A DNA stretch of 64,000 bases from Adenophora triphylla var. japonica (lineage: Eukaryota; Streptophyta; Magnoliopsida; Asterales; Campanulaceae): the NCBI GenBank assembly GCA_022495995.1, contig JAFEMH010005415.1:1-64000 (forward strand). Direction: 5' to 3'. Within the stretch, counting starts at the first letter, position 1. Each line of letters begins with the position of its first letter. The position numbers were made by a program, and so were the translations under genes. The notes under the pieces were generated by a model. The model had not been told where the DNA came from, searched no databases, and saw only the letters and a program-made list of their open reading frames with translations. Shown here piece by piece: positions 1 through 64,000 of this stretch.

Positions 1-1304
1 ACTATGTTTCCTTTAATACAATCTAACATTTGAGTTTGGAAAATAGAAAATAAAAAAGAAATGTTATGTGAAATTTTGGGCTTATGATTGGTGAAATGGA
101 GGAGCTTACTTAATCCAAAATCAAAGTCTGAAACTGGGTGTTGAGTTTTGATGGTTGCGTTGGGTGCAAGTAAGCATATTTTGGGATGAAAAACTTAACA
201 ACCATATTAAATAACAAAATTTTGAGAATTCGAATAGGAAAATGAAAACCATTTACAACATTTTATTTTATAGAAAGTCTTATTTAAATTAAAAAGGTAC
301 TAATAAAACACTTAATTTCAATTATTTTTTAGTCCTCGGAACAATATGATCTCAACTCCCTTAGTTATATGGGTGGCAATGGTTCCTAGTTCCTTAATTA
401 CAGGGACATGGTACACATGGGTTTTAGGAGCTGCATGGGCGACATAACAAATCCCCTATAAAATTCGGGTGAAATCTGCAAAATTTATAGAAACTCACAC
501 TTACACATTATTCATGTTTTAAGCCGCTCTTATCTTACACACAAAGCCGTATAAGCGTAAAATTACTCTTATTCTTAGGTATAAAAGTATTTTTTTTTCA
601 AAACAATCCCATATTTTATGAAACAATATGCTTCTATACTCAAAGGTGTATGACTAAAATTACTCTTATACCTTGGTGTAAGAGTATTTTTTAAAAAAAA
701 AAATCATTTTTAAATAATAAAAGTCTCATATTTTATTAAGCAATTCGCTCCTAAACATGTATAAGACTAAAATTACTCTTATATCTAGGTATAAGAGTAT
801 TTTTTTCACAAATTTTCACATTTTCTTAAAATTAATCTTCGTGTTCATCAATTCATCTTCAATTATGGCTCTGATTCTACCAAATCTACTTTCTTCTTTG
901 TTGCGTTCAGTCGAAATTTTCATTTGGGCATTCTTCCCCATCCGTCTCTAATTTCTTCATTTATTTATCTTACCAGTTAGGGTTTAAAGGGAATTTGATC
1001 TTCCCCTAATGCAATAAGTTGTAGTTGAAAAATAAATTCAAAATTGAGAGGATGGGATTTAGAATCTTATTTGGGCTTTTATGAAAAATGATTAGAGGCG
1101 GAGGGGAATTATTCCTTAATTACACCCAAACAAAACAGCAAAGTCAAGCTGTACACAAAGGAGTTTCTTGTATACATTTTAATAGGTAGAAATATAATCA
1201 CAAGAGATTTGTGTATGCCTCCCTTGGTCGACCTTTTTCATCCGTTTTGAACCCCCTATACACCCCACGCATTTCCTCTCCCACGTTTACTTTGTGTTCA
1301 AATT
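1..1304. other. AT-rich intergenic DNA
   Basis: No coding region could be supported on either strand; the open frames here are short and low-complexity. The only structure seen is a set of three related hairpin-like repeats at about 545-805, listed separately. Confidence 0.6.
545..805. repeat. Three degenerate copies of a hairpin-forming repeat
   Basis: Three copies at about 100-bp spacing each read roughly AAAATTACTCTTAT, a short loop, then ATAAGAGTATTTTT. Each copy is an imperfect inverted repeat (ACTCTTATAC facing GTATAAGAGT). The copies start near 557, 656 and 768. The origin is unknown; a small MITE-like unit or slippage of one hairpin would both fit. Confidence 0.55.
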
Positions 1305-1530
1305 TCTATATATACCACCGACCACTTCTTCAAAGCCTTGCACCATGTGCAGGCCCACATAGTCATCAGGACCTGAACCGTTCCTACTGAGCACCCCCTT
1401 GGCACAACAAAGAGAGAGGGAGAGAGAGAGAGAGAGAGCAACTCCCAAGGTCGTTCATACCGTCCCTCTCTCTCCTTGTACGAACACAAAAGCAATCATC
1501 TAGTCCATCAAGCTCAAACGAGAGTGATGT
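1305..1530 (+). promoter_or_regulatory. Possible plant core promoter and 5' leader
   Basis: A good TATA box (CTATATATACC, 1306-1316) is followed by a CT/GA-rich stretch with an uninterrupted GA run at about 1411-1438, as often seen in plant 5' leaders. An ATG at 1528 begins a short frame that does not extend into a recognisable protein. An exon-like frame preceded by TTTTGCAG lies at 1921-2066 but matches no family I know. The unit may be a truncated gene or a non-coding RNA. The evidence is motif-only. Confidence 0.3.
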
Positions 1531-3562
1531 GGGTGATTATGGACCAAAATGGTCAGGGGCAGATCTATGCTTATTTGAGGTGGGCTCCAGCCCCCTCAAA
1601 CTTCAGAATTTTCAAAAAAATTTACGCAAGTCGCCGTATATAAGCGCACTTGATTTGAAATCTTGGATTCGCGCCTGACAACGATAGGAGCAAAGTTAGG
1701 AAGGAGAAGTTCAAATCCATAGTGATCATAGGTTCACTAAGAATTTGGGACCGCTGTACCGAAAGATTTGCTACGCTATGATGCAACAATCACTGGGATA
1801 AAGAAGCCATTTATACCTAAAAGAGAGAGATGATATTTTTTTTTCACATCATGTGTAGCAGCATGACAATAAATTCACTGCTAAATCTACTACTGTAATC
1901 CTTTCATGTTGGTTTTGCAGCTACCCATTGCCTGCAGAGATATAGCAACAATTCTGCTGGAAAGGGATTCATACGATCCCTGGATCAATGTGCATACTTT
2001 CTACTGCAATGTGTTGCACTTGCACCCGATAACTGCTGCACACACCTTCAATGCACTGGATGGATAAAAAAATGAGACCACATTGATAGAGGTAAGCCGA
2101 GAGAAGTCAAAATTAGCCGAGCCTATGCGTTAATTGAAGGTAGAGGTGGGGTCAGCGTCACAGCTGTTGGGTCATATTCCAAGTCCTAAGATAGAGACAG
2201 AGGTAGGGTGGTCCCATACCCAAAATTATAAGAACCTAGAGAGATAATTACGCTCTTGTCCCTTTCATTATCTCCACAACCGCTGTGTCCCCACCTATAA
2301 CACTAATCCAGTACAACTACTTTCTATTTCCTATCACTTCTCTTCTTTTCTTTTTTTCCGTCTTGCTTCCTCTAGTTTAGTAATAAGGTTTTTAATTTAA
2401 CCTTATACGAAAATTTAAAAAAAAAATTATATATTATTGTGTCTCACAAATCATAATAATAAGGTTCTTAGTTTAGCTTTATACGAAAATTAAGAAAAAG
2501 TAAATATTGTTACAAGCAGATCTTATTTTCCAGTTTAGTTAATAAAGCAATTAAAAATCTTACTATGAGACAGACTAAAAAGAAAAGTAAAAACCTTACT
2601 GTTCTACTTATTCCATTGGAAAATAGTATCGTAGTTAATCAGAAATCTCGGTTCAACTCCCAAAAATGCAAAAGCATTAAAACTTTGTTGAAAAAGTTTT
2701 ATCATCCATATGGTCATACCTTACTCGAATCAAATTAGTTAACATTCAATATAATATTATTCGGATTAGTGGCAAGGCTAGATTTTTATTGAAAGGGGGA
2801 AAATTATTTTAAATTTGAAAAATCCTTTGAAAGTAATTAAAGGGTGAAAATAACATATCGCAGTGTACTTTTTTTCTTATAATAAAAGGGGTCAAAATTG
2901 GTAAAATTATGATTTTTGAAGGCAATAAGTCAATTTTTCTTAAAGTTAATGTGCTGATTTGCACATTTTAAAAGATGAAGGGGAAACTGCCCCCTTATAG
3001 CCTAGGATAGTTCCGCAAGTGGTTGAATATTAATATACAACTCTAGTACTAATAATAGATTGTTGCCCTAAAATACTTCCCAGACTCCCACCATTTTTTA
3101 TTAGGGACAAGACAATCTAAACATTTCTTAACCTGTGCCAACATACTAATCTAAACCAATTCTAAAGTTTCCCCGTCGGCGTTATATTTATCAAAATACC
3201 AAGTTCTGACGGGTTCGAGCACTGGCGAACGGCCTGCTTGACGGTGTCGGGGAAGGCTGCAAATGGTTCCTCTCCCAACCCCGCTGACGCACCGGGGTTT
3301 GCCATTTCACCAAGTTCTGATCTCGTTTCTTAGTCAGAGTACTCTGCAAGTTAACCTAAAACCACGTCCACATGCTTGTGGTATGTGTGAGGTAAGGATC
3401 TGGGTTTTATGTAGACAACAGTTCGACAGACTATAATGGGCCAAATTTAATTCCACAAATGTTAGTGGAAGGGCGGGTCGAAAGACAATCATACCTCAAT
3501 GAATTGCACAGGCCCATGGCCAATTGAGTTACAAGTAGTATACAGCTGCTATATAATCCATA
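1531..3562. other. Intergenic DNA with worn repeat remnants
   Basis: No gene could be supported. A 77-bp spaced duplication lies at about 2378-2500. Text at 1556-1660 and 2760-3010 (pyrimidine-rich CCCCCTCA, GGGGAAACTGCCCCC) resembles old transposon ends, and a GC-rich patch at 3170-3300 was not recognised. Confidence 0.5.
2378..2500. repeat. Short tandem duplication
   Basis: AATAAGGTTTTTAATTTAAC at about 2381 recurs as AATAAGGTTCTTAGTTTAGC at about 2458. Both are followed by TTATACGAAAATT and an A-run. Two copies, about 77 bp apart, with a few mismatches. Confidence 0.55.
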
Positions 3563-3815
3563 CTCCCTCCTTCCCGCTACAAATCTGACACTTTCCTTAT
3601 TCGTCATTCTGAATCACACACACTTCCTAAAATGTGAAGAATCTTTCTTATTACATTTATTCTCTCTCCCACTTTACTTTTATCTCATGACACCAATCGA
3701 ATCACTATTTCCTCTGGCTTTCTCTCTCCAACCTCACTTTTCATACTCTCAACATTTTCTCCATTTTTTTTTTCCTTAATTTACGCATAACATTTTTTGT
3801 AGGGACGAAGAAATT
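3563..3815. mobile_element. Stowaway-type MITE, decayed 3' end
   Basis: It begins TA-CTCCCTCCTTCCCGCTACAAA. The far end near 3800 reads TTGTAGGGACGAAGAAATTA, a worn inverted copy of the CTCCCTCCGTCCC terminus. Size (about 250 bp), the TA target and TC-rich internal text match the other Stowaway copies in this window. Non-autonomous and without coding capacity. The 3' boundary is approximate. Confidence 0.6.
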
Positions 3816-4015
3816 ATTATTTTTTCCTATATATGATACTGTCTTAACACAACTTTCCCAGACTCCAACATCATATACCTATTTCCTACTGATCTTCCCA
3901 TTACTTAACCAGATCACCACATCATGCAATCATGTGATTTGATTGAGACCAACGTGTGTCAGAAAGCGACGTTAGCTGATCATAACAGCCAACAATTAAA
4001 GATCCTTATAAACTA

Positions 4016-4268
4016 CTCCCTCCATCTGAAAAGTTCGTCTCCAACTTTAACTTTTATGGTCAACTTAAAAAGCTTTGGCCATTATTTTATGAAAACCTAA
4101 TTATCCATATCCAATTCTTAAAAAATGTAACTGATAGTATTTCTAACGGTGAATCATTAACAATTTTTACAATTGCATAGGAATCAATAGGTTTTCAGAA
4201 AACCATGGTCAAAGTCTGATTGAATTGATCATGAAAGTCAAAGTAAGACGAACTTTCCAGAACCGTGG
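4016..4268. mobile_element. Stowaway-type MITE
   Basis: It starts TA-CTCCCTCCATCTGAAAAG. The subterminal AAGTTCGTCTCCAACTTTAAC is mirrored at the 3' end by GTCAAAGTAAGACGAACTT followed by CCAGAACCGTGG-TA. The outer TIR at the 3' side has diverged. It sits about 200 bp beyond the end of the MINDY pseudogene. Confidence 0.7.
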
Positions 4269-5394
4269 TATGTAGAGATCAAATAGTCTGCACAAGGAAA
4301 GAGCAGCAAAAAAATGACTAGACCTGAAAATGTACTTTATTTACAGTGAAAGAGCAGAATCTGGAATCATGTGCATGTGAAAAATAAGTTTGTTATGGAA
4401 CGTGACTGGATGAAAATAAAGAGAAAACATATACAGCAACAAACCTCTCAATAGTATGACTGTAATTTTCACATTACTACGCACTTGTCTTTTGATGGCT
4501 TTGGTTCCTGCCTTGAGGATGAGGTCTTTGCGCTAGTCCTTGGGACCTGCATAATGCCAGAATTTTAACATGACTAATCACTTGTATGATATTTCCAAGA
4601 TTATTGGTCAAAGTTATCTTTACAAAAGTGAGACCAGCTTTATGAGGCGGATGGCGTATAAAATTAAACCATGTGAACAGACTAGAATGGACGATTAATA
4701 TTAGAAGTTTTGGGGGGTGTAAGAAGCAAGGTTTCTGCTAAAAAGCATCAAAAGATAATTATCCCTTAACAACAACTTATAAATTACCCCAAGTTATTGA
4801 GTTCAGCTCATTGGACCCCTTTTAACATGTTTTATGATCCTTCCTAATCAAGATCATCACTTATTAAGGTAAATTCACTTTGATTTTCTTTTCGGGCATG
4901 TCGCCATATAAAGGTCGCTGATTTTGATATTAATCGACATCCTAATGGTGCATTTTGATGGTTTATGTTATAAGTGGCCAGCTTCTTTCACAAAATCACT
5001 AGTATGTTCATTTTTAATGTGAGTAAATACTAGAGATCCATCTTATGCTTCTCATTCGGAACAAACTCATTTTATCAAATTATCATCTTTCCAACTTTTT
5101 TTCCCGACCCCCAGAGAAAAGTGTATTCTCATGTCACTAGCACAGGCCAACCACCCAACAAATATTACCTGCTCCTAAAAGTGCCAATCATGATGATCAA
5201 CTATTTTGCATCACATAATGTGGACAGAAACACTTTAAGCAATCTCAGCTTTCCAAAGAGATTGTTATAGGAGACGTAATTGGGCAAAGTTTCTAAAAAA
5301 AAGGACCTCAAACTCCATCTTATTATAGCATTCATTTCCAAGATCTCAACACAATCCCTTATAATAAGCGTAAAATATATCCAACAACATTACC

Positions 5395-5500
5395 CACGTG
5401 CCGCAAAAGCTCCTACCTACGGTGGGATCAGGGAGGGTCGGGTGTACGCAGCCTTGCCCCTGTATTAAAGCAGAGAGGCGCTCGGATGACCCATGATAAA
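5395..5500 (+). mobile_element. Au-type SINE fragment
   Basis: The text AAAGCTCCTACCTACGGTGG, then GGATCAGGGAGGGTCGGGTG, then TACGCAGCCTTGCCCCTG and AGAGAGGCGC follows the body of the tRNA-derived Au SINE family of flowering plants, as remembered. It lacks a clear 3' poly-T and TSD, so it is treated as a fragment within an intron. Confidence 0.55.
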
Positions 5501-6239
5501 AATTGCGTCGAAAATTGCATGGACCGACTACTACTTCATAACAAATAAGCGCAGACAGTTTAGTGAGCCATTTTGTTTTATCCATCATATTCCCAAGCAA
5601 AAAAATAGTGAGTCTTTGGCTCCATCGAAATAATGGAAAAGGCGCAAAATATATAATCAAATTCTAATTCCAGTTTCCCAATAGTCTACCAAATCAACTA
5701 CCCCAAACTACCTTGCACCAAAAAAATAAAAATAAAAAAATCAGTTTTAGGAACCTTTTTTTACGGACATCGATTCTGAAATGGATCAGAGTAACTCAAA
5801 GGCACAGTGCCTTTGTCCACCCTCTGAAATCAACTCTTCCAATGATAGAAGGTGACATTTATATTATATGAGACTTGTGTTTTCATCACCCTCAACCAAT
5901 AAGTCAAACAAATCAAGGTAGTCCAAAAACCATTACCTAACCTTGCAGATGAACCAATAGAGATTTCACCCACGACCTAAATCCCCATCCCTCCAACCTC
6001 CACCACCCCCCTTTGGCCCACACATGAATATATAAGACAACCCCCTGTCCGCCACCACCTAAACAACAAAAAGTTCAACTCTTCGGTGGTCATGTTTCTC
6101 CTCAATTGCCACCAAAAAGCCACAGTATGCAAAGCCAGCGACAGATACAAAAAAGGGAGAGAATTGGGTTTCTTATCTTAAGGTGGAACGCCGGAGGAAA
6201 TATGAAGAGGTAGGGAGCAAGAAAATGGGAAGAAAGGAG

Positions 6240-6385
6240 AATAGGCTGGTTGGAGAAGTATATCAACTTTTGCAAGCAGATGACAATTGAACTTATTCCG
6301 GGAGCAGAAAATGAGGAAGAAAGGAGAAAAGATGGTTGGGAGAGTCTCAACTTTTGCAAGCAGTTGACAATTGAGCTTATTCAAC
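6240..6385. repeat. Tandem duplication in an intron
   Basis: CAACTTTTGCAAGCAGATGA near 6264 recurs as CAACTTTTGCAAGCAGTTGA near 6349. Both are preceded by GGTTGG(A/G)GAG and AAGAAAGGAGAA. Two copies, unit about 85-95 bp. Confidence 0.6.
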
Positions 6386-8706
6386 TCACCCCTGAGCGTG
6401 TATCCAAACAACATAATGCACACAAATTCATCCGACATGGGTTACGTACGAACCTAGAAACCCTAATTGCACACCAAACCGAGCCTCACATTAAACTGTG
6501 TCTGGCCCTCATGCATGTTGTACTCCTTGTTGAATTCTATTTGAGTCTTTTTATAATACGGTCCAAGATGTCCAGAGGGCCAGGCTACACCTCCCTATAC
6601 TAAAGAGATTTTGAAAGAATCAAACAGGAGTTTAGCAAAGTGCTGTCAAAACTACAAACGTTCATTAAGGCGTCAATTTCTTCCGTTATAAATTCAAATA
6701 GTTCAAAGAAAAGAAATATATATCACACGGTATTCACCCCATCACCTGGGGACCTGGCTTACCAGCCTTGAGCCACTGCCAATTTGCTGTGGCGCAGTCA
6801 GCTCCCGCTGCGGTTGTTGCTCAAATTCCTGCTGTTGTAGAGGCTATGGCCAATTGCAGATCAGACTGTCAGACAAAACAAGAGAACAATTAATCTCAAC
6901 ACAGCAATCAAAATAACTTTGATTTTTCTGAATATGCAACTTTGAATGTATTGATCAGGCTAGCACTTCACCCAATATATGCAAAATACAATATTCAAGT
7001 GAGTGGGGAAGTTAAAGATGATTAAATTTATGGAAAATGTGCAAATAAAATTACCCTAACTTTTCTAGGTTATTGTGCCGAATTAGTCACTCAACCCCTG
7101 ATTGATATTGCATCAAACACATCCAACTATTTTTCTGTTGCATTCATGATCACTTTGCCAGTAACGAAGTTTCAATTTTTCTGTTAATCTTCTCTAGAGT
7201 TGTGCATGTGTGATTGAATTTATAAGGGTAACATAGGTACTTCCCAAAAAATAACTTTAAAAGGTTCTATTTGTGAGATCACAAAGTATAAGGTAAAATA
7301 AAAGGCTTGCATTTATTCTTCTTCCATGGACAGTCATACAAAAATCATCTCCACCACCACACACTCCCTTTCCCCATTACACCACTACCCATGAAACCCA
7401 ACCCTCCTCCACCATTTTCAATAACATGACCCCCACACCACCATCATCTGAAGCCCAGCTATACAATACTATAGCTACTCTGTCTTCAATACTAATTGTA
7501 GAAAACTCAAAATCCGTGAATCTCTAGTAACCAAATTATTATTTTTTACCCAGAATCAGATTTGAACAAACCTCAAATCCTATAAAATAAAAAAAAGAGT
7601 TGCAAAAATTGATTTGGTTGTAAATTTTCAAGGGCAATTCTGAATCAAAGTAAACCACACCAAGAAATGGCAGCACTTAACATGTGGAAAAATGAATAAA
7701 CAAACACAATAAGACAACTTATGAAAATTTTTAGTTGAGAAAATAAGAAACCAGAAGTCTATTACATGTACTTAAATTCATAACAAGTTTCAAACTAAAA
7801 AACAAGATTTTCAAGAAATAGATGAAAGTTACTTGAAATCAGAGGGTGTTTCTGCAGAATTGTTGATGCTAGCAAAATAGTCCTGAAACACAATAAATGC
7901 AGAGTTTCATGTCGGTTCATGGAGAGTAGCTTCAAAATGTGTAAAGATCTACATACTGCGGTATTGGCCATAGCATTATGCTCATTCCATGAACTGTTTC
8001 CATGTACGTCTACCTTGAATTCTTTAAAATTAACAGTCATGAACAAGGTATCCCCATTGACCTGAAACAACCATGAATCAATTAAGGCAGTTAGATGATG
8101 GGATTATCTCCAGACATGGATTAGCAGTACTTTATATGAATTATGAGGAAAAAGATTACCTCGTTTAGCTTCTCCCATACTAAATCAGGCTGATTTATAT
8201 AACCTTAGTCCGTAGCAAGAATATATAATTGACCATCCAACTGTAGATTAGTTACCATTACGTTAATATCTAGTAAACAGTATACATAATTAGAAAATAC
8301 CAGAGCAAAACATAAAATGACAAGTCGGTAGACAGCAAGAACAGCAGAAACAGACCTTGAACATGGTGTTGAAGTGATTATTCCGAAAAAAAATACACAA
8401 AGTTCACGTTCTTTCAGACCATCCTGCAAGCAGAATAGGCTGCAAATGCAACAGAAAAGAGATAAGAAATCCCACATATCCATTAATTATAACCATTTTG
8501 ATCAGTAAACAGATACACCAGGGTGAAAACCACAAGAAATCATACCCATACACGGTTAACTGACTTGCATTGTTCTTCAGAAAATTCCTGATCAGTTCCC
8601 CTGTGAGATATAAGAAGCAAGTAAACCAATGAAGTGAAATGAACTTGACAAATAATGAAATAAAAACACATGATACCTACATCACTTACAAAAAAGTATT
8701 AAATAC

Positions 8707-9913
8707 CTTGTTTTGGTGTGATGTCATCCTTGGACCGTGTACCATCCACACAGCTATTTCCCTTGCCCACCTGTTCTGCCAGAACAACTTCACCTTCATA
8801 CATAGGCTCTCGATCTTCAAAGGATGCAGTTCCTCGTCCAATATGCATTCCCTCCCCCTCATACATGGGCTCACTCCCATCAGCACTCGAAGTAAAAGCT
8901 TCAGGTAAATCTAAGTTACGACTACTTCCACCGGGAGAATGTGACTCTGTATATGGTGTAGACGATTGTGATGCATCTAATGTATTGCAGTTACTTTTTG
9001 TACCTTCAACTTCTGGTTCACAGGCTGTTGAAAGTGATTGCTCATGAACTTGCTCATCTCCTCGAGAACTATGCACATGGTTTTCACGTAAAGATGGAGC
9101 GACTGATTTAGAAGAACTCAGTGAGTCACTTGCATTAGTTTTTAACCAATCAATTGTAGGTGCATCCTCAATATTTTCACTCACACGTTCTTCAGAAACT
9201 TTAGAATCTGATTGACCTCTGGGGTTTTCCTCATTGCCATTTAAAGGAGAAGCGATATTGTGCCCCGGAATTGCGTCAAAAGTAATCAGATCTATATTTT
9301 GACTCACACACTCTTCAGAATCTTTAAAATTTGATTGACCACTGGGGTTTTCCTCATTACCATTTAAAGGTGAAGCAACATCGTGCCCTGGATTTGTGTC
9401 AAAAGTTATCAGATCATTACTGCAGTTGTTTACGACACAATTATGATCAGATATGGTTGGTTCCTTCTGACAATGCTTCTCATTTTCAGCACTGACTTCC
9501 AACATAGTTACAGAAGTTGTCGGTTCAGGCTTAATAAAATGCACAGATTCGTTTGTATTCACAGATATATTTTCTTCATTTGTATTCACCAAATCTGCAT
9601 CATTTGCTGTAGTTGGAAATTCAGTCTTTGATATTTTCAAGGCTATCAACAGCTCCTCTTCTTCCTCACGATCCCCCTTTCTTTCTATTTGGTCATCAAC
9701 AACTGAACGGGCGAATCATTAAAAGATATACCTCTTGAAAGGGATGGAGAAGGTACACCCAAAGTCGCATGTCGTTGCAGCAGCGAAATCAACGCAATCT
9801 TCCTCAGGATTTTTCTCATATTCACTCCCCAAATTTTGTGTTTCAAGGGCAACAAGCTCTCCCATCAGGGTATTATACGACTTCAACCCAATTGCAGTGG
9901 CAGTTTCGGAATC
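8707..9913 (-). pseudogene. Large central exon of the MINDY pseudogene
   Basis: This exon carries the end of the catalytic region (VDFAAATT, then VPSPSLSRGISFNDSP in a shifted frame), an acidic helix GDREEEEELLIALKISK, and a long hydrophilic linker. The linker shows two EPMYEGE motifs. Its length (1207 nt) keeps overall phase because the +1 insertion near 9770 and the -1 near 9705 cancel, but the shifted stretch between them has TAA at 9719-9721. The linker contains a two-copy internal duplication (9172-9415). Confidence 0.75.
9172..9415 (-). repeat. Two-copy in-frame duplication inside the MINDY exon
   Basis: Two units of about 41 residues are adjacent. Both contain DLITFDxxPGHxxASPLNGN and EENPxGQSxxKxSEExVSxNI. 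The unit is about 120 nt and in frame, so it arose while the reading frame still mattered or by chance kept phase. Confidence 0.75.
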
Positions 9914-10288
9914 CTGAGACACGGGCATACATCAACATGATTAGCAAACCAAATTAACATTGCACAAGGAGCAAACAGAACCAGACATATTAGAAAGATT
10001 ATTCAGATATGTAACCTACGCAAATCAACTCGGATTCACCACATCTATCTGGCAGTGGCGGACTAAGAGTTTGGTGTGAGGGTGGGCACAAAAACGTTCC
10101 AAATAGACAAATCATCAACACTTGGCTGGCAACCAAATGCATTGTAATTTTTGCTTTAATATGACAAAAATTCCAACAATACAATTTTCTTTCATGAGGC
10201 AATATTGCACAAGCAAATAATGAAATGCTTAGCGGGCAACCAAGTGTAAATTTGGGTGAAGACGGATAAAACAGAGGGTACAGATTTC

Positions 10289-10795
10289 TGTTATGAACCT
10301 GATAATCGAAACTTAATTCTGCAAATTGAGAGCTTGTTGCCGTTAACAGAAGTATAAACAGAGGGAGAGAGAATGAGAAATTAGACCGAGGTAAGAGAGA
10401 GAAACAGAAGAGAGAGAGAAGAATTTAGGTTGAGAAAATTGAAGAAGAATTGAGTTGAGAGATAGAAAGAATTTAGGAGAGGGAGAGAAGAATTTTGGGG
10501 AGGAAATTGTTGATAATTTTCATTCATACTCCATCAATGGCGTATTCCAGCTACATAAAGAGAGAAATCACGTGGTTTACAACGGCCCTTCTCTCACTAT
10601 AAAACGACATAGTTTTAAGTAACTGAAATTAAACTAGATAAGCTAAAAAACGACGTCGTGCTAATAAAGAAGAAACGCGTATGGACAAGCTCGCTAATGA
10701 ACTTGTTGATACGTTATTCACCAAACGATGTCGTATCCTTCCAACTTCAAACATAACGGTAACCCCCAAATCAGTACGAACCCTAAATCATTACA
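10289..10795 (-). repeat. LTR (3' LTR in element orientation)
   Basis: 507-bp terminal repeat beginning TG and ending CA, matching 13986-14489 almost base for base. It has a purine-rich GA leader and shared ACGACGTCG and ACGATGTCG text. It borders the polypurine tract on the internal side. Confidence 0.85.
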
Positions 10796-10964
10796 TTCCC
10801 TACTCCTTCAAACAATCCTTGTCCTCAAGGATTATTTTGACCAATTCCCTTGACACATTTGGTAATTCTGTAACCACGCGTGACATCCAGCTTAGCATGG
10901 AAACAAGCTAGAGCCATCCTCCATGTAGCCATAATTCTGACTTAGTTCAGCTAGTCCAGCAAAG

Positions 10965-11402
10965 TTAGTGACCTTAACATGTTTGAGAAGTGTAGTAACT
11001 CCGAAGAACATCAAGTAGTAACCCCATTTAGTTGGGTTGGCCATATTCTTTCCAGCAATATCAGGAGCTGAACCATGTACAGCCTCAGCAAGAGCAATAC
11101 CTCCCTCATCAATGTTGCAGCTTGGTGTTAAACCCAATCCCCCTATCAATCCCGCATAAAGATCACTGATGATGTCACCGTAAAGGTTAGGCATCACTAA
11201 AACATCAAAAAAGGTTGGATTCTTCACAAGCATCATACGGCGATTGTCGATTACAACTTCTTCATACCCCGTATCTTATCTCAAGAGTACTTCTGCTTGC
11301 AACCTCCACGCAAACGCTTAAGAAATAGGCCATCAGTTTTCTGCATGATGTTAGCTTTGTGTATTGCAGATACTCCCTTCCTTCCATGGGTCTTGGCATT
11401 AG
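10965..11402 (-). pseudogene. Captured NAD-dependent isocitrate dehydrogenase fragment
   Basis: Minus-strand translation gives AKTHGRKGVSAIHKANIMQK, TDGLFLK, then after a frame shift EEVVIDN, MMLVKNPTFFDVLVMPNLYG, DIISDLYAGLIGGLGLTPSC and HGSAPDIAGKNMANPT. These are hallmark blocks of the C-terminal half of mitochondrial NAD-IDH subunits, including the NLYGDIISDL and SAPDIAGK segments. No introns interrupt the blocks, which suggests capture from an RNA copy. The N-terminal half is absent, and frameshifts and stops break it near 11240-11300. The fragment lies in sense with the LTR element that carries it. Confidence 0.85.
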
Positions 11403-11424
11403 CACTATCTGCTAAGTATATTGT

Positions 11425-11525
11425 CTGACATATGATCATTTGTATGCCTCCACCAATCAGTAAAGCTCTTCGATCCAATCTATCCACTGTTGCTATAGAA
11501 ACTAAGGTTGATGATGCCAGCGCTC
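11425..11525 (-). pseudogene. Captured monosaccharide transporter (STP-like) fragment
   Basis: The stretch LVSIATVDRLDRRALLIGGG followed by IQMIICQ matches the conserved segment of plant sugar transport proteins around the GRR motif (V.IATVD..GRR.L...GG.QM..CQ), with the first Gly of GRR replaced. It is fused directly upstream of the isocitrate dehydrogenase fragment in one frame. That makes it a chimera of two unrelated host genes. Only about 33 residues are convincing. Confidence 0.65.
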
Positions 11526-12119
11526 CGATAATTAGACCACCAAGTAGATGGCCGTCAGTTCTTTTGGTTGGTGCGAGGCAATGAAAATAAGACCCATCGA
11601 TGGAAACGGAACTATATCAACCACCAAATCAATAATCAACCCCGGTTTGATGATTCCAACAATGACATCTCTTCGCACCGGTGATCAGAAGTACGGTATT
11701 TAGCGATCCTTTCTCTAGCGGGACTGCTTACTTGCTCTTTGCTCGAGAACTTGATACAAAATGAGAATTTATCTCACTATCATTCTCGATCTTTGCCGCT
11801 TCTCGAAAGCTGTCTAGCCCGCTCTTGCGTCCGGTACTCTTTTAGATAATTACGTACCAACACTACTCCATTGAAATCTATTTACGCCTTGAATCTAAAG
11901 AAACACAGCCCAATCACTTCACTTTTGCAATCATATACGAATCTACAAATAGGGTCATTTTTCAAAAGCCGAAGAACTCTTTCCGTATCATTGTCATCAA
12001 TTGCTCTACCAATCAAAGCATGGCGATTCCTCACGGATCAAAAATATCATGCCACCACTCCGATAAGGTTGCCCACTATTATTGAACGTGGGATGCATAA
12101 ATTGCATTCCTAGTGGCAT

Positions 12120-12674
12120 TCACAAAGAATCAATGAAGCACCCGCAATGAGAAGGCCGATTCTTTGCGGCACCGTCCTCTGTCATGACCGCAACGGCGGT
12201 GGGATCGTGACCACGCCGGACATAGTCCATAAATTTCATGCCTTCTGCATTGCCGCACCTTTTACGACGGCGATCTATGGCCATGACAAGAGAAACACCT
12301 TGATAATAAATGAGCCACCAAGTACCAAAGTTTGCATATGTAATATTTTGGGGAGCCTTGTGAAGTCCACAAGTTACGAACTCCATGGAACAATTGTAGC
12401 AGTAACCAAGGCAAAAGATTCCCATGCCAGATATCAATGACCCAGACAAATCTTTCCTTTGAATATCCGTATGGATGGGAGAGGCATGCAGGGCACGCTT
12501 TGGGCTACTCAGTTCGTATGCAAGAAGTACTGATTCGCGAAATCTGCGATCGAATCTGCACAACTTAAAGCAAGCATGGCGTGGCTTGAGGTGGTAACCG
12601 TACCCCAAACTTGAGCGAAAATACAAGAAAGTTGCACCCATGCTTATTGTCATCGCACGCCTGGCCGTGATCAA
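12120..12674 (-). pseudogene. Unrecognised internal frame of the LTR element
   Basis: A 184-codon minus-strand frame without a family I recognise. It has Cys-rich hydrophobic text (LISGMGIFCLGYCYNC), and RRAMTISMGATFL weakly resembles a transporter loop and helix. It could be another captured host segment, but coding status is uncertain. Confidence 0.3.
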
Positions 12675-13138
12675 TAGCTTGGATCTCCTTTAGCTTTTTA
12701 GGTGTAGTGATAAAACGAATGTCATAGAATGAATTGCCGCCTTTTTTAACATCATATGGAGACGCGAACCGCTAGTGCGGCAACTACCTGCATCACTTGT
12801 TGGTATCGCATAACCACTTTTCATGTTGTGACTTTAGGAGGTTTTAATCTTCCTGGGATCCCCATAAGAAATCACAAAATAATCTCGGATCCAATATCGT
12901 ATTCCAAATTTCAGACAACTATAGATGTATCTCCTTTTATTTCAAACTTTTCTTTCCGGACCTCAGTCCAATAAATGCTTCCCAAATCCCTTTAATTCAA
13001 CTGAATCAAGCAATTCCTTCATTACTTCTCTAGCATTACGTCGAACACTTGGTGTGCACATTGCTTGTTTGGTCCGTCTTTGTACTTTGTTCGGTTTACG
13101 CACCCTTTGAAATCATTGGAAGGGATTCCAAACAATTC

Positions 13139-13950
13139 TCAAATACTTGCCACGCATTTCTCATAAGAGAAATACATAGGCATCGGTCTATGAATCACTA
13201 TATAACCACCTGGATCCCAAAATTCACACAATAACCTCGAACCGGCCTTTATAATTTCAGCATGTTCACAACCCCTGTGCATTTCCTCACTCATTTCATA
13301 TGCTAAGTCATACCTACTATCCAAGAAATTTTCTCCAAACTCCTTCAATTCAACAACAATCTTAGGGGCATATTTACTTCCAGCTCCTTTTGCAAATACA
13401 CATTTCATTTGAGCACAAGGACTAAGCAATCTAGGGAATGAATAATGATTACCTGATTCAAGCAATCTTTCCATTGTTTCTCCTTGGCATTTTATCAAAC
13501 AGTTGGTCTGCCCCATAGTTGGCTGTTCTTTATTTGGACTTTGTTCATATTCTGCACCATCTTCTTGCTCTTGATAGTCCTCTGTGACTTGAGTTTCCCA
13601 ACCATTGGAATGCTTCAAATAAACTCCGGCCCAATAAACTGAAGAAGGTTCAAGTTGTTTGACAAAAGACTTACATTCATCTTCCAAACCAGCAGTAAAA
13701 TGTTCAAGGAAGAAACCTTCCGTCAATTCTTCACACATATGTGAGGCTATGGTCTCCAATTGAGATCGAATAATCTGGAATTCATCAAAGTACTCCTCAA
13801 ATGAATTTATTGTGGACAATACGCTCAAGGAATGCAGAAGCACACATTTCTAACTCATTCTTATCTTTCGGACACTCAAGTAGGATTTGTGGGTTAACTC
13901 CAAGCAGGAAATAGGCATTACCCATGGCATCATACTCCATTTTCGTCTCT
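13139..13950 (-). pseudogene. Gag-like frame of the LTR element
   Basis: It starts 20-30 nt beyond the primer-binding site with MEYDAMGNAYFLLGVNPQ, shifts frame near 13830, then continues as FEEYFDEFQIIRSQLETIA and ELTEGFFLEHFTAGLED. The YFDEFQ and FxxGLxDE pattern resembles the Gag fold of plant LTR elements. The rest is unrecognised. The position right after the primer site supports a Gag role. It is broken by at least one frameshift. Confidence 0.5.
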
Positions 13951-13985
13951 TGTTAATCCGTGAATCGAACTGCTTTGATACCACT

Positions 13986-14489
13986 TGTTATGAACCTGAT
14001 AATCGAAACTTAATTCTGCAAATTGAGAGCTTGTTGCCGTTAACAGAAGTATAAACAGAGGGAGAGAGAATGAGAATTTAGACTGAGGTAAGAGAGAGAA
14101 ACAGAAGAGAGAGAAGAATTTAGGTTGAGAAAATTGAAGAAAAATTGAGTTGAGAGATAGAAGAATTTAGGAGAGGGGGAGAAGAATTTTGGGGAGGAAA
14201 TTGTTGATAATTTTCATTCATACTCCATCAATGGCGTATTCCAGCTACATAAAGAGAGAAATCACGTGGTTTACAACGGCCCTTCTCTCACTATAAAACG
14301 ACATAGTTTTAAGTAACTGAAATTAAACTAGATAAGCTAAAAAACGACGTCGTGCTAATAAAGAAGAAACGCGTATGGACAAGCTCGCTAATGAACTTGT
14401 TGATACGTTATTCACCGAACGATGTCGTATCCTTCCAACTTCAAACATAACGGTAACCCCCAAATCAGTACGAACCCTAAATCATTACA
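13986..14489 (-). repeat. LTR (5' LTR in element orientation)
   Basis: 504-bp terminal repeat matching the left copy, followed by the TSD atttc. The initiator-Met primer site lies immediately internal to it on the minus strand. Confidence 0.85.
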
Positions 14490-14494
14490 ATTTC

Positions 14495-17400
14495 CAAATA
14501 AAAAATGATTTCAAGAATCATTGTTAAACATAAATAATTAAATTAACACAAACATTTTTCTCCGAACTGGACTGTTGAAATCCATGCCAAGCCTGACACT
14601 AGAACGGAAATCAAATTGCTACTTTATAAGTATACAAGAAACAAGTATTTCACTAAAAAGAAAGAGAACGTGAGTAGATTCAAAGTCATACATCACAGAC
14701 ATCGAAGTGAATCATGAGTCTCCATGAACAAAAGCAGCTTTGTAGTAAAAGGAACATGGCTGTGTGAGGGAGGGGCAAACTTCAAAATTCTAAGGGGATT
14801 AAGCAGACTGGAAATTGTACCATAGTTCATGAAGTCAATGCTTGATTTATTGCAAGTTACAAGTGGGTGGTTGACTTCAGCGGCTGAGATTGGGTTTTGG
14901 AGTTGAGGGGTGAGACTTGAAAGGGGATTTAGATTTATTGGTGGGTGTTGTTTTATTTAAAAGAGGCGAACCACCATGTTGTACCAAAGGCGCTAAGGGC
15001 AGTACGTGAGTATCCAAACAAATTTCACTTAACCCCCTTAGATTAGTACCATATGTAGAACAAAAAAAAAAAAAGATTTGGGGGGAAATTCCCCACACAC
15101 TCCTCAGCTCTAATCCACCCCTGCTATCAGGGGAAAGAACATGATTCCACAAGAACATCCAAAAGGAAGGCCCTCTCAAAAACCACATTTAAAACGCTAA
15201 TTATTTACAACTCTTCCAGCCTGAATGTTCTGGAAATAAATTTTCCAGTCAAAAATGAAAAGGAGAAGGAAATAATAAATAAACTCTTCCAAAGCAAGAA
15301 AACAATACTTTTAGAATACTGTCTCCAACAACCACACACCTAAATTAACGAACCTCCTGCACCTTTCTTCGACAACCTTGAAAGTACAGGATTTGAAAGT
15401 ACAGGATTTGAAAGAGGAAAACGTAAAGCAACCATCACGCTATCCTTAAACCATACTCGCAAAAATATTTTTCTGGTGGTGTCTAATAAGAAATTCCATT
15501 GAAGAAAGAGGATCATTCAGGTTTCAGGAAAAGAACACAGAGTCAAATGTACAAAACGAAGAAAAAAGCAACTAAACACGCTTTCCAAACAGAGATATGA
15601 ACAACATCCACCCCGTCACTGATCAACTTGTAATCAACTTACATCAACTGTAGACTTATGTCGTTTCAACTCTCTAGCTCGTTCTTGGAAAGAAACATAC
15701 ACCTAAAACATAATACCTCAGAACTAAAACAGCTCAGCTCCATGTCAAAAAATTAGAAGATGAGATGTGGCCACCAATAATCGTCAATGGAGCCAGAGAG
15801 ATATCCTCACACCTTCAGCATGTACGAGTTGAGTGGAGCAGGTGGAAAGTCGATTGGTTCGGTTCTTTTACAAATGATTTTCAGTACCAGTAGAATTACT
15901 ATATTTTCTGAATACACATGAAGAGGACCAAACCGATGTTCAGGTACTTAAATTTAACATCTAAGCGTTTCAGCACTAGTTCTCCAAAATATATCCCTTG
16001 CCCTTCAGATCAAGAGACCAACTTCCTTGTCAAAACAGTTCTCCACAGCTCCGTTTCAACCACCATCAGAACCAACCATACAAAGATCCAAAGGTCCAAA
16101 CTCCAAAGCTTACACCACCAACCGTATCCCCACGAAGGACAAGGTCGGTTGAGATATGTTTATGAATGTAGTTGGTCAACTCAATATGTAATAAAGGAAA
16201 CAAAATCCCCCCACATTAAATCAATTTTAAATTGTCGCCATTTACTCCATTTCCCTACGAGAGAACAACATTCCATCACAACCAGGCTCGAAAAGCTCAG
16301 AGAAGAGGGGGCACAACGGAAGAGGAAGAAAGAATGGAGAAGACACTGAGAGCAAAAATGGATATGAAGCCTAATTTTTACTATAGTTACTGGCACTCTT
16401 TTTCCTACTGCGAGCTGTCCTCTTCTTCCGGAAGGCAAAGAGAGGCTAATACTTCGAAGATTTTGCCGGGTCCACCAAAGAGTTTCAAGATGGTAAGCTT
16501 TTATTGGTCAGTAAGTCGGCTAAAGTGGAAATTACCGTTTCACCTCCAATCAAGCTGGATCTTGTCTTCAAATATCCTTTTGGTTCACTCCAGGATGATT
16601 TACAAAAATATATAAACCTGAAAAAAAAATGTCCCAGAAACCATTCGTGCGATGTATTGCAGCAATTTTGAACATGGAAAGGCTAGAGACCTCCCATCTC
16701 AAATCCTGAAAACTATACTTGATTGGTCAAATAAATCTATTTCCAAACTCAAGAGGAAATCAGAATGATATTGCAAATATATAACTGTATTGGATTGTCT
16801 GCTACGCAAAGACTACCCTCGAATGCTCATCTTCTATGCCAAAGCAAAATGCTAATTTATCCTGAAGCTTCTATTGAAATCTATACCCGGTCTCAAAATA
16901 CCCTTTCAGAAATTATTTTTGTTCTAAAACTTGCGTATCAAAAGTAGATAAACAAATAAAACTAGTAGTAGACCTTGTGAAGAGTAATCCTTTAACACGC
17001 CCTTCAACATCACCCTTGCAGTTAGACTGGTAGTACCTACAAATCTTTAAGCAACACATTTGCATTCCCTTCATCGTTATAAGCCATGGGTGCTGTTGAA
17101 GCCTTGGAGGAACTTTTCTCTCTTAATATTTATTCCGCTTCAATCTCTATTCTGTGCCAGGCTAGGAATTGCTAAAGTTACGGTGTCTATTATTTTTGAT
17201 GAGTACTACAGTTATATCTCATGTTGGCCAGATTCCATTATTTAGTTCATTGCCTTTTATTTCAGTTCCAATTCTAACTTCAATTAGGGAAGGCTTCAAT
17301 AATGAAAAACGATATGGCCTTGTTTCCCCAGTCCATTTTGACAAGACATTCTTTTCAAGACTGTAGCCTTGCTTGTACTTCATTTAAAACGCACATAATT

Positions 17401-17739
17401 ATACCCTTTCTCAAAAAATTGACTATTTTTTTGGTACTGCCAAAAATGAAACTGGTAATATGTTATGGGGGATGACAGGAGCAGTCTTTATATTCAGATC
17501 AGACTTTAGGTACAATCACGAACTCAATGACCAGTCAATCAGTGTGTTCAAGAAATGCCAATTGCCGGGTACATGCTCCTTGCTAGAATGACTTGTTTCT
17601 TTACAAAGGGCCCCAAAAAACTGAATCAGCTCTACAACTCAGCCTTGTTTCAATTCCCTGCTACTGGGTACATAAATACATTTTTTTTTTGGAAAAGTTC
17701 ATCATAAGCCACAATCATGTATCTCCTTTTAATTATTGT
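14495..17739. other. Intronic DNA of the MINDY pseudogene, no gene seen
   Basis: Part of the 11.4-kb fourth intron between the LTR element and the LINE. Minus-strand text near 15050-15130 (GGGGTGGATTAGAGCTGAGG, GGGGGGAAATT in complement) resembles the ends of old transposons. The frames at 15918-16615 have no recognisable content and are judged non-coding. Confidence 0.5.
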
Positions 17740-17754
17740 TATCCATGAGCTTGT

Positions 17755-20396
17755 GAGTTTTGGAAAGATTTGGAGGAGGTAGTGCAACGAGTGCCTAGTG
17801 GTGAGAAATTAGTAGTTGGTGGCAATCATAACGGGCATGTGGGGTCCAGTCAACACGACTTTGAGAGCATTCATGGAGGTTTTGGTTTGGGGAGAGGAAT
17901 GAAGCAGAAAATTGTATCCTGGATTTTGCGATGGCATATGACTGGAGTATAATGAACACTTGGTTCAAAAAGAAACAATCTCGCTTGGTAAACTACGTGG
18001 AGGTAATGTGAGTCGGATTGATTTCTTCATAGTAAGAAATGCTTGTAGAAAGAGTTACACAGATTGCAAGATTTTTTCGGGTGAGAATATGGCAACTCAA
18101 CATACACTTGTGGTACTTGATTTTCGAAGTAGGAGAATTGCAAGAAATAGAAAACCACAAGTATACCCTAGAATCAAGTGGTGGAGACTTTAAGGGGAGA
18201 ATCAAGAAAGATTTTTACGTAAGATGGCCAATATCGGTATTTGATCGTGTAATATAGAAGATATGGATATAGATTCGATCTGCACTAAGATGGAGCATAC
18301 CAAAAGGAAGTAGTGAAATAAATCATTGGAGAATCTAAAGGAAGCGTGCCACCAAGTAAGGATACATCATGGTGGGACGAGAAAGTAAAACAAGCAATAA
18401 ATAGCAAGTGAGAATGCTACAAATTATTGGGAAAACCAGGAAGAATGAGAAATATGAGAAGTATAAGGAGGCTAGAATAGAAGTAAAGAAAGCGAAAAAG
18501 GCCTTGATAAACAAAGGTGAGTCAGGAACTTTATGATAGATAGGATACAAAAGAAGGGGAAAAAACATCTATAGACTTGCTCGCATAAAGGATAAGAGGA
18601 CACAAGATATAGGGAGGGTTAAATGTGGAAAGGATCTAGACCAAAGAGTTCTGATCGGGAATAAAAAGATAAAACATAGATGAAATTTGTACTTTTATAC
18701 CTTGTTCAATGGCGATCAAGCAGGATATTGAAGATATAAAATTATAAATATCCCTTCGAGTATGGTTAATCGAGATTTTATGTGGAGAATTCAAAAGGGT
18801 GGAGTGAACATGGCAATGAAAAAGAAGGAATTGAAGAAAGGCGTAAAGTTGGATGGAATGCCAACTGAGGTTTGGAGATGTTTTGGGGAGAGTAGAATAA
18901 ATTGGTTAATAACAATATTCAACAAGATATAGAGAAGTAACACAATGCCATTAAAGTGGAAGAAAACTACATTGATCCCTATGTATAAGAACAAAGCTGA
19001 TGTCCAAGGTTTTGCCAACTATCGTGGGATCAAACTAATGAGTCATACTATGAAACTTTGGGAATAGGTGATTGCACAAAGGTTAATGAGAGTTGTGAAT
19101 ATTTCAGATAACCAATTTAAATTTATGCCCGAAAGATTGACTATGGAACAAAGACAAACCATGGAGAAATATCGGAATAAAAAAAAAGATTTTCAAATTG
19201 TTTTCATTGATTTGGAGAATGCGTATGATAACGTGTCAAGAAAGGTACTTTCGTAAGGTTTAGCAAAGAAAGGTGTTTCAAAGAAATATATTGATATTAT
19301 CAAGGACATGTATAATGAAGTTAGTATTAGTGTACAGACTAATGTTGGGAACACAGAAGAGTTCTCTGTTACGATTGGAGTGCATCAAGGTTTTGCACTT
19401 AGTCCCTTTCTCGTTGCTCTGATAATGGATGAATTGAAGAGGTCAATCCAAGATGATATACCATGGTGTATGTTGTTCGCAGATGATATTGTGCTGATTG
19501 ATGAGACAAAAGAGGGTGTTGAAAGTAAATTGAAATTATGGAGAAACATTTTGGAATCTCGAGGTTTTAGATCGAGCAAAAGCAAGACTGAATATTTGGA
19601 ATGTAAGTTTAGCAGATTTGAAAGTAGGGAGGCGGGGGTGGTCACATTCGATGGAAAGATTGTCCAAGCTTCTAACTTTTGGTTGAAGCGGAAGAGTGTC
19701 AGCATGCTCCATAGATTAAATGGAAAATTTACAGGACGGCAATTAAGGTCAGCACTGCTTTATGGCACTGAATGTTGGGTAGTGAAACAACGTAACGTTT
19801 ATAAGATGAATGTAGCATAGATGCGCCTGTTAAGATGGATGTGTGAGTATATAAGAAATGATCGATTGATCAATAAGGTGATCATGGGTAAAGAATGAGT
19901 TGCGCCCATTGAGGATAAAATGAGGGAGAATCGTCTAAAGTGGTTCGGTCATCTGAGACGAAAACCGAGTGATGCAGCAGTTAGGAGGCCTGAAGAGTGG
20001 AAAAGTGATAAAATGGCAAGGGGTAGGGAAAGACTCAAGCAAACTTGGATTACGGTGATTGAAAATAATATAAGTTTACTTGGATTGGATGAAAATATGG
20101 CATTGACGAGGTCGAAGTGGAGGGCAAAAATTCATATGGGTGATGGGGGTTGATTTTTTTTCATTTATTATTATTATTATTTTCATTTTTCCTATCTTTC
20201 ATATATTTATTCTTTTATTATCACTATTTTTATTTTATTTTTAATTTTTCTCTTCTTTTCATTTTCTAAAAAAAATACCATTTGTTTCTCTTTTAACCTA
20301 TTTGTTTCTTACATCTTTTCTTTCACGATAACATAAGAGGATTCATGTCAGTCGACCCCAAATTATTTTGGGACTAAGGCTTTATTGTTGTTGTTG
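17755..20396 (+). mobile_element. 5'-truncated RTE-like LINE retrotransposon
   Basis: It is flanked by a 15-bp TSD, TATCCATGAGCTTGT (17740-17754) and TATCCATGTGCTTGT (20397-20411). It begins inside the endonuclease (FWKDLEEVVQRVPSGEKLVV, GNHNGHVG) and continues to the reverse transcriptase: a FMPERLTMEQ box, FIDLENAYDNV, GVHQGFALSPFL and the catalytic LFADDIVLID near 19472. The C-terminal KWFGHLRRKPSDAAVRRPE block ends near 20150. The 3' end has the CGACCCCAAATTATTTTGGG hairpin and (TTG)n tail typical of plant RTE-like LINEs. Frame breaks and in-frame stops (19254, 19818, 19896) show it is dead. Confidence 0.85.
18750..20153 (+). pseudogene. LINE reverse transcriptase remnant
   Basis: One frame can be followed from about 18990 to 20153 with only stop codons interrupting it: TAG near 19064, TAA at 19254-19256, TAG at 19818-19820 and TGA near 19896. 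Most are explained by C-to-T or G-to-A change. The catalytic FADD box is intact. An earlier part (from about 18750) is in other frames. Confidence 0.75.
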
Positions 20397-20411
20397 TATC
20401 CATGTGCTTGT

Positions 20412-21271
20412 CAATACCAGCGCGATAAAATAAGGTTGTGAGTCATGGGTTTAATACCAATCATTAGCAACAAATCTTTTGAAATCCTCTACCCATAGCA
20501 TGGTTGATATTATTCATCAACATATTAAGTGATTTTAACTCGTTCAATCCCCTATTCTGGTTGTCATTTACAACTCTGACTCTATGTTCTCCCAAATATA
20601 TTCATTTCAATTTTTATCATTCCTTGTTGTACTGCATATCCATTTTAATCCTCATGTTAGATGTTTCCGGTTAGTTCAACTGCCAAAACATCATGTTCCA
20701 AAAAGTAATGCAAATCGAATAGTTGTCCTACAGAACTTCCCTTTCAACTAAAACAAGAATACACACATATTATAACACTTTGGGCACGCTCTCTACAATA
20801 CCTCCTAACACCATCTCCAACTCTCTTGATTATAAAACCTAGTGAAATTGATCACTTTGTGGAACCCTTGCCCAACTAGCATAACTTTATCAAGACTAGT
20901 ATTCCTACAGAGAAAGTTGCATTTCATATATTCTGTTTTGCAAGTACTGACTTTAAACTTTTCCAGTTCGAAGGCTTCACTCCAATTTTCTTGTGATTAC
21001 AGTTGCAAAAAAACACATTAAGGAATTATGAGAATGGAACAAATAATGTGATGACAGAGTTGGTGCACTTAAATTCCTACCCAACACATTTATCAGTTGA
21101 ACATAACAGCTTCTGATAAGACAACCAAATTTGGAAAATAACATATAATATAAAAATCAGTCAATCCTGATAATGAAATGCTCAAAATGCAAAAGAGGTG
21201 ATTTAAGGTAGCTCCTAGCATTGAAAATAATTAGGTAAGGATAGTGAGGTTTTCAGGGCTAAAACCCATAC
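20412..21271. other. Intronic DNA, no gene seen
   Basis: Remainder of the large MINDY intron between the LINE and exon 4 (21272-21359). AT-rich, with no repeat or coding signal I could support. Confidence 0.55.
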
Positions 21272-21851
21272 CTGAGAATCCACAATCCAACCATGATAAA
21301 GTGGTATGTCCAAAAGATCAAATATGGCACATTCTCGAGTGAATTCAAAATCATCTATTCTGCAAAAAATAGGCAAATTTTATTGCCAAATTAGGATGGC
21401 AACATATGCAAACAAACAAAGAAAACACAACACCTGCATTGACAAAGATAGGGGGAGATGACATACCTTCTGAATTTTATATTCACATCAATCCCAGTTG
21501 TAAGTCGAGGGAGCAGATCAATGGCATCAGCAATGTTTTGTTGTTGATTTTCAACATACCCTGCATCTTTGTTCTGTACCCCAATTAAAGAGGATCAAAA
21601 TTAACCCAACCCAGCTACAGTTGACTAATCCATCCCATCATTGTTGTAAACGACAAATTACATAGTAAATACCATCTATCTGATTAAGCAGTTCCTGGTA
21701 AAAATAACAAACAAGGTAGACAATAAAATTACATTGAAATCACTGTTTGAATCGATCAACCGCTCAGCAACAAGCGAAAGTAATTTCTCCTGTGACACTT
21801 CAGCCACATCTGGACTCAAATTCAAGTTGTTCCTTAGCGAAAGGACATTAC

Positions 21852-23106
21852 CTACCACACAAAATGCCCGTGATTATCATAAATATAAGTATAATCCATG
21901 CAAATTGTTTGCGAATACAAGCATTGAAGGGAAAAAAAAAACCTTGTCCAAACAAAACTCTGGCTCCATTTTTTCCAACAGACATATTACCATCAAACAC
22001 AGAATAATCAAATCTTTACCACAAAAAACCAACTAAAAATGAGCATATGCATTAAATTCCATCTTTTTAGTAACTTCCAAAATCAATGTTAAAATAATCA
22101 AAACTAAGGCCTAAACTGAAGCAAAGAAATTAACTCTTTTCTAGAGAAACCAATTTTCAAACAATCAATTCCTGATCTATAACTACAGAATGCAAGGTGT
22201 TCAATGGTGAGACAACATTACCTACACACAGAATACCTATTGATCGTCGTATCAAAATTCAACTCCAATACTTATTTTTTATTCTCCTCGGTAGAAGCTA
22301 TCACACAAAATTCATTTAGTTCAAATCTTTCACCAACAAAGAACAACAATGATCCTGATGGATCACTTCATCCAATCATATTTAATAAAAAGCCCTAAAC
22401 TGCACAATGAATCTGCCACTGAAATCAAATAACATAGACAAAAAGGCTCAATTTACTAATTGACAAATTAACAGCAAAAAACAGATTTCAAATGATGTTT
22501 CCAAATCACTAAGTACCGAATGTAAGTTGTTCCGTAGTGAAAGAGCACTACCTAACACACAAGCACCACTACTGATAATCCAAAGCAACTCTTACTTCAG
22601 TTTCCTGAACACATGAATTACTTCATCCAAATCCTAAAACCACTCCAAATTAAGCCCTAAAGTGTACACTACAACTACCTTAGATGCCATAATAAGACAC
22701 TAAAGAGGTTCCTAGGGCACATAAATAGAACAAAAATTAGCAGAAAATCAATCCTGAAACGATAATTCCCTGATCAGTGCCTCGAGAATTCAATTAACAG
22801 GCAGTTGAATGGTCTTTAGGAGAGACAAAAACCAACGTGTCAAATGGACCAATTTGTCAAATTAAGATAAATTACTAGCATTCAATCCCTAACCTGTGCA
22901 AAACATCTAACATTGAAATGATAATAACATACACGAAACTGTAAAAATCGCATGTAAATTGGGAAATGAAAAGCAAGACAGCAATTCGGAAACAATCATT
23001 TTCCAATCACCAGCTACAAAATGAAATTCAATTAAAAGTTGATCGAGAAATAGTGGATGATATAGAAATCTATAATAAACCCTAGAGAGAGATAGAGAGG
23101 TTTTAC
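21852..23106 (-). other. First intron of the MINDY pseudogene
   Basis: Donor GTAAAA directly follows the catalytic-Cys exon (ends 23107); acceptor TGTGGTAG precedes exon 2 (from 21851). Near the 3' part, the text of exon 2's start (TGTAAGTTGTTCCGTAGTGAAAG on +, about 22521-22543, as a worn reverse echo) suggests old local duplications. No gene was seen. Confidence 0.5.
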
Positions 23107-23233
23107 ATATGGCAAGGAGGGGGCAAGGGCCATTGTCGTTTTGGAGAATAATAGGCGCTGTACGACCTAGAAATTGAATAACTTTGGTCTTGTGCACCAT
23201 TTCTTTTGCCGGCTCATCGGAAGCAGACGCCAT

Positions 23234-23535
23234 TCACGCAATTTGTGCGTGTTTTGTGTGGGTATGTATACTTTGAGAGAGAGAAAGTTGTAATCTAGAG
23301 AGAGAAACAACGGATGATGTGGTTAGAGAGAGAGAGAGAGAAAGTGAACAAGAGCTACGGGAGAGTTATGGAAGGAAGGAGGAAAGAGAGAAAGTTGGAG
23401 TTTTGACGGCAACGCCAATGCCTGAACCGTCTTTCATGCGTTGGTTTTCATTTCTTTAAACAAGTAATTTTACCAAGAGACTTTAACCAATAAGCCCTTA
23501 AGCCCTTCGACAAATGAAAACGACCGAAAAGGATA
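23234..23535 (-). promoter_or_regulatory. 5' region of the MINDY pseudogene
   Basis: Upstream of the ATG at 23233 lie several GA/CT runs (about 23271-23400), common in plant 5' leaders. No clear TATA box was seen, which fits a housekeeping type of promoter. A Stowaway MITE is inserted about 300 bp upstream of the start codon. Confidence 0.45.
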
Positions 23536-23537
23536 TA

Positions 23538-23820
23538 CTCCCTCCGTCCGCTTACAAAGTTCACACTTTCTATTTTGGGCGTCCGTTTACAAAGTTCACA
23601 CTTTGTTTCTTTCCTAAAAAGGAAACCTTAAATCACTATTCTCTCCACTCATTCTCTCTCCTACATTATTTTAATACTCACAAACCATTATAATTTACTA
23701 TTCCCTCCACTCATTCTCTCTCCTATTTTATTTTCACACTCACAACACTTTCAATATAATACTCTCTCCTTAATCCCCGCGCAAACAGTAAGTGTGAACC
23801 ATGGTCCTGGACGGAGGGAG
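23538..23820. mobile_element. Complete Stowaway-type MITE
   Basis: Terminal inverted repeats CTCCCTCCGTCC and GGACGGAGGGAG are perfect and flanked by the target TA (23536-23537 and 23821-23822). Subterminal AAAGTTCACACTT is mirrored by AAGTGTGAACC. 283 bp, no coding capacity; mobilised in trans by mariner-type transposase. Confidence 0.92.
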
Positions 23821-23822
23821 TA

Positions 23823-24544
23823 CATTTTTTAAACTCGTAAAAAAAACAAGATTTTAAAAAGCGCTAGGCGGATGCTACGGAGTCCTGCGTCTGGCGAGAC
23901 TAGTCGAATTAGCGGGATTAGTCGAACATGGCGGGGACATGTAACCCAGGCGTTGGATAGGCTGCGCGCTTGGCCCCCTTATGCGGGGTCTTTTAGAACA
24001 CTGTAAAAAAGTCATTAAAAATTTTGTGGACCAGATTGCCCTCTTCCTCGATGCGTGCATGCCTTAGCGCTAAGCCCATTTACTACTACCTACGCTTTCT
24101 CTCTCTTTCTCTCTTTCTCTCTTTTCTCTGTCTTCCTTTTTTTTTCTTAAATTTTTAAAATGCAATATCTTAAAATTTAAAAGTCGAAAAAATAATTTGA
24201 AACCATTGTTTTAATCGCATCGTCAAGACGAATCAAACAAGTTTAGTCATCTATTTCAAAATTTAAAATAAAATAAAATTATTTTTCACTTGTAAAAATC
24301 TGAGAAAATCATTTATCATTTGTTCACACACATGAGTATAACCGTACAATGGTTTCACATTTATAAAATGACTAGCCCATGCCCATGTCCAAGGCCACGT
24401 TTTTTTTTTAATTTTTTTTTTAATTTAAAAAAAAATTAAAGGGCAAAATGGGAAAGTGACAAAATAGTGAGGGCAAAATGAGAAAATCGCCACTTGGCAC
24501 TGTTCATTGAACAATAAGATTCCCACCCTCATTTATACTATAGA
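23823..24544. other. Intergenic DNA with a GC-rich patch
   Basis: A GC-rich patch at 23860-24000 (AAAGCGCTAGGCGGATGCTA and following) resembles a worn repeat. A CT run lies at 24095-24135 and a long T/A tract near 24402-24440. No gene could be supported; the 61-codon minus frame at 23875-24060 is judged chance. Confidence 0.45.
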
Positions 24545-25135
24545 TAATTCTATTTCACAGTTTCGATGTAAATAACTGTATAATTATTTTCACATTTATA
24601 AATTGATAATTCTATTTCACAATTTCAATGTAAATAACTGTATAATGGTTTTCACATTTATAAACTGAGAATTATATTTCACAATTATATAAAAATGTTT
24701 GATGTAAATAATTGTATAATGTTTTTCACAGTTTTGATGTAAATAACTGTATAATGGTTTTCACATTTATAAACTGAGAATTCTATTTCACATTTTTTAT
24801 GTAAAAAACAAATGTCTCTATATCAATGACGAGCTTGAAACATAAATTTTATTTCAAAGTTATTTTGGTTAGAGTTTGAAATCTATTTCACAGTTTTGAA
24901 GTTTATTTCACAGTTTCGATGTAAATAACTGTATAATGGTTTTCACATTTATGAACTGAGAAATATATTTCGCAGTTATATAAAATGTTTGATGTAAATA
25001 ACTGTATAATGGTTTTCACAGTTTTGATATAAATAACTGTATAATGGTTTTCACATTTATGAACAGAGAATTTCATTTCACAGTTTTGATGTAAAAAACA
25101 AATGTCTTCATATCAACGACGAGCTTGAAACAGAA
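24545..25135. repeat. AT-rich minisatellite with a higher-order duplication
   Basis: A degenerate unit of about 60 bp recurs: TGTAAATAACTGTATAATGG, then TTTTCACATTTATAAACTGA, then GAATTCTATTTCACAGTTTT. A larger block ending ATGTAAAAAACAAATGTC and GACGAGCTTGAAAC appears twice (ends near 24841 and 25130). The array stops where PPR homology begins, so it may have replaced the 3' part of that gene. Confidence 0.8.
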
Positions 25136-25149
25136 ATTCTGTATAATGG

Positions 25150-25743
25150 TATCAAACCTTGTTTATCACCTACAATCTCCTCAAATAAGTCAAAATTCTC
25201 TTTATAAAGTTCGTTATCTGAAAAACAAGAAGCCATTGAATTCCAAGACACTAAGTTCCTCTCGGGCATATTATCGAACACCTTAACGGCTTCTTCCACA
25301 AAGCCCCATTTCCCATACATAGCTATCAAAGTATTATCAACAAATACATCCGAAACCAAACCCATCTTCACTACCATCCCATGAACACCTTGTCCCAAAC
25401 CCGAATCCAAAATCTACGAACAAGCTTTAATTACACAAGGCAAAGTGAAGTGATCAGGTGTATGTTCCATAAAAAACATCAAATCAAGAACACATAGAAA
25501 TGGCATCAACCCAATGCTCATTCCGAGTGTACCCACTAATTAACGCATTCCATTGGTATAAATTCTTGTCTTGTAAATGCTCGAAGACCAACCGAGAATC
25601 AAAAGGGAGACCACAAGTGGAGTACATTGTAATGATTCTGGTGTTGAGCACGGGGTCGTTCTTCAATTGGGTTGATGCCCAAACAAATTTGTGGATTTTT
25701 CGGCCAATTGCAATGTCTTTGTTCTTGCCGCATGGCTGTAACA
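25150..25743 (-). pseudogene. PPR protein gene, main remaining fragment
   Basis: The minus-strand translation shows consecutive PPR motifs of the PLS class: GRKIHKFVWASTQ, NTRIITMYSTCGLPFDSRLV, NLYQWNALISGYTRNE, GLGQGVHGMVVKMGLVSDVF, NTLIAMYGKWGFVEEAVKVF and NMPERNLVSWNSM. From memory it is like the Arabidopsis DYW protein At1g18485; such proteins act in organelle RNA processing or editing. Stop codons interrupt the frame near 25410 and 25484. The 3' two thirds, including any E/DYW domain, is missing and replaced by the minisatellite. The upstream part continues at 48371 across the nested retrotransposons. Confidence 0.85.
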
Positions 25744-25748
25744 GTATG

Positions 25749-27949
25749 TGTAACGATCCTAACCCTAGGCACAATTTAAGTATAATATTATATGCTTTTA
25801 ATATTATTGTTAGTATTATGTGTTCATTTTTATATACTTGATTCCTTATATTAGGATAAAATGATAGGAAAGTAAAATAATGTCCTAAAGGAAAATATAG
25901 AAATAGAAAATGAATAAGGAGTAAGAGGAGGTTAAATTGGGTAAAATAAATAATGGGAAATAAAAGGGGGCTTTCATTTATATTGGTTGAAAGCCTTGGA
26001 TTAATAATTAGGGAGGGGAACAATATCCCTTAAAACCCTCCCCTCTTCTCTCCTAGGACAATGACCCATACCTCCCATACTTTTCTCCTCCCTCTTCCCA
26101 TACTTCCCCTATTCACCTCCCCCATCCATCTCATTTCACTCTTACCATTCTCCATGGAAAGAGCATTGTGAAATCCTCCACTTCTCAAACCCCTATCAAG
26201 TTCATTTCTTGTCCATTTTTAAATCCAAGTGTCCTTTTGTGAGTGGTACATCTAAAGGAGTTGATCAAGCCTAGAAAAGCTTCATTTCATCTTGTATTAG
26301 CTAAGGTGAGTTGTTATGATTTCCCTTTTTATAAATGTTCATAAACTCTTAAATGTTGTTCTTGTTGTATGGATGATTGTTTCATGCTTTGGGAACCTTA
26401 TAGGAGTTGAATAATTAGCAAATGAAGTAGAATGAAGTAAATGTTCATGGAAGATGATTTAGAGGAAATGAAATGGGTGGAAGATGTAGTGATAAATAAT
26501 CTAGGGTTACTTTATTTTGGGTTTACATGCTTTATGATGAAATTGGTATGCTAGGAAATGTTTTTGGTGTTCATGGAAATAGGCAAGGTTAAAAGGAAAA
26601 GAAAATAGGTAAAGAAGAGTTGGAAATCTGGGAATTGCTGGAAGGGCACTTGGGCGGTCGCCCAAGGGGGCATGAGCGGTCGCCCATGCTGCCAGAAACT
26701 AGGATTGCTTTAGAAAACCTCTTGGGCGGTCGCCCAAGGGGTGTTGTGCGGTCGCCCACCTTGGCAGTAACTTGGGTGCCATTTGAAAATCCACTTGGGC
26801 GGTCGCCCAAGTGGTATGGGCGGTCGCCCAAGACCCGTAAACTTAACTTTAAATCTGAACCAGAATTAGTTTAGCAATCTTGTTTGGTCACTTATAAATT
26901 GTGACTCCCATTTGGTAAATTGAGCTTGAACCTTCATAGAGGCCTTGTATTATTGTATAATGACCTTTTAGGATGGATTGATGATACTTCCTTGCCTTAC
27001 TTGAGTTCTTATACATTGTTTATATTATGAATAGTGTGTTGAATAAATGTTGCACTATGATATTGGTTGGGCATGAGTATATTTTACCATGTTGCTATAT
27101 TGTTATCCCTTTTTGTGGATTATGTTTCAAGTAACTATTATGTGCTTGATAATTTGTTAATCAGCTGATGTTGGGGGTATAACATAATACGATCAATTAT
27201 GGAAGTGTGACCTAATGTGATCGGATTATGTTATATCTGTGGCAGTCCCCTCACGTGGCCACAGGTCGGGGTATAGCATCTGTAGTGAGCCAAAAGCCTT
27301 ACAGAGTTGCTACTATCTTATTTGGTTCCCTGAAAAACGGGTCTTATAAGATGTGAGTATTGCTTAAGCAGCTCACTTAAGATTGGAGTATTATTATACC
27401 CAATGTTGTACGACTATTGTTCAGACGGGAAAAGGTAAACCAAGGTAATGGAAGGTGTTTACAGCTTTTCCAATGTGTTATGTGCAACTTGTTATGTGTT
27501 GCACATTTTATTTGGCATATTGCTGCATTCATAATAGCTTGCTGAGATTTATTCTCACCCCTCTCCCTTTAATGTTTTTAGATCCCGAGACAGGCGGACC
27601 GGCCAAGTAAGGACGGAAAGGAGTTTGGCAGTGAGCTTTTGGGTATTGTCGGGGTACGTTAGGTTGGCGTAGAAAGTATATTTTGTTAAAATTCCTCTAT
27701 GGAAGTTTGTAATTATAAACTTAATTTCTACGTTGGAACCACCATCTTTTGTAACAAAACAATTTAGTATTTTCAAAGTTAGTCCACTCTTCCTCCGGTG
27801 TGGAGAGTAGTGGAGTTGATTTGAAATGGTTATGTTAATCTAGTTATGTTTGAAAGTTATATCAAAGTTTTCAAAGTTTAGTAAATTTGGGTTAGTTTGA
27901 GGATGCTCCAACTCGGGACACGTGTAGATTTCGGGTCGGGGTCCTCACA
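25749..27949 (+). repeat. 5' LTR of the Ty3/gypsy element
   Basis: 2201 bp, TG...CA. It contains the three-unit GGGCGGTCGCCC module at 26652-26829. Small frames inside are not genes. Confidence 0.92.
26652..26870. repeat. Three-unit GC palindrome module in the gypsy 5' LTR
   Basis: Six near-palindromic 12-mers of the type GGGCGGTCGCCC start at 26652, 26674, 26724, 26746, 26797 and 26818. They form pairs 21-22 bp apart, the pairs repeat at 72-73 bp, and CAGNAACT follows each of the first two pairs (GTAAACTT in the worn third unit). The third unit extends to a 10-bp perfect stem (CCACTTGGGC/GCCCAAGTGG) around GGTC, so it could fold as an RNA hairpin. The same module is in the 3' LTR (47079-47256) and in an unrelated copia leader (56001-56180). 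Confidence 0.85.
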
Positions 27950-27951
27950 TT

Positions 27952-27963
27952 TGGTATCAAAGC
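27952..27963 (+). other. Primer-binding site (initiator tRNA-Met)
   Basis: TGGTATCAAAGC two bases after the 5' LTR, complementary to the 3' end of plant initiator tRNA-Met. Confidence 0.9.
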
Positions 27964-28005
27964 TCGGTTAGAGTTCTCGGGTAGAGTCTAGTTGAGTGAG
28001 AGTGT

Positions 28006-29253
28006 GTGATAACTGACGTCGAGTGTTTAATGCAGGAGTTTGTTCTAATGGCGGGAAATGATGGCGATCAGGATCGGGCTTTGGGTAATGTTGGTAATCC
28101 GAATGCCGAAATGATGGATATGTTCCGAGTGTTTCTTCAGAATATGGCAAATCAGAATCAAGGTAGGGGACCACAACAAGAAGGTAGGCAAGGGCACCAT
28201 GGTCTAGAGAAATTTGTGAAGATGTCTCCTCCTAGCTTCAACGGAGATCCGGATCCGGTGAAGGCGGAGAGATGGCTTGAGGCGATGAATAAGATTTTCT
28301 TGGCTATGGAGAGTTCGGATGCAGAAAAGGTGAGATGTGCCGTTTTTAAGTTGGAAAGACCCGCGGAGCACTGGTGGCAGGTAGTGAAGGATGGTTGGGA
28401 CAGGGATTTGACACCGCAGACTTGGGAAAATTTCACACGTAAGTTCCGGGATCACTTCGTTCCAATGGTGACTAGAGATAAGAAGGAGGTTGAGTTTCTG
28501 AAATTGGAGCAAGGGGAAATGTCTATAGCACAGTATTCAGCAAAGTTTACGGAGTTAGCCCGATATTGTCCTCATTTGGTGCCAGATGAGGAGAGGCGGA
28601 TCTACCGATTTGTGAAGGGCTTAAGGGTGGAGTTCCGGAAGTAGCTTTTAACTCATGACTTCGCCAACTTCCAAGTGGCTGTGAATATGGCGTATCGGAT
28701 TGAGAATGATATAGAGGAGCATCGTGGTAAAAATGAAGGTGGGAACAGAAATAGATTCCAAGGTCAAGGTTCGGGACAGAACAGAGGGCAGCCAAGGACA
28801 TTCACTTCAGGAGCAAATCGAGGAGGAAGCGTAACGGTGCCAGCAAATCGTTCGACTCCAGGTCAGTCTGGGGCATCGTGTGGATATTGCAAGAAGCAAG
28901 GGCATTCGGAGGACAAGTGTTGGAGCAAGCAAGGCCGATGTTTAGAGTGTGGGGCGACAGGCCATTTTCGGAGGAATTGTCCAAGGTGGCAGAATAAGCA
29001 AGCTTCGGATAGTGGTCAAGGGGGACAAGGTAGTGGTGTGAAGAGAGATGTCGATGGGAAACCCAAAGATAGAGTGCAAGGTCGAGTGTTTGCTTTGGGT
29101 CGAGGAGAGGTCGATCCCAATGCCGTCATTAGAGGTATAGTCCCTGTCTCAGGAGTTAAGGCCCGCATTCTTATAGATCCCGGGTCTTCCCATTCATTTG
29201 TGGCATCTCATTTTGCATTCTCATTGCATATTTTGCCTGAATCTATGCCTTAG
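28006..29253 (+). pseudogene. Gag, zinc knuckles and protease of the gypsy element
   Basis: One frame runs from the Gag capsid fold (PPSFNGDPDPVKAERWLEAM; FTRKFRDHFVP; MSIAQYSAKFTELARYCP) through two zinc knuckles (CGYCKKQGHSEDKC and CLECGATGHFRRNC) to the aspartic protease (ARILIDPGSSHSF). The protease active site reads D-P-G where D-S-G or D-T-G is needed. In-frame TAG codons at 28642-28644 and 29251-29253 each fit a CAG-to-TAG change. Capsid and zinc-knuckle segments are otherwise intact. Confidence 0.88.
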
Positions 29254-32142
29254 GTGTTGGAGGTCTCTACTCCTATGGGAGAGTGCCTTGCATCTTCTTT
29301 GATATACCATGGGTGTGATGTGATTATATGTGGGCATGTATTGCCAGTGGATTTGGTCGAGTTACCAATCCGTGATTTTGATGTGATCCTTGGGATGGAT
29401 TGGTTGAGTCAGTGTCATGCTTTGGTAGACTGTCGTAGAAAATGCGTCTCATTTGCTATGCCTGATGTGCCTACTTTTATATTTGATGCGGATAAATCTA
29501 TGTTCGGTTTACATGTTATTTCCGCCTTAAAAGCTAGAAAGATGCTATATAAGGGGTGTGCGGGTTACTTGGCTTATGTGGTAGATTCCAATAAGAAGTC
29601 CCCCGAGTTAGCTCATGTCTCGGTTGTGAATGAGTTTAGTGACGTGTTTTCTAGTGAGTACTCTATGCCTCCGAATCGTGAGGTAGAGTTTTGTATTGAC
29701 TTAGTGCCCGGTACCACCCCTATCTCTAAAGCACCCTATAGAATGGCTTCGGCCGAGTTAAAAGAGTGGAAGGTCCAATTGCAAGAATTGCTAGACCGGG
29801 GTTTTATTCGCCCTAGTGTGTCACCGTGGGGAGCACCGGTTCTATTTGTTAGGAAGAAGGATGGTACCTTACGATTATGTATAGATTATCGTTTGTTGAA
29901 CCAAGCCACCATAAAGAATAAGTATCCTCTTTCGCACATAGATGATTTATTCGACCAACTCCAAGGTTCCGTTATCTACTCAAAACTTGATTTGAGAAGC
30001 GGATACCATCAGTTGAAGATTAGGCCGGATGATATTGCCAAAACAGCTTTCCGAACTAGATATGGTCACTATGAGTTTGTTGTGATGCCTTTTAGGTTGA
30101 CTAATGCTCCAGCCGTGTTTATGGATATGATGAACCGTGTTTTCAAGCCTTATCTTGATAGCTTTGTGGTGGTATTCATTGATGATATCCTTGTTTATTC
30201 TAAGTCCCGGGAAGAGCATGAAAATCATTTGAGGATTGTCTTGTCAGTTCTCCGTGAGAAGCAGTTGTACGCCAAGTTCAGCAAGTGTGAGTTTTGGCTT
30301 GAGCAGGTTTCTTTCTTGGGGCATGTTGTGTCGAGTTCGGGGATTTCCGTTGATCCTTCGAAAATTGAAGCCGTGGTTAATTGGAAGCAACCTTCGACTG
30401 TGACTGAGGTTCGTAGTTTCCTTGGTTTGGCAGGGTATTACCGAAGGTTTATAGAGGGTTTTTCTCGGATTGCGACTCCATTGACAAGGTTGACTCGGAA
30501 AGATGTATCATTCACATGGGATTCCAAGTGTGAGGAAAGTTTTAATGAATTGAAGAAGAGGTTGACGACGGCTCCTGTTCTTACCCTTCCGGATGGTTGT
30601 GAGAATTTTGTGATCTATAGTGATGCCTCGAAGGCGGGTTTGGGATGTGTTCTAATGCAAAATGGGAAAGTTATTGCGTATGCCTCTAGGAAGTTATCAC
30701 CGGCGGAACAGAATTATCCTACTCATGATATGGAATTGGCGGCGATCGTGTTTGCGTTACATAAGTGGAAGCATTACCTTTATGGGGCGAAATTTGAGAT
30801 ATTCACCGATCATAAGAGTTTGAAGTACTTATTTACCCAAAAGGAGTTGAACAACCGACAAAGGAGATGGCTCGAGTTCTTGAAGGATTTTGATTGTATA
30901 ATTTCTTATCATCCGGGGAAGGCCAATGTAGTGGCGGATGCGATTAGCCGAAAGGCGTATGTGACAGCTTTGGGTTCCCGAGAATTGACGAGTGAGGTAA
31001 TTATTGCGAATGTTCGAGCCGTTCCTACATTGTATGGAGATTTGAAGGAAGCTCAACAAGGTGATCCGGAGTTGAAGAAAATTTTAGATCAAGTACAAGA
31101 TGGGAAAGTCGGGGAATTTGCGTTGAATAGAGATGGGATTTTAACTTTCCAAGGGAGAATTTGCGTTCCTTCATCACCGGAGATCAAGAGGCGTGTCTTA
31201 GAGGATGGCCATAAGTCCAAGTTTGCGATTCATCCGGATAGTACCAAAATGTATCAAGACTTGAAGCGTGGGTATTGGTGGAATGGTATGAAGAGGGAAA
31301 TTGCGAATTATGTCTCCAAGTGTTTAACTTGTCAACAAATCAAGGCAGAACATCAAAGACCGGCGGGATTACTTCAACCATTGGATATTCCGGAATGGAA
31401 ATGGGAAGGGATCTCGATGGATTTTGTTTCGGGTTTGCCTCTTACCGCGAAGAAGATGGATGCTATTTGGGTTATTGTGGATAGATTGACAAAGTCGGCT
31501 CATTTTCTTCCGGTATCAACCAAGTTTTCGTTAGAGAAGTTAGCTCAGTTATATATGAAGGAAATTGTGAGACTTCACGGGGTTCCGGTTAGTATTGTTT
31601 CCGACAGAGATCCGAGGTTTACTTCTAGATTTTGGAGAGCATTGCATAAAGCCTTGGGTTCTAAATTGTGTTTCAGTACGGCGTTTCATCCTCAAACCGA
31701 TGGTCAGTCCAAGAGAACTATTCAGATACTTGAGGATATGTTACGGGCTTGTGTGATGGATTTCCAATTGTCTTGGGAAGATCATTTACCTTTAGTGGAG
31801 TTTGCCTACAACAACAGTTATCAGTCTAGTATTGAGATGGCTCCGTATGAAGCGTTGTATGGTAGGAAGTGTCGATCTCCGATGTGTTGGGACGAGGTTG
31901 GTGAAGCGAGACTTTGGGGCCCGAATTTGGTTAGAGATTCAACGGAGAAGATCAAGGTGATTCGGGATAGATTGAAGACGGCTCAGAGTAGACAGAAAAG
32001 CTACGCCGACAATAGAAGACGGGATTTATCTTTTCAGGTTGGTGACTTTGTGTTCTTGAAGGTCTCTCTAAGGACGGGAATCAAAAGTTTGGTAATAAGG
32101 GTAAATTGGCTCCGAGATTCGTTGGACCGTTTGAGATTCTAG
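29254..32142 (+). pseudogene. Pol (RT, RNase H, integrase) of the gypsy element
   Basis: A 962-codon open stretch. Reverse transcriptase: [15 protein letters not shown], the catalytic [11 protein letters not shown]. RNase [47 protein letters not shown]. Integrase: HKSKFAIH and CLTCQ zinc site, DFVSGLPL and IVSDRDPRF. The third catalytic residue of the integrase triad, expected Glu in DGQSERTIQ, is Lys here, consistent with a G-to-A change. A 1-base loss near 32085 shifts the end of integrase into the frame of 32106-32474. Likely dead in cis, yet long uninterrupted frames imply youth. Confidence 0.92.
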
Positions 32143-32474
32143 AGAAGATTGGGGATTTGGCTTACCGGTTGGCATTACCTCCGTCTTTTTCTTTACTCCA
32201 TGATGTTTTCCATGTTTCTATGTTGAGGAAGTATTGTCATGATCCTTCCCATATCTTGAGTTCTTCCCCCGATGATGTTCAAGCGGACATGTCTTATGTT
32301 GAAGAACCATTAAGAGTCTTAGAATTTCAAGTTAAGGAGTTGAGAACTAAGAGTATCCCTATAGTGAAGGTCCTTTGGAAGAATCATACCGTTGAGGAAG
32401 CAACGTGGGAGCTAGAGTCGGAGATGAGAGCGAAATACCCCTGGTTGTTTGAAAATCCAAGTAAGTCTTTTTAA
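32106..32474 (+). pseudogene. Integrase C-terminus and chromodomain-like tail
   Basis: After the frameshift the frame continues with [33 protein letters not shown], then a degenerate chromodomain: PLRVLEFQVKELRTKSIPIV and KVLWKNHTVEEATWELES. This tail is the mark of the chromovirus branch, Del/Tekay in plants, and is thought to steer integration to particular chromatin. Confidence 0.85.
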
Positions 32475-32508
32475 AATTCGGGACGAATTTTCTTTAAGGG
32501 GGAGTGAG

Positions 32509-32582
32509 TGTAACGACCCTAACCCTAGGCACAATTTAAGTATAATATTATATGCTTTTAATATTATTGTTAGTATTATGTG
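32509..32582 (+). repeat. 3' LTR of the gypsy element, first 74 bp
   Basis: It matches 25749 onward (TGTAACGACCCTAACCCTAG) and is cut by the nested copia element. The last five bases, atgtg, are the copia target duplication. Confidence 0.92.
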
Positions 32583-34045
32583 TGTTGGGTATGCATGTTT
32601 TAACCCTCCTATTTTATATTAGATTTGATTGATACCATAACCTCCTGTCTATTTTAAGGACTTTAGGATCCTATGTAATGAAGCTTAGACTTCAATTTTT
32701 TAGCAAAGTCCATTCTATAGAATAGGTTAAAATTAGGCTTGAAGACTGGCTCAAGAATCAATGGACCTAAGGATTGCAGTTCTGAGGTTTCAAAACCGCC
32801 TATCAAGGAACCGCTTGGCAGAACCGCTTGTAGCCTAACTGCCTTGTAATCCCCTATTTTGAAACCGCTTGTATCCCAAAGTGCAAATCGCACTCTTGGA
32901 AATCCTTCTTCTGGTGGAACCGCTTTCATGTCAAACCGCCTCTCTCCAGAACCGCTCCAATGATTGGCTACTTGAATTGAACCTCTTTTGACCGTTGGAA
33001 TCCACGTCAGCAATATCAAAAGTCAACTACCATATCTTGTCACGTGACTACTTTTCAGACAAGATCTGCAAGGATCTTGAAAAGGTGACAGATGTCCTAA
33101 CCACCTTGATTGCGGTGAGGTCCGATCGGCTTTACTGCATCAGCGGTTCCAAAGGACAAAAGTAGTTGTTGTGGACCAATGGGATTGCATCAAGGACTGT
33201 CCTTACAACAGCTGTATCCAACGGCTAGTTTCTTGATGCTTGGGTATAAATACCCCTAATCTTCACCATTTGAAGATTGCTTGAAAAAACTTGAGAAATT
33301 GTTGTGTTCATGAGAAGTTGAAGCTCTGCCCAGAAATTCATAAGTCCTTTGAATCTTCATCTTCATACTTCAAGAAATATTTCCCAGCCCAGAAATCAAG
33401 CCTTAACACATTCAAGAATCATTGAGCTCTACATCTCTCAGATTTAAAGAGCCTTGATCTTGAACACACACACCTCACTTGTTTAAACACATAGTTTATT
33501 CATTTAAGATACACTGGTTATAGTCTAGGATTTGTTCTTCATAGAAAAGATTTTATTGTACTTTGTAATCTCTCAAATAATCAATATAAAATCTCTCTTA
33601 GAAATCCAAGACTAACCATCTTGGTAGTGGACGTAGATCGTTTATCGATTGAACCACTCCAAATAGCTTGTTCATACTTTACTGCATTTATATTTTCTGT
33701 GCTTGCTAATTATCTATCTCTGTCTCTGTTTGATCTTTATATAGTTATCCTTATTGTGAAATTGTGTTTGGAGTTAACATTGTCAAAACCTCATTTTTTG
33801 CAAACTGCACCTTCTGACAACCGCACTATCAAACCGCTTTGCAAAACCGCCTCTCCCAAAACCGCTTTATAACTTATATATTCCGCTGTGCATTTTACAA
33901 CTCTACTTGCAGTTTCTTACACACTGCAAGAGGTTTTGTAAGCTTAGAGGTTTAGTTTTTAAAGAGGGCGAAAAATTTGAAACAGCTATTCACCCCCCCC
34001 CCTCTAGCTGTATTTTCACCCTTGTTGCCACCTTTGGGACCAACA
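32583..34045 (+). repeat. 5' LTR of the SIRE-like element
   Basis: 1463 bp. It holds about 11 sense ACCGC motifs, clustered at 32795-32955 and 33819-33866. A TATA-like GGTATAAATACC lies at 33242-33253, a likely promoter for the genomic RNA. Confidence 0.92.
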
Positions 34046-34047
34046 AG

Positions 34048-34059
34048 TGGTATCAAAGC
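34048..34059 (+). other. Primer-binding site of the SIRE-like element
   Basis: TGGTATCAAAGC two bases after the 5' LTR, complementary to initiator tRNA-Met. Confidence 0.9.
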
Positions 34060-34116
34060 TAACACATTTTTAAAACCACTGTTTTTCAAGCTTAACAGCT
34101 TGTGTGCCGATTCGAT

Positions 34117-36440
34117 ATGGCAAATACAAAGACAATGACAACTGTTAACTATTCACACATTCCAATTTTGGACGAAGACCACTTCGACATCTGGAAGTGC
34201 CGAATGCTTATTCATTTGGAAACCATCGATGAAATGCTAGTGGAATGCGCGATCAATGGCCCGTTAGTTCCAATAAAGGCCAACACAGATGCAACCACTA
34301 GTGCAACAATTCCAGAGGTCAAAAAGCCAAAAGAAGAGTGGTCGGATGAAGAGAAGAGATTAGTTGCCTTGGACAGCAAGGCTAGGCACATCATTTCTGG
34401 AACCCTCCCCGTATCAACTCTACAGAAAGTGATGTACCTCAAAACCGCAAAGCAGATGTGGGATGCCATTGAGAGCTACCTCGAATGTGATGACGAATGC
34501 AAGGAAAGCAAATTATATACTGTTGAAAGATCATACAACAACAGCAACAGAAAATCCAACGAAACCTTGCGTCAAACCTACGACCGATATGTTGAGGTAG
34601 TTAATGCTTGTAGATCTCTTGGCAAAACTTTAACCGATAAGGAAATCAATATGACTTTCCTATCTGCTTTAGGTTCTAAATGGGTAAATAAGGCTACCTC
34701 TTTAGAAGACTCCAAAGTTTTGGGTACTTGGTCGTTAAGTAACTTGTACGCCAATCTTAGAGTCTATGAATTAAAATTAAATCATATTGAAGAGATTGAA
34801 GGGAAAACCAAATCGCTATCCATGTCTGTCGTGGAACATGAGGAGAAACCATCTACATCCAATCAAACTGCAGATCCTTCCATATCAACCTCATCACTCA
34901 TCGAGATGGATGATGATGATTTTGCCATGTTTGTGAAAAGATTCCAAAAATTTAGAAAATTCTCAAAACCTTTCACAAAATCATTTTCAAAAGGCAAACC
35001 TCCTGCAACGTTTTCTAAGGCTGGAGATACAAAGAAAAAGAGTGATCTAGTTTGCTACAATTGTAGAAAACCTGGTCACTTTGCATCTGAGTGTCCACAA
35101 CCTAAATATGAATACATGAAAAAGAAAACCTCTCCTGCAAAATTTTCTCGTCGCAAGGGAATGGTTCGAGGAGGAAGAGAATTCCAAGGAATTGGCCACT
35201 TGGATTGAAACAGATTCGATGATGGAAGTGATGATGAAACCGAAGAGGTTAATCTACTGCATTGCGTACGCTTCCGATGAGTCAGATTCTGAGTCAATCG
35301 AGTCGCAAGATATGGAAGAAAAAGAGGTTTCTACAAAACTTCCAAATTTTAAATTGGATGATGATATCAAACTTACTCCTAGCATTAAGATAGGAAATTG
35401 CTCGTATTCACGTCCCATTTTTTCTCCTACAAATGCTCCACCTTCAAAAACAATTCCAAAGAAGAAAATTTTAAAAAAGGTGGTGGAAGAGGTTTCTCCC
35501 ATGGAACATGAAAGGATGTTCAAGGAAGCTGAAATGGTGATCCATCAATTCTCTAATCTTAAGAAAGCCTTAAGCTTAGCTCATGATGAACTTAATCTGT
35601 ACAAGTTTCAAATCTTAAGGACCAAATCAGAAGTATGACTCCTCTTGCTGATCAGAACCGCATCCTTGAAACTAAGGTTGCTGCACTTCAACTCCGGAAT
35701 GATGACTTGGTAACCCAAATCAACGATCTCCAAAAGATTATTGATTCGTGGCTCAAGTCTCAATCCACCAAGGATAAAATCATGGACTCCCAAGTTCCTC
35801 CTGGAATTAATGAAGGCCTAGGTTTTGGATCTGAGGAAGAGGAGAAGTGTGCATCCTCGAGTGAAAAGGATGAGGAAATTTTGGAACTAACTAAAGAAAT
35901 TCCTAAGGGGAAGCATGCTAAAGGAAAGGGTAAAGGACGACAAATTAATTATGTCTACCCAAAAGGAAAGCAATATGGAAAGAATTCTGTGTTGAAACCT
36001 AAGGATTACGTGGAAGCGGTGAAGAGGAAATGGCTTATGGAATTGGTTGCATACCTGCTCCAACCGCTCCTGGTGGAAAAGGTGGTGCTGCCAACTCCAG
36101 GTCTGACCGCGCATCTTCTTCGACCGCTCCTCCTGCCTTCAAAAGCAGGAATAGCGTTCCCAGGAAATACATGGTCAAATCAAAGCCTGTTCCATTTATC
36201 TCAGTCGGACTCTTAGCTGGAACCGCTCCTCCCAAACCGCTTCCTTGTCCCAAACTGCATGCAACTCCTAAGAAGAGTAAGGAGTTAGTAAAACCTCATG
36301 AAGCTTGTAGCTATTATAAATGTTACGTGTGTGATGGTTTAGGTCACAAGGCTGCAGAATGCCTTTTGCGGTTCACATCCAATGCCGGGAAGAATAAACC
36401 TCCTTACATCAGCGAGGTGTGGGTCGTAAAGGGTTGCTAA
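34117..36440 (+). pseudogene. Gag of the SIRE-like element
   Basis: ATG at 34117 (MANTKTMTTVNYSHIPIL). The UBN2-type Gag fold follows: DEDHFDIWKCRMLIHLETID, QMWDAIESYLECDDECKES, ETLRQTYDRYVEVVNACRSL. A zinc knuckle CYNCRKPGHFASEC lies near 35055-35096, a second CYVCDGLGHKAAEC near 36320-36361. The long region between is hydrophilic with probable coiled coil. The frame is broken near 35200, 35636 and 36020. An unusually long Gag with a far-downstream second knuckle is typical of the Maximus group. Confidence 0.85.
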
Positions 36441-36478
36441 CTTCGAGGATCAAGGAATAAAGGGGGACCTCGTTCTTA

Positions 36479-39400
36479 ATGTTTACATTTCAGGTCCTCT
36501 GCTTCATGGCTGGTCACTCCAAGGAAAATGAATGGTATCTTGACGGTGGGTTTTGCTCAAGACATATATTTGGAGATAGATCATTACTTGAAGATGTCGT
36601 TGAAGCAAGTGGTCCGTCTGTAACCTTTGGTGACAACAACAAAGGCAAAACCATTGGATATGGCATTATAAGGAGAGGAAACCTAACCATTGAGAAGGTT
36701 TCTCTTGTTGAAGGACTCAAGCACAACCTCCTTTCAATTTCTCAATTTTGCGACAAAGGAATGCTTTGCAACTTCACGTCATCAAATTGCTTTATCAAAG
36801 ATAGCATTTCCGGCGTCACCCTACTCACCGGGATTCGTAAGAGTAATATTTACATTATTGATCTAAATTCTGTATGTAGTATTACTAATCTCTGTTTTGT
36901 AGCTAAGAATGTGAGCGAAAATAGTTGGCTATGGCATAAAAGGTTGAGCCACTTGAACTTCAAGTATCTTGCAAAGATTGGTAGGGAAAACCTCGTTCGT
37001 GGTTTTACCTAAAGTGGCTGACCACCATCCGAGAGAAATGCGGTGCATGCCGGCTTGGTAAGCGATCCGCGTCGTCTTTCACTGGCAAGACCGCTCCATC
37101 AACTTCAAGATGCTTACAAGCTGCTTCACATAGATTTGTTTGGACCCGTAACCACTTTGCCGGCATTGGAGGAAATAGATATACCTTAGTGGTGGTGGAT
37201 GATTACTCAAGATATACGTGGGTTGAGATGATGATTTCCAAAGATGGATTGCTATGAGATTCTCACCGCACTTTTTAGACGGCTCCAAACTCAAAAAGAA
37301 GATGACATCGTTAGTGTTCGATCGAGATAATGGAACATAATTTAAGAACAACGGTGTTGCTCGGTATTGTGATGATCACCACGGGATTGATCACAATTTT
37401 TCAACCGGTGTTCCACAACAAAATGGGGTTGTGGAAAGAAAGAATAGGGCGTTGATTGAAATTTGGAAAAACAATGATATCTGAAGCGAAGCTACCTCAG
37501 TATTTTTGGGCTGAAGCAATCAATACCGCATGCTTCACTCAGAATCGCTCCCTCATCAACAAAACCTATAACAAGACTCCCTATGAGCTTTGGCGAGGAA
37601 GAACCCCCAACATTGCATTCTTCAAGATCTTTGGCTGCAAATGTTTTGTCCTCTTCAACGGAAGAGAAAATAGAGGTAAATTCGGAGCTAAAGCCGACGA
37701 AGGTATTTTTGTTGGGTATGCTAAACACTCAAAAGCTTTTAGTGTTTTCAATAAAACTAGTTTAAAAATAGTTGAGTCTGTCCATGTTACTTTTGATGAG
37801 CATTCTCTCCTTGAGCCACATTTGGCTCCAAATGTTGCTGATGATTTTGTTGAGCATAATGAACCAGGTGAATCATCTCAAACGGCACTGAACCTCAACC
37901 GCAAAATCCGGCATCCTCAAGCGAAATTCCCTCAAACCGCACCTTTGAAACCGCACTGAAGTTCCTACTCCGGATGCAACTCCAAGGAAGAAGAAGTTGA
38001 GAATTCCCTATCCGGCTTATAGAACCTCTTCGTCAACTTACCTTCCATGACTTATTTGAAGGATCTAACGATATTCCAATTGAAGATCTTGACAAACCTC
38101 GATCAACCGGACTTACCCCAGGAGGTTCGTGAAGTCGGCGGTCACCCCCTCACAAATGTGATTGGTGATCTGTTTTCCGGTGTTCAAACAAGGAGATCAA
38201 ATTATGACGAGCATACCACTCTTTTATCTGAAGTTGAACCCAAGAAGATTGATGAAGCAGTCCAAGATTTCAGTTGGGTCGTTGCTATGCAAGAGGAACT
38301 CGGCCCGATTTGAAAGATGCAAGGTCTGGACTTTGGTGCCTAGACCTCGGGATCAGGAGTGATAGGAACTAAGTGGGTATTTAGGAATAAGATGGATGAG
38401 AATGGAAGCATCACCAGGAATAAAGCAAGGTTGGTTGCACAAGGATATAGGCAAGAAGAAGGAATTGATTATGATGAAACCTTTGCTCCAGTTCCAAGAT
38501 TGGAAGCTATCAGAATCTTCTTAGCCTACGCCTCTTTCAAGCGTTCCAAGTTATATCAAATGGACTTCAAGAGTGCATTCCTCAACGGAGAAGCTAAGAG
38601 ACCGTGTATGTTGCCCAACCGCTTTGGATTTGAAGACTCCAAATTTCCCAATCATGTCTACAAACTCCGAAAGCTTTGTATGGACTTAAGCGAAGCTCGA
38701 GGGCATGGTATGAGACTCTTTCTAAATTTTTACTAGAAAAAGGATTTAAACGCGGTAAAATTGATACAACTCTTTTTATTGCCAAATATAATGAGCATAC
38801 TTTACTTGTTTAAATTTATGTCGATGATATTATTTTTGGTTCTACTAATGAGTTGCTTTGTAAGCGTTTCGAGAAGCTAATGAAAAGCAAGTTTGAGATG
38901 AGCATGATGGGAGAATTAACTTTCTTCCTCGGGCTTCAAATCAAGCAATGCGAAGAAGGTATTTTCCTCAGCCAAGCCAAGTACACCAAGGAGTTGATAA
39001 AGAAGTTTGGATTAGAAAATGCTAAAGCATATGATACTCCTATGGCCACCGGCAATAAGCTAGATAAAGATCTCAAAGGTAAGAAAGTTGATCGAGACTT
39101 TATATCGAGGTATGATCGGCTCATTACTTTACTTAGCGCTAGTAGGCCCGATATTATGTTTGAGTGTACGTGTATGTGCTCGTTACCAAGGCGACCCTAG
39201 AGAAGCACATCTTATTGCGATCAAGCGTATAATCCGCTATTTATACGGAACCACTAACCTTGGACTTTGGTATTCCAAATATTCGAACTTCGATCTTGTA
39301 GGTTATTCGGATGCAGATTATGCGGCTTGTACTATTGACGGAAAAAGCACTAGTGGTACTTGTCATTTCCTCGGGAATAGACTAGTTGCTTGGGCCGGCA

Positions 39401-39764
39401 AGAAGCAAGCTTCGGTTTCGGTGTCAACCACGAGAGGCCGAGTATATTCTTCTTGGTAGTTGTTCTTTGTCAAATCCTTTGGATGAAGCGGCGGTTGGTA
39501 GACTATGGAATCCATGAAGGGAATTGCCCCATCATGTGTGACAACACTTCAACAATTTCAGTCTCCAATAACCCTGTCATGCATTCCAAGACCAAGCACA
39601 TAGATATCAAGTATCATTTCCTCAAAGATCATGTGGAGAAGAGGAATATCCATTTAGAGTACGTGGGGACAGACAACCAGATTGCTGATATCCTTACAAA
39701 GGCTCTTGACTCCAAGAGATTTTCTTTTCTCAGAGGAGAAATGGGTATGCTTGAACTTAAATAA
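36479..39764 (+). pseudogene. Pol (protease, integrase, RT, RNase H) of the SIRE-like element
   Basis: Protease: EWYLDGGFCSRHIFGD, where family members read D-S-G-C-S-R-H, so the active site is altered. GAG-pre-integrase: SWLWHKRLSHLNFKYLAKIG. Integrase remnants: VVVDDYSRYTWVEMM and VERKNR text near 37180-37450. RT: TKWVFRNKMDENGSITRNKA, RLVAQGYRQEEGIDYDETFA, MDFKSAFLNGE, then the VDDIIFGST box near 38820. RNase H: GYSDADYAACTIDGKSTSGT and TKHIDIKYHFLKDHVE. At least six frameshifts or stops break it, so it is dead in cis. Confidence 0.88.
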
Positions 39765-40362
39765 ATTCCATACTTTTTATTTGCTAACTTGTTTGTTGAG
39801 TCTAGGTTGAAATTCCTTTTGGAATCAAACCGCTTCTGTTGAACCGCCTGTGCCAAAACCGCAAGATTATCCAACCGCCTGCATGCAAACCGCAAGTTCC
39901 AAACCGCTCATGCAGTCTGACCGCTTGGATCAAAACCGCGTTTCAACAAGAAGTAAACTCTGTCTATTTTTATTGCTTATCTTTATTTAAAAAAAAAAAC
40001 TGTTCAAATTCCTTTATTTATTTTTTAGTCCTTATTTTTTGACATAAGGGTATTTTTGCAAATGTTTTCCCTCATTTATTTCAAAATGAAGAGCATTTAA
40101 TGCTAAGGGGACATGAGCATTAAAAACCCTCATGTCAGCCGTCATAGAGAGAGGTGCAGGAGGTGAAAGGGTGTAACAATTGGTTTAATTCAATCATTCC
40201 TTCTGAACCAACTGCCTGCCCCCCTTCACCCTATATAAACCTATGTTGGTGAAAACAAACCTTTTCTTCTGCCAACTCTGCAACTGTACCTCCTACCAAC
40301 TCACTTTCTCTCTCTAAAACTCTTCACAAAACCTCCATTTTCAAAACTTTTTCTGTAAATCA
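39765..40362 (+). promoter_or_regulatory. Internal promoter and leader of the third gene
   Basis: Between pol and the third gene lie eight ACCGC motifs packed into about 125 bp (39825-39950). They are followed by a TATA box CTATATAAACC (40231-40241) and a CT-rich, A-rich leader with CTTTCTCTCTCTAAAACTC leading to an ATG in good context (CAATGGC, 40363). This is the order of a normal plant promoter and 5' leader. Promoter function is inferred from motifs only. Confidence 0.6.
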
Positions 40363-43300
40363 ATGGCCTCTACTTCAAAAAGACAAAGAGCCTCTACCAC
40401 TGCTAGGGCAAAGAAACCAGTTCTGGAAATGGTAAACAATTTCTAACCTTAAAGCTTTAATTTTCTGAAATCTGCCATTGATGAACTTGAACAAAACTGT
40501 TCGTATCCCTCATGTTCTTCATTATGGTTGATTTTGATCTTGTTTGTTAACTATTTTGCTTAAGAATTGTTGGGTTTTGCTCGGATTTATACATGGATTA
40601 CATATATGTTGTTTATTTCATGATCCATCCATGTTTTGAGCTTTGATTTTGTGATTTTCAGTTCAAAACCTTCGAAAACCCACTTTGCATTTTTTTTGTG
40701 ATTCTTGATGATTCTGGGTAAAGGATGAGTTTTTAATGTTATATTATTGTTCCCCTTCCCAATGTGATCATTTTGATATGTTATTTGCTTATTTTGGTTA
40801 AGTTTCATGTATCCCTGTTCTTGGTGTTCTTGAATGTTCTTGGTGTTCTTCACAAAACCCATGAACTGTTCTTGAAAAATCATATGTTTTGGTTGCCTTG
40901 ATTCTAAGAAAGTGTTTTCCAACACTTAGAATATTTTCAACTTTTTCAGAAATTTTGGATTTTATTTTGGTTTGAAACCGCTTGTATGCAACCGCTTAGG
41001 AATTTCTGTTTCAAACCGCTCCTCACCTATTCAACCTAAACCGCATGTTCTAAAACCGCATTCTCAAATCTTTAGAAACCGCATGCTGTTTATTTCCTTT
41101 CCAATGTTTTTGAGATTTTACTAAGTATATAGGCTGGAAACCAAGAAATTCCTCTCTAATCACTGCTTGCAGTGTGGGATAAGTTTGGATTACAATGCCA
41201 CGTACCTAAGTAATTTTGTTCTCAAAGTCCTCATTATTTGTTTAAGTATTCATGGTTTCACTTGGGGTTTGAAATTTTCAAACCGCACCATTGCTCAACC
41301 GCTTGGTGCTCAAACCGCATGTGAACTATGAATACACAAATGGATCTAACACTTGAAATTTTATTTTATAGGATCCAACTACTTTCCTACCTGGGTGGGA
41401 AGTGAATGAGGAAGAGCTCAAAACAGATGCTCTTGGAAGGGAATTGCTGAGGAAGCTAAGAGTTTCAGGCATCCTACCGCTTTTCACCAAGAAGCAGAAT
41501 TTCATAGTGCCATCTTTCGTGGATCAGTTCTTTGCAACCGCTAAGAAGGATTCAAGAGTTATTGAACAAGGCCAAAAAGTTTCCTGCCTGACCGCTGTAG
41601 TTGAAGGCATGAAGCTCTCCATAGACTACATTGACATCAGAAGGCTTTTCAGATTTACTGTTGGTGGAGCTCCCTTAGAAGTTGATCAAGTCATTCAAGA
41701 CAATGCTGCTTTCCAAACCGCCAAAGTAGATACCTTGTCTAAGAAGTACAAGAAGATCCCCAGAAAGAATTTTGGTGAACTGATGAACTTTATAGGTCAT
41801 CTAGTGGGGAGATCCATTTGTGGAAAGACTGGAAACCACAACAACTTTACATCCCAACAATGGATGTACAGTGCTGCTATCTTTATGGAAATCAAGCTGC
41901 ATTGGCCAAGAATCCTTTACTTTGAGATTAAAGACAACATTGAGACCTATCAGTCCAAGGTCAAAGGTGAAGATCAGAGGTGGAGACCTTTCTGCAGGAT
42001 CTTAACCGCTCTGTTGATGGACTATGAGCACTTAGATGATATGGTCACCAAAAATCCAGAACTTATGGTGGGTGCTCGGATGATTGCCTAGGTACTTGCT
42101 TGCCACACTTTCAGATATGCAAATGGAGATGCATTGTACAAATCTTTGTATGATGCAGATACCTATCCCTTGAAGGAACCCTATGAGCTCAGAGATCCTA
42201 CAACCGCTCCTCAAACTAAAGCTACCAAGCGGTCCAGGAAGCCCCAAGCAAGAGTTGAACCGCTTCCCAAGAGGACCAAGACCGCTCCAGCATCCAAACC
42301 GCCTACTGCTGATGATGGAGCTGGTACAAGCAAAAGGAAGAAATCATCCAAGGAACCTGAACCTGAAACCATGCATTTGGTGGATGAAAGTGATGAAGAA
42401 GAGGAAGACCCAAGTATTCCTAACTTGGTGGCAAGAGCCAAGAAGGCTAGGGATGAGATGGCTGGATTGACTGTGGAGGAACAGATGAAGGTTCTCCAAG
42501 ATAGGATTGCTAGATTGGCCAAGGAGCAGGCTGAAAAATATCAGGCCAAGGGCAAAACTACTGAAGCTGGAACCGCCTCACCCCATGAACCGCCTCCAGA
42601 AACCCAACCGCCCCCAACTCCTCAGACCTCTCCTGTCCAATCTCCAAACCAATCCCCAGTCCAATCCCCTGCCAACTCTCAATCCAGATCCCCTTCCAAA
42701 GCCAAATCCATAACCCCTTCCCCCAACAAAACCGCACCACTTCAGGGGGAGAAACCTAAGAGGAAGAAGATGGCGGCCAGAAAGAAAACCTTCAAGAAAT
42801 CCAAGCCTGTCCAACCCTCACCCACTCCTTCACCTACCAGAAATTCCCCTCCTCAATCACCTCCTCAAAATTCTCCTTCACCTTCCCCCAGAAAATCACT
42901 ATCACCCTTATCTTCCCAATCAACATATAACTCACCCCAACATTCCCATTCCATAAATTCCCAACACTCCAACCAAACACCTACCAAATCCCAAGCTTAT
43001 CAACAATGGCAGTCCAAGCCCTCTGCTGGACATGCCACATCCAAATCTGTTAGGGATGACCCAACCCCTGTCAATTCCCCTCACCTAAACCGCTCCCATT
43101 CCAACACCCCTAACCGCTCCAGATCCATTTCCCCTCAAAAGTCCCTAACTCCCCAAGGGTCCCCTCATACTCAAAAGACCCCTCCTCCAAATATACCTCC
43201 CCAAACCCAAACCGCGCCTGAAACCAACCAAACCCAACCGCCTCCCATATTTCCAACCGCCTCACCATCAACCGCCCCTCCTTCTGAGTACTCCCAAATT

Positions 43301-44287
43301 CTCCAAACCCTAAACCTGATTCAAGGCCAACTGATCATAAATCAAGGCCATGTCATCTCCTTAACCGCCTCAAATGAATCCCTCCTTGCCTCCAACCGCG
43401 CCTTACAAGCCAAGGTGGATTCTCACTCCCTTGAGTTGGCAACCCTTAAAGCCTCTTTGCTTGATGCCATTAAGGGGGAGAGATCTACAGCTATTCCATC
43501 CTCCTCCTCAACCGCTCCTCCTGATCAAACCGCTTCCATGATCAAAACCGCTTCTGAAGCCTTTCAGAAATCCCTTGAAGCTGGTTTGGTCAAAGCCTTA
43601 GAAGAAAAGGCATCTATTGAGGAGATGAAGAAATCTTTGGATGTTCTTGGAGAGAAACTCTGTACCTCCCTTGATAAAGATTTGGGTAATCTGAGCACCA
43701 AATTCCTTGACTTTCTTCAAACCAGACCGCAATTATCTCAAGTTGTCCAAACCGCCTTGGATAATTTGCGTGAAGAAGTCTTGGAACAAATTGACCTTTT
43801 CAAGGTGGATTCAAAGGTAAATCTGGATACTGTGTCAGATACAGTGAAGGCCAAGCTGAACGAGATCCAAGATGAGTTCAATGACCGCTTGGACAACCTC
43901 AGGGAAGGATTCAACTCCAGACTTGGCTCAACAGTCAATGATCTCAAAACCTCCCTGAAGGTATCTGTGGATTTTGAACCAATGGAACAAGCCATTCAAG
44001 CTCAGACTGCTGCTGTTCAGGAGGAAGTGCACACCATCTTCAATTCCCTTTACTCTTCCCTCCATGTTCAGCTGGATACTATCAGAGACAATCTTGTGGA
44101 AAACACCAAAGCGGTTGGTGCCACAAATTCTACTTCTGCCCACTCTGTTAATGCTTTGAAGAAGCTAGAGTCAACTCTCACCAGAGAAGAGGAAGTAAGA
44201 AGACTGAGGAAAGCGTTTGCACCAGACCAATCAAGAGCTGGGCCAAGTGGAGCTGATCATGAAGTTAACAAGCCGCCTCAGCAGTAA
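40363..44287 (+). pseudogene. Third gene of the SIRE-like element: spliced, proline-rich, coiled coil
   Basis: Exon 1 (40363-40431, MASTSKRQRASTTARAKKPV) joins exon 2 (41372-44287) across a 940-bp intron with GTAAAC and TTTTATAG borders, in frame, giving about 994 codons. A single TAG (42089-42091) fits a CAG change. Residues about 24-270 (DPTTFLPGWEVNEEELKTDA, SCLTAVVEGMKLSIDYIDIR, FTSQQWMYSAAIFMEIKLHW) resemble the 'putative plant transposon protein' domain seen in post-pol ORFs. Then come a basic patch (KRSRKPQARVEPLPKRTK), an acidic run, a long Pro/Ser/Gln linker and a coiled-coil C-terminus. No signal peptide or membrane segment was seen, so 'envelope-like' is not supported by sequence. 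A nuclear or RNA/DNA-binding role is possible but inferred. Confidence 0.75.
40432..41371 (+). other. Intron of the third gene
   Basis: Donor ATG|GTAAAC and acceptor TTTTATAG|GATCC with a T-rich 3' region. Splicing keeps phase. The intron contains nine ACCGC motifs in its second half (40976-41325), all on the sense strand. Confidence 0.7.
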
Positions 44288-44779
44288 ACCGCTTTTTCCT
44301 TGTAATTTCTTTTGGTAAGTTTGGACCGCACTTTCTTTGTATTTTCCTTTGTCCAACTTACTTAATTTTTGTTTTTTTGTAATCTTGTAATTTCCTTTCA
44401 TTCCTGTACTTGTAATCATCTTAGGAATTAATGGAAATTGCATCATGGTTCCAAAACTTTGTTCATATCAAACTGCTTGTTTGTAGAACAATGAAACCGC
44501 CTATGGTCTTAAACCTCTTTTGAATTGATGTTTAAACATTCAGTTTAAACCGCACTTTGAACTTAAACTCATATTTTTAAGTGCACTGAATGCATCTCTA
44601 TACTTTTCAAATTGTAAATTTCTCAATCTTTCAAAAGTATAGAAACCTATAGCTTAAGCTAGTGTGTGCATTAACTTGGGACATGACTTACCATGTTTAT
44701 TCTTATGGACATGTTTTTAACAAGTATAATGTTTGCTTTTGCTGTAGTAGGTAATGACATCAATCAAATAGGGGGAGAT

Positions 44780-46244
44780 TGTTGGGTATGCATGTTTTAA
44801 CCCTCCTATTTTGTATTAGATTTGATTGATACCATAACCTCCTGTCTATTTTAAGGACTTTAGGACCCTATGTAATGAAGCTTAGACTTCAATTTTTTAG
44901 CAAAGTCCATTCTATAGAATAGGTTAAAATTAGGCTTGAAGACTGGCTCAAGAATCAATGGACCTAAGGATTGCAGTTCTGAGGTTTCAAAACCGCCTAT
45001 CAAGGAACCGCTTGGCAGAACCGCTTGTAGCCTAACTGCCTTGTAATCCCCTATTTTGAAATCGCTTGTATCCCAAAGTGCAAATCGCACTCTTGGAAAT
45101 CCTTCTTCTGGTGGAACCGCTTTCATGTCAAACCGCCTCTCTCCAGAACCGCTCCAATGATTGGCTACTTGAATTGAACCTCTTTTGACCGTTGGAATCC
45201 ACGTCAGCAATATCAAAAGTCAACTACCATATCTTGTCACGTGACTACTTTTCAGACAAGATCTGCAAGGATCTTGAAAAGGTGACAGATGTCCTAACCA
45301 CCTTGATTGCAGCTGAGGTCTGATCAGCTTTACCTGCATCAACAGTTCCAAAGGACAAAAGTAGTTGCTGTGGACCAATGGGATTGCATCAAGGACTGTC
45401 CTTACAACAGCTGTATCCAACGGCTAGTTTCTTGATGCTTGGGTATAAATACCCCTAATCTTCACCATTTGAAGATTGCTTGAAAAAACTTGAGAAATTG
45501 CTGTGTTCATGAGAAGTTGAAGCTCTGCCCAGAAATTCATAAGTCCTTTGAATCTTCATCTTCATACTTCAAGAAATATTCCCCAGCCCAGAAATCAAGC
45601 CTTAACACATTCAAGAATTATTGAGCTCTACATCTCTCAGATTTAAAGAGCCTTGATCTTGAACACACACACCTCACTTGTTTAAACACATAGTTTATTC
45701 ATTTGAGATACACTGGTTATAGTCTAGGATTTGTTCTTCATAGAAAAGATTTTATTGTACTTTGTAATCTCTCAAATACTCAATATAAAATCTCTCTTAG
45801 AAATCCAAGACTAACCATCTTGGTAGTGGACGTAGATCGTTTATCGATTGAACCACTCCAAATAGCTTGTTCATACTTTACTGCATTTATATTTTCTGTG
45901 CTTGCTAATTATTTATCTCTGTCTCTGTTTGATCTTTATATAGTTATCCTTATTGTGAAATTGTGTTTGGAGTTAACATTGTCAAAACCTCATTTTTTGC
46001 AAACTGCACCTTCTGACAACCGCACTATCAAACCGCTTTGCAAAACCGCCTCTCCCAAAACCGTTTTATAACTTATATATTCCGCTGTGCATTTTACAAC
46101 TCTACTTGCAGTTTCTTACACACTGCAAGAGGTTTTGTAAGCTTAGAGGTTTAGTTTTTAAAGAGGGCGAAAAGTTTGAAACAACTATTCACCCCCCCCC
46201 CTCTAGCTGTATTTTCACCCTTGTTGCCACCTTTGGGACCAACA
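44780..46244 (+). repeat. 3' LTR of the SIRE-like element
   Basis: 1465 bp, matching 32583-34045. Two of the ACCGC motifs are lost by C-to-T change (near 45061 and 46062). The TATA-like GGTATAAATACC recurs near 45442. Confidence 0.92.
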
Positions 46245-48370
46245 ATGTGTTCATTTTTATATACTTGATTCTTTATATTAGGATAAAATGATAGGACAGT
46301 AAAATAATGTCCTAAAGGAAAATATAGAAATAGAAAATGAATAAGGAGTAAGAGGAGGTTAAATTGGGTAAAATAAATAATGGGAAATAAAAGGGGGCTT
46401 TCATTTATATTGGTTGAAAGCCTTGGATTAATAATTAGGGAGGGGAACAATATCCCTTAAAACCCTCCCCTCTTCTCTCCTAGGACAATGACCCATACCT
46501 CCCATACTTTTCTCCTCCCTCTTCCCATACTTCCCCTATTCACCTCCCTCATCCATCTCATTTCACTCTTACCATTCTCCATGGAAAGAGCATTGTGAAA
46601 TCCTCCACTTCTCAAACCCCTACCAAGTTCATTTCTTGTCCATTTTTAAATCCAAGTGTCCTTTTGTGAGTGGTACATCTAAAGGAGTTGATCAAGCCTA
46701 GAAAAGCTTCATTTCATCTTGTATTAGCTAAGGTGAGTTGTTATGATTTCCCTTCTTATAAATGTTCATAAACTCTTAAATGTTGTTCTTGTTGTATGGA
46801 TGGTTGTTTCATGCTTTGGGAACCTTATAGGAGTTGAATAATTAGCAAATGAAGTAGAATGAAGTAAATGTTCATGGAAGATGATTTAGAGGAAATGAAA
46901 TGGGTGGAAGATGTAGTGATAAATAATCTAGGGTTACTTTATTTTGGGTTTACATGCTTTATGATGAAATTGGTAAGCTAGGAAATGTTTTTGGTGTTCA
47001 TGGAAATAGGCAAGGTTAAAAGGAAAAGAAAATAGGTAAAGAAGAGTTGGAAATCTGGGAATTGCTGGAAGGGCACTTGGGCGGTCGCCCAAGGGGGCAT
47101 GAGCGGCCGCCCATGCTGCCAGAAACTAGGATTGCTTTAGAAAACCTCTTGGGCGGTCGCCCAAGGGGTGTTGTGCGGTCGCCCACCTTGGCAGTAACTT
47201 GGGTGCCATTTGAAAATCCACTTGGGCGGTCGCCCAAGTGGTATGGGCGGTCGCCCAAGACCCCAGAAACTTAACTTTAAATCTGAACCAGAATTAGTTT
47301 AGCAATCTTGTTTGGTCACTTATAAATTGTGACTCCCATTTGGTAAATTGAGCTTGAACCTTCATAGAGACCTTGTATTATTGTATAATGACCTTGTAGG
47401 ATGAATTGATGATACTTCCTTGCCTTACTTGAGTTCTTATACATTGTTTATATTATGAATAGTGTGTTGAATAAATGTTGCACTATGATATTGGTTGGGC
47501 ATGAGTATATTTTACCATGTTGCTATATTGTTATCCCTTTTTGTGGATTATGTTTCAAGTAACTATTATGTGCTTGATAATTTGTTAATCAACTGATGTT
47601 GGGGGTATAACATAATACGATCAATTATGGAAGTGTGACCTAATGTGATCGGATTATGTTATATTCAGGATCGTCCCTCCCCGTGGCCAGGTCGGGGTAT
47701 AGCATCTCGTAGTGAGCCAAAAGCTTTACAGAGTTGCTACTATCTTATTTGGTTCCCGATAAATGGGTCTTATAAGATGTGAGTATTGCTTAAACTCACT
47801 TAAGATTGGAGTATTATTATACCCAATGTTGTACGACTATTGTTCAGACGGGAAAAGGTAAACCAAGGTAATGGAAGGTGTTTACAGCTTTTCCAATGTG
47901 TTATGTGCAACTTGTTATGTGTTGCATTTTATTTGGCATATTGCTGCATTCATAATAGCTTGCTGAGATTTATTCTCACCCCTCTCCCTTTAATGTTTTT
48001 AGATCCCGAGACAGGCGGACCAGCCAAGTAAGGACGAAAAGGAGTTTGGCAGTGAGCTTTTGGGTATTGTCGGGGTACGTTAGGTTGGCGTAGAAAGTAT
48101 ATTTTGTTAAAATTCCTCTATGAAAGTTTGTAATTATAAACTTAATTTCTACGTTGGAACCACCATCTTTTGTAACAAAACAATTTAGTATTTTCAAAGT
48201 TAGTCCACTCTTCCTCCGGTGTGGAGAGTAGTGGAGTTGATTTGAAATGGTTATGTTAATCTAGTTATGTTTGAAAGTTATATCAAAGTTTTCAAAGTTT
48301 AGTAAATTTGGGTTAGTTTGAGGATGCTCCAACTCGGGACACGTGTAGGTTCCGGGTCGGGGTCCTCACA
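46245..48370 (+). repeat. 3' LTR of the gypsy element, remainder
   Basis: It resumes with the second copy of atgtg, then TTCATTTTTATATACTTG, collinear with 25826 onward, and ends GTCCTCACA. The palindrome module is retained at 47079-47256 (one site mutated to GAGCGGCCGCCC). Confidence 0.92.
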
Positions 48371-48620
48371 GTATGTTTATAGCTTCCGTTCTCTGAGCAA
48401 GATCATAGTGGGAATTTTCGGGTTTTGTCTATAATGAATTGAAAGCTTCAATTAAGTTTCTAGATTGACAGAGTTGGTTTATGAGTTGGGGGAACGAGGT
48501 TTGGTGGATAGAGAGGAGTTCGTGGGTTTGTAAAGAGAGTGAAATATGATTTGGGGGTACAACTTGAATTGAGACTCCGACAACTTGAAGCTTTCGAGGG
48601 CTAAAAAGATGGAGGGTCGT
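48371..48620 (-). pseudogene. PPR protein gene, 5' fragment beyond the insertion
   Basis: Read on the minus strand, this segment gives LINQLCQSRNLIEAFNSL, a stop, then NSHYDLAQRTEAINI. The reading frame resumes exactly at LLQPCGKNKD (near 25743) once one copy of the TSD gtatg is discounted. It is therefore the same gene, cut by the Ty3/gypsy insertion. An in-frame TAG upstream shows additional decay. The start codon was not fixed. Confidence 0.75.
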
Positions 48621-49128
48621 TCTTCATATGTTTGATCGAGAATAATTGCTGTTTGATTTCACGGTGGTGGCTATGGGTATGGCAGTGGCAGTCTAGCCAT
48701 GGAGCTTGTCGTGGTGGAGAAGCTGGAATGGAAAGGGAATGAGTGAGGATTGCACATAGAGAGATAAGAGGATAGATAGAGAAAGAGAATGAGTATGGAC
48801 AGTTTGGCCATTTAAATTGTTATAAATAGGGTCAGGTCATGGACTCTACGGTCGTTTTGATTTCAACTCTTGGATCCTAATGTATAATTCGAAATATACT
48901 GTGTTTATTGTTAAATTCCACCCTATCTAAAGGTGTTATTGGTAAAAATCCCTTTTACGAAACCATAAAACATTAATATCTCCATGGTTAATTATTACAG
49001 TAAAAAAATTCGCTTGCTCAAAATTAAAAATAATAAATCGAAGTTGATTATCTAATGCCAAAATCTCAAAAAAAAACGTGTTTTATTTTTTAAGATAAGA
49101 AAAAACGGTTTTTTTAAATGTAGAGCAC
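48621..49128. other. Intergenic DNA, no gene supported
   Basis: AT-rich, with GAGA-like runs near 48770-48790. This may be the promoter side of the broken PPR gene. Confidence 0.45.
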
Positions 49129-49269
49129 TCATTTCAGCGGCGATGAAATTGCGTCCTTCTTCGGGTTCGTCGGCGCCGCTGCCGCCTTAGTCTTTTTCTG
49201 TAACGCATTAGTATTCGGCATCTCCGACTGCATCAGATCAATTTTCGATGAATTGTCGATATACTCCAT
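49129..49269 (-). CDS. Small GC-rich ORF of unknown function
   Basis: A 46-codon minus-strand frame: ATG at 49269-49267, stop at 49131-49129. It encodes MEYIDNSSKIDLMQSEMPNT, then NALQKKTKAAAAPTNPKKDA, then ISSPLK. It is markedly richer in G and C than its surroundings and uses many NNG/NCG codons, as plant first exons do. I do not recognise it. It may be the first exon of a gene whose remainder was lost, or a real microprotein. Confidence 0.35.
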   Translation of the reverse strand: MEYIDNSSKIDLMQSEMPNTNALQKKTKAAAAPTNPKKDAISSPLK

Positions 49270-49434
49270 TGTCAATCAGCGAAATTGGAGATGAAATCAC
49301 TATAGGTTGAAATAAATAAATCTTCAAATCTGGTAACCATATAAATCAATTTGTTTGAAAATTGTCCTGACATAGGTGTAGAAGACCATGGTAGAATTTC
49401 TTTTCCTCCTCTTTCCGTTGGTCAACTATTGTAA

Positions 49435-49850
49435 AAAAGTATCAGCGTCAGTATAAAAAAGTGTCTATGCACGTCTAAAAAAGTGTCAGTGTACCTCTAA
49501 AAAAATGCAAGTGTAAAAGAATGTGCTAATGTAAAAAAGTGTCAGTGTTAGTGTAAAAAAATGTCAATGTAAATAGTGTCAGTACTTGTATTATTAAGTG
49601 ATAGCGTTAATGTAAAAAAATATCAGTGTAAAGAGTGTTATTTCATGTATTATTAAGTGTAAGTGTTAGTGTAAAAATGTGTCGGTGTTACTGTAAAAAA
49701 ATATTAGTGTAAAAGAGTGATAATTCATGTATTATTAAGTGTCAGTATAAAAGAGTGCTAGTGTAGGGTAAAAAAAGTGTCAGTGTAAGTATAAAAAAAT
49801 GACAGTGAAAAAGAGTGTCAGTGCATTTATCATTAAGTGCCGGTCCTTAA
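49435..49850. repeat. Degenerate AGTGTCAGTGTAAAAAA minisatellite
   Basis: About 20 imperfect copies of a unit like GTGTCAGTGTAAAAAA, with a longer sub-block (AGTGTCAGT...CATGTATTATTA) recurring at intervals near 49580, 49640 and 49725. Confidence 0.8.
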
Positions 49851-49854
49851 ACTT

Positions 49855-50417
49855 AGAAAAAAACTAGTTATTTATAAGACCAACTCTTATCTAATAGTTT
49901 AATGAATAAAATTTTATTTATTTATAAATTTTATACAATATATTATAATAATATTATATTATTATTTTTCGTTAAGAAATATAAACTTTATTTGGATATA
50001 GATAAAGAGAGAGTATAACATTTATTATAAAATAAAAATAATAATGTAATGTTGTACTTACGCTTTCTCTATCTCTAAATGAATGTCTATTTTTAATATT
50101 TTTTGGTAATAAAATGAATGATTTTTTTCTTAAAAAAATCTAAACATATTTCAACAATTTTTTTACTAGTTATTTTATACTTGCAAAGCTAAATATTTTG
50201 AAATTGGACAGCATTGATATTTGGGAATTTGACCCGGAAGTTCCTTTTGAAACAAATCACTTTCCCTCAAGTTCCTCATAAAATCGAAATGACCTAGAAG
50301 TTCTTATGCAGTAATATATAATACTGCATGCAATATTATTATATTCACTCATATGTAATATAATACTGCATCTATAATACAACATAGTGAAGGAACTTCT
50401 CGGGCATTATGATACTT
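49855..50417. other. AT-rich intergenic DNA
   Basis: Nothing recognised. A short local repeat of AATATAATACTGCAT occurs near 50320-50375. Confidence 0.5.
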
Positions 50418-50426
50418 TTTTAGAAC

Positions 50427-52145
50427 GAATTTTTTCTCAAATAATACCTTTTTACTTTTTTAATTCCCAAAATGACTTACTGTTCAAACTTTTGCCCAAA
50501 ATGTCCCTTTTTTTGAAACTCGCTACACCGTGTAGCGAGTTTGACTTGGGCTAGTCAAACTTGCTACACCGTGTAGCGAGTTTTGTGTAATTAGGGTTTG
50601 ACAGTTGGTCATTAATTAGGGCAATTAATTAAACTGAAATCGCTACACCGTGTAGCGATTTTGAACAACCCAAGTCAAACTCGCTACACGGTGTAGGAGT
50701 CTTGTCTCAACTGTTCTAGGATTTTGTTCAGTACAGATACAGAAAACTAAATTCTTTGTTCTTACAATTCAATATTTCAAATGTACAAATTTTACAAGTG
50801 AACAAGTTAATATTTCAACAATCTGAATTGGACAAATGCTACCAACAATGATTGATCAAACCTAAAGGAATACGAATCTAAGGACAACCTGATGCTACAA
50901 GAGCTCCCACTATGCGTGGGGTTCAGGGAATGGCCGGACCTATAATCCTAACATTTAAAAGAACACTCATTCACATGCTTCATTTGTTAAGCCAAGCATG
51001 TCATTAAATAGACTTGGCAGATTAAGCTGAACAATGCAGCTGAAAATAGAACCAACATAGACTAATCAAATCCAATTCAAACTCTATGAACAATTTATAG
51101 ACAAACCCAAATGCCTGAAGATCAAAGACCACACATGATTCACATAAATAATTCATTTGATAAGCCAAACAAGGCACAAGAATTCACTACACAATGCAGT
51201 TGAATCAACGATTTAAACAAAAATAAATTCTTTTGATAGATTACAAGATTGAAAGCCAAAGATATCATACATTTACAAAGAAAATACAATTCAGATACCT
51301 TTACAAGCTCATACTCAGAAAACCAAAAAAATGAGAATAATAATATTTTCAATCTTAATAACTGATGTCATTAAAAAAAATATCCTAAATTGCAAGTAAA
51401 TTAATAAACATTCATTATCATCTCAAATTTTCGGATTAGCAATAATTAGTCACATATTTGAGACTAATTTGTGTATGTTTTTACAATGTCATCAAAAAAT
51501 CAAAAAAAATCTAAATTGTAAGTAAATAAATAATAAAATCAAAACTAAAATTCAACACAACACAAATTACTCACATATTTAACAAAACTAAATTTAATAA
51601 CAAAAAAAAAATAGCAAGTAAATTTGAACAAATAATATAATCAAAGCTAAATTAAAGACAAAATAAAGTAAAATATAGAAATAGAATGTAAACTTACAAC
51701 TTACTAAATTTTGATGATAAGAAATATGAATTTGAATGGCAATTGGAATCCTTTGTTTGAAGCTGCTTCTTCTTCTTCTTGCTTGGGGTTGGGGCGGCTG
51801 GTTTTGTTGAAATGAATTAGTTTTTTTTTATAAAGACGGTGAACTGGAAGGTTTTGAATTTTTAAGTTAAACTCGCTACACCGTGTAGCGAGTTTGACTT
51901 GGGGTAGTCAAACTCGCAACACGGTGTAGCGAGTTAAGCTTAATTAATTGCCCTAATTAAATTCATAACTGTCCGTCTTAATTACACAAAACTCGCTACA
52001 CGGTGTAGCGAGTTTGACTAGCTCAAGTCAAACTCGCTACACGGTGTAGCGAGTTTCAAAAAAAGGGACATTTTGGGCAAAAGTTTTAACAGTAAGTCAT
52101 TTTGGAAATTAAAAAAATAAAAAGGTATTATTTGAGAAAAAAATC
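50427..52145. mobile_element. Non-autonomous Mutator-like element with palindrome-rich TIRs
   Basis: Long terminal inverted repeats of about 270 bp (50427-50697 and about 51870-52145) start GAATTTTTTCTCAAATAATA. A 9-bp target duplication ttttagaac (50418-50426 and 52146-52154) is the Mutator hallmark. Each TIR contains four copies of a palindrome with core CGCTACACCGTGTAGCG, in two pairs about 41 bp apart, the spacer itself being palindromic (GTTTGACT...AGTCAAAC). The interior has no transposase and includes an Au-type SINE fragment (50893-50945). Confidence 0.85.
50893..50945 (+). mobile_element. Au-type SINE fragment inside the Mutator-like element
   Basis: AGAGCTCCCACTATGCGTGG followed by GGTTCAGGGAATGGCCGGAC resembles the conserved middle of Au-type SINEs (from memory). 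Only about 50 bp is preserved. Confidence 0.5.
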
Positions 52146-52154
52146 TTTTAGAAC

Positions 52155-52785
52155 TTCCCGGTCACTCTCACTTGATATTTATATATCTTGTCTATCAAAT
52201 TGTATAAAAATTAAACATTTTCAGACACTTGTTTAGCGACGAAGGGAATACTACATTACAACAACAGAATAACCTAAAGAATTGTATTATTCTCTATGTA
52301 TCTCAGAATGAATGTTTCATTTTTTTATATTAGTGTGAATGAACTTTCACAATGATTTTAGTTTAATTTAATTATTCTAATTAAAAAAATTGTTGTTAAT
52401 ATTATTTATAATAGTGTATCAATAACAAGTTTTATATTTTTATTAGAATAATTAAATTAATTTAAAATAAATTATTGTTCAAATTTTTTCGTACTAAACA
52501 AATGCAATATTTATTTTGTAAGGGAGGGATAGACCTTCATCTTCTTTTTGGAAATTATCTTATATGAGTACATTTTTATTTGCATATAATATATTGTAAG
52601 GTTTCGTGTTTTTGTGTTTCTGGCGAAAAATACTTTTCGAAAAAAGGTTTATGAAAAATGAAAATGTTTTTCTAAAAAGGACGTTCAGTTGTTTGGAAAA
52701 TCTAATAAAAATATATTTCAAAAAACATTTTCAGATGTTTAATAAATTTAACAAAAATATTTTCCGATAAAAACACAGTATGGAA
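52155..52785. other. AT-rich intergenic DNA
   Basis: No gene. A loose inverted repeat of AATTAATT/TTATTAGAATAATTAA type lies at 52365-52465. Confidence 0.45.
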
Positions 52786-54010
52786 TAAGTGGGGTAGATG
52801 GGTAGAACATAGGTGTGGGGTAGGTGGTGAGGACGGGGTGAGGGTTAAGATAGGGTAGAGTAGTGGTGGAAGTGGGGTGGGGTGGGTGGGTAGGGTAGGG
52901 TGAAGATGGGAGGTTGGGTAGGTTGGTGGGTGATTAAGGGTAGGGCTGAGGTTAGGTGTACGGTAGGTGAGGGGTAGGGGAATAGGTAGGGGTGAGGTGG
53001 GGTAGGGGTTAGGGGTGGGTGAGTGAATGGGAATGGGGGTATAAGGGTATGTAGGATGGGATGGGGTAGCGTGTGTGGGAGGATGAGGGTGGAGGTAGGG
53101 GTATAGGCGGGGGTGAGGTGGGGTAGGGGTGGGTGAGTGAATGGGAATGGAATATAAGGGTATGTAGGATGGGATGGGGTAGCGTGTGTGGTATAAGGGG
53201 GTGGGTGGGGTAAGAGGGTAAAATAGGTAAACGGTATAGGGAGGGCGGGTAGGGGTGGAGGGTGGGGTTGAGTGGGTGAGGTATTAGGGGTAGGTAGGAT
53301 GGAGGTGGGGTAGGGGTGAGTGGTGTGTTGGGTGGGGGTAGGTGGGCTAGGGGCGGGTGGAGTAAATCGGGTATGGCGGTGGGTAGGTGGGTGCGAGGGA
53401 GTAGGGTGTGGGGTAGGGGTAGTGGCGGTGTGTGGGCAGGTGGGACGGGGTAAAAAATTGGCCCGCAAGGGTGTGTGTGGGGGTGTGGGGTAGTGGGGGG
53501 ATTAGTGTGGGCGGGGCGGTAGGGGAGTTTTAAAAGATAAATTTAATGAGTAATTTTTTTTGTTGGGGGTGAGGGGTTTGGGGCGGTGGGTTGAGTTTTA
53601 AAAGAAAATTTTGATACGAGTAAAAAGGAACTTGTGTGGTGGGGGTGGGGTTGTGTTAGCGGTTGGGCGGGGGGTGGGCAGGGCGGTGGGAAAGTTTTAA
53701 AAGATAATTTTTATGAGTAATTATTTTTTTGACGGGGGTAGGGGTGGGGTGAGGGGTCTGGGGCGGTGGGGTGAGTTTGTAAAAGATAATTTTGATACGA
53801 GTGAAAAAAGATTTGGCCTTGTGGGGGTGATAAGGGGGCGTTGAAGGTGTTTTTAAAAAGTAATTTTAATGAGTAAATTTTCTTTTTAAAGAGGGGGAGG
53901 GGGAGGGGGAGGGGTAGGGGTGGAGGGTGGGGAGCAAGGGAGGGATGGGGGTTAGGGGTTTCAGTATTGGTTAAGGGTAAAGACGGGGGGTTGGGAAAGG
54001 TGGGTCGGTA
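52786..54010. repeat. G-rich, strand-asymmetric low-complexity tract
   Basis: About 1.2 kb of G/T/A on the plus strand (GGGGTAGG, GGTGGGGTAGG, GGGGTGGGTG) with C almost absent until 53850. Closely spaced runs of three to six G could form G-quadruplexes. Internal repeats include GGGTATGTAGGATGGGATGG (near 53046 and 53159) and GAGTTTTAAAAGATAA-type spacers at about 53525, 53694 and 53770. The 207-codon minus frame (Pro/Thr/His only) is open because the C-rich strand lacks stop codons. Confidence 0.85.
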
Positions 54011-54640
54011 AGGGTGTTAAAAAGCAATTTTCAGAAAATACATTGAGAAGGTGAAATTCGAAAGTTGTTAAACAAGCCTATTTTTTCACTGACTGAAAAA
54101 TATTTTCTGTTGATTTTTTTATTTGTGCTTATCAAACATCGAAAGCTTTTAGTTGGTTTTTTTATTTGTACTTTTCAAACTTCGAAAAATAGAGAACATT
54201 TTTCCCAGACAAATGGAGCTTAAGTGCTTGTTAAAGTAATCAAGTAAATTATGATTTCGCGAGAAAAGAATAAAAGTTATCCGTAAATTTGTTGGGTATC
54301 TTTTAATGTGCTAAAAATGCTAGGAAATAAACACATTGTACAAATCTAAATATGCTAAGAATTTACTCGTTCTTTATCATTTAGGCATTTACACTCTTGT
54401 TGCCTAAAAATTACAAATGTAAAAGGAAATTAAAAAGAGAAAAATAAAAGAAAAAGGGGCTAACTATTTTTAAAAAGTAATTTTAATGTTTTTTTATAAA
54501 ATGAAAACATTCTAATATTTATTTATTCATAATATCATATGACTCATATGTCACACTCACAATAATTATTCACTTACTATTTTATATCTCACATTCGCTC
54601 TCCTACTTCACAACACTTGCACTCTTTTTAATCTCATATA
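54011..54640. other. AT-rich intergenic DNA
   Basis: Nothing recognised beyond scattered copies of TTTTATTTGTGCTTATCAAAC-like text near 54115 and 54160. Confidence 0.45.
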
Positions 54641-54917
54641 CTCACTCCGTCCCACAACAAGTGACACACTTTGCTATTTTGGGCGTCCCACTAATAAGTC
54701 ACACTTCCTAAAATGGCAAAGAATCTTTACTATTTCCTCCACTCATTCTCTCTCCTACATTATTTTAATACTCACAACACTATTATAATTTACTATTCTC
54801 CCCACTCATTCTCTCTCCTACTCAACTATCTACACTCACAACACATCAACTTTTTTACTTTTTTCTTAATTTCCGTGCGGAACAGTAACTGTGTCACTTG
54901 TTCTGGGACGGAGGGAG
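54641..54917. mobile_element. Stowaway-type MITE
   Basis: CTCACTCCGTCCCACAACAA at the left faces GTTCTGGGACGGAGGGAG at the right, with target TA at 54639-54640 and 54918-54919. Subterminal AAGTGACACACTT is mirrored by AACTGTGTCACTTG. 277 bp. Confidence 0.9.
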
Positions 54918-55008
54918 TATATGATCATTTTTGTGTCTTTTTTTTTTCAAGTGTGACGAAGAAAATATTCGATATAACATATTTTTTGAAATGAAGGCAA
55001 GATTGAAT

Positions 55009-55464
55009 TGTTAGAACATGGATTAATTAATATGTGTTATTTAATTCCATTTGTTATAATCATTTAATAATGTTAAAGTATAGACAAAATGTGTAGAATT
55101 TCATTAGGTGTAAGTACCATTAAATGATGGGCATAATGGTAACTTCACACCATCATCTTTATGAAAGGGTGTAGTCCCTAAATGAAGTGCCCCTTCTCTA
55201 TCTATATAAAGGCTATCCATCAGCCATTTAGAGACACTTAACATCATTTACAATTCAGTCAAAACATTCTTCATTCATATAAGAAGAACAAGTGTGGGCA
55301 ATATCATTTAGAAGTACTATCTCCCTACTGTCTTCATTCATTCAAGAACAAGATCAAGAACACAATCATGGAATCACAAGGTATACGCTTTCGTCTTCTT
55401 CTTCTTCTCTTCTTAATCTAGTTATGAGTCGGTTCATGGTTAATGGATCATTCATGTTCCAACA
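55009..55464 (+). repeat. 5' LTR of the second copia element
   Basis: 456 bp, TG...CA, with CTATCTATATAAAGGC (TATA) near 55197. Confidence 0.92.
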
Positions 55465-55466
55465 AT

Positions 55467-55478
55467 TGGTATCAGAGC
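55467..55478 (+). other. Primer-binding site of the second copia element
   Basis: TGGTATCAGAGC two bases after the 5' LTR, complementary to initiator tRNA-Met. Confidence 0.9.
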
Positions 55479-56000
55479 CTACTCATATACTAGATTGAGT
55501 TTGAAATTATTATAGAGCCTTGTGCTTTAATTTATTTCATATTTGTAATCCTTGTGTGATTTCATTTGGTTTTGTTCTTGTTCATGATACTCATCTTGTC
55601 TAAGAGTATCATATTCATAACTTCATTCTATTTCTGATTTTTTGGTTTTACTCAAAAGGCTTTCAACCCTTAATGTAAGATTATCCCATTTTTTGAACAT
55701 ATCCACCATCTTTGGATGTGTTGTGAGTTTGTTCATATGCATAGCCACGCATTTTTTAAATGTATTGTGAGTATGCGGATCTACTTACTTTGGTTGAAAA
55801 TTGAGTCACCATTAAATTAAGAACTTCATTCAATTTCTGGAAATAATGGTAAAATCAAGAGGCACAATGGTTCATACAAGATTACCTCAAGATTCATACT
55901 CGATGTCCTGGCAAAATGACTCTCTCTATTTGGTTCAAAACTGTTCATAAAAGGGTGTTAAAAATGGTGACTTTTCGTCAAATTTGGGCACTGGGCACAT

Positions 56001-56200
56001 GAGCGGTCGCCCATCTTGATCTGGGCGGTCGCCCATGTGTACAGCAACTTCAATGTCTGTGGAAATGCAGCGTGGGCGGTCGCCCATCTTGACCTGGGCG
56101 GTCGCCCATGTGTACAGCGACTTCAAAATTTGTGGAATTGAAGCTTGGGCGGTCGCCCACCTTGACCTGCGCGGCCGCCCATGTGTGCAGAAGCTTCAAT
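56001..56200. repeat. Three-unit GC palindrome module in the copia leader
   Basis: Six 12-mers of the type GGGCGGTCGCCC start at 56001, 56023, 56074, 56096, 56147 and 56169. Pairs are 22 bp apart, repeat at 73 bp, and each pair is followed by CAGNNRCTT (ACAGCAACTT, ACAGCGACTT, GCAGAAGCTT). Layout and tail match the module in the gypsy LTR, although the two elements belong to different superfamilies. The last site is mutated to GCGCGGCCGCCC. Confidence 0.88.
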
Positions 56201-56921
56201 GTTTATAAAACTGCAATTTTTTGGTCATTCGTACCCTTTTGGTCATTTGTGATAATTTGTTAGTAAATTATAGTATCTGGACACCAGTCGCGCTTCGGCG
56301 GTTCTTAGAGTTATCGAACTTTAAGAATGGACGGGTAGAACAAAAGGGTACTATCTTTTAATGATAAATTTCACTTATTTATTTACCCTTTAAATTTTCA
56401 AAAATAACCTAAAGGCCTTTTGTTTCCGATTAATTATATCCTTAACATTTTGGACATAATTAACATGCTTTTTTCCCAAAGGAGATCTTGTTGATTAAGT
56501 TCAAACTTGTTAAAAGATGAATGTAAATATTGATATGTGATAACATGCTTGTTTTCCAAAGGAGACCTTGTTGTTGACTAAGTATTTACATTCATAGGGT
56601 AATAATTGAACTAAACTTTTTGTCATTTTAAATGCTGTGAACCATCCCAAAAGAAGGCGGGTGTTTAAAGTGAATTGTTTATATTCTTTATTATTGGGGA
56701 ACAAGTACCTTAAACTTTAGGACACTTTTTTTACTTGATCCGGCCCAAAGGAAGGCAAGTATTTAAAGTGTGTTGTTTAAGCTATTTGTTTACCTTAAGA
56801 TAAATCAAATTGTGAGTCAATTCGCAATCCAAAGATTAGTCTTGATGTCATGTTGATTATCTTTTATTTTGATGGAATTCATTTGATATAATTAATCATT
56901 ATGTAGTTTTTTATATATGTT

Positions 56922-57755
56922 TTGTTTCATTCTTGTTCTTCTCCTTCAGATTTGATTAATGCTTCATCCGTAACTACTGCTATAAATGATGTACCTTTGC
57001 TTACTGGGACTAAACTTAAAACTTGGAAAAATAATATAACGATGATCTTAGACAATATGGACATCGATCACGCATTTGGAGAATCAAGTCCCGCTGCTCT
57101 CACTAAAGGAAATACCGTTATAGAACGAAAAAATGTTGAGCAATGGGAACGGTTCAACCACGTGAGTCTAATGATCATGGAAAATGCAGTTTCAGAGACA
57201 TTTTTGGACAATGTCTCTGAAATCGAAAATGCTGAGTTTTTTCTTAAATTCTTGTGGAAACTTGTTTCCATTCGGTACAAGGGTGACGAAAATTTTCGGG
57301 AGTACATTATCGAATTATTTCATCTTTCAATCAAACTAAAAGCACTTAAGTTAGAGATTTCGGAAGATTTGCTCGTGCACTTAGTTTTGATCTATCTTCC
57401 TCCTCAATTTGGTTCTTTTGAAATGACCTATAAATGTCAAAAGAAAAAGTGGAATATTAATGGATTACTTTCACATATGACATTAGAGGAAGATAGGATG
57501 AAATATCTCAAATTAGAAAGTACTCACTCAGCATTTACTTCTTCTCGTGGGATTAAGAGAAGAGGGAAGGAAATTGCGGTTGCAAGTAAGAAGCATAAGG
57601 GATCATTTAAAGATCATAAAGTCAAGAAATGCTTCTTTTGCAAGGACCTTACTCGCATGAAGAACGACTACCATAAGTATCGCAAATGGCGAATTCAGGA
57701 TGGTATGTCATTTGGTCTTGTTTGTACTAAGGCAAATTTGATTTCAATTCCTTAA
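56922..57755 (+). pseudogene. Gag of the second copia element
   Basis: A 277-codon frame with the copia Gag layout: LTGTKLKTWKNNITMILDNM, EQWERFNHVSLMIMENAVSE, IELFHLSIKLKALKLEISED, HLVLIYLPPQFGSFEMTYK. The zinc knuckle is degenerate: CFFCKDLTRMKNDYHKY has lost the His/Cys spacing of CxxCxxxxHxxxxC. The start codon is approximate. Confidence 0.8.
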
Positions 57756-60700
57756 TATACACAGTGGTTGTATTTGGTGCAACAACTCACATTAGTTCAT
57801 GTATGCAGGGTTGCTTGAATTTCCGAATTCCCAGTGAAGATGAGAAATACATCTATATGAAAGCTGGAAATCCGGTTGAAGTTATAGGCATAGGGACTTT
57901 TAGATTATTGATAAGTACTGGCTATTATTTTGTATTAAATAATACATTCATTGTACCATCCTTTTGATGGAGTTTAATATCTATCACAATTTTGACAAGG
58001 AAGGTTACTCTTGTTCTTTGATAATAATAAATGTGATCTTTATTTTAAATTCCAAACTTGTCGGTACTAGTACTTTGTCATGTATCGATAATCTTAATTT
58101 ACTTGACACAGTCAAGAAAATGAATGGGTCCCATAATAATGAAACCAAAACTAAAGGTACTAAGCAAAAGTTATCAAGTGAAAATTCTTGTATTCTATGG
58201 CATAGGCGTTTGGGTCATATCTCCAAAGGGAGAATTGATAAAGCTTATGTCGGAGGGAATCCTAAAAATAACTTGATACTCCGGATAAAACTTTTGCATT
58301 AAGTGTTTTAAAGAATAAATTTACAAACATTAAAGGAAATAAAATTTTGAGAATATCAAACGTCTTGGAACTAATTCATATGGACATTTGTGGACCATTC
58401 ATTAATCCTTCATGGAATGGTCAACAATATTTCATTACGTTCATGGATGATTACTCTCGTTATGGATACATTATTTTCTTCATGTAAAGTTTCAATCATT
58501 GGACGTTTTCAAGTCTTTTAAGGCATAAGAAAGACTATTAAGAACGTTAAATCCGATCATAGTAGTGAAAACTACGAACGGTATAACGTATTGGGTGAAT
58601 AACGTCTGGGTCCTTTATACTCGCTATTTTTTGAAGAGTGTAGGATTGTCCCTCACTACACCATGTCGGGCAAACCTAGCATAGTATATTGGAGAGACAT
58701 AATAGAATCCTTAAGGATATGATAAGAAGTATGTTTTCTTGTACTTCTTTACCTCACTCATTATGGGCGAAGCATTAAAAACCGCAGCTTATATTCTCAA
58801 TAGAGCACCTTCAAAAGCTACCGACAAAACCCCTTATGAGTTATGGACGAATAAGAAACCGTCCTTAAATCATCTTCATGTATGGGGTGTCCAGCAAAAG
58901 CTAGACCTTATAGGCCTAATGAGGGCAAACTGGACTCTAAAACTGTTAGTAGCTACTTTGTAGGGTATGCTAAGAGATCTAGGGGATATAAATTTTATGA
59001 CCCGAAAACTAGAAAATTTTCGAGACTAACGATGCTAGGTTCTTTGAGGATGTTGAATTTAGTGGGAGAAATCAAATGATTTTGAATTTGAAGAGTTAGA
59101 GGAACCACTCTTTATTCCTCAAACTTTAGTTCCTGTTGGAAATCAAGTAATTGTACCTGAAATTCAACAAAGAACATACAATTCAAAATAGAGACTCCCG
59201 TAAATAACAGACAACATGAAAATGTTGGACATAATGAAATTCAACAACCTCAAAATGAGAATGAACCGGTGCCCTTAAAGGAGATCTACTAGAGAAAGAA
59301 GAAGTGATATTCCGGATATTTATGATATGTATCTTGCGGAGAATGAGGACACCTTAGGTTTAGTGGGAGATGATCTAATCACCTTCCATGAAGCCATTAA
59401 TAGTTCTAATTCTCATAAGTGAATCAATGCCATTAATGAGGAGTTAAAATCAATAAAAGACAATGACATTTGGGATCTTGTCCCATTACCTGAAGGTGTA
59501 AAACCTATTGGTTATAAATTGATATTTAAAACCAAAAGTGATTAGCAAGGTAATATGGAAAGATATAAGGCACGTCTTGTTGCTAATGTATTTACTCAAA
59601 AGGAAGACATTGATTATAAAGAAATATTTTTTCCGATATTTTTTAAAACCTCTTTTATGATCATTATGGCATTAGTGGCACATTATGATCTTGAGCTTCA
59701 TTAAATGGATGTTAAGACAGCTTTTCTCAATGGCGACATTGAGGAAACTATCTATATGAAGAAACCAGAAATAGTGACTAATTCGGATCAAACTAGTCAA
59801 CTGGTTTGTAAACTTAAGAAATCTATTTATGGGCTTAAGCAAGCATCTCGTCAATGGTACTTAAAATTTAACCAAGTTATTCTTTCATTTGGCTTTGAAA
59901 TGAATTTTGATGAAGATTGTGTGTACCATAAGTTCAGTGAGAGTAGATTTATTATTTTGGTCTTATATGTGGATGATATTTGGATGATATTTTTCTTGCT
60001 AGTAATGATAAGGACCTTCTAAAAGAAACTAAGAAATTTCTCAAACAAATTTGAGATGAAAGATCTTAGTAAGGCATCTTTTGTATTAGGAATCCAAATT
60101 CATCATGATCATTCACGAGGTATTTTGGGATTATCACAAAAGAGCTATATAGAGAAGGTATTACAAAGGTTTAGCATGGAAAATTGTAAACCACATGACA
60201 CCTCTGTCTCTAAGGGAGATAAATTCAGTTTAAAGTAAATGTCCTAAAGATTAATTTTAAATCCAAGTATATGGAAAATATCCCTTATGCACCGGCAGTA
60301 GGAAGCTTAATGTATGCGCAAGTCTGTACTGCATGCACCTTGTATTTATTATTGGGATGCTTGGTCAATACCAAAGCAATTCGGAAAGAAGAACATTAAG
60401 TCGCATCCAAAAGAATGATGAAGTACCTATAAAACATTAAACTACATGCTTATGTATATAAAATCGGATCATTTTGAGATCATTAAGTATTTCGATTATG
60501 TTTTAGCAGATGAAAAGATGTCGAAAGACATCATATGGTTATGTCTCTTGTTGAAGAGAAATAAGTATAAAATGAACAAATAGATATACAACTTATAGGA
60601 TCAAACTCCATGTTATTGGATCCATTTTGTAAAGTGTAATCTCTTTTGATGTTTCACGAGCATACTGCTCATATGGGTGGAACGACTTTTGATAATGCTT
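57756..60700 (+). pseudogene. Pol remnant of the second copia element
   Basis: Traces in order: protease (GATTHISSCMQGCLNFRIPS, lacking the W-x-D-S start), GAG-pre-integrase (ILWHRRLGHISKGRI), integrase (LELIHMDICGPF and MDDYSRYGYI near 58370-58470; NRAPSKATDKTPYELWTNKK), RT (MDVKTAFLNGDIEETIYMKK, KSIYGLKQASRQWYLKF, LYVDDIW) and scattered RNase H. Numerous stops and shifts; non-functional. Confidence 0.85.
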
Positions 60701-61071
60701 AAATCAGTGGGAGTTTGTGTTGTTATCTATTTCTTTGTGTTGTTATTATTTATATTGATCTCATTTGGTTAAGTAGGACTAGTTGGAGAATATATATATG
60801 CGTTCTTCATATATATTCATTAATATTTCATGCTACATATCTATACTTAATCTATGTAGTTTAGTTGGATATATATATATGTGATTAATGTGGGTTTAGT
60901 TGCGAATCAATTACAACGACTGCCCCTTTAGTCCCTATACTTATAAGACTAATGGACGAGATTGTGTTGGATGACAATAAACGTGCACATAAGGGTTGTC
61001 ATTCATGTTATAAATGATTAAGAAATTTATTTAGTAAAAGATACATATTAATATTAATCCAAGTGGGAGAT

Positions 61072-61519
61072 TGTTAGAACATGGATTAATTAATATGTGT
61101 TATTTAATTCCATTTGTTATAATCATTTAATAATGACAAAATGTGTAGAATTCCATTAGGTGTAAGTACCATTAAATGATGGGCATAATGGTAACTTCAC
61201 ACCATCATCTTTATGAAAGGGTGTAGTCCCTAAATGAAGTGCCCCTTCTCTATCTATATAAAGGCTATCAATCAGCCATTTAGAGACACTTAACATCATT
61301 TACAATTCAGTCAAAACATTCTTCATTCATCTAAGAAGAACAAGTGTGGGCAATATCATTTAGAAGTACTATCTCCCTACTGTCTTCTTTCATTCAAGAA
61401 CAAGATCAAGAACACAATCATGGAATCACAAGGTACACGCTTCCGTCGTCTTCTTCTTTTTCTCTTCTTAATCTAGTTATGAGTCGGTTCATGGTTAATG
61501 GATCATTCATGTTCCAACA
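61072..61519 (+). repeat. 3' LTR of the second copia element
   Basis: 448 bp matching 55009-55464 apart from small indels (for example TTAAAGTATAG lost near 61130) and a few substitutions. Confidence 0.92.
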
Positions 61520-61524
61520 TGAAT

Positions 61525-62395
61525 CTCTTTTGCTCGAACTATTTGATTTATTTCGTCGTATCCATATCGAATGCTTATATTTTAGTGTTGTTTACAAGAG
61601 TTCGACGAGATAAATCAAAAAATACGAGCATTATAGGATTGAATAGCTAAATTAATTATTCTGAAGTCACCCTTCCATTCCAATCATTAGTTGTCTACCC
61701 TCTTTTTCCCAATTATTATAATTTACATAAACCAACTCTCAATTTGTTTTGTTTTTTAATAAAGAGCTCTCAATTTGATTTAATCAACTAAAATCATAAA
61801 TATATTTTTAGAATGGCCGGTGGGAAGTAGAAATAGTATATTATTAAGACCCATTATTTTTTTGGGCATATAATGGTATCCACTTAACTGGGTATACCTA
61901 CCAAATCAATATGTTAAATGGAGTATTAAAATAATAGACTATAAAACTTTATCATTATTATTTTAATTATAAATTTCTAAAATATTAATTAAAATACATC
62001 ATTTTATGACCAATGAGGTAATGAGAGTGGTAGATTTTTAGATTTGGTCCAACCTAATAAAGCTAGCAGGACTCCCCGCTTTTCTGTATTTTTTTTTAAC
62101 AAAAGAAATCAAATTAAGTATATGAAAAAAATAATAATAAGAAAGCTACCCATAACATCTAAAGGTTTATTCTAAATACAAAGGTCGCTTTCATCTTACG
62201 ATACAATTACTATACAATTAAGGAATCTATTGATAGGGAGTATAAGCGTCGAATAACAATGATCGGGATAACTAAAAATAATCCACTTGATAAAAAGATT
62301 TGAATTTGACAATTTTACAAAGGCGCCGATGAGCATTTGCATAAATGGCATATGTTTTTGCATTATCTCGAGAAGGTTAAGGGTTCGAACTCATA
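61525..62395. other. AT-rich intergenic DNA
   Basis: No gene or repeat could be supported. Confidence 0.5.
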
Positions 62396-62397
62396 TA

Positions 62398-62632
62398 CTC
62401 CCTCCGCCCCATGATTATATGCAAAAATTGGGATGACACAAGAATTAAGGAGAAAAGTGAAAAAGGTGATGTGTTGTGAGTATAGATGGTTGGGTAGGAG
62501 AGAGAAAGTGAAGTAAGTGGGTAATGGTTGTGAGTAGAGACAAGTGGGTCCCATTTCCATTTTGGGACTTTGCAGATTATTGTGGGACGCCCAAAAGATG
62601 TCTTTTTGTAGATTATCGTGGGACGGAGGGAA
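62398..62632. mobile_element. Stowaway-type MITE
   Basis: CTCCCTCCGCCCCATGATTA at the left faces ATTATCGTGGGACGGAGGGA at the right, target TA at 62396-62397 and 62633-62634. 235 bp. Confidence 0.88.
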
Positions 62633-62634
62633 TA

Positions 62635-63280
62635 TATGTTGTATTTGAATTGATCCACATGCATTATGGGGGAGTTGGGCCCATGGTTGCAGGAATAACT
62701 AACAGGTCCAAAAGAAGTGGGCTTTGCTTGAAATGCTTTAGGTATATTTATACATGGGCTTCACTAAATACACTGATATATGAACCATTCAGCATTATCC
62801 TCTACATCGACATGAGATCTGCAAAAGGGTTAAAGGGTTCCATTGGAAACTGAGAATTCTATTTCTCAATTGTTGTCCCCACAAACTCACCAAACAAAAA
62901 AGGAGTCTACTATCGAAAAAAGAGTTGAATAATTATTATTAGATTTAAAATCAATCAATGAGCACGTATAGAAATGAATAACTATTTTAATTTTAATTTT
63001 AATTTTAATTTTTTTAAAAGACTAATTTAATATTTGAGAGAAGATCTATAGGAAAAATTGTCATTTAATTAAAGTAAAGGTGATAAAAGGGGTAAATGAA
63101 ACAAAATTAATCTTAAGAAAATAGTTAGATTTATCCAAACCTTAAGATTAAACAGTTAGTTGATTCTGTAGAAATGTAATAGTTTATACATGCCAATGCA
63201 ATAAAAATGTATGATATTTCATTATCATTCGTTGGATTAATCTAAATGCCCTCTTACCAGGTGATGCACTTGGTGGGATA
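62635..63280. other. AT-rich intergenic DNA
   Basis: A short TTTTAA-type microsatellite lies at 62988-63015. No gene seen. Confidence 0.5.
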
Positions 63281-64000
63281 CTGTTGTTGTTGTGGGATGT
63301 CACACAAACACACATTCCGTATCTGAAAGAATTGTAGATAGGAATGTGAACACTTGTGCGTACAGTTGTTTATACAAGTGTAAGCACAATTGTCTAAATA
63401 ACTTTGACAATAAAATAACCCACACAAACAGAATTAAATACAGCAAAATAATAAACACTTCATTCAGTAAGAACTTCTTGCTGAAAACCTATTTATAAAA
63501 CTATAACCTTGTTTGACAACAAGTTACAAAGTAAACACTTACAATGAAAAGAAAGCTATCTTACGAAAAGATCAAAAGACGTTTTAATTTAAGAAAAATC
63601 AAACACAAAAATAATCTTAAAGTATTAAGGTCTGATCTTCAAGACACAAAGAGAAACACTCAAGGAATTCTTTATGCTTCATATCTCTCTCTGAAAATCC
63701 GTGGTTCATAATGAGAGGAGCGACCTCTTTATATAGGGAGAACAATCCTTGTTCAACAATGACTCGTCCAATATTTTCCTTATTAAAAGGGATTCTTTCC
63801 TTATCAATCAAAGAATCTCTCCTTGAGTAATATACTTAAAATATACAAAACATATCTAAACAAAAAATTTGCCTTTAGTCAAAATATAATTCTATATTTA
63901 CAATTATTTTCTAACCTAAATTATATAAACTATAAAAATTAATATAGACATCAGAATCATAAAGATTTAGGAAAGATATAAGAGTATTTTCATACTCTTT
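63281..64000 (-). mobile_element. Possible partial LTR running off the right edge
   Basis: On the minus strand a TATA box (CCTATATAAAGAGG, about 63727-63740) is followed by a long AT-rich leader, and the segment ends near 63285 at ACATCCCACAACAACAACA, whose complement starts TGTTGTTGTTGTGGGATG. This is the arrangement of the R-U5 end of an LTR. The other end lies outside the window, and no primer site was recognised next to it. It may be a solo LTR. The 64-codon minus frame inside is not considered a gene. Confidence 0.3.

Follow-up and report, generated by a model that had tools for sequence, protein, structure and literature searches.

The DNA analysed here, 64,000 nucleotides of Adenophora triphylla var. 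japonica contig JAFEMH010005415.1 (the window), contains a Sirevirus-like retrotransposon through which the CpG-containing word ACCGC is dispersed. What holds so many copies of this word in place, nearly all in one orientation, and do they act in protein, in RNA or in DNA?

Abundance and orientation of the word

In the element, 82 plus-strand and 10 minus-strand occurrences of ACCGC were counted, in agreement with the roughly 80 and 10 of the original prediction, which was made by eye. In dinucleotide shuffles, run region by region (500 each), the plus-strand total averaged 3.4 (maximum 10) and the minus-strand total 2.5 (maximum 8). Counting just one of the LTRs, which duplicate each other, leaves 73 plus sites. 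Both the excess and the one-way bias of the set of sites are confirmed for this copy. AACCGC is the most over-represented hexamer of the element (70 copies against 1.4 expected, with the reverse complement present four times), with a z of 57.6. For comparison, 12 windows of about 13.7 kb were scanned; in the seven that hold none of the element, which overlap each other, the top hexamers have z values of 4.6 to 21.1, the highest belonging to CGCCCA, with 12 plus and 12 minus copies in two 500-bp bins only. The usual form of the word is (A/G)ACCGC and its core is sharp, the commonest of the 18 one-letter neighbours of AACCGC being AACCTC (20 plus, 5.5 expected, and 10 minus), followed by AACCAC (10) and GACCGC (9).

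The word had been described as scattered through the whole element. This is borne out for the LTRs, the post-pol spacer, the intron and the third gene, where excess and bias are strong (68:4), while in gag and pol both are modest (14:6). Five of the seven plus sites of gag lie within 36063–36240 and three of the seven of pol within 37898–37954; two of these 14 sites fall in mapped Pfam spans, with 3.5 expected by length, so avoidance of conserved domains is not apparent. The flanking gypsy-type coding region (29254–32139) contains one plus and no minus site, almost free of the word, as predicted.

Table 1. Features of the element, with window positions and ACCGC counts
Feature	Positions	Strand	Basis and details	ACCGC plus/minus
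Sirevirus-like element	32583–46244	+
5' LTR, 1463 bp	32583–34045	+	direct repeat; LTR alignment and flanks	11/2
LTR array	32795–32955	+	begins 212 bp into the LTR	7 plus
Predicted LTR TATA box, TATAAAT	33245–33251	+	sequence prediction
5' LTR sub-segment	33820–33865	+
gag region	34117–36440	+	copia gag and zinc-knuckle Pfam matches; more than one frame	7/2
pol region	36441–39764	+	several broken frames in this copy	7/4
Post-pol array	39829–39939	+		8 plus
Predicted third-gene TATA box	40232–40239	+	sequence prediction
Predicted third-gene exon 1	40363–40431	+	23 residues, many basic; GT donor next, frame fits exon 2
Predicted third-gene intron	40432–41371	+	GT...AG, phase 0; sites at 40977–41318	9 plus
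Third-gene exon 2	41372–44287	+	in-frame TAG at 42089–42091	27/2
Terminal polypurine tract, AGGGGGAG	44770–44777	+	followed by AT, then TG of the 3' LTR
3' LTR, 1465 bp	44780–46244	+	direct repeat; alignment	9/0

Identity of the element and its third gene

By sequence, the ends of the element appear to match those described for Sireviruses in the available part of Bousios et al. 2010 (PMC2829016). There, the polypurine octamer AGGGGGAG has its first letter precisely 10 bp ahead of the 3' LTR, with AT and TG following it; our copy has the same octamer, spacing and following letters. The 5' LTR of Sireviruses ends in CA, followed by ATTGG or, in six elements, AGTGG (PMC2829016), and here the junction reads CA/AGTGG. 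The primer binding site, TATCAAAGC, differs in one of nine letters from the Sirevirus sequence TATCAGAGC, and a run of ten C residues at 33993–34002 lies about 43 bp from the end of the 5' LTR, where the C-rich integrase signal of Sireviruses has a mean distance of 21 bp (PMC2829016). Several polypurine copies in the linker, mostly 3' of the third gene, are a general though not a strict mark of Sireviruses (PMC2829016); in our element AGGGGGAG occurs three times, at 42744 and 43473 within the third gene and at the terminal position, a distribution that departs from this mark. The LTRs are separated by merely 18 substitutions and two gaps in their alignment, which indicates a young copy.

No 19-residue stretch of the third protein is strongly hydrophobic (highest mean 0.91), and basic clusters are present; these features fit a protein of the nucleus better than one of a membrane. 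An AlphaFold2 model of the first exon-2 piece, calculated without an alignment, has a pLDDT of 36.8. Pfam scans of the two exon-2 pieces, with E values up to 10 admitted, returned neither of the VANC domains DUF1985 and DUF287.

Placement of the sites

Of the 11 plus sites of the 5' LTR, seven form the LTR array and four are located toward the LTR 3' end. Around the third gene, eight plus sites precede the predicted TATA box and nine occupy the intron; exon 1 has none, exon 2 has 27 and four more follow it, so the predicted numbers for the post-pol spacer (eight) and the intron (nine) were found exactly, as was the presence of the word in both LTRs. From the start of the last site of the LTR array to the predicted LTR TATA box the distance is 294 bp, and from that of the post-pol array to the TATA box predicted for the third gene it is 297 bp; this agreement uses two of the eight TATAWAW matches in the element and may be due to chance. 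Sites are spaced irregularly, 13–18 nt apart, and no clear helical phasing at 10.5 bp was detected, the strongest value lying near 15, the usual spacing. Tandem duplication as the origin of the arrays receives no support from the spacers, the flank identity being 0.259 for adjacent sites and 0.267 for random site pairs.

Reading frames, codons and CpG dinucleotides

The 27 plus sites of the third gene are divided 16/4/7 over the three frames, all of which are occupied, as had been predicted. Sixteen are read as Thr-Ala, and ACC-GC encodes 16 of the 19 Thr-Ala pairs; all four CGC arginine codons and seven of the eight CCG proline codons of the gene are also inside the word. When synonymous codons were shuffled in the longer portion of exon 2, a mean of 10.2 sites (largest 16 in 2000 shuffles) was obtained against 22 observed. 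The same check covered six gag and pol pieces: three contain plus sites (1, 4 and 1, with p values of 0.68, 0.057 and 0.09) and three contain none; the other eight of the 14 gag and pol sites lie beyond these pieces, in 35206–36440 and 37010–37455. A protein-level cause, such as a preference for Thr-Ala, is rejected in view of the use of three frames together with the non-coding sites. These observations and the exon-2 shuffle uphold the earlier claim of selection at the nucleotide level.

The abundance of a CG-containing word, which had been noted as striking, is more so than claimed. In exon 2, 29 of the 38 CpG dinucleotides are inside ACCGC, and nine are outside against 154 expected from composition; from 39765 to 41371, the corresponding numbers are 17 of 23 and six against 50. 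Outside the word, CpG is almost lost from the third gene and spacer. The observed/expected ratio of TpA (third gene 0.48, gag 0.57, pol 0.67) was considered as a sign of dinucleotide avoidance at the RNA level and is not decisive. Nor does local RNA folding reveal a preference for accessibility: the median for ACCGC (0.152) is no more open than that of other NCCNC pentamers (0.189; all pentamers, 0.099).

Comparison with known systems

According to the available part of PMC2829016, Sireviruses have repeated CGG-CCG boxes in the LTRs and upstream of the third gene; these repeated motifs (RMs) are palindromic, with many LTR copies from 200–400 bp inwards, mostly in the first half, and in two elements additional copies are present only at the start of the third gene. 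Like these motifs, which the original prediction had missed although already described, ACCGC is numerous in the LTR, where it begins at 212 bp, recurs on the upstream side of the third gene (before the TATA box and in the intron) and has a core containing CCG; the Inga RM, AGCGGTASTACCGCT, includes TACCGCT (PMC2829016). In contrast to the palindromic boxes, ACCGC is a one-way half-site and extends through the intron and exon 2 as well, and CGG-N(0-8)-CCG occurs only four times in the element, once in the 5' LTR. A 2016 study reportedly dealt with palindromes in maize Sirevirus LTRs.

In Arabidopsis VANDAL21, the DNA motifs of VANC21 likewise share one orientation at high density, and most of them belong to tandem repeats outside coding sequence (Hosaka et al. 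2017, PMC5735166, available in part). Both systems combine a short motif in many one-way copies with an additional protein encoded by the element, and both have motifs in introns and non-coding DNA (PMC5735166; Sasaki et al. 2023, PMC10398659, also available in part). However, VANDAL21 is a DNA transposon and ours a retrotransposon, the spacers here are unlike each other and form no tandem repeats, and exon 2 contains 27 sites. In sunflower, SIRE lineages, which belong to the same retrotransposon lineage as our element, show a strong drop in CG methylation in the stretch between the LTRs, where CHG methylation stays high; the available part of that report mentions no ACCGC-like word (PMC12844716).

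Among the publications listed for AACCGC and retrotransposons, none dealt with such a word, judged by title. Scanning viral_contigs with the reverse transcriptase piece and the first exon-2 piece revealed no relative. A pattern scan for three spaced AACCGC returned at least 120 stretches; among the matches listed, none matched eight protein pieces of the window (tblastn, 1e-3).

Possible function of the word

Our preferred reading, held tentatively and at a little short of an even chance, is that ACCGC is a one-way DNA site of a Sirevirus, putatively bound by a nuclear protein that keeps its CpG unmethylated and the promoters open. The word stands where the palindromic boxes of Sireviruses stand, retaining one half of the box, and additionally runs through the third gene. 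Some 295 bp ahead of each of the two predicted promoters there is an array, and others are found in the intron and along the third gene. The arrays would be bound by a sequence-specific nuclear protein, for which the element's own third protein is the likeliest candidate, and dense occupancy would protect the CpG of every site from methylation and hold the promoters open, in the manner of VANC proteins on VANDAL transposons. Anti-silencing DNA sites had been the alternative of the original prediction and are the reading preferred here. Against it stand the few sites and weak bias of gag and pol, the absence of a VANC domain from the Pfam matches of the exon-2 pieces, and the location of 27 sites in exon 2, where VANC21 motifs are mostly non-coding. 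The strong CpG loss outside the word may also reflect long methylation, which effective anti-silencing would not lead one to expect unless protection is local.

A host transcription factor, perhaps stress-induced, might instead bind the arrays, which would then enhance transcription from the LTR and third-gene promoters; the element would encode no partner for it. The arrays do lie upstream of both predicted TATA boxes, and a cis-element database comparison of Sirevirus RMs gave mainly stress-factor sites (Bousios et al. 2010, PMC2829016, available part). The 27 sites in exon 2 and the four beyond it nevertheless exceed what enhancers appear to need, making this rather unlikely. Moreover, plain enhancer sites do not usually all point the same way. 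Alternatively, plus-strand ACCGC could be recognized in RNA by Gag or the third-gene product and serve in packaging, export or translation. This would fit the strong bias outside gag and pol, the zinc knuckle of Gag and an irregular spacing that suits flexible RNA and has no clear 10.5-bp phasing. The original prediction took the strand bias to favour RNA over DNA; this is not supported, because the VANC21 sites, which are DNA, also form one-way arrays (PMC5735166, available part). As the word is also no more open in local RNA folding than comparable pentamers, and its presence would extend to the third-gene mRNA, so that genomic RNA is not singled out, we regard an RNA-level role as unlikely. 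Finally, the word might be a relic, spread by local duplication or a Thr-Ala preference, with CpGs that have not yet decayed. The density of some arrays, the proportion of Thr-Ala sites and the youth of the copy agree with this, but the three frames, the non-coding arrays and the dissimilar spacers do not, and the near-absence of other CpGs from the same DNA indicates that their loss, by time or by selection, was open to the lineage; a relic is highly improbable.

The more specific form of the DNA-site reading, an anti-silencing system with an origin separate from that of VANC, is doubtful. Its putative 'envelope-like' protein would bind one-way ACCGC over the promoters and third gene and block CG methylation, and nearly every other CpG in those regions would have been purged.

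Implications for Sireviruses

The function of the Sirevirus boxes and of the envelope-like gene was left open by Bousios et al. 2010 (PMC2829016, available part). A word of such strength, associated with the third gene and with both predicted promoters, brings this function within reach of experiment. If the anti-silencing reading with the third protein as binder is true, the 'envelope' of Sireviruses would gain a nuclear role, and sequence-specific anti-silencing would extend from DNA transposons to a retrotransposon.

Identity and state of the element

The SIRE-like Sirevirus copy (residues 32583–46244 of the window) has copia-type gag and pol matches, and ATGTG is present on both of its sides. 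Between its two LTRs (1463 and 1465 bp) there are 18 substitutions and two one-base gaps; a patch at 33114–33145 (45311–45344 in the 3' LTR) contains 7 of these 20 differences, with CpGs kept in the 5' LTR and lost in the 3' LTR. The PPT reads AGGGGGAG, followed by AT and then the TG of the LTR, and the other junction reads CA/AGTGG/TATCAAAGC; the PPT junction and CA/AGTGG are marks described for Sireviruses in PMC2829016. One letter of the PBS departs from the form given there, and the additional PPTs usual in the linker are missing. Judged by their sequence, both flanks read like one gypsy-type element interrupted by the insertion. This copy looks defective, because pol is spread over several frames and the third, envelope-like gene contains an in-frame TAG. 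Two scans of viral contigs yielded no relatives.

Features of the element, with ACCGC counts (plus/minus strand) and CpG counts (total/in the word on either strand/outside it/expected for all)
Feature	Position	ACCGC	CpG
5' LTR	32583–34045	11/2	25/13/12/54
Predicted LTR TATA box, TATAAAT	33245
gag	34117–36440	7/2	57/9/48/98
pol	36441–39764	7/4	106/11/95/143
Spacer, exon 1 and intron	from 39765	17/0
Spacer and intron			23/17/6/50
Predicted third-gene TATA in spacer, CTATATAAAC	40231–40240
Predicted basic 23-residue exon 1 (ATG at 40363)	40363–40431
Predicted GT-AG intron, phase fitting exon 2	40432–41371
Exon 2 (CpG: exon 2 region)	41372–44287	27/2	38/29/9/154
Downstream of third gene		4/0
3' LTR	44780–46244	9/0

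Distribution and shape of the sites

Counting gives 82 ACCGC on the plus (sense) strand and 10 on the minus strand, close to the roughly 80 and 10 of the original prediction; shuffles give 3.4 and 2.5. With a single LTR counted, the bias is 73 to 10 (binomial p 6e-13). The word had also been said to run throughout the element; this holds outside gag and pol (68 plus, 4 minus), while inside them the counts are 14 and 6. Of these 14 sites, 2 lie within the six mapped Pfam spans (1398 of 5651 bp; 3.5 expected by length), and 8 crowd into two short stretches beyond them, 36063–36240 and 37898–37954.

The base before the core is A in 70 of the 82 sites and G in 9; C or T is the fourth base before the core in 72 and the second base after it in 74, tendencies common to coding and non-coding sites. 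Consecutive sites are at least 13 nt apart, with 13–18 nt in 33 of 81 steps, and the flanks of 27 close neighbours resemble one another no more than do flanks of sites taken at random.

Similar repeats on each side of the insertion (26654–26824 and 47076–47251) account for the majority of ACCGC found on the minus strand close to the element; they carry a palindromic GGGCGGTCGCCC word and probably belong to the LTRs of the interrupted gypsy-type element. At 53300–53850, a G-rich degenerate plus-strand repeat contains seven minus-strand ACCGC, apparently a by-product of its composition.

Selection on nucleotides and CpG pattern

As predicted, the word occupies all three frames of the third gene (16, 4 and 7 sites), accounting for all four CGC codons, 7 of 8 CCG codons and 16 of 19 Thr-Ala pairs. 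Synonymous-codon shuffles (2000 per piece) are strict here, because the ACC, CCG and CGC codons introduced by the word are retained. The long part of exon 2 nevertheless contains 22 sites against 10.2, a number reached by no shuffle, and the first part 5 against 2.3 (p 0.0035), which bears out the proposed selection on nucleotides. Elsewhere, 37456–37956 has 4 sites against 1.9 (p 0.057), the RT piece 1 against 0.1 (p 0.09), the gag piece 1 against 0.9 and three further pol pieces none on the plus strand; the flanking gypsy-type pol has 1 against 2.0.

At codon junctions in the long exon 2 part, C precedes G in 14 of 195 cases (12 in the word) and another base in 182 of 535; the six gag and pol pieces give 42 of 299 and 213 of 794. 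CpG loss in the third gene (41372–44287) therefore far exceeds that in gag and pol, synonymous positions included. CAG plus CTG is not low there (1.21), and CpG decay itself yields CTG and CAG. The loss may reflect decay of methylated CpG or selection against CpG; in both cases the CpGs of the word stayed.

Predicted promoters and third protein

In the arrays that precede the two predicted TATA boxes, the final site starts 294 bp upstream of the LTR box and 297 bp upstream of the third-gene box. This like placement is suggestive only, since the element contains eight TATAWAW matches. Work cited in PMC2829016 had already suggested that the third gene of Sireviruses has a promoter inside the element. 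The third protein (42092–44284) has a basic middle rich in Pro, Ser and Thr, and its C-terminal part resembles an apolipoprotein coiled-coil profile below cut-off (31.3 versus 90 bits). The exon-2 pieces show no clear membrane span, an oddity in an "envelope" protein.

Possible role of the word

Searches of an open-licence library turned up no publication describing a Sirevirus with such a dispersed word in one orientation. The word sits in places like those of the Sirevirus repeated motif, whose palindrome, as given in PMC2829016, is absent from the element; we therefore read it as a variant of that motif. VANDAL21, the DNA transposon encoding the anti-silencing protein VANC21, likewise combines one-way arrays with an extra protein (PMC5735166). 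Against a VANC21-like reading, no VANC domain was found among the Pfam matches (E up to 10) of the two exon-2 pieces of the third protein, and exon 2 is full of sites.

We tentatively prefer a set of DNA-level sites that would be bound by an element-encoded protein, although we put it at less than even, because of the places shared with the repeated motif, the VANC21-like one-way arrays and the methylation of sunflower SIRE elements. Binding of the word by a host factor is rather unlikely, a role as RNA sites slightly more so, and a mere relic improbable. In the sunflower elements, according to PMC12844716, CG methylation is reduced between the LTRs and CHG methylation retained. A CG-protecting system would produce a CG drop of this type; a low content of CpG could also distort such profiles.
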